Assembly: GCF_001418575.1 (NCBI RefSeq)
Contig: NZ_LIQR01000186.1
Location: 203 to 42,343, forward strand
Reading direction: 5' to 3'
Source: Peterkaempfera griseoplana
GTDB lineage: Bacteria > Actinomycetota > Actinomycetes > Streptomycetales > Streptomycetaceae
Length of the DNA stretch: 42,141 bases
Below the pieces are notes generated by a model. That model worked only from the letters and a program-made list of their open reading frames with translations, had not been told where the DNA came from and searched no databases. Made by a program: the position numbers and the translations under genes. Shown piece by piece: positions 1-42,141 of the stretch; position 1 is the stretch's first letter, and every line of letters starts with the position of its first letter.

Positions 1-1290
<1,290 letters not shown>

Positions 1291-1318
1291 TCCGCCGTCG
1301 GTCGGCGCCGCTTCGTTC

Positions 1319-1341
1319 CCGTGCGGTTCACGGTCGCACGG
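1319..1341. terminator. Weak hairpin after gltD
   Basis: CCGTGCG and CGCACGG form a perfect 7-bp stem with a 9-base loop, about 30 bases after the gltD stop. There is no U-tract, as is usual for actinobacterial terminators. The stem is short, so this is tentative. Confidence 0.35.
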
Positions 1342-1506
1342 CGCCCCCACGGACGGCGGGAGGCACCGGCCGCGACGGGGCCATGTACGATGCCGCACGG
1401 GACAGTTACCGACGGGTAGTGTGCAGGCCGGAGCGTGTCCCGCGCAGTCGCACGACGCCGCGTCCGTGACGGCCGTACCCGTGACGGCCCCCGTGAAGGA
1501 GCTGCC

Positions 1507-2196
1507 ATGCCCGCGCTCGACCGGCAGGACGACGTCTTCGTCCTGGACATCGGGGACACCGAGAACCGCTTCCACCCCGACTGGGTGGCGTCGGTCGACG
1601 CGCTGCTCGACGAGGTGGTGAAGGCGGAGGGCCCTCGGGCCCTGGTGACCACCGCCACCGGCAAGTTCTTCTCCAACGGCCTGGACCTGGACTGGCTGTT
1701 CGCCCACACCGACCAGGCGGGCGCCTATGTCGCGGGCGTGCAGGAGCTGCTGGCCCGGATGCTGACTCTTCCGGTGGTCACCGTGGCGGCCCTGCAGGGG
1801 CACACCTTCGCTGCCGGGGCCATGTTCTCCCTGGCACACGACTTCCGGGTGATGCGCGGCGACCGCGGCTACTGGTGCCTGCCCGAAGCCGAGATCGGCA
1901 TACCCTTCACGCCGGGCATGTCCGCGCTGATCCAGGCCCGGCTCACACCGCAGACGGCGCACGAGGCCATGGTCACCGCCCGCCGCTGGGGCGGCCTTGA
2001 CGCCCTGGCCGCGGCGATCGTCGACCGTACGGCGGCGGACGAGGCCGACGTCCGCCGGACCGCCGTGGAGATCGCCCGCGCCCAGACGGGCAAGGCGGGG
2101 GAGACCCTCGGCACGATCAAGGCGCGTATGTACGCCCCGGCCGTGGCCGCGCTGCGGGAGAAGGAGATCCCGCTCGGGCCTGCTGTCGCCTCGTGA
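1507..2196 (+). CDS. Enoyl-CoA hydratase/isomerase (crotonase) family protein
   Basis: A 229-residue crotonase-fold protein expected to act on acyl-CoA thioesters. ATG 1507 is chosen because AAGGAG lies 6 bases upstream; earlier in-frame starts would add an arginine-rich, non-homologous extension. The oxyanion-hole segments are visible as KFFSNGLDLDWL near residue 50 and AAGAMFSLAHDFRVMRGDRG near residue 105. PEAEIG follows, where delta3-delta2 enoyl-CoA isomerases (plant and peroxisomal ECI type) have a catalytic glutamate. The short length and missing C-terminal extension also fit the ECI-like branch rather than classical hydratases. It stands alone between gltD and a long non-coding stretch, so no pathway can be read from its neighbours. 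Family is secure; hydratase versus isomerase is open. Confidence 0.85.
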   Translation: MPALDRQDDVFVLDIGDTENRFHPDWVASVDALLDEVVKAEGPRALVTTATGKFFSNGLDLDWLFAHTDQAGAYVAGVQELLARMLTLPVVTVAALQGHTFAAGAMFSLAHDFRVMRGDRGYWCLPEAEIGIPFTPGMSALIQARLTPQTAHEAMVTARRWGGLDALAAAIVDRTAADEADVRRTAVEIARAQTGKAGETLGTIKARMYAPAVAALREKEIPLGPAVAS

Positions 2197-2891
2197 CCCA
2201 CGGCCGCAGCACCGCCGACAGGGGCTGCGGCCGCTCGACGGACGTGCGATGGCCGGACTCCTCGGCCGGCGCCGGCGAGGCCCGGCGATGCCCGCTGCGG
2301 GGAACAGCGCCTCCTCCCCCGCGCTGACGCGGTCCTGGCGGCCCCGGATCACCTGAGTGCCGGCCCGGATGCGGCCGGGCAGCGGTCCGGTGCCGCAGTC
2401 GCGCGCCGGCGGACGCAGCGGTCACCGGGGCTCGCGCTGCCGTGCCCGCAGCCGGTCGCAGAACGCCGTGTCCGGGTAACGGCACGCGTGCAGAATCCGG
2501 CCGACATGGTCGTTCAATGCTTGGTCGGTCCCGGACGAGTTGGACGCACAATGGGTCGAGCTGCTCTGGAATGCCCTGCTGCCTTCGCGTTCGGGTGCCC
2601 GGAGAGAGGGTTTCGGCACCCTTTCCGGCGCTCGCTCCGCGACTTCCCGGGCGACCCGTCCGCCGGGCGGCTGCCCGGGGTGGGAGAAGGACTCCGGTGG
2701 GTGCACAAGGACGTGGTCGGCCGGCTGGGCCCGGGTCGCCTGCTGGTCGACGACCATGACCTCTCCGGTGGTGAGATCGGCGAGGTCGGCTGCCTGACGG
2801 CGCCGGAGCCACTCCCGCCCTCCCGCTCCCGGGACGAGGACGATGTGCTCGGAGGACGGAATCCCCGCTCGCTCCCCGCCGCGGCCGGGGT
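2197..2891. other. 695-bp stretch without a convincing gene; possible decayed coding sequence
   Basis: No open frame here has a start, a ribosome binding site and normal codon use together. A minus-strand frame (about 2422-2850) gives protein-like text, including a segment EHIVLVPGAGG and a segment LTTGEVMVVDQQ, but has no usable start. A plus-strand frame around 2500-2600 reads WSVPDELDAQW, faintly like the N-terminus of IS5-type transposases, with unusually many A/T third positions. Either could be a gene remnant; neither can be named. Confidence 0.3.
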
Positions 2892-3893
2892 TCAGTCCCG
2901 GCCCGGTGCCCGGCGGCGGCCACGTCCGTCCTCGGCCGCCGCTCGCCCCTGCGCATCCGTCTCCCGGCTCCCGGCCCCGTCTCCGGCGCCGGTGTCCCGG
3001 CCGCGTACGTCCTCGGCGGCCCGCTGCAACGCGGCGAGGACGGTGCGGACGGCCCTGCGCGCGGTCCGCTCCGGGCGGTGGAGCACATCGATGTGGCGCA
3101 GGGCGTGCACACCGTCGAGCGGCCGCAGGACCACCGCGGGGTGCGGACGGGCCGTCCAGCGCGGCATCAGCGCCAGTCCCGCTCCGGCCGCCACCACCTC
3201 GGCGACCACCGAGAACTCGTTGATGCGGTGGGTGACGGTCAGTCGGCGGCCCGCCGCGGTCGCCACCGCCTCGACCGTGGCCAGCAGCGGGAATCCCTCG
3301 TGGACGCTGATCCAGGGCTGGTCGGCGACATCCCCCGGGGTGACAGTGCGTCCGGCGGCCAGCGGATGACCGGCCGGCATGGCGACGTCCAGCGGTTCGC
3401 GGAGCAGCGGGGTGACGGCGACGGTCCGCGGCCAGGGCGGGGCGTGGTCCAGACGGTGGGCCACCACCAGGTCGTAGTCCCGGGTCAGCTGGGGGAAGCG
3501 GTCCTGCGCCACGTCCTCGTCGGCCAGGACGAGTTGCGGCCGCCCCGGGCCCGCGAGGCTGCGCAGCAGCAGAGGGAAGAAGGTCGCGGCCGCGCTGTGG
3601 AAGGCGGCGACCGACACACTGCCGTCCGGCTGCTCGATGAAGTCGTCGACCGAGTGCCGGGCCCTGCTCAGGGCGCTCTCCACCTCGATCGCGGCGCCCG
3701 CCAGCGCCTGCCCGGCCTGGGTGAGCACAAGTCGCCGCCCCTCGCGCTCGGTGAGCGGTACGGGGATCGAGCGCTGCAGCAGCCGTAGCTGCTGGGAGAT
3801 CGCCGATGGCGTCACCCGGAGCGCCTCGGCGACCGCGGTGACACTGCCCAGCTCGCCGAGTTCGCGCAGGATCCGCAGTTGCCGCTCATCCAC
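2892..3893 (-). CDS. LysR-family transcriptional regulator
   Basis: DNA-binding regulator of 333 residues if started at GTG 3893; the frame stays open further upstream, but that extension runs into the divergent transporter promoter and has no homology-like content. The N-terminal winged helix reads VTAVAEALRVTPSAISQQLRLLQ at about residues 14-36, followed by EREGRRLVLTQAGQALAG and the linker helix. A LysR substrate-binding domain follows, ending around LRPLDGVHALRHIDVLHRP. The last 45 residues are a charged, low-complexity tail. It is divergent from an EamA exporter with a 23-bp dyad between them, the usual layout of a LysR protein controlling its neighbour and itself. A TACACT -10-like box ends 7 bases before GTG 3893, so the mRNA may be leaderless. 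Ligand unknown; a metabolite or amino acid is plausible given the exporter. Confidence 0.9.
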   Translation of the reverse strand: MDERQLRILRELGELGSVTAVAEALRVTPSAISQQLRLLQRSIPVPLTEREGRRLVLTQAGQALAGAAIEVESALSRARHSVDDFIEQPDGSVSVAAFHSAAATFFPLLLRSLAGPGRPQLVLADEDVAQDRFPQLTRDYDLVVAHRLDHAPPWPRTVAVTPLLREPLDVAMPAGHPLAAGRTVTPGDVADQPWISVHEGFPLLATVEAVATAAGRRLTVTHRINEFSVVAEVVAAGAGLALMPRWTARPHPAVVLRPLDGVHALRHIDVLHRPERTARRAVRTVLAALQRAAEDVRGRDTGAGDGAGSRETDAQGRAAAEDGRGRRRAPGRD

Positions 3894-3900
3894 GGCCGAC

Positions 3901-3906
3901 AGTGTA
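3901..3906 (-). promoter_or_regulatory. -10-like box for the LysR gene, suggesting a leaderless mRNA
   Basis: On the minus strand TACACT ends 7 bases before GTG 3893. No Shine-Dalgarno sequence precedes that GTG, so transcription starting at or next to the start codon is plausible. No good -35 box is visible. Confidence 0.4.
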
Positions 3907-3909
3907 GGA

Positions 3910-3932
3910 CTTCTTAAGGGTTGCTTGAGAAG
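3910..3932. promoter_or_regulatory. 23-bp inverted repeat between lysR and eamA genes (probable LysR operator)
   Basis: CTTCTTAAG, 5 bases, CTTGAGAAG: the arms match at 8 of 9 positions. It is AT-rich against a very GC-rich background and sits in the short divergent intergenic region, just upstream of the LysR -10-like box. LysR proteins typically bind imperfect dyads of this size at divergent promoters. Confidence 0.65.
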
Positions 3933-3960
3933 GTCGTCCTTGGCTTGGGTGTCTCCGTTG

Positions 3961-4914
3961 GTGCACCGTGAGGGCGTGCCCGACACCCGCCGTACCGACG
4001 CGGTACTCCTGCTTGTCGCCGCCGTCTGGGGTTCCAGTTATCTGGCCGCCAGAACGGCCACCTCCGCCCTGCCCGTGACGGTGGTGCTCTTCGCGCGGTA
4101 CGCGATCTCCGCCGCCGCCTGTGTCGCGGTCGCCGCCGCCGGACGCCGCGGCCGGCGCCGCTGCACCCGCGCGGAGCTCCGGGCCGGCTCACTGCTCGGG
4201 GTCACCCAGGCGGTCGTCCTGGCGCTGGAGACCTACGGCGTCGCCCACACCAGCGCCGCCGACGCGGGACTGATCATCAGCCTGGCCATTGTGCTCACCC
4301 CGCTGATCGACCGGCTGGGCGGCCCCGGTGGGCTGCCTCCGCGGTTCTTCGCCGCCGCGGGTGTCTGCGTCCTGGCCGTGGGGCTCCTGGTGTGCGGCAG
4401 CGGATTCCGTTCACCGCGCTCCGGTGACCTCCTGGTGCTGGCCGCCGCGGTGGTCAGAGCCGCGCACGTCAGCCTCGTGGGACGGCTCTCCGCGGGCCGC
4501 GAGCTGCGGCCCACCCAGCTGACGGCCGTGCAGACCGTCGTCGGCTCGGTCCTCTTCCTGGTGCCCGCCGCGCACGGGCTGCCGGCTCTGGTCCGCGCCG
4601 ACGGCGCCACCTGGGCAGAGCTGCTCCATCTCGCCCTGCTGTGCAGTGTGTTCGCCTTCCTCGCCCAGACCTGGGCGGTGCAGCGCAGCTCGGCCAGCCG
4701 GGCCAGTCTGCTGCTGGGCACCGAACCGGTCTGGGCCGTCGTGGTCGGCATCGGCCTCGGGGGCGAACGGCTCACCGTCGTGGCGGTCCTCGGCGCGCTG
4801 CTGATGGTCGCCGGAACCTACTGGGGCCAGGCCGTCGAGGCCGCCCACCGCACCGCCCTGCGGACGGAGCCGGCGCAGGTGGGGCCGCCCGTGCTGCCGC
4901 TGGGCACCGGCTGA
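3961..4914 (+). CDS. EamA/DMT-superfamily transporter
   Basis: Integral membrane transporter of the drug/metabolite superfamily (RhtA/YdcZ-like), probably exporting a small metabolite. From GTG 3961 it is 317 residues, the normal size for a 10-helix, two-EamA-repeat protein. Hydrophobic segments start at AVLLLVAAVWGSSYLAART (repeat 1) and continue to LLMVAGTYWGQAVE near the end; the WGSSYL motif in helix 1 and the glycine-rich LLLGTEPVWAVVVGIGLGGE in repeat 2 are characteristic. GTG 3976 is an alternative start; neither has a well-spaced ribosome binding site, so a leaderless or weakly initiated message is possible. Expression is probably set by the divergent LysR protein. Substrate not predictable from sequence. 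Confidence 0.88.
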   Translation: MHREGVPDTRRTDAVLLLVAAVWGSSYLAARTATSALPVTVVLFARYAISAAACVAVAAAGRRGRRRCTRAELRAGSLLGVTQAVVLALETYGVAHTSAADAGLIISLAIVLTPLIDRLGGPGGLPPRFFAAAGVCVLAVGLLVCGSGFRSPRSGDLLVLAAAVVRAAHVSLVGRLSAGRELRPTQLTAVQTVVGSVLFLVPAAHGLPALVRADGATWAELLHLALLCSVFAFLAQTWAVQRSSASRASLLLGTEPVWAVVVGIGLGGERLTVVAVLGALLMVAGTYWGQAVEAAHRTALRTEPAQVGPPVLPLGTG

Positions 4915-5000
4915 CGCTGCGTCAGGCTGCTTGTGCCACAGCCTGCGGGATCCAGTCCGCGCGGTGTCCCGCCACGGCGCTGCGGCGGCTGACGCTCCGG

Positions 5001-5036
5001 CCCGTCCGCCACCGCGGCGCCGCAGTGGCGGACGGG
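5001..5036. terminator. Hairpin 1 between eamA and FMN reductase genes
   Basis: CCCGTCCGCCAC and GTGGCGGACGGG form a perfect 12-bp stem with a 12-base loop. The same 12-base arms recur in the hairpin at 25614-25644. It lies between convergent genes, so it may work in both directions. Confidence 0.6.
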
Positions 5037-5054
5037 GCCGGCCGCGCCCCGGGC

Positions 5055-5097
5055 CGACGGCAACGGGGACACCCCCGTGACCCCCCCGTTGCCGTCG
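5055..5097. terminator. Hairpin 2, strong bidirectional terminator candidate
   Basis: CGACGGCAACGGGG and CCCCGTTGCCGTCG form a perfect 14-bp stem with a 15-base loop, between the convergent transporter (+) and FMN reductase (-) genes. It is the second hairpin of a tandem pair. Confidence 0.75.
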
Positions 5098-5158
5098 CTC
5101 ACGAGCCCCGGCGGTCACGCCCCGGGGCCGGGGTGCCGCTGAAAGCCCCCGGCTCTGT

Positions 5159-5734
5159 TCAGACGGCGGCCCCGGAGGCGGCGCGCAGCGGCGCGAGCGC
5201 GGCGCTCCAGGCGATGACCTGGTCCAGCATCGCGTCCAGCGCCGTGACGTTGTAGTCGCCCGGCCTGAAGACGGTGAAGTTCTCGAACTCGGTCTGCAGC
5301 GACAGGGCGACCTGCTGGGTCACATCGGCCATCTGCAGCGCCCCGCAGATCAGCCGCAGGTGCTCCGCCGCCCGGGCGCCGGCCGCGCCGCCGTAGGAGA
5401 CGATGCCGACCGCCTTGTTGTGCCACTCGGCGTGCAGGTGGTCGATGGCGTTCTTGAGCACCCCGGAGGTGGAGTGGTTGTACTCGGGGGTGACCATGAC
5501 GAACCCGTCGAAGGAGGCGACGGTGTCCGCCCATGCCTTGGTGTACTCGTGCTCGTACTGGCCCAGCGACGGTGTCAGCGGCTCCTCCTGGGGTGGCATC
5601 GGGTAGTCACGCAGGTCGATCAGCTCGAACTCGGCGTCGCCGCGGCTCGACGCTCTGTCATGCACCCAGGCGGCGACCTGCTCGCCGTTGCGGTGGGCGC
5701 GGGTGCTGCCGAGGATGATGCCGATCCTGGTCAC
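5159..5734 (-). CDS. NAD(P)H-dependent FMN reductase family protein
   Basis: Flavodoxin-fold oxidoreductase of 191 residues that reduces FMN or a quinone/azo-type substrate with NAD(P)H. The phosphate-binding loop is GSTRAHRNG near residue 9. The flavin-contacting PEYNHSTSGVLKNAIDHL is near residue 85, followed by VGIVSYGGAAGARAAEHL. It starts at GTG 5734 with AGGAG 9 bases upstream. It lies 87 bp downstream of a SnoaL-like gene on the same strand and is probably co-transcribed with it. The pair could form a small flavin-dependent or redox-protective unit, but no substrate is indicated. No regulator is adjacent. Confidence 0.9.
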   Translation of the reverse strand: MTRIGIILGSTRAHRNGEQVAAWVHDRASSRGDAEFELIDLRDYPMPPQEEPLTPSLGQYEHEYTKAWADTVASFDGFVMVTPEYNHSTSGVLKNAIDHLHAEWHNKAVGIVSYGGAAGARAAEHLRLICGALQMADVTQQVALSLQTEFENFTVFRPGDYNVTALDAMLDQVIAWSAALAPLRAASGAAV

Positions 5735-5821
5735 GGTGGGGTTCTCCTGTACTGGTCGGGATGGTCTGGAGCCGTCATGGGCCGGTACGGCAGGGCTGCG
5801 CGGCGATCGGGCGCGTCGCGG

Positions 5822-6313
5822 TCATCCCTGTGGCGCGGGGGCGTCCCCCGTGGACGGGACGGTGGGTGCCCCCGCCGACCGGTACGCCGAGCCCGCCAGG
5901 GGGCTCTCGTCGAGGTACCGGATCTCGTAGACCCGCTCGGTGAACCGCCAGCCGTCGCCGGTGCGCCGGTAGCGGTCGTGGTAGATGGCGAAGTTCTGGT
6001 GCGAGCCGCCGTCACGGAGACGGATGAGCTCCTGCATGTAGGCGCGGCCCCACGCGGTGTCGCCCTCGATTCGGACGACGCCCGGGTGCATGGTCTGCAC
6101 CAGGTAGTCCACGAGGTGCGGCACCCGCTCGCCCCAGCCGCGGATCTCGGCCGCACCGTTGAGTTCCACGGGGACGTCGGGCATCCGCAGCACGCCGTCC
6201 GCGGTGAACAGCGCCGCCAAGCGGTCGTAGTCGCGCATCATCGCGGCGTCGGTGAACTCGCCGCGCAGCGACTCGATCTCGACACGGTCGGCGATCGCCT
6301 GGAAGTCGTTCAT
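5822..6313 (-). CDS. SnoaL-like / NTF2-fold protein
   Basis: A 163-residue alpha+beta-barrel protein of the SnoaL_4 type, a family that includes polyketide cyclases, scytalone dehydratase-like enzymes and many uncharacterised ligand-binding proteins. The start ATG 6313 has GGGAGGG 6 bases upstream. The opening ADRVEIESLRGEFTDAAMMRDYDRLAALFTADG, the mid-segment HPGVVRIEGDTAWGRAYMQE, and the closing YHDRYRRTGDGWRFTERVYEIRYLD follow the family pattern. The last 20 residues are a disordered proline/alanine tail. It is the first gene of a probable two-gene unit with the FMN reductase. The catalytic role is unassigned. Confidence 0.82.
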   Translation of the reverse strand: MNDFQAIADRVEIESLRGEFTDAAMMRDYDRLAALFTADGVLRMPDVPVELNGAAEIRGWGERVPHLVDYLVQTMHPGVVRIEGDTAWGRAYMQELIRLRDGGSHQNFAIYHDRYRRTGDGWRFTERVYEIRYLDESPLAGSAYRSAGAPTVPSTGDAPAPQG

Positions 6314-6742
6314 CGTTCCCTCCCTGTCACGTCCGAGCCGGTGAGCCGCCGTCGCTGATCGCGGCGCTCATGGAACGGCCGTGGTCTCGCGGGGCTCTCC
6401 CGCTCGCGGGGTGGTGTGTCCCCCTCGCAACAGTCCGACGAGACAGGGCTCCGGAATGTGAGGCGGCCCGGGGGCCCCAGTGCCGCATCACCCGTCCTTG
6501 CGCGGCAGAGACTCCGTTCGCCGAGGCTCGCCCGGGAGCCGCAACCCGGCCGTTCGGTGAACGGCGGCCGGGAAGGCGCATGCCCAGACCCGGGTGTGCC
6601 GTCGTGCCGTATGTCCGACGCGACCTGGTGACGGGTTCCTTCACGCGGCGATGCGAAACGGGCTGCGTCGAGTCGGGCGGGGACGCCCCGGCCAAAGCGC
6701 CCGCTGTCCCTGGCGCCCGCCCAGTCGCGTGATGACGAACCG
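6314..6742. other. 429 bp without a supported gene
   Basis: Several overlapping open frames exist on both strands, but none has a ribosome binding site, recognisable domain or consistent codon use. Base composition is less GC-extreme than in flanking genes. It directly follows the truncated rhamnose mutarotase remnant and may be residue of a deleted sugar locus. Confidence 0.45.
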
Positions 6743-6913
6743 TCAAGTCCGACGGAGGAACTCAGCGAGCAGACGGTCCTCGCGGAGGAAGAGCGCGTAG
6801 TTGTGCCATCCGGCGGCGGAGACCGCGGCGAGCACCTGCGGCCACACCTCGTCGTGCCCGCGGTACTCGTCGACACGGCCGCGGGCGGCAGTCGGCGCCG
6901 CCCGTCTGACCAT
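6743..6913 (-). pseudogene. rhaM: Truncated remnant of L-rhamnose mutarotase
   Basis: A 56-codon frame too short to be an intact enzyme. It keeps the N-terminal half of the RhaM family (about 105 residues when complete): RVDEYRGHDEVWPQVLAAV then AAGWHNYALFLREDRLLAEFL. The histidine in EYRGHDEVWP aligns with the catalytic His of E. coli RhaM (His22 in its RRHNPIWP segment). The frame ends at a stop just where the family continues with a ValGluIle/ThrAsp strand; the second half, including the TDVNxRWQ segment, is not found in any downstream frame, so this is a deletion rather than a simple frameshift. ATG 6913 follows AAAGGA, and an operator-like dyad at 6920-6932 overlaps the presumed leader. 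Family assignment is by motif recognition only. Confidence 0.7.
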
Positions 6914-6919
6914 CTGGAG

Positions 6920-6932
6920 TGAATCCTTTCAA
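6920..6932. promoter_or_regulatory. Operator-like site A (TGAATC-CT-TTCAA)
   Basis: TGAATCCTTTCAA lies 6 bp upstream of the rhaM remnant start. It shares 11 of 13 bases with the site in front of the LacI gene (8195-8207) and a near match occurs at 8325-8337. Dyads of this size and AT content are typical of LacI-family operators. Confidence 0.55.
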
Positions 6933-7141
6933 CCGGCCGCGCCCGAAGGGTCGGCCTCCAATGGATCGTGCACCCAGGAGGCCGCCGTACACAGGGGAGC
7001 CACGGAGAGCGACCAGCGACGGACGGAGCGGCACCGGCAACACCCGCTGCCCGGTGCCCGCCTGCACAGTGACACGATTCAACACGGCTCCTCGGGCGGC
7101 GCTCCCGACGCCCCTCGCCGCCCGGGCGCCGGATCGCCCGG

Positions 7142-8164
7142 TCAGCGGTCCGCGGGCCAGGCCGCCAGGCTGGAACTGCGGACCACCAGTTCCGGCTGCA
7201 GCACGACCTGCCGGTGCCGGTGGCCGACGTCGGCGCCCGAGGTCTCCTCCATCAGCAGCTCCGCCGCCAACCGCCCCATGGCGGCGGCCGGTTGGCGCAC
7301 CGAGGTCAGCGGCACAGCGGCGGCGGCGGCGAACTCGATGTCGTCGTACCCCACGATGGCCAGCTCGTCCGGGACGCCGACCCTGGCCGCGTACATCGCC
7401 TGCAGCACGCCCAGCGCCAGCAGGTCGTTGGCGCAGAACACCGCGGTCGGGCGCGGCGCGAGGCCCAGCAGACGGGCTCCGGCATCACGCCCCGCCGCGA
7501 CGTCCATGCCGTCGGCGGAGATCTCCAGCAGGGACTCGGGCGGCAGGCCCGCCTCGGCCAGAGCGGCGCGGGCGCCCGCACCGCGGTCGCGGACCTGGAT
7601 GAGCTCCGGGGGGCCGCCGATGAAGGCGATGGAGCGGTGGCCCCGGGCGATCAGGTGGCCGGCCGCGAGCATGCCGCCGTTGACGTCGTCCACCGAGACC
7701 GAGCACTCCGCGGGGCCCGCGGCGACCCGGTCCACCAGGACGAACGGTGTGCCGTTGCGGCGCAGCGCGTCCAGGGTGCGTCCGGTCGGGTCGGCGGGGG
7801 TCAGCAGGACGCCGCGGACCCGCTGCTCGGCGAAGAGCGAGATGTAGTCGGCCTCCTCGCTGGGGCTCCGGGCGCTGTTGCACACCATCACACCCAGCCC
7901 GGCCTGGCGGGCGGCGCGTTCGGCGCCCCTGGCGACGTCCACGAAGAAGGGGTTGCCCATGTCCAGGACCAGCAGGGCGACGATCCGGCTGCGTCCGGCC
8001 CTCAGCTGCCGCGCCGACTCGCTGCGTACATAGCCCAGACGCTCGATCACCGCCTGCACCCGGGCTCTGGTCTGCTCGGACACCAGATCAGGCCGGTTGA
8101 TCACATTGGAGACGGTGCCCACCGAGACGCCGGCCTGCCGTGCCACGTCCTTGATCCCCGCCAT
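7142..8164 (-). CDS. LacI-family transcriptional regulator
   Basis: Sugar-responsive repressor, 340 residues from ATG 8164 (GGGAG upstream). An earlier in-frame start at 8194 would run through the operator-like site and is rejected. The N-terminal helix-turn-helix MAGIKDVARQAGVSVGTVSN is textbook LacI, followed by the hinge LRAGRSRIVALLVLDMGNPFF. The periplasmic-binding-protein-like core shows GVLLTPADPTGRTLDAL, FVLVDRV, DDVNGGMLAAGHLIARGH, and VFCANDLLALGVLQAM near residue 245, and ends with IVGYDDIEFAAAAAVPLTSVRQP. It is flanked by matching dyads at 6920, 8195 and 8325. The adjacent rhaM remnant suggests it once controlled L-rhamnose use. The true effector is not determined by sequence alone. 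Confidence 0.93.
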   Translation of the reverse strand: MAGIKDVARQAGVSVGTVSNVINRPDLVSEQTRARVQAVIERLGYVRSESARQLRAGRSRIVALLVLDMGNPFFVDVARGAERAARQAGLGVMVCNSARSPSEEADYISLFAEQRVRGVLLTPADPTGRTLDALRRNGTPFVLVDRVAAGPAECSVSVDDVNGGMLAAGHLIARGHRSIAFIGGPPELIQVRDRGAGARAALAEAGLPPESLLEISADGMDVAAGRDAGARLLGLAPRPTAVFCANDLLALGVLQAMYAARVGVPDELAIVGYDDIEFAAAAAVPLTSVRQPAAAMGRLAAELLMEETSGADVGHRHRQVVLQPELVVRSSSLAAWPADR

Positions 8165-8194
8165 GGTGCTCCCACCGCTCCGCCGACCATGCAC

Positions 8195-8212
8195 TGAATC
8201 TGTTCAATCATA
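8195..8212 (-). promoter_or_regulatory. Operator-like site B overlapping the lacI-family gene promoter
   Basis: TGAATCTGTTCAA (8195-8207) overlaps a good minus-strand -10 box TATGAT (8212-8207), 31 bases before the LacI-family start codon. A repressor bound here would cover the start of transcription, which suggests autorepression. Confidence 0.6.
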
Positions 8213-8634
8213 GGGGTCGCCGAGGTGCCGGACAGCTCGCCGCGAGGCTCCCGCACCGTGGCCGGGGCGTGCTGCGAGCGGCAGGGTCCGTACGACGGAG
8301 GCCAGCCGACGGCGTTCCGCCGAATGAGTCGTTTCAAGACCACCAGATGAGCCTGAACCGGGCGGACCGACCGGGCGGTCGCGGTGACGGTCGACGTCAC
8401 CTCGGACGGTCACCGACGAGATCCGTTGCACTCCCCCGGCCTGGTACCGGCGGCCCGCGTCCGCCCGGCGCTCGCCGACGTCAACGCCGGGGATCGGCCG
8501 CAGGACCGCCGGTTCCGCGGCGCGCCCGCCCAGCCCCCGCGGTAGCCGCACGGATCCGTACGCAGGACCCGGCGGCGACATGTCCCGTATGGTGGGTTTT
8601 ATGCGGCGTTCCGCGTGACGACGGGATCAGTGGG
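8213..8634. other. Non-coding leader between lacI and SpoIIE genes
   Basis: About 420 bp with no supported gene. It contains the operator-like site at 8325-8337 and, close to the SpoIIE start, a TATGGT box at 8588-8593. Frames running through it are arginine/proline-rich shadows. Confidence 0.5.
8325..8337. promoter_or_regulatory. Operator-like site C (TGAGTC-GT-TTCAA)
   Basis: TGAGTCGTTTCAA differs from the shared TGAATC-NN-TTCAA pattern of sites A and B at one non-spacer base. It lies 118 bp upstream of site B, a spacing that would allow looping, or it may mark the promoter of a lost plus-strand gene. Confidence 0.45.
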
Positions 8635-11160
8635 ATGTGCCCTTCGGTCAACGCATCCGCAGCCGGCTTCCGCACCGGTCTCCCCCGCGTCGGCCAGGTG
8701 GCGACATTCCTCTTGGACGGCAGGGGTGCCGTGATCGCGTGGAGCCCCGCGGCGGAGCAGCTGTTCGGCTACCGTACGGCCGAGGTCCTGGGCCGCGCGG
8801 CTGCGGAGTTGTGGCCCGAGACCTTTCCGGCCGTCCTGTCGCCGCCGCTCGGCGCCATGCGCACCGACGGCACCCCCCTCGGTGTCATCGCCCTCGCCGA
8901 CCGGCACGGCCGTCGACTGGACGCCACACTCCTGGTCTCCCCGCTCGCATCCGGCCACCCGGACGGCGACTTCACCGCGGTGGTCGTGTGGGTGCAGGGC
9001 CTGCTGCGGCAGGCGGAGGACCAGGCCATCCTGGACGGGCTGTTCACCCAGTCCCCGATCGGTGTGGCCGTGTACGACGCCGAGCTGCGCCTGGTCCGGA
9101 TCAACGCGGCCCTGGAGAGCATCCACGGGATCCGACAGGAGGAGGCGCTGGGCCGCCGGATCGGCGAGGTCCTCCCCGACGTGGACGCCGTGGCGGTCGA
9201 GCAGCGGCTCCGCAGCGTCCTGGAGACCGGTCTGCCGATCTTCAACGCCGTGCACCGCGGACGCACCCCCGCCGACCCGGACCGGGAGCACGTCTGGGAG
9301 GTCTCCTCCTTCGCGCTCACCGCCCCGGACGGCACGACTCTGGGTGTCACGGACGCCGTCATCGACATCACCGACCACTACTGGGCCCGCGAGCGCATGC
9401 TCCTGCTGGACGAGGCCGCCGCCCGGATCGGCACGACCCTGAACGTGACCCGGATCGCGGAGGAGCTCACCGACGTCCTCGTCCCGCAGCTCACCGAGTT
9501 CGCCGCGGTCGACCTCCTGGAGGGGGTGACGTCGGGCGCCGAACCGCAGCCGTCGGAGACCGGCCGCGACATCCTGCGCCGCGCGGCGTGCAAGGCCGCC
9601 GACCCGCGGCTGCTCCCGGGCCTCAAGCAGGTCGGTGAACTGCTGGACTTCCCGGAGGGTTCGCCCTACAACGAGTGCCTGCGCGACGGGCAACCCAGGC
9701 TGCTGCCGGTCGTCGACCCTGACGCCGACTGGCTGCGGAGCATCGCGAGCGAGGCCCGGGTCCGGTCCATGGTGGAGTACGGGGCGCGCTCGCTGATGGT
9801 GGTGCCGCTGCGCGCCCGCGATGCCGTCCTCGGCTTCGTGCACATGTACCGCACCTCCCAGGCCAACGCCTTCGAGTGGGACGACCTCGTGCTGGCCCAG
9901 GAGCTGGTCGCCCGCACCGCGGTCTGCATGGACAACGCCCGGCGGTACACCCGCGAGCACACCGCTGCGGTCACCCTCCACGAGAGCATGCTCCCGCGCA
10001 GCGTCCCCGACCAGAGCGCCGTCGACGTCGCGCACCACTTCGTTCCGACCCGCAAGCACGCCGGGGCGAGCGGCGACTGGTTCGACGTGATCCCGCTCTC
10101 CGGCGCCCGGGTCGCGCTGGTGGTCGGCAGCGTGCCGGGCACCGGCGTCCACGCGGCGGCGTGCATGGGGCAGATCTGCTCCGGGGTGCGTACTCTCGCG
10201 CAGCTCGACCTGGCGCCTGAGGAGCTGCTGGGGCGGCTCGACGAGATGGTGCCGCGCCTGGTCGAGCGGGAACTCGCCTCCGGATCCGCGCCCATCGTGG
10301 AGGGGCTGGTCGGCGCCACCTGCCTGTACGCCGTCTACGACCCCGTCTCGCGCCGCTGCGTCATGGCCAGCGCCGGGCACCCGCCGCCCGTCATCGTCCC
10401 TCCGCTGGGCGGGGCGCACTTCCCCGACCTGCCGTCCAACAAGCCGCTGGGCAAGGGCGACCCGGTGTTCGAGCCCCTGGAGATCGAGCTGGACGAGGGC
10501 AGCACCCTGCTCCTCTACACCGCAGGCCTGGTGCACGCCTGCGCGGCCGACAGCGGGGCGCGTGCCGGGCTGCGTACCGTCCTCACCGAGGACGACCGGC
10601 CGCTGGACGAGACCTGCCGGGCGGTGGCCGACGTCGTCGTCCCGCATCTGGCGGCCGAGGACGACCTGGCGCTGCTGCTCGCCAGGACCCGCTCGCTGGG
10701 TCCGGCCCGGGTCGTCACCTGGGACCTCCCCAGGGATCCCTCCGTCGTCTCGGAGGCCCGCGCCCTGCTGCTGCGCCAACTCGACCGGTGGGACCTGGGA
10801 CATCTGGCCTTCACCGCCGAGCTGATCGTCAGCGAACTGGTCACCAACGCCATCCGCTACGGCAGCGAGCCCCTGCGACTGCGCCTGATCCGCGATCGGA
10901 CACTGATCTGCGAGGTCAGCGACGCCAACAGCACCTCGCCGCACATCCGCCGGGCGGCCGACACCGACGAGGGGGGACGCGGGCTGTTCCTGGTCGCGCG
11001 GTGCTCCCACCGCTGGGGCGTGCGCTACCCCGCCACGGGCAAGATCATCTGGGCCGAGCAACTGCTCACCCCGGCCTGGGACGCCTTCGCGGCGGACGAC
11101 GGCGCCCCGGACGGACCGCACGCCCCCTGCGCGGGCGTACCCGACCTCGGCATTCTCTGA
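8635..11160 (+). CDS. PAS-PAS-GAF-SpoIIE-HATPase hybrid regulator, phosphatase motifs degenerate (copy 1)
   Basis: An 841-residue soluble signalling protein combining an RsbU/SpoIIE-type phosphatase domain with an RsbW-like ATPase domain; relatives act in partner switching on anti-sigma antagonists. Order: PAS about 15-125 (FLLDGRGAVIAWSPAAEQLF), second PAS about 135-245 ending VIDITDHYW, GAF about 255-430 ending VARTAVCMDNARRYTREH, SpoIIE about 445-685, HATPase about 695-820, then a short proline-rich tail. Of four expected acidic metal motifs, D481 (SGDWFD) and D676-D677 remain, but the GDVxGHG motif is GSVPGTG (S499) and the TDG motif is TAG (A630). The ATPase N-box ELIVSELVTNAIRYG (N738) and DEGGRGLFLV are intact. 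The start ATG 8635 has only a weak purine-rich leader. Probably not an active phosphatase; may act as kinase or binding protein. Confidence 0.92.
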   Translation: MCPSVNASAAGFRTGLPRVGQVATFLLDGRGAVIAWSPAAEQLFGYRTAEVLGRAAAELWPETFPAVLSPPLGAMRTDGTPLGVIALADRHGRRLDATLLVSPLASGHPDGDFTAVVVWVQGLLRQAEDQAILDGLFTQSPIGVAVYDAELRLVRINAALESIHGIRQEEALGRRIGEVLPDVDAVAVEQRLRSVLETGLPIFNAVHRGRTPADPDREHVWEVSSFALTAPDGTTLGVTDAVIDITDHYWARERMLLLDEAAARIGTTLNVTRIAEELTDVLVPQLTEFAAVDLLEGVTSGAEPQPSETGRDILRRAACKAADPRLLPGLKQVGELLDFPEGSPYNECLRDGQPRLLPVVDPDADWLRSIASEARVRSMVEYGARSLMVVPLRARDAVLGFVHMYRTSQANAFEWDDLVLAQELVARTAVCMDNARRYTREHTAAVTLHESMLPRSVPDQSAVDVAHHFVPTRKHAGASGDWFDVIPLSGARVALVVGSVPGTGVHAAACMGQICSGVRTLAQLDLAPEELLGRLDEMVPRLVERELASGSAPIVEGLVGATCLYAVYDPVSRRCVMASAGHPPPVIVPPLGGAHFPDLPSNKPLGKGDPVFEPLEIELDEGSTLLLYTAGLVHACAADSGARAGLRTVLTEDDRPLDETCRAVADVVVPHLAAEDDLALLLARTRSLGPARVVTWDLPRDPSVVSEARALLLRQLDRWDLGHLAFTAELIVSELVTNAIRYGSEPLRLRLIRDRTLICEVSDANSTSPHIRRAADTDEGGRGLFLVARCSHRWGVRYPATGKIIWAEQLLTPAWDAFAADDGAPDGPHAPCAGVPDLGIL

Positions 11161-11297
11161 CCGGCCCGGACCCGCCGCGGGGGCGGTCCCGTCACCCGAT
11201 CGGGTGGGACGTCCACGACACGGCCGCCGCGCCACGGGGAACGGCCGGCCCGCTGGAAGCATGACCGGGTCCGCGGCCCCCGCTGGAGATCGGGCAG

Positions 11298-12071
11298 ATG
11301 ACGAAGCTTCCCCGAATCACCCTGGCCTTCTGGGTCATGAAGATCGCGGCGACCACCCTGGGTGAGACCGGGGGCGATCTGCTCGCCCAGACCCTCGCCG
11401 TCGGCTACGCCGTGAGCTCGCTGGTCCTGGTCGGGCTGTTCCTGGTGAGCCTCGGCGCCCAGTTGCGGACCCGGCGCCACCACCCGGCGCTGTACTGGGC
11501 GGTGATCCTGTCGACCAGCACGGCCGGAACCACCATGTCGGACTTCATGAACCGCACCGCGGGCCTGGGCTACGCCAGGGGCGCACTGGTACTGACCGCC
11601 CTGCTGGCGGCGGTGTTCGGCGTCTGGCGGGCCGCCGGCCTCCCGTTCGACGTCGGGCGGATCAGCACCTTCCGGGGCGAGCTGCTGTACTGGGCGGCCA
11701 TCCTGCTCTCCAACACCCTGGGCACCTCCCTCGGCGACTTCCTGGCCGACAGCTCCGGACTCGGCTACGCCGGCGGGGCATTGCTGATCAGCGGACTGCT
11801 GGCGTCGGTCGCCGTCGCCGCGTTCACAACCCGTGTCCCCACCGCGCCGCTGTTCTGGGCCGCTTTCGTGCTGACCCGGCCGCTGGGTGCGACCGTGGGC
11901 GACTTCTTCTCCAAGCCGACGGACAAGGGCGGCCTCGGGTACGGCACCGTCGGTTCCTCGCTGATCCTGGCGGCGGTGCTCGCGCTGCTGGTCGGGCGTT
12001 CGGTCCTGCAGCAACGCCGGGAGCGCGGGCCGGCCGGGGCGCAGGCCCCCGCGGAGGCGTCCGCGGGCTGA
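11298..12071 (+). CDS. DUF347-repeat membrane protein (COG4705 type)
   Basis: A 257-residue integral membrane protein built from four copies of one unit. Unit 1 reads TLAFWVMKIAATTLGETGGD. Units 2-4 are ALYWAVILSTSTAGTTMSDF, LLYWAAILLSNTLGTSLGDF and APLFWAAFVLTRPLGATVGD. Each has a TG/LG turn and a conserved acidic residue, followed by GLGYAxGAL-like text and a second hydrophobic helix; about eight transmembrane segments are expected. The pattern is that of the DUF347 family, which has no established function to my knowledge. Start ATG 11298 has GGAG 10 bases upstream. It follows the first hybrid SpoIIE gene by 137 bp on the same strand, so co-regulation is possible but not shown. The C-terminal 25 residues are charged and presumably cytoplasmic. 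Confidence 0.87.
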   Translation: MTKLPRITLAFWVMKIAATTLGETGGDLLAQTLAVGYAVSSLVLVGLFLVSLGAQLRTRRHHPALYWAVILSTSTAGTTMSDFMNRTAGLGYARGALVLTALLAAVFGVWRAAGLPFDVGRISTFRGELLYWAAILLSNTLGTSLGDFLADSSGLGYAGGALLISGLLASVAVAAFTTRVPTAPLFWAAFVLTRPLGATVGDFFSKPTDKGGLGYGTVGSSLILAAVLALLVGRSVLQQRRERGPAGAQAPAEASAG

Positions 12072-12099
12072 CCGGCCGGGGCGCGCGGCGGCCGGTCAG
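12068..12099. terminator. Bidirectional terminator containing both stop codons
   Basis: CTGACCGGCCG and CGGCCGGTCAG form a perfect 11-bp stem with a 10-base loop. The TGA of the membrane-protein gene lies in the left arm and the reverse-strand TGA of the aldolase gene lies in the right arm. Confidence 0.7.
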
Positions 12100-12983
12100 G
12101 CCGTGGGCGCCGCTTTGGGCGCCGCCGTGGCCGCTCCGCTCAGTACGGTGATCAGCTCGGCCACCGTCCGGCTCATCGCGGTGCGGGCCGGCGCCAGATA
12201 GCCGCGCGGGTCCACAGCGCGGGGGTCGCCGTCGAGATGGGCGCGTACCGCCGCGGTCATGGCCGCGTTGAGAGCGGTGCCGATGTTCACCTTGGTGACG
12301 CCTCCGGCGACGGCCCGGCCCAGCTCCCCGTCGGAGAGCCCGGAGGAGCCGTGCAGCACCAGGGGCAGCTCCAGTGCCTCGTGCAGCCTGGCGAGGAGGC
12401 CGTGGTCGAGCCGGGCGGTGCGGGAGGTCATGGCGTGGGAGCTGCCGACGGCGACGGCCAGCGCGTCGACGCCGGTGGCCTCGACGAACGCCCGGGCCTC
12501 GGCGGGGTCCGTCCGGGCACCCGGGGCGTGCGCATCCAGCGGGGCGGCGCCGTCCTTGCCGCCCACCTCGCCAAGTTCCGCCTCCAGCCAGAGCCCCCTG
12601 CGGTGGGCCCAGTCGGCGGCGGCCCGGGTCGCTGTGAGGTTCTCCCCGTACGGGAGGCGGGAGGCGTCGAACATCACCGAGCTGAACCCGCAGTCGGCGG
12701 CCTGGTGGAGCAGCGCGGTGGTGTGCACATGGTCCAGGTGCAGGCCAACCGGGACGGCGGCGAGCCGCGCCGCCTCGGCGGCGGCGCGGGCCAGGGGCGC
12801 GGGGCGGCCGTGGTGGAACCTCACGGCGTTCTCGCTGATCTGCAGGATCACCGGGGATCCGGCGGCCTCGGCGCCCGCCACGATCGCTTCGACGTGTTCC
12901 AGGGTGATGACGTTGAACGCCGCGACGGCGCGGCGCCCGGCGGCCGCGTCGGCGACCAGGGTGCCGGTGGCTGCGAGGGGCAC
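12096..12983 (-). CDS. Class II ketose-bisphosphate aldolase (KbaY/GatY/FbaA-like)
   Basis: Zinc aldolase of 295 residues expected to split tagatose-1,6- or fructose-1,6-bisphosphate into dihydroxyacetone phosphate and glyceraldehyde-3-phosphate. GTG 12983 is chosen because GGAGG lies 6 bases upstream; the longer frame adds an unrelated basic leader. AFNVITLEHVEAIVAGAE opens the barrel. GLHLDHVHTTALL near residue 83 carries the zinc histidine and catalytic aspartate, AVGSSHAM is near 178, LVLHGSSGLSDGEL near 208, and VTKVNIGTALN near 230 forms the phosphate site. It is downstream of the SIS gene, 105 bp away on the same strand. That gap holds a small palindrome (TGACG-ATC-CGTCA, 13008-13020). 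Context favours a tagatose or amino-sugar route over glycolysis; substrate choice is inference. Confidence 0.9.
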   Translation of the reverse strand: MPLAATGTLVADAAAGRRAVAAFNVITLEHVEAIVAGAEAAGSPVILQISENAVRFHHGRPAPLARAAAEAARLAAVPVGLHLDHVHTTALLHQAADCGFSSVMFDASRLPYGENLTATRAAADWAHRRGLWLEAELGEVGGKDGAAPLDAHAPGARTDPAEARAFVEATGVDALAVAVGSSHAMTSRTARLDHGLLARLHEALELPLVLHGSSGLSDGELGRAVAGGVTKVNIGTALNAAMTAAVRAHLDGDPRAVDPRGYLAPARTAMSRTVAELITVLSGAATAAPKAAPTA

Positions 12984-13088
12984 GGGTGCCTCCGTAGGAA
13001 AGATGGTTGACGATCCGTCAGTGCGGGGGTGTCGGCGGACGGCCGGCCCGCCGCCCGGCACGGCCGGCGGCGGGATCAGCCGCCTCGG

Positions 13089-13973
13089 TCAGTCGTCCGC
13101 GAGGACCACCGAGCGCGTCAGGTGGCGCGGCCGGTCGGGGTCGAGGTTGCGGGCGGCCGCGCAGGCGACGGCCAGGCGCTGGACCCGGACCAGGTCGGCC
13201 AGCGGGTCCAGGGGGCTCTCCACCCAGCGGGCACCGGTGGCGCGCACCTGCTCGGCCAGGCCGTCGGGGGCCGTGCCGAACATCCAGGTGGCGGTGCCGG
13301 CGGTGGCGATGCTGATGGGGCCGTGGCGGTACTCCATGGCGGGGTACGACTCGGTCCAGGAGAGGGACGCCTCCTTCATCTTGAGCGCCGCCTCGTTGGC
13401 CAGCCCCACGGTCCAGCCCCTGCCGAGGAAGCTGAACTGGGTGCAGTCCGGCAGGCCTTCGGGCAGCGGCTCGGCCAGTGCCGTCAGCGCGTCCCGCACC
13501 ACGGCGTCGGTGTGCAGACCGAGGTGGGCGCGGAGCAGGGTCAGCGCGGTGGTGGCGAACCGGGTCTGCACCACCGACTGCTCGTCGGCGAAGTCCAGGA
13601 CGACGAGCTCGTCCGCGGCCGCCCGCACGGGGGTGTCGGGGTCCGCGATGACCGCGACGGTGCGGGTGGTCCCGCGCAGCCGGGCGAGCAGGTCCAGCAC
13701 CTCGGTGGTGGTGCCGGAGCGGGTGAGGGCGACCACCCTGTCGTAGCGGCGGGCGAGGGGGAACTCCGAGGCCGCGAAGGCGTCGGACTCCCCCTGGCCG
13801 GAGTTCTCGCGGAGCGCCGCGTAGGCCTGCGCCATGTAGAGGGAGGTGCCGCAGCCCACCACGGCGATACGCTCCCCGGCCGCCGGGAGGGCGTTCGCCC
13901 TGGCGTCCGCCAGCTCCGCGGCGCGGCGCCAGCACTCCGGCTGGCTGGCCGTCTCGATGGCGACATGGGACAT
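13089..13973 (-). CDS. SIS-domain sugar isomerase/deaminase (AgaS-like)
   Basis: A 294-residue protein with two SIS phosphosugar-binding domains, like the isomerase half of GlmS and like AgaS (galactosamine-6-phosphate deaminase/isomerase). Domain 1 holds IAVVGCGTSLYMAQAYAAL near residue 36 and VVALTRSGTTTEVLDLLARL near 80. Domain 2 holds FSFLGRGWTVGLANEAALKMKEAS near 178 and the ESYPAMEYRHGP motif near 208, typical of this group. Start ATG 13973 has GGAG upstream. It heads a probable operon with the class II aldolase, divergent from a DeoR regulator, and has a recognisable promoter overlapped by an inverted repeat. AgaS plus a KbaY-like aldolase suggests galactosamine- or tagatose-6-phosphate breakdown; the expected sugar kinase is not in this window. 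Confidence 0.88.
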   Translation of the reverse strand: MSHVAIETASQPECWRRAAELADARANALPAAGERIAVVGCGTSLYMAQAYAALRENSGQGESDAFAASEFPLARRYDRVVALTRSGTTTEVLDLLARLRGTTRTVAVIADPDTPVRAAADELVVLDFADEQSVVQTRFATTALTLLRAHLGLHTDAVVRDALTALAEPLPEGLPDCTQFSFLGRGWTVGLANEAALKMKEASLSWTESYPAMEYRHGPISIATAGTATWMFGTAPDGLAEQVRATGARWVESPLDPLADLVRVQRLAVACAAARNLDPDRPRHLTRSVVLADD

Positions 13974-13998
13974 CTCTGCACTCCGCCCTGTGAGTTCG

Positions 13999-14046
13999 AT
14001 GCTTGTTTCTGCACGCTATATGCGCTCATCGAGCATTTTCAAGCAT
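13999..14046 (-). promoter_or_regulatory. Promoter of SIS/aldolase operon with overlapping inverted repeat
   Basis: On the minus strand TTGAAA (14042-14037), a 16-base spacer and TATAGC (14020-14015) make a good -35/-10 pair about 40 bases before the SIS start. ATGCTTG (13999-14005) and CAAGCAT (14040-14046) form a 7-bp inverted repeat that brackets the promoter. The divergent DeoR protein is the obvious candidate to bind it. Confidence 0.6.
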
Positions 14047-14158
14047 GGAGCGCGCAGCAAACCTGCTCGATCGGCGCCATGTGCGACGCTTACGCCTGTT
14101 TGTGACCGCGCCCGCAGGGGGCGCCGACGGCAGGCCGCCAGCTGTGAGGAGCACGCTC

Positions 14159-14959
14159 ATGTCCAGGGATGCCCGGTGGAACGCTCTGCTGGAGCTGCTC
14201 GCCCAGCACGGCCGGGTGGAGGTCGAGGACGCCGCCGCCTCACTCGACGTCTCGGCCGCGACCATCCGGCGCGACCTGGACCAGCTCGCGGAGCAGCAGA
14301 TGCTCACCCGGACCCGGGGCGGCGCGGTCGCCCACGGCGTCTCCTACGAACTCCCCCTGCGGTACAAGACCGCGCGCAACACCTCGGAGAAGCAGCGCAT
14401 CGGCCGCGCCGCGGCCGATCTGGTGGCCGTGGGCGAGGTGGTGGGACTGACCGGCGGCACGACGGTGACCGAGGTGGCCCGGGCCCTGTCGGTGCGCGCC
14501 GACATCGCCGGCGACACCGCTGCGGGGGCCGGTCTGCGCCCCGCGCTGACGGTGGTGACCAATGCCCTCAACATCGCCAACGAGCTGGTGATCCGCCCCC
14601 AGATCAAGATCGTGGTGACCGGCGGCGTCGCCCGGCCCCAGTCCTACGAGCTGATCGGCCCGCTGGCCGGCGGAGTGCTGGAGGAGATCATCCTGGATGT
14701 CGCCGTCCTGGGGGTCAACGCGCTCGACACCGCGCGCGGGGCGTACGTGCACCACGAGGGCGAGGCCCGCATCAACCGGCTGCTCGCCGAACGGGCCCAG
14801 CGGGTGGTGGTGGCGGCGGACTCCTCGAAGATCGGCAAGCGGGCCTTCGCCCGGGTCTGCGACCTCTCCCGCATCGACGTCCTGGTCACCGACACCGGTA
14901 TCGCACCCGAGGCCGCCGCCCGCTTCGGTGAGGCCGGAATCACCGTCGTCACAGTGTGA
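14159..14959 (+). CDS. DeoR-family transcriptional regulator
   Basis: A 266-residue sugar-phosphate-responsive repressor. ATG 14159 is chosen for GAGGAG 8 bases upstream; the frame is open further back, but that part crosses the divergent promoter and is not domain-like. The N-terminal winged helix is LLELLAQHGRVEVEDAAASL with VSAATIRRDLDQLAEQQML and TRTRGGAV, the DeoR signature. The C-terminal DeoRC domain (ISOCOT fold) shows IGRAAADLVAVGEVVGLTGGTTVTEVA, VVTNALNIANEL, IKIVVTGG, LDVAVLGVNALD, and VVVAADSSKIGKRAFARVCDLS. It is divergent from the SIS/aldolase operon and very probably controls it; the effector would be a sugar phosphate from that pathway. Confidence 0.93.
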   Translation: MSRDARWNALLELLAQHGRVEVEDAAASLDVSAATIRRDLDQLAEQQMLTRTRGGAVAHGVSYELPLRYKTARNTSEKQRIGRAAADLVAVGEVVGLTGGTTVTEVARALSVRADIAGDTAAGAGLRPALTVVTNALNIANELVIRPQIKIVVTGGVARPQSYELIGPLAGGVLEEIILDVAVLGVNALDTARGAYVHHEGEARINRLLAERAQRVVVAADSSKIGKRAFARVCDLSRIDVLVTDTGIAPEAAARFGEAGITVVTV

Positions 14960-15488
14960 GGGGCCGTCACCCCACAGCACCACCGCCCGGACCGGGGGCA
15001 GGCGCCACCAGGGGCCTCGGGCGGCGACCGTACGGGCAGGGACGCTCACCCGCACGGCGGCCGAGCCGCGCCGCGCCCACGCCGGGCCCCGGTCAGGACG
15101 GAGGTGCGCGGCACACCCCGGCGCGTGCCCGGCGACCACCCCGCCGGCAGCACGCCGCCCGCCGCCGGGCCTCTCCGGCGACGGACGAGGAGCCCGGCCG
15201 GGCCGGACCCCTTCGCGGCGCAGGCTCGGGGCCCGCGCCGCGGGCTGCCGCGGTAGCACCGGATCCCTGGCCTGTGCGCGGTCTCGGCCCGGGTGCAACG
15301 CCCAGGGCGTACGGCCGCCTGCTGCGGCCCGCGCCCCGGCCGGGGCGCCGCGCAGCGCATCGCTGGGAGGCGTCCGCGGGCACGCGCGGGAGCCCCAGTC
15401 GTACGGCTTGCCCCGACCACGTTCGGGAACCGGTCGCTACCATGAGGAGAACGACCCCCGCGTGACCCGGGGTCCTGAGGAGGTGGCT
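14960..15488. other. 529 bp without a supported gene
   Basis: GC-rich intergenic sequence with arginine/proline-rich frames on both strands and no ribosome binding sites until 15479. A small hairpin GCCCGC/GCGGGC lies near 15234-15247. The far end presumably carries the promoter of the SpoIIE gene that follows, but no clear -35/-10 pair was found. Confidence 0.45.
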
Positions 15489-15656
15489 GTGAACAGCGGC
15501 CAGAAGGCAACCGGTCCGGCGCCCGCGCCCGGCGCGGAACCGGCGGACGGCGGCGTCGCCGCACCCCGGCGGTGCCCCTCCCGCAGCGCCGAACGGAGCG
15601 GCGCACGGGCACCGCACGCCGGAACCCCCGGACGAAGCGATGGCGGCCCGGCCTAG
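15489..15656 (+). CDS. Small 55-residue ORF overlapping the start of the SpoIIE gene
   Basis: GTG 15489 has a near-perfect ribosome binding site, GAGGAGG, 6-7 bases upstream, much better than that of the downstream phosphatase gene. The peptide is hydrophilic, rich in Pro, Ala, Gly and Arg, with no recognisable domain. Its TAG stop (15654-15656) lies just inside the SpoIIE gene, whose ATG is at 15640, so the two overlap by 17 bases in different frames. This layout fits translational coupling. Alternatively a base error or real frameshift separates a true N-terminal extension from the phosphatase. Function unknown. Confidence 0.45.
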   Translation: MNSGQKATGPAPAPGAEPADGGVAAPRRCPSRSAERSGARAPHAGTPGRSDGGPA

Positions 15657-17874
15657 GGTTGCGTCCCCGCCCGGCACGGCGCCGGGTACCCGCGTTCCGG
15701 TGGACGCCGGCGCCCGGCCGCAGGCCGACGGCCGGGAGCAGACGGCACTCGCGGCCATGTTCGCGAGTTCCCCGGCGATCGTCGCCGTACTGTCCGGCCC
15801 CGACCATGTCCTGGTGGAGGCCAACCGGGCCCTGTACCGCGCACACGGCACAGCGGACGCCGACACGCTGCCGGGACGGCCGGTGGGCGACACACTGCCG
15901 GAACTCGTCCACCAGGGCATGCTCGGCCTGCTCGACCAGGTGTACCGCACCGGCGCACCCGTCGTCGTCCACGGCGCCCATGTGCTGCTCGGGCGGGGGC
16001 CGACGGCCCACGAGGGGTACTTCGACTTCACCCTGGAGGCGCACCGCGACCCGCTCGGCGGGATCACCGGCGTGATCTGCACCGCCGTGGACGTCACCAG
16101 GGAGCGCCGCGCGCGCCAACTCGCGGCCGAGCAGCACGCGCTGCTGGAGCAGATCGCCCGCAACGTTCCGCTGGGCGAGGTGCTGGAGGGCATGTGCCGC
16201 ACGATCGAGGGGCTCTCACCCCGGGTGCTGGTCTCGGTCCTGCTCATCGACGAGAACGGGCACCAGCTGCGGCACGGCGCCGCACCGAGCCTGCCCGACT
16301 TCTACAACCAGGCCATCGACGGCTCGGAGATCGGCCCTTGCGTGGGCTCCTGCGGCACCGCCGCCTACCGCCGGGCCGGTGTCATCGTCACCGACATCGC
16401 CCATGACGAGCTGTGGACGGACTTCCGGGAGCTGGCCCGGACGGCCAGGCTGGGCGCCTGCTGGTCCAACCCGATCATGTCGACCACCGGGGAGCTGCTG
16501 GGCACCTTCGCCTTCTACCACCGCACGCCCCGGACCCCCCGCGAGGAGGACCTGGACCTGTGCGCGGTCTTCGCCCGCACCGCCGCCCTGGCGATCGAGC
16601 GCGACCGCGCCGAGACGGCCCGGCGGGAGGCGCACGCCCGCGAGCAGGCCGCCGCCGCGGACCTGGCCTTCGTCCTGGAGACCAGCACCGCGGTCAGCCG
16701 GGAGCCCCGGTATCCGCAGAACCTGCAGCGTCTCGCCCGCCTGGCGGTGCCCGCGCTCGCCCCGGTCTGCCTCATCGACGTCCTCGCGGACGGTCACATC
16801 AGCCGGGTCGCCGTGGCGGTGTCGGACGACCTGCCGGAGGGCACCGAGGCGGCGCTGGCCGCACAGCCTCCCGATCTGCGGGCGGACAGCCCCGTGAGCC
16901 GGGTGATGGCCGGGGGCGTCCGGGAGATCGACCACGGGGCGTGGCCCAGGCCGGTGCCGGCGCTCCCCTGCACCGTCACCGGCTATGTCTGCGTCCCACT
17001 CACCGTGCGCGGGCGCACCTTCGGCACGCTGACCCTGGTCGCCACCACGGACAAACCCCTGGACGCCCGAGCCGTCGCCCTGGCCGAGGAACTCGCCCGT
17101 ACGGCGGCGGCCGGGGCCGACACCACTCGGCAGTATGCGCACCGCGCGCAGCTGGCGCGTGATCTGCAGTCCGGGCTGCTGCTGTCCGCCCTGCCGGACG
17201 TCCCGGGGGCGCACCTCTGCGCCTGCTACCGGCCCGCCGGCGAGGGGCTGGACATCGGTGGTGACTTCTACGACGTCTTCCCGCTGCCGGGCCGCCGCTG
17301 GGGGCTGGTCATCGGGGACGTCTGCGGGCGTGGCGCCCGCGCGGCCACCACCACGGCCCTGGTCCGCCACACGGCGCGGGCGGTGGCGCCGTTGCTGTCC
17401 GACCCGGTCGCGGTGGTGCGGGCGATCAACGACGCACTGCTCGGCCAGCCCGACGGGGAGGAGCGGTTCGTCACCCTGGTGTACGCGGCCCTGGAACCCG
17501 CTCCGGCCGGCCTCTCCGCCTGCCTGGTACGGGCGGGGCACCCCTCGCCGCTGCTGCGCCGCGGCGACGGCTCCGTCACGGTGTCCCTCGCGCCCGGCCA
17601 GCTGCTCGGGGTGGCGGCCGACCCGGTCCAGACGGCGGAGACGGTGCTGCTGCTCAGCGGTGAGGCGATCGTGCTGGTCACCGACGGCATCCTGGAGGCG
17701 CGGGACCGCAGCGGCGCCTTCTTCGGCGAGGAGCGCCTGGTCGAAGCCGTCCGGTCCGGCGGCGCGGCAGCCTCGGCCCGGCGGACCCTGGAGGCGATCA
17801 CCGGGGCCGTGGACGCCTTCAGCTACGGCGCCACCGACGACGACCAGGCAGCGGTGGTCCTCACGGTCCGCTGA
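15640..17874 (+). CDS. PAS-GAF-GAF-SpoIIE protein phosphatase, active site intact
   Basis: A 744-residue PPM-type serine/threonine phosphatase of the RsbU/SpoIIE group, expected to dephosphorylate an anti-sigma antagonist (STAS protein) in response to signals sensed by its PAS and GAF domains. Order: PAS about 35-150 (AMFASSPAIVAVLSGPDHVL to VICTAVDVTRERRA), GAF about 165-325 with IGPCVGSCGTAAYRR and CWSNPI, second GAF-like region about 345-495, SpoIIE about 505-744. All four expected acidic motifs are present: D542 (GGDFYD), D560 (GDVCGRG), D682 (VTDGILEARD) and D733-D735 (DDDQAAVVL). There is no HATPase domain, unlike the three hybrids. Start ATG 15640 has a poor ribosome binding site and overlaps a small upstream ORF, so translation may be coupled. 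No cognate sigma factor or STAS gene is nearby. Confidence 0.93.
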   Translation: MAARPRVASPPGTAPGTRVPVDAGARPQADGREQTALAAMFASSPAIVAVLSGPDHVLVEANRALYRAHGTADADTLPGRPVGDTLPELVHQGMLGLLDQVYRTGAPVVVHGAHVLLGRGPTAHEGYFDFTLEAHRDPLGGITGVICTAVDVTRERRARQLAAEQHALLEQIARNVPLGEVLEGMCRTIEGLSPRVLVSVLLIDENGHQLRHGAAPSLPDFYNQAIDGSEIGPCVGSCGTAAYRRAGVIVTDIAHDELWTDFRELARTARLGACWSNPIMSTTGELLGTFAFYHRTPRTPREEDLDLCAVFARTAALAIERDRAETARREAHAREQAAAADLAFVLETSTAVSREPRYPQNLQRLARLAVPALAPVCLIDVLADGHISRVAVAVSDDLPEGTEAALAAQPPDLRADSPVSRVMAGGVREIDHGAWPRPVPALPCTVTGYVCVPLTVRGRTFGTLTLVATTDKPLDARAVALAEELARTAAAGADTTRQYAHRAQLARDLQSGLLLSALPDVPGAHLCACYRPAGEGLDIGGDFYDVFPLPGRRWGLVIGDVCGRGARAATTTALVRHTARAVAPLLSDPVAVVRAINDALLGQPDGEERFVTLVYAALEPAPAGLSACLVRAGHPSPLLRRGDGSVTVSLAPGQLLGVAADPVQTAETVLLLSGEAIVLVTDGILEARDRSGAFFGEERLVEAVRSGGAAASARRTLEAITGAVDAFSYGATDDDQAAVVLTVR

Positions 17875-18092
17875 ACCCGCCCTCTCCGCCCAGGTCACGG
17901 GGATCCTCGCGGAGTACGGTGGAGTGAGCGGGGGCGCCCGGAAACGACGGCCTACGACCGCAACGGACCGCCCTGGCGGCCCCGGGGTCCGTACGCCACC
18001 GGGAGTGCCCTCTGCCGCCGGCCGCGCCGCAGCAGGCCGCGGCGGCTTGCGGTACAGGACGCGCCTCGCCGCGGACGGGGCTGGAAGGCCGT

Positions 18093-18305
18093 ATGGACGC
18101 AGACCAGAGTCCGGTCGGGGCGGTCGGCCGGGTGACCGTTCCCATCCCGCCGGACGGACCGGGTGAGGTGCTGGTGCCGGTCCGCGGCGGCACCGAGGCG
18201 TTCGCGGCCTGGTCGCGTACGGCGGTTGCCAAGAACGCCCTGGTCATCGTGGTGGACCGGACGTCGGCTCGCTCGGTGATCGTGGAACTCTTCCCCTCTT
18301 CCTAG
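18093..18305 (+). CDS. NfeD-like OB-fold protein, small
   Basis: A 70-residue protein matching the C-terminal OB-fold domain of NfeD proteins: GRVTVPIPPDGPGEVLVPV, then a short loop, then NALVIVVDRTSARSVIVEL. It lacks the transmembrane part and the protease domain of full-length NfeD. ATG 18093 has GGAAGG 6-8 bases upstream. The SPFH gene begins 26 bp downstream on the same strand. NfeD-domain proteins are well known as partners of flotillin/stomatin-type SPFH proteins, and this pairing supports both calls. Without a membrane anchor it would depend on the partner for membrane localisation. Confidence is moderate because the domain is short and divergent. Confidence 0.65.
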   Translation: MDADQSPVGAVGRVTVPIPPDGPGEVLVPVRGGTEAFAAWSRTAVAKNALVIVVDRTSARSVIVELFPSS

Positions 18306-18331
18306 GCCCGGCGGAGCGAAAGGAGCCACCC

Positions 18332-19540
18332 GTGCTGTTCTGGCATGTTCCCGCCCCCAACGAGGCGATGCTGATCTCCGGCTCCAAGCGGCAGGCACAG
18401 GACACCCAGTTCCGGATCGTCACCGGTCACGGCAGCTTCGTCCTGCCCGTGAAGCAGAAGGCCCGGATGCTGTCGCTGGCGCTGCGCGAGGCGGAGATCA
18501 CCGAGGACTGCGTGACCCAGCAGGGCATCCGCCTCAACGTCCGGGCGGTCGCGGTGTTCAAGGTGGGCGACGACACGGTCTCCATCGCCAACGCCGCCCG
18601 CCGCTTCCTGTCGGAGCAGAGCCGGATGGAGGAGCTGGTGGGGCGGATCTTCGCAGGCCACCTGCGGTCCATCGTCGGCGGCCTGACGGTCGAGCAGATC
18701 ATCCGGGAACGCGACCGGGTGGCCCAGGAGGTCAAGGAGGGCAGCCACAGCGAGATGGAGAAGCTGGGCATCGTGGTGGACGCCCTGCAGATCCAGGAGA
18801 TCGACGACACCTCCGGGTACATCACCAACCTGGCGGCCCCCCATGTCGCGGCCGTCGCCAGTCAGGCGCGGATCGCCCAGGCCAGGGCCGACCAGGAGGC
18901 CACCGAGCGCGAGCAGCAGGCCGCCGCCCTCAAGGCCGCGTACGAACGGGACACCGCGATCAAACGCGCGGGCTTCCTCGCCGAGACCGAGCAGTCCAAC
19001 GCACAGGCCGCCCAGGCGGGCCCGCTCGCGGAGGCCCGGGCCTCCCAGGAGGTCATCGAGGAGCAGACCGCCCTGGCCCAGCGCCGGGCGGCGCTCGCCG
19101 CACAGCAGCTGGAGGCGGAGGTCCGGCGCCCCGCCGACGCCGAGGCCTACCGGCAGCGCACCCTCGCCGAGGCCCGGCGCGACCAGGTGCGTTTCGAGGC
19201 CGACGGCACCGCCTACGCCGAACGGACCCTCGCTCAGGCCCAGGCGGAGGCCAACACGGCACGGGCCGCCTCACTGCGCGACGGCAACCAGGAGCTGATC
19301 GCGGCCAACCGGATCGTGGAGAACCTGCCCGTTCTCGCCGAGGCAGCCGCCCGCGGCATCTCCGGGTCCTCGCTGACCGTGCTCAACGGCGCCGACGGGG
19401 TCAATGAGCTGGCCACCGGCATCGTCGGACAGGGCCTGGCCATCCTGGAGTCGCTGAAGCAGCCCTCCGCCACTCCGGCGAAGCTCAACGGAGGCTCGCC
19501 CTCCCAGCCGCAGGTGCCCCGAGGCGCGAGCCAGGTCTGA
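18332..19540 (+). CDS. SPFH/flotillin-family protein
   Basis: A 402-residue SPFH-domain scaffold protein, flotillin-like, thought to organise membrane microdomains. GTG 18332 is preceded by AAAGGAG. The SPFH core spans about residues 1-165: GSFVLPVKQKARMLSLALRE, GIRLNVRAVAVFKVGDD, the long helix around VGRIFAGHLRSIVGGLTVEQ, and MEKLGIVVDALQIQEIDD. A long Ala/Glu/Gln-rich coiled coil follows (about 175-320, with AEAxA-type repeats typical of flotillins), then a conserved LTVLNGADGVNELATGIVGQ segment. There is no clear N-terminal membrane helix, so attachment may be by hydrophobic hairpin or lipidation, or through a partner. It is probably co-expressed with the NfeD-like protein just upstream. 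A 21-bp tandem repeat spans its stop codon. Confidence 0.92.
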   Translation: MLFWHVPAPNEAMLISGSKRQAQDTQFRIVTGHGSFVLPVKQKARMLSLALREAEITEDCVTQQGIRLNVRAVAVFKVGDDTVSIANAARRFLSEQSRMEELVGRIFAGHLRSIVGGLTVEQIIRERDRVAQEVKEGSHSEMEKLGIVVDALQIQEIDDTSGYITNLAAPHVAAVASQARIAQARADQEATEREQQAAALKAAYERDTAIKRAGFLAETEQSNAQAAQAGPLAEARASQEVIEEQTALAQRRAALAAQQLEAEVRRPADAEAYRQRTLAEARRDQVRFEADGTAYAERTLAQAQAEANTARAASLRDGNQELIAANRIVENLPVLAEAAARGISGSSLTVLNGADGVNELATGIVGQGLAILESLKQPSATPAKLNGGSPSQPQVPRGASQV

Positions 19541-19567
19541 GCGCGGGTGAGCCAGGTCTGAGCGCGG
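19528..19567. repeat. 21-bp tandem duplication across the SPFH gene stop codon
   Basis: The 19-base string GAGCCAGGTCTGAGCGCGG occurs at 19528-19546 and 19549-19567, a 21-bp period. The first copy encodes the last residues and the TGA stop (19538-19540). It looks like a recent slippage duplication. Confidence 0.85.
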
Positions 19568-19572
19568 CCTGC

Positions 19573-19602
19573 GCCGGGGCGCTGCCCGGACGGCGCCCCG
19601 GC
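19573..19602. terminator. Convergent terminator between SPFH and MASE1 genes
   Basis: GCCGGGGCGC and GCGCCCCGGC form a perfect 10-bp stem with a 10-base loop in the 69-bp gap between convergent genes. Confidence 0.65.
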
Positions 19603-19609
19603 GGCGCCG

Positions 19610-20593
19610 TCACGGCGGGTTCTGCCGAGAGGCCGGGCCGTCGCTGCCGGGCGGCGGCTCGGCGACCGCCGCGGCCAGCTGAATGCAGGCCCGCCTGATC
19701 TCCGCGTAGGCGCGGTTGCGTTCGGTGACGACCGCCGAGAGCAGCAGCGCGGTCAGCGCGATCGACCCGTTGAACGCCTGCAGGGTGACCATGTCCATGA
19801 ACAGGCCGTGCTGACCGAACCGGCCGTGCCCCTGCACCGCCAGCACCACCGTGGTGCTGGACGTCAGCAGCACACAGGGCACCGCCCCCGCCAGCTGGAA
19901 CCGCACCGCGGCCCAGACCAGGAAGGGGAAGCCCAGAAAGAGCATGCCGTTGGGACTGGTCACCGCGATCAGCGAGACCACCAGCGTCACCGTCAGCAGC
20001 CCCGCCAGCTCCGCCCAGCGGCGCAGCGGCACCTCCCGGACCAGCCGGATCCGGGGCAGCAGCAGGAACGCCGGGGCGAAGACCAGCACCCCCATCGCAT
20101 CCCCCGTCCACCACACCGCCCACGTCGGCCAGAAGTCCCCGCGGGCCACCGCCCCGCCGAGCGACAGGGCGACGCTGCCGACGGTAGCGCTGATCAGCAT
20201 GCCGCCCAGCGCGCCGACGAAGACCAGTTTGAGGGCGTCCCGTAGATGCTCCAGTTCGGGGCGGAAGCCGGTGCGCCGCAGCGCCAGACAGGCGCACACC
20301 GGCGCCAGCGTGTTGCCCACGGCGATCGCCACGACGGCGGGCGGCGAGGGGCCGAGCGGCAGATTGACCAGCAGCGCCCCCACGGTGATCGCCGGCCACA
20401 GCCGCAGGCCGAACAGCAGCAGCGCCGCAAGGGCGACGCCGGTCGGGGGCCAGTACGGCGTCACCTGGTTCTCGACGACGTGCAGCAGCAGCCCGGCTCT
20501 GGCGCAGCCGTAGTAGGCGGAGGTCAGCGCGAGGATTCCCAGCAGCACCAGGGCGTGGTGGCGAAGCCTCTCCCGAGGGGGCGTACCGGCCAT
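19610..20593 (-). CDS. Stand-alone MASE1 membrane sensor protein
   Basis: A 327-residue polytopic membrane protein consisting almost entirely of a MASE1 domain, a sensory module normally fused to histidine kinases, GGDEF or phosphatase outputs. The signature YWPPTGVALAALLLFGLRLW sits near residue 47, after a first helix; VGALLVNLPLG, PVCACLALRRTGF, and WWTGDAMGVLVFAPAFLLL follow. About eight hydrophobic segments are visible up to ALTALLLSAVV near 285. After that comes only a 40-residue tail (ERNRAYAEIRRACIQLAAAV) of coiled-coil character and no catalytic domain. It is 112 bp downstream of a stand-alone SpoIIE phosphatase on the same strand, so the two may form a split sensor-phosphatase pair. 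Start ATG 20593 has no strong ribosome binding site. Confidence 0.85.
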   Translation of the reverse strand: MAGTPPRERLRHHALVLLGILALTSAYYGCARAGLLLHVVENQVTPYWPPTGVALAALLLFGLRLWPAITVGALLVNLPLGPSPPAVVAIAVGNTLAPVCACLALRRTGFRPELEHLRDALKLVFVGALGGMLISATVGSVALSLGGAVARGDFWPTWAVWWTGDAMGVLVFAPAFLLLPRIRLVREVPLRRWAELAGLLTVTLVVSLIAVTSPNGMLFLGFPFLVWAAVRFQLAGAVPCVLLTSSTTVVLAVQGHGRFGQHGLFMDMVTLQAFNGSIALTALLLSAVVTERNRAYAEIRRACIQLAAAVAEPPPGSDGPASRQNPP

Positions 20594-20705
20594 CAGACCG
20601 CCCTGGGGGCGGCCGGAGGAGGGGCGTGGGATGTCGGGCCGTGCACGGTACTCCCTTCACAGCTGTCCTGCAGCCCTGACCGCCGCCGGCCCGGGCCGGT
20701 GGGGG

Positions 20706-21545
20706 TCAGGGCGGCGCCGGCGTCCGGTGGCGGCGGACGACCAGGGCGGCGGCGTCGTCGTCGTGGCCGGTGAGATCCGCGACCTTCATCACCCGCGAGA
20801 CCATGGTCTCGGGGTCCGCGTCCAGGTCCGCGGTCACCACCTGCCGCACCCGCTCCAGCCCCTCGTCCAGGCAGAAGTGCGGCCCCTCCACCACCCCGTC
20901 GGTGACCATGACCAGGATGACCTCCTCCGAGGCGCCCATGTGGCCATGGATCACCGGGTACTGGGCGCCCTGCAGGATGCCCAGCGGCGGGCCGCAGGCG
21001 CCCAGCAGGGTGCCCGAGCAGCCGTCGGGTGTGGCCCAGACGGTGGGGACGTGCCCGGCGCGGGCGCCGGACAGGGCCGGGCCGGGGGTCGTCCCGATCC
21101 GCAGCAGGGTGCAGGTCGCGAAGAGGCCGCAGCCCAGTGCGACCAGCAGGTCATTGGCTGCGGAGAGCACCTCCCCGGGGTTCGCGGTGACGCCCCCGAC
21201 CGCACGCAGGGAGGCGCGGACCTGCCCCATGACGGCCACCGCGTCGACGTCGTGGCCCTGCACGTCGCCGATCACCACCCCGATGGAGCCGTCCGCCAGG
21301 GAGAAGGCGTCGTACCAGTCGCCGCCCACCTCCAGCCCGTTGCGGGCGGGCACGTACCGGGCGGCGAACTGCAGGCCCGGCAGGTCCGGCAGCTGCGGAG
21401 GGAGCATGTGGCGCTGCAGGGCCGTGGCCAGGTCGACCCTTGCCCTCTGCAGCTTGATCCGCTCCAGGGCCTGCTCGACCAGACTGCCGAGGGTGAGCAG
21501 GGTCTCCTCGGCCGTGTCCGGCACGCTGGGACGGCGTCGAGTCAT
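20706..21545 (-). CDS. Stand-alone SpoIIE-type protein phosphatase, active site intact
   Basis: A 279-residue PPM/SpoIIE phosphatase with a short N-terminal helical lead-in (SLVEQALERIKLQRARVDLATALQRHMLPP) and no sensory domain of its own. Metal motifs are intact: GGDWYDAF near residue 75, VVIGDVQGHD near 92, VTDGVVEG near 222, and GHDDDAAALVV near 263. The QRHMLPPQLPDLPG segment is the usual entry to RsbU-like catalytic domains. The third motif is followed by GPHFCLDEGLERVRQ. Start ATG 21545 has GGAGGGG upstream. It is transcribed toward the MASE1 gene and probably co-transcribed; the MASE1 protein could supply membrane sensing. Likely substrate: a phosphorylated anti-sigma antagonist, not present in this window. 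Confidence 0.93.
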   Translation of the reverse strand: MTRRRPSVPDTAEETLLTLGSLVEQALERIKLQRARVDLATALQRHMLPPQLPDLPGLQFAARYVPARNGLEVGGDWYDAFSLADGSIGVVIGDVQGHDVDAVAVMGQVRASLRAVGGVTANPGEVLSAANDLLVALGCGLFATCTLLRIGTTPGPALSGARAGHVPTVWATPDGCSGTLLGACGPPLGILQGAQYPVIHGHMGASEEVILVMVTDGVVEGPHFCLDEGLERVRQVVTADLDADPETMVSRVMKVADLTGHDDDAAALVVRRHRTPAPP

Positions 21546-21655
21546 GACCCCTCCAAGGGGTCGCGGTACCTACCTGCACTCCAGCGTAGTTGCCCGGTCG
21601 CCGGCCGGCCCCGCGGCGCCGCCCGGGCGTACGGTGCGCAGGCGGGCAGGGCGCG

Positions 21656-23503
21656 TCAGCCGCCGGAGTCGAGCCTGAGCCGGGGGCGTTCCAGTTCGAA
21701 CCAGACGGCCAGGTCCAGGGCGCGTTCCAGTGCCGCGCGTTCAGCGGTGCCGACCAGGTGCTGTTCGGTGTCCGCGATCGACCGGAGCCGGTCGCGGTCC
21801 ATCAGCTCCAGGGCGGGACTGCGCCCGGCCGTCAGCAGCTCCCGGATCTGGGTCTGCAGCTCCTTGGTGTAGCCGGGGTCCTGGGTGGAGGGGTAGGGGC
21901 TCTTCACCCGCTGGAGGACCGAGGCCGGCAGCAGGTCCCGGACGGCGTGCCGCAGCAGGCTCTTCTCCCGGCCGTCGAAGGTCTTCGCCGACCAGGGGGT
22001 GTTGAAGACGTACTCCACCAGGCGGTGGTCGCAGAAGGGGACCCGCACCTCGAGGCCGGTGGCCATGCTCATCCGGTCCTTGCGGTCGAGCAGGATCCGG
22101 ACGAAGCCGGTGAGGTGCAGATGGCAGACCTCGCGCATGCGGCGTTCCATGCCGTCCTCCCCGTCCAGGCGCGGCACCCTGGCGAGGGCCTCCTGGTAGC
22201 GGCGGTCGAGGTAGCCGGGTACGTCGAGCAGCCGGGTCAGCCCGGGTTCCAGCACCGTGGTGCCGCTCAGGCCGTGCCGCAGCGCACTGGCCATCCAGGG
22301 GAAGGTTCCCGCGTCTCGAGCGGCGGGGTCGTGGAACCAGGGGTAGCCGCCGAACACCTCGTCCGCGGACTCTCCGGACAGTGCCACCGTGGAGTGCTCG
22401 CGGATCGCCCGGAAGAGCAGCAGCAGCGACTGGTCCATGTCGCCGAGGCCCAGCGGCAGATCCCTGGCCCGCACGGCGGCGGTCCGTACGGCCGGGTCGG
22501 CCAGCTCCTTGGCGTCCAGCACGATGTCGCGGTGGTCGGTGGCCGCATGCCGTGCCACCTCGTGGACGAAGGGGGTGTCCGGGGTGGCCCGCAGCTCGTC
22601 CTGGACGAAGTTCTCGGTCTGGCCGACGAAGTCCACCGAGAAGCTGCGCACGGTCTCCCGGCCCCGCAGTTGCCGGGCCGCGAGCGCGGTGACCGCGCTG
22701 GAGTCCAGGCCGCCGGAGAGCAGGATGCAGCGCGGTACGTCCGAGACCAGCTGCCGGCGGGTGATGTCCTCCAGGAGTTCCCGCACCCGGGCGACCGTGT
22801 CCTCCAGGGTGTCGGTGTGCTCCAGGGCCCGCAGCTGCCAGTAGGTGCGGGGGTGCCTCCCGCCGCGGTCGAAGGTCACCACGGTGCCGGGCTCGACCTC
22901 GTGCATGCCGGACCAGACGGCGTGACCCGGGGTCTTGGCCATGGAGAACAGCTCGCGCAGTCCCTCCAGGTCCACCTCGCGGGGTGTCTCCGGGTTCGCC
23001 AGGATCGCCTTGGGTTCGGAGCCGAAGAGGACACCGTCGGCGGTGGGGAAGTAGTAGAGCGGCTTGACGCCCATCCGGTCGCGGATCAGCACCAGCTGCT
23101 CGGTGCGGGTGTCCCAGACGGCGAAGGCGTACATGCCGTTGAGCCGCTCGGGCAGCCGGTCGCCCCACTCCAGGTAGCCGCGCAGCACCACCTCGGTGTC
23201 GCTGTCGGTGCGGAAGCGGTGGCCTCTGCGACGCAGTTCGTCACGGAGTTCCACGTAGTTGTAGACCTCGCCGGAGTAGACCAGCACCACCTCTCCGTCG
23301 GCGGTGCGCTCCGTCATGGGCTGGCCGCCCCCGGGGAGGTCGATGATGGCCAGGCGGCGGTGCCCCATGGCGGCGCGGCTGTCCAGCCAGAGCCCTTCCG
23401 CGTCCGGCCCGCGGCAGGCCATGGTGGCGGTCATCGCCTCAGCGGTGGCCCTCTCCTGCCGCAGGTCGCGTCGGTAGGACACCCAGCCGGCGATACCGCA
23501 CAT
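21656..23503 (-). CDS. asnB: Asparagine synthase (glutamine-hydrolysing)
   Basis: A 615-residue AsnB-type enzyme converting aspartate, ATP and glutamine to asparagine. ATG 23503 is chosen because it puts Cys at position 2 (MCGIAGWVSY), the N-terminal nucleophile of the glutaminase domain after Met removal, and AGGAG is 8 bases upstream; a GTG 9 bases earlier overlaps that site. The glutaminase domain shows MACRGPDAEGLW, GHRRLAIIDL, and SGEVYNYVELR. The synthetase domain carries the pyrophosphate loop CILLSGGLDSSAVTALAA near residue 260, VALSGESADEVFGGYPWF near 350, and DRKDRMSMATGLEVRVPFCD near 470. Length and motifs fit the actinobacterial primary-metabolism or cell-wall-amidating AsnB group. 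No peptide-synthesis genes adjoin it, so a housekeeping or stress role is more likely than secondary metabolism. Confidence 0.96.
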   Translation of the reverse strand: MCGIAGWVSYRRDLRQERATAEAMTATMACRGPDAEGLWLDSRAAMGHRRLAIIDLPGGGQPMTERTADGEVVLVYSGEVYNYVELRDELRRRGHRFRTDSDTEVVLRGYLEWGDRLPERLNGMYAFAVWDTRTEQLVLIRDRMGVKPLYYFPTADGVLFGSEPKAILANPETPREVDLEGLRELFSMAKTPGHAVWSGMHEVEPGTVVTFDRGGRHPRTYWQLRALEHTDTLEDTVARVRELLEDITRRQLVSDVPRCILLSGGLDSSAVTALAARQLRGRETVRSFSVDFVGQTENFVQDELRATPDTPFVHEVARHAATDHRDIVLDAKELADPAVRTAAVRARDLPLGLGDMDQSLLLLFRAIREHSTVALSGESADEVFGGYPWFHDPAARDAGTFPWMASALRHGLSGTTVLEPGLTRLLDVPGYLDRRYQEALARVPRLDGEDGMERRMREVCHLHLTGFVRILLDRKDRMSMATGLEVRVPFCDHRLVEYVFNTPWSAKTFDGREKSLLRHAVRDLLPASVLQRVKSPYPSTQDPGYTKELQTQIRELLTAGRSPALELMDRDRLRSIADTEQHLVGTAERAALERALDLAVWFELERPRLRLDSGG

Positions 23504-23559
23504 CGATGACACTCCTGATCGTCGAGCCCTGTCTCCCTCGGCTCAACGTAACTCCAGGC

Positions 23560-23582
23560 ATTCATCAGCAAAAGTCATGAAT
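23560..23582. promoter_or_regulatory. AT-rich inverted repeat upstream of asnB
   Basis: ATTCAT, 11 bases, ATGAAT in the most AT-rich stretch of the asnB leader, about 60-80 bp before its start. A minus-strand TACGTT box (23551-23546) lies just downstream. Could be an operator or promoter element. Confidence 0.4.
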
Positions 23583-23711
23583 CCCGCAAATCACCCCTGG
23601 ATCGGCCGGCTGCCCGGCGATCGCGGCAGTCCGCCCCCTGGCCGCCGGGCCGGCCGCACCCGGGGCTCGCGGCGGCCGTCGCTCCGCTGCCCGCTGGGCC
23701 GACCGGGGTAC

Positions 23712-23754
23712 GCCGGATCCCGCGGCCCCCGGCACGGGGGACGCGGGATCCGGC
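23712..23754. terminator. Strong hairpin terminator after the pirin gene
   Basis: GCCGGATCCCGCG and CGCGGGATCCGGC form a perfect 13-bp stem. The loop itself holds CCCCC and GGGGG, which could extend the structure. It lies 44 bp beyond the pirin stop on the minus strand. Confidence 0.75.
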
Positions 23755-23797
23755 CGCCGACCGCCGCCGGTGGTCCCAACCGGTCGGCGCGGCGCGG

Positions 23798-24559
23798 TCA
23801 GCGGGTGGCCACGGTGGCGGTCATCTCCCACATCAGCACCTCGGCGCCGTCCGGCCCGCCCGTCATCCGGCGGCCGTCGGAGCGGCTGATCCGGGCCGCG
23901 TCCCCCTGCGCGAGGACTCCGGAGCCCTCCAGCTCCACCTGGCCGCGGGCGACGAAGAGGTGGACGAAGGGAGCGGTGGCGACCTCGAGGGTCTCGCCGG
24001 GGCGCACCCGCGCGACATGCAGCGCGGCGTGCTTCTGGCGGATGCCGATGGCGCGCCGCGACGCATCCCGGGGCATGCCCGAGGCGAGAGTGGTCCAGCC
24101 GCCCCGGTCGAGCTCGCCGTTGATGTCGAGCTGCTCGTAGCCCGGGCGGATGCCCGCCTCGTCGGGGATGGTCCACATCTGGATGAAGCGCACGGGGACC
24201 TGGTGCTCGGGGTCTCCGGTGAGGGTCCAGGAGTCGTTCTTCTCGCTGTGCAGGATGCCCGCGCCGGCGCTCATCCGCTGGGCGAGGCCCGGGTAGATCA
24301 CTCCGTTGTGCCCCTCGGAGTCCTGGTGGACCAGGCTGCCCTCCAGCACCCAGGTGACGATCTCCATGTCGCGGTGCGGGTGCGTGTCGAAGCCGGTGCC
24401 GGGTGCGACGACGTCGTCGTTGGAGACCAGGAGCAGCCCGAAGTGGGTGTTCTCGGGGTCCCAGTGCCGGGAGAAGGAGAAGGAGTGGTGGGAGTCCAGC
24501 CAGCCGGCGCGGGTGTGGAAGCGCCCGCCCGCACGGCGGACGTCGACGAGAGAGGACAT
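23798..24559 (-). CDS. Pirin-family protein (quercetinase-like bicupin)
   Basis: A 253-residue bicupin of the pirin family; members bind iron and some have quercetin 2,3-dioxygenase activity or act as redox-sensing regulators. ATG 24559 follows AGGAG. The N-terminal cupin carries the metal ligands: DTHPHRDMEIVTWVLEGSLVHQDSEG near residue 56, with three His, and MSAGAGILHSEKN near 94 supplying His/Glu. The opening RAGWLDSHHSFSFSRHWDP is characteristic. The C-terminal cupin (about 160-245) lacks the metal set, as usual. It is divergent from a nucleotidyltransferase gene, with an AT-rich promoter stretch between them that includes a TATAAG box. Catalytic versus regulatory role cannot be told from sequence. 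Confidence 0.93.
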   Translation of the reverse strand: MSSLVDVRRAGGRFHTRAGWLDSHHSFSFSRHWDPENTHFGLLLVSNDDVVAPGTGFDTHPHRDMEIVTWVLEGSLVHQDSEGHNGVIYPGLAQRMSAGAGILHSEKNDSWTLTGDPEHQVPVRFIQMWTIPDEAGIRPGYEQLDINGELDRGGWTTLASGMPRDASRRAIGIRQKHAALHVARVRPGETLEVATAPFVHLFVARGQVELEGSGVLAQGDAARISRSDGRRMTGGPDGAEVLMWEMTATVATR

Positions 24560-24610
24560 GGCTTCTCCTGAGGTCGTGGGAGTCGCCGTCGGCGGCCCCG
24601 CGAGAACTAG

Positions 24611-24625
24611 TTGAAGCTTATACAA
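24611..24625 (-). promoter_or_regulatory. AT-rich promoter and weak dyad upstream of pirin gene
   Basis: On the minus strand a TATAAG -10-like box (24622-24617) sits in TTGTATAAGCTTCAA, an imperfect 15-bp dyad, 57 bases before the pirin start. The sharp local drop in GC marks it as regulatory; a MarR-type regulator is possible but speculative. Confidence 0.45.
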
Positions 24626-24840
24626 TTTTGCCCGCCGTTTCATTCCGGGCCGCCCCATCGGCTCCGCCGGGCCGCCTCCCCGCTCCCCCCGAGCGCCCGC
24701 CCGCGCCGGACCGCGGGACACGGGCCCGGCGCGGTTCGCGCCCGGGCCCCGGGCGGCACGGGCGGGCGGGCCGGAAATGCGGTGCGGAGCACGGCGGCAC
24801 TCCGGCACACTCGAGCGGTCCGTCCAGGGAAGGACCCACC

Positions 24841-25530
24841 GTGCACCTGCTGCTCTCCGGCATCGTCGGCTCCACCGCGTACGGGCTGGCCCACGCGGGC
24901 TCCGACGTGGACCGCCTCGGCCTGTTTGCCGCGCCCACGGAGGACCTTCACGGCCTGCACCGCCCCGCGGAGTCCCAGGTGTCCACCCGTCCGGACCGGA
25001 CGCTCCACGAGGCGGCCAAGTGGTGCCGGCTCGCCCTGTCCGGCAATCCCACCGTGATGGAACTGGTGTGGCTGCCCGGCGAGCTGTACGAGGTGCGGAC
25101 GCCGCTCGGCGACGAGCTGATAGGGCTGCGCGGCGCACTGCTCTCCGCCCACGCCGTACGGAACGCCTATCTCGGCTATGCCACGCAGCAGTTCCGCAAG
25201 CTCCGTTCCCGGGACCACGGCGTGCTCTCCGACGAGACGCGCCGCCGCAGCGCCAAGCACGCCAGACACCTGGTGCGGCTGACCGAGCAGGCCGTGGAGC
25301 TGCACCGCACCGGGCGGCTGACCATCCGGCTCGCCGACCCGGAGCGGGTCCGGGAGCTGGGCGAGCGGGTGGTCGACGACCCGTCGGCGGGTGAGCGCAT
25401 CATCGCGCGGGCCCAGGCCGCGCTGGACGGGCCGGGCGTGCTGCCGCAGTCCCCGGACGAGGCCTCGGTGGAGGCCTGGCTGCGGCGGGTGCGGGCGTTC
25501 CACTACACCAGGGAACCGATCGGGGCCTGA
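24841..25530 (+). CDS. Predicted nucleotidyltransferase (COG3541-type, pol-beta superfamily)
   Basis: A 229-residue protein with the nucleotidyltransferase signature GSTAYGLAHAGSDVDRLGLF near residue 11; the G-S pair and the D-x-D of SDVDRLG match the catalytic loop of the polymerase-beta superfamily. The helical remainder, with ELVWLPGELYEVRTPLGDELIGLR and YATQQFRKLRSRD, fits the COG3541 (YcgL-like) group, whose substrate is unknown to me. GTG 24841 has AAGGA upstream and is preferred over a long arginine-rich in-frame extension. No HEPN-type partner is adjacent, so this is not an obvious MNT/HEPN toxin-antitoxin pair. A strong hairpin follows the gene. Function unassigned. Confidence 0.8.
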   Translation: MHLLLSGIVGSTAYGLAHAGSDVDRLGLFAAPTEDLHGLHRPAESQVSTRPDRTLHEAAKWCRLALSGNPTVMELVWLPGELYEVRTPLGDELIGLRGALLSAHAVRNAYLGYATQQFRKLRSRDHGVLSDETRRRSAKHARHLVRLTEQAVELHRTGRLTIRLADPERVRELGERVVDDPSAGERIIARAQAALDGPGVLPQSPDEASVEAWLRRVRAFHYTREPIGA

Positions 25531-25613
25531 CCCGTGCGGGGAGCGGCTGACGGCGCTGCCCGGCCCGGGCTCCGCCGTCAGCCGCCGGGCGGTAGTCCCC
25601 ATGCAGGGGCGCG

Positions 25614-25644
25614 CGTGGCGGACGGGCTGCCCCCGTCCGCCACG
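25614..25644. terminator. Bidirectional terminator sharing its stem with the 5.0-kb hairpin
   Basis: A perfect 13-bp stem (GTGGCGGACGGG plus one flanking pair) with a 5-base loop, between the convergent nucleotidyltransferase and alcohol dehydrogenase genes. The same 12-base arms form the hairpin at 5001-5036, in opposite order. Confidence 0.78.
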
Positions 25645-25654
25645 GCCCGGTGGA

Positions 25655-26701
25655 TCAGATGGTCCCGGTGTCGATGACGAAGCGGTAGCGCACATCGCTG
25701 GTGAGCACCCGCTCGTAGGCCTCGTTGATCCGGTCGGCGCTGATCACCTCGATCTGCGCGCCGATGCCGTGCTCGGCGCAGAAGTCCAGCATCTGCTGGG
25801 TCTCCGCGATGCCGCCGATCATCGAGCCGGCCAGCGCCTTGTTGCCGCCGATCAGCGAGAAGACCTGGACCGGGACGGGGTGCCCCGGGGCGCCGACCTG
25901 GACCATGGTGCCGCCGGCCTTCAGCAGGCCGAGGTAGGCGCCGAAGTCCAGGTCCGCGGAGACGGTGTTGAGGATCAGGTCGAAGGAGCCGGCGAGCTGC
26001 TCGAAGGTGCCGGGGTCACCGGTGGCGTAGTAGTGGTCGGCACCGAGCGCCAGCCCGTCGTCCTTCTTGCGCAGCGACTGGCTGAGCACGGTCACCTCCG
26101 CCCCCATCGCATGGGCGATCTGCACGCCCATGTGGCCGAGGCCGCCCAGACCGACGACGGCGACCTTCCGGCCGGGGCCGGCGCCCCAGCGGTTCAGCGG
26201 GGAGTAAGTCGTGATGCCCGCGCAGAGCAGCGGCGCGGCGACGTCGAGGCCGATGCCCTCGGGGATGCGCAGCACATAGCGCTCGTCCACCACGATCCTG
26301 GTGGAGTAGCCGCCGTAGGTGGGCTCACCGTCACGGCCGCGCGCGTTGTACGTCCCGGTGTTGCCGTTGGTGCAGAACTGCTCGGTCCCGGCGAGACACT
26401 GCTCGCACTCACGGCAGGAGTCCACGAAGCAGCCGACGCCCACCCGGTCGCCCACCTGGTGACGGGTGACCGCGGAGCCGACCGCGGAGACCGTGCCCGC
26501 GATCTCGTGCCCGGGGACCATGGGGAAGATGGCCGGTCCCCACTCCTCGTTGACCTGGTGGATGTCGGAGTGGCAGATACCGGAGTAGGCGATGTCGATC
26601 AGCACATCGTGTTCACGCAGCTCACGACGGGGAATCTCGGTCCGCTCCAGCGGAGCCTTGGGGGCCGGGGCGGCGTAGGCGGGAACAGTGGTGACAGTCA
26701 T
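25655..26701 (-). CDS. Zinc-dependent alcohol dehydrogenase, CAD/YahK type
   Basis: A 348-residue medium-chain dehydrogenase interconverting alcohols and aldehydes with NAD(P)H. The catalytic zinc ligands are in GICHSDIH near residue 43 and PGHEIAGTV near 66. The structural zinc site is [15 protein letters not shown] near 98. The cofactor fold reads [21 protein letters not shown] near 178. The order and the [21 protein letters not shown] segment place it with cinnamyl-alcohol/YahK-like broad-range aldehyde reductases. ATG 26701 has GGAGGTC just upstream. It is divergent from an MmyB-type regulator, with direct repeats between them; an MmyB-oxidoreductase pair of this kind is a common actinobacterial arrangement. 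Aldehyde detoxification is a reasonable guess. Confidence 0.94.
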
Positions 26702-26745
26702 GACCTCCATCCTGTGCGCAGGCCGGGACCGCAGCCAGCACCTTC

Positions 26746-26794
26746 CTGTTCGTACGCCTGCTGTTCGTACCACTGGCAGGAACACCCTCATACT
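26746..26794 (+). promoter_or_regulatory. Direct repeats and -10-like box between ADH and MmyB-type regulator
   Basis: CTGTTCGTAC occurs twice, at 26746-26755 and 26761-26770, with a 15-bp period, and GAACA at 26780-26784 could pair with TGTTC of the second copy as an inverted repeat. CATACT (26789-26794) ends 6 bases before ATG 26801, so the regulator mRNA may be leaderless. The repeats are probably the regulator's binding sites. Confidence 0.58.
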
Positions 26795-26800
26795 CGCCTC

Positions 26801-27694
26801 ATGGACCAGCGCACCACCCTGACCGAGTTCCTCCGTTCCCGCCGCGCCCGGTTGCAGCCGGAGGATGTCGGCCTGCCGTACTTCGGCAGCCGCCGGCGGG
26901 TGCCGGGGCTGCGCCGCGAGGAGCTGGCCCAGCTCGCGGGGGTGAGCGTCGCCTACTACGTCCGTCTGGAGCAGGGCAACGCCCGCAACGTCTCGGCCGC
27001 GGTGCTCAACGCGGTCGCCGACGCCCTGCGGCTCGACCCCGCCGAGCGCGAGCACCTCAACCACCTGGCCAAGCCCCGTCCCCGCCGCACCCGTGCCGCG
27101 GGCCGGCCGCAGCGGGTCCGTCCGGCGCTGCAGCATCTGCTGGACGCGATGGAGGGCATCCCCGCCTATGTGATCGGCCGGCGCAGCGACGTCATCGCCT
27201 GGAACCGGATGGCGTGCGCGCTCTTCGGGGACTTCGCGGCGCTGCCGCCGGACCAGCGCAACATGGCATGGCTGACCTTCATGGAACCGGCCTCCCGGGA
27301 GCTGTACGACGACTGGGAGAGCAAGGCCCGCGACGTGGTGGCCGGACTGCGGATGGACGCCGGACGCTACCCGGACGACCCCCGCCTGGCCTCGCTGATC
27401 GGGGAGCTGTCGGTGAAGAGCGAGGAGTTCCGGTGCTGGTGGGCGGCGCACGACGTACGGGACCGCGGACCGTGTGTGAAGCACCTGCACCACCCCGTGG
27501 TGGGGCGTCTCACCCTGGCGTACGAGACCCTGGTGCTGCCGATCGACACCGACCAGCTGCTGATGACCTACCACGCCGAGCCGGGCACCCCCTCCGCCGA
27601 GGGTCTGCGGCTGCTGGCGAGCTGGACCGCGGAGCAGCCCCCGGGGAGGTCCGAGGCGGCCGGGCACGGCACCGGGCGCGGCGGCGACGGCTGA
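26801..27694 (+). CDS. XRE/MmyB-type transcriptional regulator
   Basis: A 297-residue regulator with an N-terminal helix-turn-helix and an MmyB-like ligand-binding domain, which in characterised members binds fatty-acid-like molecules. The DNA-binding part is [20 protein letters not shown] and [23 protein letters not shown], residues about 35-80. The C-terminal domain begins at [36 protein letters not shown] and ends at [21 protein letters not shown], the standard MmyB pattern with PAS-like fold. ATG 26801 has no Shine-Dalgarno sequence but a -10-like box 6 bases upstream. It is divergent from the zinc alcohol dehydrogenase and most likely controls it. The last 25 residues are a low-complexity tail. 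Confidence 0.93.
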
Positions 27695-27798
27695 GCGGAC
27701 CCCCGGGCGCCCTCCGCCGTGGCGCGGATCTCCGGCCGCGCAACTAGGGTGCTGAGGGAGAGACCCGGTGGCGAAGCGCCAGAAACGTCTGGACGGCT

Positions 27799-30258
27799 AT
27801 GGACAGAGAGCTCGGCGGCGTCGGCGGCCCCGCGGGCGGCCCGTCGCCCGACCCGTTCCAGGGTGCGCAGGCCGCCACCGCGATGCTGGACGCCCAGGGC
27901 ACCGTCGTCCGCTGGAGCACGGCGGCGGAGCAGCTGGTGGACCGCCCGGCCTCGGCGGTGCTGGGCCGCCCGGTGACCTCGCTGCTGGCCGGGGCGGGAC
28001 GGGGCCGTACCGAGGCGATGGTGGCGCAGCTGCTGGCGTCCGGGCAGCCCTGGCAGCGGGCCCTGCTGGTCCGCAGGGGGGACGGCCGGCTGCTCACCGT
28101 GACCGTGCGGGCGTTCCCCTCGATCGGCCCCGAGCCGGTACCGAGCTGGGTGCTGCTGGCCGCCCCGGCGGCGGAGGCCCGGCGCCGGGAGGAGGAGCAG
28201 GCCGTCCTGACGGCGCTGTTCACCGACTCCCCGGTGGGGCTGATGGTCTCCGACCTCAGACTGCGCTGCATCCGCCGCAATCCGGCGCTGGAGCAGATGA
28301 CGGGGGTCCCCGACGGCGAAGGCCTCGGCAGAAGGCTCGGCGAGTCGCTGCCGGAGGTCGACTCCCTCGCGGTGGAGACGGCGATGCGGGAGGTGCTGGA
28401 GACGGGGGTCCCGCAGCTGGACATCGTCCACCGGGGCCGCACCCCGGCCTTCCCCGACCAGGAGACCACCTGGTCGACCAGCCTCTTCCGGCTGACGGAC
28501 TCCCACGGCGGCGTCATCGGGGTCTGCCATCTGGTGGTGGACGTCACCGACCGCCAGCGGACCCTGGCGCGGGTGGCGCTGATCAACGAGGCCAGTCTGC
28601 GCATCGGCACCACCCTCGACGTGGGGCGGACGGCGCAGGAACTCGCCGACGTGGCGGCCCCGGCGCTCGCCGACACGGTGACCGTCGATCTGCTGGACTC
28701 GGTGCTGCAGGGCGAGGCGCCCTCGCCCGGTCCGGTGGGCGAGGACGTGACGCTCCGCCGCTGCGGCTACCGCTCCGACTGGAAGGGCCCGTCCCGGGCG
28801 GTGTGCGAGATCGGCGAACCGGCCCGCTTCTCGCGGTTCTCCCCGCAGGCACGCTGTATGACGGACCTTCAGGCGCGGCTGGTCGCGCTGTCGGAGGAGC
28901 CGCAGGACTGGCAGCTCGACGACCCCCGGCGGGCCGAGGCGATGGCCGAGGCGGGTGTGCACTCCCTGATCGCCGTTCCGCTGACCGCGCGTGACGTGCT
29001 GATGGGGGTGGCCACCTTCTACCGGTGGCGCAAGCCGTCCCCGTTCGACGACGAGGACCTCAGCCTGATCGCCGAACTTGCCGCACGGGCCTCGGTCTGC
29101 ATCGACAACGCCCGTCGCTACACCCGGGAGCACCGCGCCACACTGGCTCTGCAGCGCCGGATGCTGCCCAGCTCCTCTCCCCCGCTGACCGCCCTGGAGA
29201 CCGCCGGCCGGTACCAGCCCGCCGGGGAGAGGTCCGAGGTGGGCGGCGACTGGCTGGATGTGATCCCGCTGTCGGGTGCCCGGGTGGCGCTGGTGGTGGG
29301 CGACGTCCCCGGACACGGCTTCCAGGCCGCCGCCACCATGGGGCGGCTGCGTACCGCGGTGCACACCCTGGCCGATCTGGACCTGGCTCCCGACGAGCTG
29401 CTCACCCATCTGGACGATCTGGTCTCCCGCCTCACCGAGGAGGAGGACGAGGCCCTGCCCGCAGGCCTCAGCGAGGGCCCGGTGACCGGTGCCACCTGCC
29501 TGTTCGCGGTGTACGACCCCGCCGACCGGCGCTGCACCCTGGCCAGCGCCGGGCACTACCCGCCCGCGGTGGTGCACCCCGACGGCGAGGTCCGCTTCCC
29601 CGACCTGGCGCCCGGCCCGCCGCTGGGCCTGGGCGGGGTGCCCTTCGAGACCACGGAGCTGGAGCTGCCCGACCGCAGCCTGCTGGCGCTGTACACCAAC
29701 GGCCTGCTGCTGGCCAGGGACCGGGACATCGACAGGGGACTCGGGGAGCTGCGGCGGATCCTGGCCCGTCCGGAGCGTCCCCTGGAGGAGATCTGCGACC
29801 AGGTGTTCTCGGAGCTGCTGCCGTTCCGGCCGCCGGACGACGTCTCGCTGCTGATCGCCCGCACCCGGGTGCTCGGTGCGGACCGGGTCGCCGCCTGGGA
29901 CCTGCCGTCCGATCCCGCGATGGTGCTGGATGCCCGGACGCTGGCCACCGACAAGCTGGCCGACTGGGGCCTGACCGACATCCTGTTCACCGCCGAACTG
30001 GTGGTCAGTGAGCTGGTCACCAACGCGGTCCGCTACGGACGCCCGCCGATCCGGCTGCGGCTGATCCGTGACTCCGCGCTGATCTGCGAGGTCTCCGACG
30101 GCAGCAGCACCTCGCCGCATCTGCGGCGGGCCCGTCTCGACGACGAGGGGGGACGCGGTCTCTTCCTGATCGCGCAGCTGACCCAGCGCTGGGGCACCCG
30201 CTACTCGGGGACCGGCAAGACGATCTGGGCCGAGGTGCCGCTGACCCCGCTCGCCTGA
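27799..30258 (+). CDS. PAS-PAS-GAF-SpoIIE-HATPase hybrid regulator, one metal ligand changed (copy 2)
   Basis: An 819-residue paralogue of the proteins at 8635 and 33222. Order: PAS about 20-125, PAS about 135-250 (ALFTDSPVGLMVSDLRLRCI to VVDVTDRQ), GAF about 258-425 ending ARASVCIDNARRYTREH, SpoIIE about 440-685, HATPase about 690-815. It is the least degenerate of the three hybrids: D484 (GGDWLD), D502 (GDVPGHG) and D680-D681 (DDVSLLIART) are kept, but TDG is TNG (N634). The ATPase N-box ELVTNAVRYG (N742) and DEGGRGLFLI are intact. ATG 27799 has only GGACGG upstream. A GTG at 27768 with a better ribosome binding site is out of frame. Possibly weakly active as phosphatase; ATPase/kinase or binding activity likely. 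Confidence 0.93.
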   Translation: MDRELGGVGGPAGGPSPDPFQGAQAATAMLDAQGTVVRWSTAAEQLVDRPASAVLGRPVTSLLAGAGRGRTEAMVAQLLASGQPWQRALLVRRGDGRLLTVTVRAFPSIGPEPVPSWVLLAAPAAEARRREEEQAVLTALFTDSPVGLMVSDLRLRCIRRNPALEQMTGVPDGEGLGRRLGESLPEVDSLAVETAMREVLETGVPQLDIVHRGRTPAFPDQETTWSTSLFRLTDSHGGVIGVCHLVVDVTDRQRTLARVALINEASLRIGTTLDVGRTAQELADVAAPALADTVTVDLLDSVLQGEAPSPGPVGEDVTLRRCGYRSDWKGPSRAVCEIGEPARFSRFSPQARCMTDLQARLVALSEEPQDWQLDDPRRAEAMAEAGVHSLIAVPLTARDVLMGVATFYRWRKPSPFDDEDLSLIAELAARASVCIDNARRYTREHRATLALQRRMLPSSSPPLTALETAGRYQPAGERSEVGGDWLDVIPLSGARVALVVGDVPGHGFQAAATMGRLRTAVHTLADLDLAPDELLTHLDDLVSRLTEEEDEALPAGLSEGPVTGATCLFAVYDPADRRCTLASAGHYPPAVVHPDGEVRFPDLAPGPPLGLGGVPFETTELELPDRSLLALYTNGLLLARDRDIDRGLGELRRILARPERPLEEICDQVFSELLPFRPPDDVSLLIARTRVLGADRVAAWDLPSDPAMVLDARTLATDKLADWGLTDILFTAELVVSELVTNAVRYGRPPIRLRLIRDSALICEVSDGSSTSPHLRRARLDDEGGRGLFLIAQLTQRWGTRYSGTGKTIWAEVPLTPLA

Positions 30259-30299
30259 GCCCGTCGCACGGTCATCCGGGCCCGGCGTACGGCGCCGCA

Positions 30300-30316
30300 G
30301 CCCCGGCGGCCGGGGC
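30300..30316. terminator. Short convergent terminator hairpin
   Basis: GCCCCGG, 3-base loop, CCGGGGC between the convergent SpoIIE hybrid (stop 30258) and BlaI gene (stop 30341). Confidence 0.55.
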
Positions 30317-30340
30317 CCCGGCGTACGGAGGCGGCCCGGT

Positions 30341-30733
30341 TCAGCGCTCCTCGCCGGTCTGCAGCAGCCGCTGCAGCAGCCGTTCGTCCTCGTCGGTCAG
30401 CTCGGAGACGAAGCGCGCCAGCACCGCCTGGCGGTCGGAGCCGCGCTCCAGCAGCGAGAACATCCGGCCCGCCGTGTCCGCGGCCTCGTCCCGCACCGGC
30501 TCCCAGGTGTAGCCGCGCCCCTCGCGACGCCGGGTCAGCCGGCCCTTGGCGTACAGGCGGGACATGATGGTCAGCACCGTCGTGTAGGCCAGCTCCCCGG
30601 GCAGCCGCTCCCCCACCTGAGCCGCGGTCAGGGGCGCTCGGGCCGCCCACAGCACGGCCATGACCTGGGCCTCCAACTCGCCCGCCGCCTTGCGGCCCGC
30701 TCTGCCGGGCTGCCGGCCGTGCCCGTCCGGCAC
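30341..30733 (-). CDS. BlaI/MecI/CopY-family repressor
   Basis: A 130-residue winged-helix repressor. GTG 30733 is preferred over an upstream ATG because AGGAGGAGG lies just before it. The DNA-binding domain reads LEAQVMAVLWAARAPLTAAQVGERL, then LAYTTVLTIMSRLYAKGRL with TRRREGRGYTWEPV, the typical BlaI wing. The C-terminal dimerisation helices include MFSLLERGSDRQAVLARFVSEL and DEDERLLQRLL. No BlaR-type membrane protease lies next to it in this window. It is divergent from a glycosyltransferase/deacetylase operon, and a CTACA-N3-TGTAG dyad sits between them, close to the TACTACA-type sites known for BlaI proteins. It may therefore control envelope modification rather than a beta-lactamase. 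Confidence 0.92.
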   Translation of the reverse strand: MPDGHGRQPGRAGRKAAGELEAQVMAVLWAARAPLTAAQVGERLPGELAYTTVLTIMSRLYAKGRLTRRREGRGYTWEPVRDEAADTAGRMFSLLERGSDRQAVLARFVSELTDEDERLLQRLLQTGEER

Positions 30734-30911
30734 CTCGCACCTCCTCCTGGTCCTCATGGCCCCGCCGCTCCGGGCGGGCGCCGCGTTCCCTCGTGGGGCA
30801 CACCCGTACCGGGGTGGGCCTGCGGGGGGACATCCAACGTACTACGGCCGTTCACCGGCCCGTCCTCGCGGGGCCGCGCGGGCCATGCCGGGGGTGGGGT
30901 CCGGCTTGCTA

Positions 30912-30924
30912 CTACACGTTGTAG
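30912..30924. promoter_or_regulatory. BlaI-type operator candidate
   Basis: CTACA-CGT-TGTAG, a perfect 5-bp dyad, preceded by CTA so that the left side reads CTACTACA. It is AT-rich in the 322-bp gap between the blaI-like gene (-) and the glycosyltransferase (+). Known BlaI sites have the form TACTACA-N2-TGTAGTA; here the spacer is 3 and the right arm is less complete. Confidence 0.6.
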
Positions 30925-31055
30925 AGTTTGGCCCGCCCGGGCCGGGCACACACCCCGGCACCCGCTGGTCGGGCGCGCCCGCCTGCCCTCTGCCGGGCCG
31001 GGACGCCGCACCGGGACGGTTCCTTCCACCCCTCGCCACAGGAGGCTGCTCGGCC

Positions 31056-32321
31056 GTGTCGTACATAGCCAGTCCGGTGGGTGCGGACACCGCAGCCCAC
31101 CACTCCGGCACTCCCGGGCAGCCCGCTCCGGGCCGCGTGGTGATCGTCTCCGCCGGCGTGGGAGCCGGCCACGACGGAGCCGCCGACCAGCTCGGCCGCC
31201 GCCTGACCGCGCTCGGCGGACAGGTGGAGCGATGGGACTTCCTGGACCTGCTCCCCGCGGGCACCGGCCGGCTGCTCTGCTCCTCCTACCACCGGATGCT
31301 GGCCCTGGTGCCCTCGCTGTACCAGCGCATCCACGACACCACCGGACGCACCGGCCGGCCCGGCGCCCTCCAGCGGGCCCTGCTCGGCCGGGCACAGACC
31401 CGACTGCTGCACCGGCTGCCGAGCGACACCCGGGCGGTGGTCTCCACCTACCCGCTGGCGAGCCAGACGCTCGGCGCCCTGCGGCGCAGCGGCCGGCTCT
31501 CCGTACCGGCGATCACCTATCTGACGGACTTCTCCGTCCATCCGCTGTGGGTGGCGCCCGGTGTGGACGTCCATCTGGCCGCCCATCCGCTGCCCGCCGC
31601 CGAGGCGACCGCGCTCGGCGCGGCCGGGACCCTGGTCACCGGGCCGCTGGTCGACGAACGCTTCCGCCCCGCCGCGGCCGACGCCCGCCGGGCGGCGCGC
31701 GCCAGGTTCGGCCTGCCCGCCACCGGGCGGCTGGCGCTGCTGGTCGCCGGTTCCTGGGGCGTGGGCGAGGTGGCCAGGGTCGCCGCCGAGGTCCTGCGGT
31801 CCGGTGCCGCCCTGCCGGTCGTGGTGTGCGGCCGCAACGAGGCCCTGCGCCGGCGCCTGTCAGCCCAGGGCTTCCGGCATGTGCACGGATGGGTGGCCGA
31901 CATGCCGGAGCTGATGCAGGCCGCCGACGTCCTGGTGCAGAACGCGGGCGGCCTCACCTCGCTGGAGGCCTTCGCCAGCGGCCTGCCGGTGGCCAGCTAC
32001 CGCTGCCTCCCCGGTCACGGCCGGACCAACGCCGCCGCCCTGGACGAGGCCGGGCTGGCCGTGTGGATCCGCGAGCCCGGGCAGCTGGCGGCGGTGCTCG
32101 CCGAACTGCCGGACGGACCGCGCGGCCGCAGCCAGCGCGCCGCCGGACGGGCGCTGTTCGCCTCTCCGGGCGGCCCCGCCCACGCCGTCGTCCGCGCTGC
32201 CGCCCCGGCGCCGGTCCCGGCGGCACCATGGATCCCAGCACCGAGGGACGCCCAGGCCCCCACCCATCGCACCGCGCCGCCCGGCGCCCTCACCGACCTG
32301 GCCCAGGGAGGTCACCGATGA
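31056..32321 (+). CDS. MGDG synthase/MurG-like glycosyltransferase (GT28 fold)
   Basis: A 421-residue GT-B glycosyltransferase resembling bacterial and plant monogalactosyldiacylglycerol synthases and MurG; likely transfers a sugar from a nucleotide sugar to a lipid or polyprenyl acceptor at the inner membrane face. GTG 31056 follows AGGAGG. The N-terminal domain begins VVIVSAGVGAGHDGAADQLGRRL near residue 28 with WDFLDLLPAG. Mid-protein AITYLTDFSVHPLWVAPGVD is characteristic. The C-terminal nucleotide-sugar domain has LLVAGSWGVGEV near 228 and ADVLVQNAGGLTSLEAFASGL near 290, the UDP-sugar-binding motif. A 50-residue Pro/Ala-rich tail follows. Its stop overlaps the next gene's start (ATGA), so the two are translationally coupled. 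Confidence 0.87.
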   Translation: MSYIASPVGADTAAHHSGTPGQPAPGRVVIVSAGVGAGHDGAADQLGRRLTALGGQVERWDFLDLLPAGTGRLLCSSYHRMLALVPSLYQRIHDTTGRTGRPGALQRALLGRAQTRLLHRLPSDTRAVVSTYPLASQTLGALRRSGRLSVPAITYLTDFSVHPLWVAPGVDVHLAAHPLPAAEATALGAAGTLVTGPLVDERFRPAAADARRAARARFGLPATGRLALLVAGSWGVGEVARVAAEVLRSGAALPVVVCGRNEALRRRLSAQGFRHVHGWVADMPELMQAADVLVQNAGGLTSLEAFASGLPVASYRCLPGHGRTNAAALDEAGLAVWIREPGQLAAVLAELPDGPRGRSQRAAGRALFASPGGPAHAVVRAAAPAPVPAAPWIPAPRDAQAPTHRTAPPGALTDLAQGGHR

Positions 32322-33073
32322 CCGCGGTCACCCCGCACCGCACCGTCTTCACCGCAGCGGCGGCGGCCGCCGCAGCCGCACTGGCCGTGCAGGCCGTCCC
32401 CGCCGTCTCCACCCTCGGGCCGCTGCGCAACCGGTGGATGCCCGGTCTCGCAGGTGTCGGACGCCCCGGCCATGTCGCGCTGACCTTCGACGACGGCCCC
32501 GACCCGATCTCCACCCCGCGTTTCCTGGAACTGCTGGAGAAGCGCGGGATCCGGGCGACCTTCTTCATGCTCGGCTCGATGCTCACCCTCGTCCCCGAAC
32601 TGGCCAGGGAGATCAGCGCCGCCGGGCACGAGATCGGCATCCACGGCTGGGCACACCGCCCCCTGCTGCTGCGCAGCCCCCGCGCCACTTACCACGACCT
32701 GGCCAGGGCCCGGGACGCGGTGGCGGAGACCACCGGCACGGTGCCCAGGCTCTTCCGTCCCCCGTACGGGGTGATGAGCACGGCCGCGCACCTCTCCGCC
32801 CGGCGCCTGGGGCTCACCCCGGTGCTGTGGACCAGCTGGGGCGAGGACTGGACCAGCCGGGCCACCCCCGTGTCGGTGTACGGCACCGTCACCCGGGATC
32901 TGCGCGGCGGCGGCACCGTCCTGCTGCACGACTCCGACTGCACCTCCGCACCCGCCGCCTGGCAGTCGGCACTGGGCGCACTGCCGGGCATCCTGGACCT
33001 GTGCGAGCAGCGGGGGTGGGAGGTCGGCCCGCTGCGCGACCACGGCGTCCCGGCGCTGCCGAGCCTGGCCTGA
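32318..33073 (+). CDS. Polysaccharide deacetylase (CE4/NodB family)
   Basis: A 251-residue metal-dependent deacetylase of carbohydrate esterase family 4, acting on N-acetyl groups of an extracellular or lipid-linked polysaccharide. An N-terminal hydrophobic segment (about residues 9-30, alanine-rich) is a signal or anchor. Catalytic motifs are in order: VALTFDDGPDPISTPRFLEL near 53 (DD pair), HEIGIHGWAHRPLLL near 105 (metal histidines), RLFRPPYGVM near 143, and TVLLHDSD near 203. ATG 32318 has GGGAGG upstream and overlaps the glycosyltransferase stop. The pair looks like a coupled unit that builds and deacetylates a glycolipid or wall glycan, probably under the divergent BlaI-type repressor. 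Exact substrate unknown. Confidence 0.93.
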   Translation: MTAVTPHRTVFTAAAAAAAAALAVQAVPAVSTLGPLRNRWMPGLAGVGRPGHVALTFDDGPDPISTPRFLELLEKRGIRATFFMLGSMLTLVPELAREISAAGHEIGIHGWAHRPLLLRSPRATYHDLARARDAVAETTGTVPRLFRPPYGVMSTAAHLSARRLGLTPVLWTSWGEDWTSRATPVSVYGTVTRDLRGGGTVLLHDSDCTSAPAAWQSALGALPGILDLCEQRGWEVGPLRDHGVPALPSLA

Positions 33074-33128
33074 CCGGCGCTCCCGGCCTCGGACGGCGGC
33101 CCGCCGGGGACGGCCCCCGGAGGTCCGG

Positions 33129-33170
33129 GCGCACCGCCCCGGCGGCGGCCGCGCCACCGGGGCGGTGCGC
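33129..33170. terminator. Strong terminator after the deacetylase gene
   Basis: GCGCACCGCCCCGG and CCGGGGCGGTGCGC form a perfect 14-bp stem with a 14-base loop, separating the glycosyltransferase operon from the next SpoIIE gene. Confidence 0.78.
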
Positions 33171-33221
33171 CTCCCACGGGGCTGCAGCCGAGTGGTGCGG
33201 GGCCCCGAATGGGTGTGACAT

Positions 33222-35690
33222 ATGGGCATGGGCGACACCGTGGTCCCCGAAACCGCCGGTGGCCTTCCCGAGCCGAGCGGCGATGCCTTCGCCGTCGTCG
33301 ACGGGCACGGTGCGCTGGCGGGCTGGAGCGTCGGTGCACAGCGGCTGCTCGGCTACCCGGCGGACGAGGTCCGGGGGCGCGGAGCGGCCTGGCTGCTGTA
33401 CCGCCCGTCGGACGCGGCAGGGCTGGTGCGGCGCGGCCGCAGCGCCCGGTCGAACCTGCTGGGGCCGGTGACCCTGCGCCACCGGGACGGCGGCGAGGTC
33501 GAGGCGGTGCTGTGGGTGCACCTCATGACCTCCCCGGCCGGGGAGCCGCAGTGGCTGCTCCAGGCGGCCGAGGCGGCGGCGGTCCGCCGGGCGGATCTGC
33601 GCCGCTCGTTGCTGCGGGGCCTGTTCACGGAGTCGCCCTTCATCATCGACGTCTTCGACTCGGAGCTGCGGCTGCTGGCGCAGAACGACTCGCAGCGCCG
33701 CGCCCAGGGGTTCGCCGAGGAGACCGTGGGGCGCACCATGCGGGAGGCGGCGCCCCCCGGCCTGCTGGACCTGGACGCGCTGGAGGAGCGCCAGCGGCGG
33801 GTGCTGGCCACCGGCGTCGCACAGATCGGCGCGGAGGTGCACGGCCGCGATCCGGCGGACCCGCAGCTGGAGACGGTCTGGTCGGAGAGCATCCTGCCGC
33901 TGCGCAGCAGCGCCGGGGAGATCGTGGCGCTGGCGCATCTGGTCGCCGACGTCACCGAGGAGGCCCGGGCGCGGGGGCGGCTGGCCCTGGTCAACGACGC
34001 CAGCGTCTGCATCGGCAGCACCCTCGACGTCCTGCGCACCGCACAGGAACTCGCCGACTTCGCCGTGCCGCGGTTCGCCGACTACGCCTATGTGAACCTG
34101 CTGGACGCGGTGTTCAGCGGCGGGGAGCCGGTCACCGGTCCGCCGCCCGCGGCGACGCCGCTGCGGCGGGCGGCGGAGTCGATGGTCGACAGCGGGCCGG
34201 AGACACGGCTGGTCGCCCTCGGCGAGATCGACCTCCTGGCCTCCCGGCCGGGCTCCCCCACGCTGCGGGCCCTGGTCGACGGCAAGCCCCGGCTGCTGAG
34301 CGGGGAGACCCTCGCCACCAGGTACCCGCCGTCCGACGAGCGGGGGGCGGCGCTGCGCAGCCACGGCGTCCACTCCCTGATCCTGGTGCCGATGCACGCG
34401 CGGGGGGCGGCCCTGGGCACGGCCATGTTCTTCAGGTTCCGGCGCACCCGCAACTTCGAGCCCGACGACGTGCTGCTGGCCCAGGAGGTCGTGGCACGCG
34501 CCGCCGTCTGCATCGACAACGCCTCGCGCTACACCCGGGAGCGGACCACCGCGCTGGCCCTGCAGCGGAGCCTGCAGTTGCAGCGGCTGCCGGCGCTGCG
34601 GACCCTGGACGCGGCGTCGCGCTATCTGCCGCCCGGGGGCCCCGCCGTCCTGGGCGGCGCCTGGTTCGACCTCATCCCGCTGTCCTGCGCCCGGGTCGCC
34701 CTGGTCGTCGGGGACACCGCCGGCGAGGGGGTCCACGCGGCGGTGGCGATGGGGCGGCTGCGCACCGCGGTGCGCACCTTCTCCGACCTCGACATGGCAC
34801 CCGACGAACTGCTCACCCATCTGAGCGACCTGGTGAAGCGCGCCGGGGACGGGCACGGCCTCGGCCCGGCCGCCGGGAGCGGGGAGACCACCTGCATGTA
34901 CGCGGTCTTCGACCCCATCTCGCAGCAGTGCGCGCTGGCGAGCGCCGGACACCCGTGGCCGGCGCTGGTGACGGCCGGCGGTGTGGAGTACCCCCGCCTC
35001 GCAGCGGGCGCCCCGCTGGGGGTCGACGGGGCCCCCTACGAGAGCTGCGAGATGACCCTGTCGCAGGGTGACCTGCTGGTGCTGCACTCGGCGGGGCTGC
35101 TGGCGACCGGGGACGGCCGGCCGGACGGTGACGGCGCGGACCGGCTCCGCGGGGCCCTCCGCGACGCCCGCGTACCGGCGTCCACCGCGCGGGAGACGGG
35201 CCGGACGGACCAGCTCGACAGGGTCTGCGACGCCCTGCTGCGGCGCCTGCTGCCGCAGCACCGGGTGGGCGATGTGGCGCTGCTGGTCACCCGGTCCCGC
35301 GGGCCGCAGGCGGACCGCCATGCCACCTGGGACGTACCGGCCGAACCGGAGGCGGTGGGGCGGGCCCGGACCCTGACGGGCGGCAAGCTGTCCGAGTGGG
35401 GCCTGGAGGAGCTGGAGTACACCGCCCAGCTGCTGGTCAGTGAGCTGGTCACCAATGCCGTCCGCTACGGCAGCCCGCCGATCCGGCTGCGGCTGATCCT
35501 CGACCGCCGGCTGATCTGCGAGGTGACCGACGGCAGCAGCACCTCGCCGCACGTACGGCGCGCCCTGAAGACGGACGAGGGCGGACGGGGGCTCTTCCTG
35601 GTCACCCAGCTGGCGGAACTGTGGGGCACCCGCTACCACGCCCGGGGCAAGTCCATCTGGGCGGAACTGCCCCTGCCCGCGGAGTCCTGA
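33222..35690 (+). CDS. PAS-PAS-GAF-SpoIIE-HATPase hybrid regulator, phosphatase motifs most degenerate (copy 3)
   Basis: An 822-residue paralogue with the same architecture: PAS about 15-120, PAS about 130-250 (GLFTESPFIIDVFDSELRLL to LVADVTEEAR), GAF about 258-440 ending ARAAVCIDNASRYTRER, SpoIIE about 455-690, HATPase about 695-820. The phosphatase site has lost several acidic positions: GGDWYD is GGAWFD (A480), TDG is SAG (A624), and the final DD is GD (G683-D684). Only D498 (GDTAGEG) and D684 remain. The ATPase part keeps ELVTNAVRYG (N745) and DEGGRGLFLV. ATG 33222 is followed by a second in-frame ATG at 33228; neither has a clear ribosome binding site. A catalytically dead phosphatase domain is the simplest reading; it may sense and bind rather than cut. 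Confidence 0.92.
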   Translation: MGMGDTVVPETAGGLPEPSGDAFAVVDGHGALAGWSVGAQRLLGYPADEVRGRGAAWLLYRPSDAAGLVRRGRSARSNLLGPVTLRHRDGGEVEAVLWVHLMTSPAGEPQWLLQAAEAAAVRRADLRRSLLRGLFTESPFIIDVFDSELRLLAQNDSQRRAQGFAEETVGRTMREAAPPGLLDLDALEERQRRVLATGVAQIGAEVHGRDPADPQLETVWSESILPLRSSAGEIVALAHLVADVTEEARARGRLALVNDASVCIGSTLDVLRTAQELADFAVPRFADYAYVNLLDAVFSGGEPVTGPPPAATPLRRAAESMVDSGPETRLVALGEIDLLASRPGSPTLRALVDGKPRLLSGETLATRYPPSDERGAALRSHGVHSLILVPMHARGAALGTAMFFRFRRTRNFEPDDVLLAQEVVARAAVCIDNASRYTRERTTALALQRSLQLQRLPALRTLDAASRYLPPGGPAVLGGAWFDLIPLSCARVALVVGDTAGEGVHAAVAMGRLRTAVRTFSDLDMAPDELLTHLSDLVKRAGDGHGLGPAAGSGETTCMYAVFDPISQQCALASAGHPWPALVTAGGVEYPRLAAGAPLGVDGAPYESCEMTLSQGDLLVLHSAGLLATGDGRPDGDGADRLRGALRDARVPASTARETGRTDQLDRVCDALLRRLLPQHRVGDVALLVTRSRGPQADRHATWDVPAEPEAVGRARTLTGGKLSEWGLEELEYTAQLLVSELVTNAVRYGSPPIRLRLILDRRLICEVTDGSSTSPHVRRALKTDEGGRGLFLVTQLAELWGTRYHARGKSIWAELPLPAES

Positions 35691-35695
35691 CCGCG

Positions 35696-35727
35696 CCGCT
35701 CCCCGGCGGCACCTGACCGGGGGGCGG
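35696..35727. terminator. Convergent terminator after SpoIIE copy 3
   Basis: CCGCTCCCCGG and CCGGGGGGCGG pair over 11 bp with one T-G wobble and a 10-base loop, in the 57-bp gap before the convergent phosphatase gene. Confidence 0.55.
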
Positions 35728-35747
35728 CGGGCGCGGGCGCCGCTGTG

Positions 35748-36527
35748 TCAGCCGCCGGCGGGCAGGACCAGGGCGGCCGTCAGCCCGTCGAGTTCGGCGG
35801 GGGTGAGGCCGTGCCGCAGCAGCCACTCCGCGCCACCGCCGAAGTCGCTGTGCAGGATCTCCAGGAAACGGAGCATCACCTCGGCGTCGGCGACCAGGTA
35901 GCGCCGTCCGGACGCGGTGAGCTGCCGGTACGAGGGCAGCGTCGCCAGCCGGGCCCGGATCCGCGCCACCCGCTGTGCGGTGAGGGCGTAGTCGGCGGCG
36001 ACGGCGTCGGCGGGCACCCCCACCGCGTCCAGCAGCAGGGCCGCCAGCACACCGGTGCGGTCCTTGCCGACGGCGCAGTGGAAGACCACCGCGTGCCGCT
36101 CGCCGTCGGCGACGATCCGCGCGGCACCGGTCAGCGTCTCGCCGCTGCCGGCCAGCAGCGCCCGGTAGAAGTCGACGAGGTCGCCGCCGGACCGCTGCGG
36201 CACCGCGTCGGCGCTCTGCGGCCGCGGGGTGCGGACGGGCAGGTTGACCCGGTGGACGGCGGCGGACGCCAGCAGCCCGTGCCCTTCGACGGCCGACTCC
36301 TGGCGGCTCCGCAGATCGATCACGGTCCGCAGCCGCAACCCGTCGACCAGCACCTCCACATCGGCGGCGGTGGCCTGCTGCGGGGTGCTCGCCCGGTAGA
36401 CGACGCCGCGCCGGGTGGTGCCGCCGCCGCGTACGGGGAGGCCTCCCAGGTCGCGGACGTTGTCGATCTCGGCGAACTCCACCCAGCGGGGCGCGTCCGC
36501 CCCCGACCCGTTCTCCACTGCTGCCAT
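35748..36527 (-). CDS. Tyrosine-protein phosphatase (MptpB/Y_phosphatase3-like)
   Basis: A 259-residue cysteine-based phosphatase. The P-loop VVFHCAVGKDRTGVLAALLL near residue 150 has the C-x5-R active site, with the KDR variant typical of the PtpB/lipid-phosphatase-like group, which can use phosphotyrosine, phosphoserine or phosphoinositides. The N-terminal DNVRDLGGLPVRGGGTTRRG near 23 and the RTVIDLRSRQE segment near 72 are also family hallmarks. ATG 36527 follows GGAGG. It stands alone, convergent with the third hybrid SpoIIE gene; the neighbourhood is rich in phospho-signalling, but no direct link can be shown. There is no signal peptide, so it is cytoplasmic or secreted by a non-Sec route. 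Confidence 0.92.
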   Translation of the reverse strand: MAAVENGSGADAPRWVEFAEIDNVRDLGGLPVRGGGTTRRGVVYRASTPQQATAADVEVLVDGLRLRTVIDLRSRQESAVEGHGLLASAAVHRVNLPVRTPRPQSADAVPQRSGGDLVDFYRALLAGSGETLTGAARIVADGERHAVVFHCAVGKDRTGVLAALLLDAVGVPADAVAADYALTAQRVARIRARLATLPSYRQLTASGRRYLVADAEVMLRFLEILHSDFGGGAEWLLRHGLTPAELDGLTAALVLPAGG

Positions 36528-36987
36528 CTGCCCTCCAGGCAGGAGATCCCTCCAGGACGTCCACCGTCGGCGAGCAGGGCCGGCGGGCGGTGGCAGCAGG
36601 AGGGCCCACAGTCCGCGTCTCACCCGGATAGGTGGTGCCGCTTCGACGCGGACGCCGTGCCACCACTCCCGGACCGGCGCCCTGGGACGCCGGTTGCACC
36701 GTATCGATCCGCGGCGGCCCGCGCAGTGGCCACCGTCACTCGGGGGCCGGGTTCGGGTGCGGCGGGCGTCCGCTGCTCCGGGGGTTGCTGACGGACCGGG
36801 GCCGGGGCGCCGTCCGTGCAGCCATGGCCCGCGCGTGCGCGGCGGCGTACGTTGCCGGCTGTTGACGAGGCGTCAGTCAGTCGCCAGGAGCGGTTCCTGG
36901 CCGCATTCCCAGCGCTGGTACGGCTGCTCGACGCCGCGCCGTGGGAGCCGCACCACCAGCGGTGGTGCGGGCGGCTCTGCTGACCGG
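36528..36987. other. Intergenic region with one possible very short ORF
   Basis: About 460 bp without a recognised gene. A 43-residue frame from TTG 36852 to the stop at 36981-36983 reads DEASVSRQERFLAAFPALVRLLDAAPW, has normal GC-rich codon use and amphipathic helix character, but no ribosome binding site. It may be a gene fragment or chance; not called as a CDS. Confidence 0.35.
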
Positions 36988-37029
36988 CCCGCGGTACGGG
37001 CCGATCGGCCGCCCGGCCCGTACCGCGGG
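36988..37029. terminator. Strong terminator after the 37-kb alcohol dehydrogenase
   Basis: CCCGCGGTACGGGCC and GGCCCGTACCGCGGG form a perfect 15-bp stem with a 12-base loop, 27 bp beyond the stop of the minus-strand dehydrogenase. It is the longest perfect stem I found in the window. Confidence 0.8.
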
Positions 37030-37056
37030 CGCGGGCGGCCGGGCCACGGCCGGGGG

Positions 37057-38127
37057 TCAGCCGCAGGAGGCGGCCTCGTCAGGCCCGTGCGGGGCGATCA
37101 CGGTGACACCGGCTCCGGGGGCCGCGCCCATGGCCGTCAGCGCCTCCGGGGCGTCGTCCAGGCGGATGGTGCGGGTGAGCAGCCGGTCGGGGCGCAACGC
37201 GCCGGCGGCGATCATCCGCATCATCGGCGGGTAGTCATGAGCCGCCATGCCATGGCTGCCCAGCACCTCCAGCTCCCAGGCCACCACCCGTTCCATGGGC
37301 ACCGCGGTCATCCCGTCCGCCGACGGCAGCAGCCCCACCTGGACATGCCGGCCGCGCCGTGCCAGGCCCAGTACGGACGCCGCGCAGGTCTGCGGGCTGC
37401 CCAGCGCGTCCAGCGAGAGCTGCGCCCCGCCGCCGGTGGCCTCCCGGACGGCCTGCGCGGTCCCGCCCGGCGCCACGGCGGCGTCGACGCAGACCGCGGC
37501 GCCGAACTCCCGGGCCAGGTCGAGGGCGGCCGGGGAGACGTCCACCGCCACCACGCGCGCTCCGGCGGCGGCCGCGATCATCACCGCGGAGAGTCCCACG
37601 CCTCCGCAGCCGTGCACGGCCACCCACTCGCCGGGGCGGACCCTGCCCTGCCCCACCACGGCGCGGAAGGCGGTCGCGAACCGGCAGCCGAGCCCGGCGG
37701 CGGTGGCGAAGGACAGTTCGGGAGGCAGCGCGACCAGGTTGACGTCCGCGTTCTCGACCAGTGTGTACTCGGCGAAGGATCCCCAGTGGGTGAAGCCCGG
37801 CTGGGTCTGCCGCTCGCACACCTGGTGGTCGCCGGCCGTGCAGGACGCGCAGCGTCCGCAGGCGCAGACGAACGGCACGGTGACCCGGTCCCCGGGCCGC
37901 CATCCGGCGACCTGCGGGCCCACCGCCTCGACAGTGCCGGCCAGTTCATGGCCGGGGACATGCGGCAGCGCGATTCCCTGGTCGTGGCCCATCCAGCCGT
38001 GCCAGTCGCTGCGGCACAGCCCGGTCGCGGCCACCCGCACCACCACCCCGCCCGGGGTGGGTTCCGGGGCAGCGACATCGCGGACCTCCGGCTTCCCCTG
38101 GAACTCGTCGAACACCACTGCGCGCAT
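37057..38127 (-). CDS. Zinc-dependent medium-chain alcohol dehydrogenase
   Basis: A 356-residue MDR-family dehydrogenase. Catalytic zinc ligands are in [14 protein letters not shown] near residue 37 and [13 protein letters not shown] near 57. The structural zinc site is [17 protein letters not shown] near 88. The cofactor fold is [21 protein letters not shown] near 168 followed by VVAVDVS. The [10 protein letters not shown] variant is seen in secondary-alcohol and aldehyde dehydrogenases of actinobacteria. ATG 38127 follows GGAGGAGGG. It is divergent from an SDR gene with 219 bp between; joint regulation is possible but no dyad stood out. Only moderately similar to the other zinc dehydrogenase at 25.7 kb, so not a recent duplication. 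Substrate unknown. Confidence 0.94.
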
Positions 38128-38346
38128 CCAGCGCCCTCCTCCGCAGTCGGACCCCGCGGACGGCAGCATCTCACCGGGCGGCACCCGGGCGGCGAGCGGC
38201 CGGGGCCACCGGAGGGCGAGCAGCAGGGGCCGGTTGACGGGCGGCGGCACCGGGTGCCAGGCTCTCGGCCGGAGAGCGCTCCCACCACCTGCCCCGGCGG
38301 GGCGGAGCCGCTGCGCCCACCCGTTCGTCAGGCGCGAGGGACCACC

Positions 38347-39123
38347 ATGAGCAGCATCTTCGTCACCGGTTCGACCCAGGGCATCGGTCTGGAGACCGCC
38401 CGCACGCTGGCCGCCGCCGGGCACCGCGTGGTGGTGCACGCCCGCGACGACGCCAGGGCCGCAGACGTCCGGCGTGCGCTGCCCGCCGCCGACGCGGTGG
38501 TGGTGGGCGACCTCGCCTCACTGGCCGGCACCCGGGCCGTCGCGGCGGCCGCCACCGCGGCGGGCCCCTTCGACACCGTGATCCACAACGCGGGTCTGGG
38601 CGGGGGAGCACCCCGCCGTACGGTGACCGCGGACGGCCTGGAACTGCTCTTCCAGGTCAATGTGGTGGCCCCCTATCTTCTGACGGCTCTGATGCCCAGG
38701 CCCGGCCGGCTGGTGTACCTCACCTCCGGGCTGGAGGCCGCGGGCCGTCTGCGCTGGGACGACCTCCAGTACGAGCACCGGGCGTGGGACGGCATGCAGG
38801 CCTACTCGGACTCCAAGCTGCACGACGTGCTGCTCGCCTTCGCCGTGGCGCGGCGGTGGCCGGACGTACCCACCGACGCGGTCGACCCCGGCTGGGTGAG
38901 GACCCGGATGGGCGGCCCCGGCGCCACCGACGAGCTGCCGCAGGGGGCCGACACCCAGGTCTGGCTGGCCACGGGCGCGGACCCGGAGGCGAAGGCGGGC
39001 GGCCGGTACCTCAAGCACCGGCGGTCCCTCAGGGCCAATCCGGCCGCCTATGACGAGGCGGAGCAGGAGCGGCTGCTGGCCGTCCTCGCGCGAATCACGG
39101 GCGTCGCCCTGCCCGCCGTCTGA
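38347..39123 (+). CDS. Short-chain dehydrogenase/reductase (SDR)
   Basis: A 258-residue NAD(P)-dependent oxidoreductase. The cofactor motif is [17 protein letters not shown] near residue 5; [10 protein letters not shown] near 80 is the NAG motif. The catalytic serine lies in VYLTSG near 125 and the Tyr/Lys pair in [17 protein letters not shown] near 155. [13 protein letters not shown] near 180 is the post-active-site loop. The pattern resembles the retinol-dehydrogenase-like SDR branch. ATG 38347 has GAGGGA upstream. It is divergent from the zinc alcohol dehydrogenase and followed by a GC-rich hairpin. Substrate cannot be inferred. Confidence 0.94.
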
Positions 39124-39148
39124 CCCGTCACCACCGCGGCTCCGGCCT

Positions 39149-39174
39149 GCGCCGCGCCCCGGGGCCCGCGGCGC
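39149..39174. terminator. Hairpin after the SDR gene
   Basis: GCGCCGCG and CGCGGCGC form an 8-bp stem around a self-complementary CCCCGGGG loop, 25 bp past the SDR stop. Confidence 0.6.
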
Positions 39175-39521
39175 CCGGTGCCGCTGCCCCGGGCCGTCGC
39201 CTGCCCGGTCCGCGGCGCGCCCGCGGCGTTGCCCGGTCCGCCCTCGGCGGCGCGTGAGGACGTCCTCCGGTCCGGCCGCCCGTTCCGCCCCGCCCGTTCC
39301 GCCCTGCCCGTTTCGCCGTGCACCCACGGCGGCGCACGGCCACACCCACTGAGGGACGGCGGCGGATCTCCCGCACACGTCGATACGCTTCGACGGCTGA
39401 TCACCACAACCCGCCCGAATGCGGCGAGGCACAGCAAAGCCCCGCAACCCCGGGGAACCGCGACCGCCGTTGAACACAGCAGTTCAGACCGGCCATTTGG
39501 CGTCAACTTCAGCCCCGTCCC
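39175..39521. other. Non-coding stretch upstream of the glycosidase promoter
   Basis: About 350 bp with no supported gene. GC content falls toward its end as the promoter is approached. Confidence 0.5.
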
Positions 39522-39550
39522 TTGACACCGCCGATGGAGACGATCAGCAT
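39522..39550 (+). promoter_or_regulatory. Promoter of the GH3 gene
   Basis: A perfect -35 box TTGACA (39522-39527), a 17-base spacer and CAGCAT (39545-39550) as a -10 candidate. The palindromes start at the -10 box, the expected place for repression. Confidence 0.6.
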
Positions 39551-39572
39551 CGAAGCGCTTCGAAGCGCTTAG
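39550..39572. promoter_or_regulatory. Two tandem LacI-type palindromes
   Basis: CGAAGCGCTT is repeated head to tail (39551-39560 and 39561-39570). This creates a perfect 14-bp palindrome TCGAAGCGCTTCGA (39550-39563) overlapping a second AAGCGCTT core. Palindromes with a central CG are typical of LacI-family operators. They differ from the TGAATC-type sites near 7-8 kb, so another repressor is implied. Confidence 0.68.
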
Positions 39573-39605
39573 AAGCTCAATTGCCCGGCCCTGAGGGGAT
39601 CGAAA

Positions 39606-42141
39606 GTGATCGACACGCACCTGCCCTTCCGTGACCCGCAGCTGCCGGTCGACCAGCGCGTCGACGACCTGCTCTCACGTCTCACCCTCGAAGAGCGGGT
39701 CGCGATGCTGCACCAGTTCGCTCCGGCGGTCGAGCGGCTGGGCGTCGGCGCCTTCCGGACCGGGCAGGAGGCGCTGCACGGGGTCGCCTGGATGGGACCG
39801 GCCACCGTCTTCCCCCAGGCCGTGGGACTCGGCGCCACCTGGAACGAGGAACTGGTGCGCCGGGTCGGCGACGCGGTGGGCGCCGAGATCCGGGCCATGC
39901 ACGCCCGCGACCCCAGGGTCGGGCTGAACGTCTGGGCGCCGACCGTCAACCTGCTGCGCCACCCGCTGTGGGGGCGCAACGAGGAGGGCTACTCCGAGGA
40001 CCCGGCGCTGACCTCGGCCATCGCCGTCGCCTACACCCGCGGACTGCGCGGCGACCACCCCTCGCTCTGGCGCACCGCGCCCGTGCTCAAGCACTGGCTG
40101 GCCCACAACAACGAGACCGACCGCGACACCTCCTCCTCCTCGGTACGGCCCCGGGTGCTGCACGAGTACGATCTGCGGGCCTTCCGCGCCGCCGTGGAGT
40201 CCGGGGCGGTCGCCGGGGTGATGCCCTCCTACAACCTGGTCAACGGGCGCCCCAACCACCTCTCCCCCCACCTGGAGGAGCACCTGCGCAGCTGGACCGC
40301 GCAGGACCTGGTGGTCTGCTCCGACGCCGGCGCCCCGAGCAACCTGGTGGGCTCCGAGCACTACTACGACACCCACGAGGAGGCCACCGCCGCCGCCCTG
40401 CGGGCCGGCGTGGACAGCTTCACCGACCACGGCCAGGACTCCTCCACCATCGTCGCCCGGCTGCGCGGCGCCCTCGACCGGGGCCTGATCGAGGAGCGGC
40501 ACATCGACCGGGCGGTCCGCCGGCTGCTGGCCATGCGCTGCGCCCTGGGCGAGTTCGACCCCCGGCCGGCACCCGGGGCCGCAGCGGACCGCTTCGACAC
40601 CCCCGAGCACCGGGCACTGGCCCTGGAGGCCGCCGAGCAGGCCGTGGTGCTGCTGAAGAACGACGGGCTGCTGCCGCTCGCCGAGGGCACCAGGATCGCC
40701 GTGGTCGGCCTGCTCGCCGACGAGTGCAAACTCGACTGGTACAGCGGCACCCTGATCCACCGAAGCACCCCGCTGGGCGGGCTGCGCGAGCGGTTCGGCG
40801 CCGCGAACGTCTCCTTCGCCGAGGGCGCCGACCTGGTGCGGCTGCGGACCGCGGCCGGCTGGGTGCAGGTGCCGCTCGCCGGGGACGGCGCCGACGGGGC
40901 GGACGCGGTACGCGGCGCCGAGGGCTCACTCGACCCGGCGCTGCTCGCCGGCCGTACCGACCTGCCGCCGCTGACCTGCGGCGACGACCCCGCGGAGCTG
41001 GCGCTCGTCGACTGGGGCGGCGGGGTGCTCACCCTGCGCGCCGCCGACGGCCGCTATCTCTCGGTGGCCGACGACGGCCGGCTGCGCGCCTCCGCCGACC
41101 AGCCCGGCGGCTGGGTCGTCCAGGAGACCTTCCGGCTGGAGGAGCAGCCGGGCGGGCAGCTCCTCCGCCATCTGGGCAGCGGCCGCGCGGTGGCGGTCGG
41201 CGACGACGGTCTCGAGGTCGCCGACCAGGGTGACCTCTTCGAGGTGGTCGTGGTGCGGCACGGTGCCGAGGCGGTGGCCGCCGCTGCGGCGGCCGCCGAC
41301 GTGGTGGTCGTGGTGGCGGGCAACGACCCGCACATCAACGGCCGGGAGACCGAGGACCGCACCACGCTCGCCCTGCCGGAGCAGCAGCAGCGGCTGTGGC
41401 GTGCGGCCCGCGCCGCCAATCCCCGTACGGCGCTGGTGCTGGTCTCGTCCTACCCGTACGCCGTGGCGGAGGCCGCCGCGGAGCTGCCCGCCCTGCTGTG
41501 GACCGCCCACGGCGGCCAGGCGGCGGGCACCGCGCTCGCCCGGGTGCTGGCCGGGGACGTCTCGCCCGCCGGCCGGCTGCCGCAGACCTGGTACGCCGCC
41601 GACGCCGACCTGCCGGATCTGCTGGACTACGACGTGATCGGCGGCCGGCAGACCTATCTCTACTTCGAGGGCGAGCCCCTCTACCCCTTCGGCCACGGCC
41701 TGTCGTACAGCTCCTTCGGATATGACGGCCTGTCGGCCGAGCGCGACGGCGACCTGCTGAGGGTCGGCGTCACCGTCCGCAACACCGGCGCCCGCACCGC
41801 GGACGAGGTGGCCCAGCTCTATGTCCGCTTCGAGGACGGGACGGTGCCGCGTCCGCTGCGGCAGCTGGTCGCCCATCGCAGGGTGACCCTGGCGGCGGGT
41901 GCCGGGCAGCGGCTGGAGTTCGGGATCCCGCTTGCCGAGCTGGGGTTCTGGGATGTCGCCCGCGGCCGCTGGACGGTCGCCACCGGCCGGTACACCGTGC
42001 TCGCGGGCGCCTCCGCCGCGGACATCCGGTGCACGGCGACGGTGGCGGTCGACGCCGAGGCGCCCGTCACCCGCGACGTCCTGGTGCGCGGCCTGGCCGC
42101 GGCCGACTACGACGAGCAGCGCGGCACCCGGATCGTCGACC
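39606..42141 (+). CDS. Glycoside hydrolase family 3 beta-glycosidase, 3'-truncated by window edge
   Basis: At least 845 residues of a GH3 enzyme hydrolysing beta-linked sugars such as glucosides or xylosides. The frame is open to the last base. GTG 39606 follows GAGGGG. The N-terminal barrel shows GLNVWAPTVNLLRHPLWGRN and EEGYSEDP near residue 100, VLKHWLAHNNETDRDTSSSS near 160, and the nucleophile segment VVCSDAGAPSN (D240). The second domain starts at LLKNDGLLPL near 350; GRETEDRTTLALP (E581 candidate acid/base) and YPFGHGLSYSSF near 698 are typical. Between them, about 470-545, lies an insert with the repeated pattern LRAADGRYLSVADDGRLRA, which looks like a fascin/ricin-type beta-trefoil and may bind sugar. 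A Fn3-like domain (VTVRNTGARTADEVAQLYV) follows. There is no signal peptide, so it is probably cytoplasmic. Confidence 0.94.
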   Translation, partial: MIDTHLPFRDPQLPVDQRVDDLLSRLTLEERVAMLHQFAPAVERLGVGAFRTGQEALHGVAWMGPATVFPQAVGLGATWNEELVRRVGDAVGAEIRAMHARDPRVGLNVWAPTVNLLRHPLWGRNEEGYSEDPALTSAIAVAYTRGLRGDHPSLWRTAPVLKHWLAHNNETDRDTSSSSVRPRVLHEYDLRAFRAAVESGAVAGVMPSYNLVNGRPNHLSPHLEEHLRSWTAQDLVVCSDAGAPSNLVGSEHYYDTHEEATAAALRAGVDSFTDHGQDSSTIVARLRGALDRGLIEERHIDRAVRRLLAMRCALGEFDPRPAPGAAADRFDTPEHRALALEAAEQAVVLLKNDGLLPLAEGTRIAVVGLLADECKLDWYSGTLIHRSTPLGGLRERFGAANVSFAEGADLVRLRTAAGWVQVPLAGDGADGADAVRGAEGSLDPALLAGRTDLPPLTCGDDPAELALVDWGGGVLTLRAADGRYLSVADDGRLRASADQPGGWVVQETFRLEEQPGGQLLRHLGSGRAVAVGDDGLEVADQGDLFEVVVVRHGAEAVAAAAAAADVVVVVAGNDPHINGRETEDRTTLALPEQQQRLWRAARAANPRTALVLVSSYPYAVAEAAAELPALLWTAHGGQAAGTALARVLAGDVSPAGRLPQTWYAADADLPDLLDYDVIGGRQTYLYFEGEPLYPFGHGLSYSSFGYDGLSAERDGDLLRVGVTVRNTGARTADEVAQLYVRFEDGTVPRPLRQLVAHRRVTLAAGAGQRLEFGIPLAELGFWDVARGRWTVATGRYTVLAGASAADIRCTATVAVDAEAPVTRDVLVRGLAAADYDEQRGTRIVD

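Follow-up and report, generated by a model that had tools for sequence, protein, structure and literature searches.

Organization of the copy 3 locus

The DNA analysed here, referred to as the window, is a 42,141-nucleotide stretch of the Peterkaempfera griseoplana contig NZ_LIQR01000186.1. The gene under study, copy 3, encodes a protein in which PAS, PAS_4 and GAF sensor domains precede a SpoIIE-type (PPM) phosphatase domain and a C-terminal HATPase domain (Table 1). Copies 1 and 2 in the same window share this architecture. Two further SpoIIE proteins, encoded on the minus strand at 15640-17874 and 20706-21545, have the complete set of metal-ligand aspartates.

Table 1. Features of copy 3 and the related genes in the window.
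Feature	Coordinates	Strand	Basis
Copy 3 gene, 822-aa PAS-PAS_4-GAF-pseudo-SpoIIE(PPM)-HATPase protein (predicted)	33222..35690	+	Open frame, Pfam
PAS domain, aa 19-112	33276..33557	+	Pfam PF00989
PAS_4 domain, aa 135-249	33624..33968	+	Pfam PF08448
GAF domain, about aa 251-440	33972..34541	+	PF01590 at aa 342-431; GAF structures align at ~aa 247-439
Long helix into PPM domain, aa 414-451	34461..34574	+	AlphaFold2 model; conservation
SpoIIE/PPM domain, about aa 455-696	34584..35309	+	Pfam PF07228 (aa 491-691), model, structure matches
A480, position of SpoIIE D610 (putative Mn2 ligand)	34659..34661	+	Alignment; codon GCC
D498, position of SpoIIE D628 (Mn1 and putative Mn2), sole carboxylate ligand kept	34713..34715	+	Alignment
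Switch helix alpha1, aa 504-522	34731..34787	+	AlphaFold2 model, conservation
A624, position of SpoIIE D746 (Mn1 ligand)	35091..35093	+	Alignment
G683, position of SpoIIE D795 (Mn1 ligand)	35268..35270	+	Alignment
D684, second Asp of DD pair, non-ligand, invariant in family	35271..35273	+	Alignment
HATPase_c_2 domain, aa 705-811	35334..35654	+	Pfam PF13581
Presumed N-box, E741-N745 (ELVTN)	35442..35456	+	E741, N745 invariant in family
Copy 1, related, ligand pattern D-S-A-D (degenerate)	8269..11160	+	Profile/domain match
Copy 2, related, ligand pattern D-D-N-D (mild)	27799..30258	+	Pfam, profile match

All five domains of copy 3 scored above their Pfam cut-offs, including SpoIIE (128.7 bits, cut-off 25) and HATPase_c_2 (36.8 bits, cut-off 27.4). 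The GC content at codon positions 1, 2 and 3 was 77, 54 and 95%, which fits a coding frame because the genome is so GC-rich. Residues E741, N745, D770, G788 and G790 of the HATPase domain are present and unchanged across the 23 members of the family described below; we take the ELVTN segment to be the N-box, and D770 with G788 and G790 to be the aspartate and glycines of the G-box. A scan of positions 32900-36500 found no promoters or terminators, although such a scan is uninformative at this GC richness. The initial annotation had described a full-length gene with healthy sensor and ATPase domains rather than a pseudogene. The conclusion that copy 3 is not a pseudogene is supported by its 822-residue open frame, codon bias and relatives.

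Metal ligands of the copy 3 SpoIIE domain

According to the structure report on B. subtilis SpoIIE (PMC3517971), Asp628, Asp746 and Asp795 coordinate Mn1; Asp628, Asp610 and the Gly629 carbonyl are would-be ligands of a putative Mn2, and Mn1 alone was present in the crystals. These positions were mapped by aligning a profile of 15 domains from this genome with SpoIIE chain 3t91. In that chain the aspartate of SDGMGNG is residue 43 and that of MMSDG is residue 161, a spacing of 118 that matches 628 to 746, while residue 210, which lies 167 past residue 43 (as from 628 to 795), is the first aspartate of EDDMT. A480 precedes D498 by 18 residues, the same spacing as from 610 to 628 in SpoIIE. On these spacings, D610, D628, D746 and D795 of SpoIIE correspond to A, D, A and G in copy 3.

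The corresponding motifs are GGAWFD (A480), GDTAGEG (D498), HSAG (A624) and VGDVALL (G683-D684), with codons GCC, GAC, GCG, GGC and GAT for the five residues in order; the substitutions noted earlier (GGAWFD, SAG and GD) are thus all present in the frame. Only one of the four metal-ligand aspartates is kept (D498); of the three carboxylates of the Mn1 site, those at A624 and G683 are gone. Across a reference set of 37 intact domains conservation of all four aspartates was 100%; 22 of these domains had been picked for having all four, and the other 15 were designated intact by us. The initial annotation had counted D498 and D684 as two remaining ligands. D498 stands, but D684 aligns with the second aspartate of the DD pair, which is not a ligand; the earlier count was one too high, which strengthens the argument that the site is dead. 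It had also held that loss of the first-motif aspartate should abolish metal binding. This need not follow from the loss at the D610 position alone, because the SpoIIE crystals contained Mn1 only, but loss of binding is to be expected from the combined replacements. With three of the four ligand carboxylates replaced, the sequence is best read as the initial annotation suggested, with a live gene encoding a dead phosphatase, and copy 3 is very likely a pseudophosphatase.

Distribution of ligand losses in the family

Among 297 genomes belonging to the GTDB family, 12 gave matches at E ≤ 1e-215, including the genome of copy 3 itself. Two matches lie in this genome: copy 3 and, on contig C525, a paralogue with the same A-D-A-G pattern and 62-64% identity (64% in the genome search and 61.9% by BLAST). 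Searches of further genera, which overlapped the first search, gave matches in 3 of 35, 3 of 70 and 9 of 392 genomes, and neither of the two other genomes of the same genus reached E ≤ 1e-215. The resulting family set contained 23 members from scattered Streptomycetaceae, including two relatives from named genomes. The clade counts exclude L042, apparently a second record of the L034 gene because both contigs have the same length (513034), and L043 was kept in the 23-member counts but left out of a set of 17 degenerate members that includes copy 3 and the C525 paralogue.

At positions 480, 498, 624 and 683 the pattern was DDDD in L038, L039, L041 and L185 and DDND in L040. The other 18 members were changed further (e.g. 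ADAG, IEEE, SEDE, ADGG, ADHN and ASGT), the mildest of them, with one aspartate missing, being L031 (QDDD), L032 (DDDE) and L179 (ADDD). When D-to-E and D-to-N changes were scored as losses, although some metal binding may persist in such cases, at least one of the four aspartates was missing in 19 of 23 members and at least two were missing in 15. A480 is common to 14 of the 23 and A624 is found in L001, L004 and L183. All 23 keep the PPM domain in an open frame.

The initial annotation had suggested that relatives with the aspartates in place would speak against a dead enzyme. Such relatives do exist (L038, L039, L041 and L185), but these four diverge first within the family, and the ligand loss is therefore derived rather than misread. 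In the rooted tree the intact members came first and the other 18 formed one group with support of 73, which points to a single origin without proving it. A separate FastTree run placed the outgroup among the degenerate members, although support was weak, and the root is therefore not firm. Parsimony over the 23-tip clade required 5 steps at position 480, 2 at 498, 12 at 624 and 7 at 683, and none at 684, 483, E741, N745, D770, G788 or G790. L032, which has aspartate at 480, lies inside the degenerate group, indicating either a reversal or several separate losses at 480. The replacements vary by lineage at 624 (A, G, H, V, S, N or E) and at 683 (G, E, N or T), and loss at these positions was therefore repeated. 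Together these sequence comparisons suggest that loss arose within a family with intact early branches and that more ligands were then lost on repeated occasions.

Constraint on the degenerate domain

Among the 17 degenerate members aspartate was kept at position 480 in 1, at 498 in 15, at 624 in 4, at 683 in 7 and at 684 in all 17. Residues G478, G479, D483, L487, G497, R514, A575 and L599 were also kept in 17/17, while positions adjacent to ligands were eroded as well (V499 kept in 9, G625 in 12 and T623 in 13). Losses are thus concentrated on the ligands, while D684, structural glycines and the HATPase box residues that were checked remain.

Pairwise codon models of close degenerate pairs gave SpoIIE dN/dS values of 0.13 (L033/L034), 0.19 (L180/L186), 0.07 (L182/L184) and 0.08 (L036/L184), all of which reject 1; the HATPase values for the same pairs were 0.03, 0.01, 0.05 and 0.05. 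In the intact pair L041/L185 both domains gave 0.07. The distant pairs L001/L044 and L039/L041 were not used because dS was saturated, and the value of 0.26 for the SpoIIE domain of L001/L004 is weak, with dS above 1. The median ratio of SpoIIE to HATPase root-to-tip distance was 2.74 for 17 degenerate tips and 0.98 for five tips that are intact or nearly so (p 0.002 by Mann-Whitney test, although the tips are not independent); L186, a near-duplicate of L180, was left out of this comparison. From the dN/dS values and the root-to-tip ratios we conclude that constraint on the dead PPM domain is relaxed yet clearly purifying.

Segment conservation was calculated as mean pairwise identity in 12 chosen degenerate members (of 18) and 10 chosen others. 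As the comparison set is more diverse, raw identities are not comparable and only the pattern across segments counts: switch helix alpha1 (0.84 in degenerate members vs 0.71), the linker helix (0.82 vs 0.66) and the HATPase domain (0.77 vs 0.62) stand above the whole SpoIIE domain (0.58 vs 0.61), the TDG segment (0.38 vs 0.73) and aa 628-661 (0.29 vs 0.42). Within the degenerate members the short strands 480-486 (identity 0.91) and 492-498 (0.80) were likewise highly conserved, unlike switch helix alpha2 (0.66), and the 545-555 loop was among the least conserved parts.

Predicted fold and comparison with known proteins

An AlphaFold2 model of copy 3 built with 24 sequences had a mean pLDDT of 83.8, with the PPM strands and helices, helix 414-451 and the HATPase domain all visible. 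The PPM part matched SiaA (6k4e; Z 24.1, rmsd 2.7, 235 aligned), SpoIIE (5ucg; Z 23.4, rmsd 2.7, 214 aligned), P. aeruginosa RssB (3f79; Z 22.4, rmsd 2.8, 224 aligned) and RsbX (3w40; Z 21.0, rmsd 2.8, 199 aligned). The PPM fold is therefore predicted to be intact; AlphaFold predicts from the family, and the model is no proof of metal loss.

The best solved match, both by sequence (E 6e-18) and by fold, was M. tuberculosis Rv1364c (3ke6), to which the PPM and HATPase parts of the model aligned with Z 27.9 over 329 residues (rmsd 11.8 over two domains). As in copy 3, a sensor is followed by a PPM domain and an RsbW-type HATPase. Rv1364c differs in having the four aspartates (GGDWFD, GDVVGHG, TDG and DD) and, as described in PMC7693655, in a C-terminal anti-sigma antagonist domain that copy 3 lacks; the same paper reports both kinase and phosphatase activities for Rv1364c. 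S. coelicolor OsaC, which we compared by its description in PMC10117811, combines PAS/GAF and PPM domains and is reported to modulate sigma-B, to which it binds via its kinase domain according to a review (PMC12143880). Relative to SpoIIE and RsbU of B. subtilis, copy 3 shares the PPM fold and differs in the replacement of three of the four carboxylate ligands.

That review (PMC12143880) describes the stress regulator RssB of E. coli as containing a PPM pseudophosphatase whose linker and switch helix alpha1 retain regulatory roles. RssB is a protease adaptor that carries a receiver domain, and its PPM domain is truncated at the C-terminus. Copy 3 instead has PAS, PAS_4 and GAF domains, the sensor domains that Pfam returned and among which no receiver domain was found, together with a HATPase domain and a full-length PPM fold hit by point changes. 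RssB is thus non-catalytic by truncation, whereas copy 3 is predicted to be so by point changes. A search of open literature, judged from titles, abstract openings and selected passages, found no report of degenerate SpoIIE-HATPase proteins in actinobacteria. The pseudophosphatase kind is known in principle from RssB; a full-length, point-mutated, HATPase-fused and recurrent series appears to be new.

SpoIIE proteins of the genome and surroundings of the family

The genome of copy 3 has 64 PF07228 matches, compared with 39 in the sister species G001 and 36 in G049. By profile, 62 distinct SpoIIE ORFs were recovered from the 64 matches and 37 from the 39 of G001; ORFs with a gap at any ligand column (8 of 62 and 2 of 37, respectively) were left unscored. 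Of the 54 scorable ORFs, 39 had the DDDD pattern and 15 were missing at least one ligand (3 miss one, 4 miss two, 5 miss three and 3 miss four), a higher degenerate share than the 3 of 35 in G001 (p 0.03). A C-terminal HATPase domain was present in 14 of the 15 degenerate ORFs and 14 of the 39 intact ones (Fisher p 1.6e-4, although paralogues are not independent). This association was not replicated in G001 (2/3 degenerate vs 13/32 intact, p 0.56) and is therefore a feature of this genome rather than a proven rule.

Other degenerate SpoIIE lines were also observed. L014 (G001), L012 (G002) and L151 (the genome of copy 3), 67-73% identical, represent a different degenerate protein that each of the genus's three genomes encodes. 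All three copies have Ser at position 480, and position 683 is occupied by Gln, Gln or His. A third line with the pattern D-S-E-D and no HATPase match (L161 and L218) occurs in two genomes. Degeneration with retention is therefore not unique to copy 3.

When 11 loci of 19.5 kb centred on family members and the C525, L042, L043 and L044 stretches were compared with the window ORFs beyond 23000, the matches were SpoIIE-HATPase genes and frames opposite them, an alcohol-dehydrogenase-like ORF (33% identity, L178) and a Penicillinase_R-like ORF (49%, L169); no conserved operon partner was found beside family members in these loci. Among the STAS matches listed for 18 genomes, the nearest to a family member was ~15 kb away (G236).

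Possible roles of the predicted inactive domain

We favour, with a probability of roughly 0.6, the interpretation that copy 3 is a one-way sensor-kinase whose RsbW-type HATPase domain serves as STAS kinase and anti-sigma factor and whose dead PPM domain serves as a relay. Signals from the PAS and GAF domains would still travel along the linker and alpha1 helices of the dead domain, and this domain would act for the HATPase as a dimerization and relay module. With its own phosphatase off, copy 3 would act in one direction by phosphorylating or holding a STAS partner; the sigma factor would thereby be restrained, and STAS dephosphorylation would be left to other SpoIIE proteins of the cell. We infer kinase activity and sigma binding from the HATPase family alone. 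A relay is suggested because the linker and alpha1 are conserved and because, as described in PMC12143880, RsbU-type phosphatases are driven through linker and switch helices and the RssB pseudophosphatase retains such machinery. Plain folding and dimer needs can also explain this conservation. The gene surroundings, with no conserved operon in the loci compared and, among the listed matches, no STAS gene nearer than ~15 kb, speak against this reading. We conclude that the dead phosphatase domain is probably now a signal-passing part.

One alternative is that the dead PPM domain is a tolerated, slowly decaying spacer, with selection acting on the sensors and the HATPase. The faster evolution of SpoIIE than of HATPase in degenerate members, the poor conservation of the TDG segment and aa 628-661, and the lineage-specific replacements at 624 and 683 are consistent with such a passenger. 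It is nevertheless unlikely given the dN/dS values of 0.07-0.19 in close degenerate pairs, the retention of structural invariants in 16-17 of 17 members at most positions outside the ligand motifs, and the open frame through the PPM domain in every family member. A second alternative is that the dead domain docks phosphorylated STAS without releasing the phosphate, thereby shielding it from active phosphatases. A fold predicted to be intact combined with catalysis predicted to be lost would resemble a substrate-trapping mutant, and competition for few partners is plausible in a genome where 11 STAS_2 and 10 STAS matches are far outnumbered by the 64 SpoIIE matches. As a docking face should be kept, the poor conservation of aa 628-661 and of the 545-555 loop makes this trap improbable. 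It is also conceivable that D498, with main-chain or nearby groups, holds a metal and supports low or different activity, and the residue at this bridging position is indeed D in 15 and E in the other 2 of the 17 degenerate members; since A480 (Mn2), A624 and G683 (Mn1) are all Ala or Gly, and the location of D498 at the foot of the switch is a sufficient structural reason for its retention, we consider a weak or altered metal enzyme very improbable. An assembly error or recent pseudogene, to which a draft of 802 contigs might give rise, is hardly credible and was rejected in view of the 822-residue frame with 95% third-position GC, the C525 paralogue with the same pattern and the degenerate relatives in genomes of other genera.

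A tentative and, on balance, doubtful extension is that bifunctional sensor-phosphatase-kinases of the Streptomycetaceae repeatedly become one-way sensor-kinases through loss of the phosphatase site with retention of the switch, such that many dedicated off-signals compete for a small STAS pool. Were this true, the genome of copy 3 would stand at the extreme: 15 of its 54 scorable SpoIIE domains are degenerate, and 14 of these 15 are fused to HATPase. Counts of SpoIIE domains overstate the number of active phosphatases, as judged from that share of domains missing at least one ligand. The family provides a natural gradient of sensor-phosphatase-kinases, intact at one end and fully degenerate at the other, which allows testing of which PPM parts carry signal once catalysis is gone, and of whether actinomycetes build one-way sigma-factor brakes out of two-way switches.

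Degenerate phosphatase domains in the window and the genus

Both sister copies of copy 3 in the window depart from the intact DDDD pattern (residues aligned with copy 3 positions 480, 498, 624 and 683). In copy 1 the bridging metal ligand is replaced by Ser and the TDG aspartate by Ala, and judging from these residues this protein, like copy 3, is probably inactive as a phosphatase. The only ligand-pattern change in copy 2 is TDG to TNG, a substitution with which phosphatase activity is possibly retained. A relative of the Penicillinase_R repressor encoded in the window (49% identical) adjoins a copy 3 family gene at another locus, L169.

Two further degenerate lines were found in the genus. 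The SpoIIE-HATPase protein of L151 and its relatives is retained in 3/3 genus genomes (67–73% identity), with Ser at 480 in L151, L014 and L012 alike and, at 683, Gln in two of them and His in the third. The D-S-E-D protein is present in two species and lacks a HATPase match.

Features of the window and related loci
Feature	Locus	Coordinates	Strand	Remarks
Copy 1	window	8269-11160	+	architecture as copy 3; D-S-A-D
Copy 2	window	27799-30258	+	D-D-N-D
Penicillinase_R repressor	window	30341-30757	-	family match
STAS protein	L118	2776-3069	+	contig of copy 3's closest paralogue
SpoIIE ORF	L118	5181-6698	-	167 bases downstream of paralogue
SpoIIE-HATPase protein	L151	946-4602	-	degenerate; relatives L014, L012
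SpoIIE protein	L161	1253-3232	-	degenerate; D-S-E-D
SpoIIE protein	L218	1981-4170	-	degenerate; D-S-E-D

Genomic context of the closest paralogue and STAS proteins

The SpoIIE ORF of L118 keeps the first three motifs and its frame stops ahead of the DD motif, perhaps through a draft-assembly frameshift. The STAS protein of this contig reads MDCAGL at what we take to be the site of the phosphorylatable Ser, and for this reason it may not be phosphorylatable. The P. griseoplana genome contains 64 SpoIIE matches, compared to 39 and 36 in genomes G001 and G049. It is strongly expanded in SpoIIE, while its STAS matches number only around twelve.
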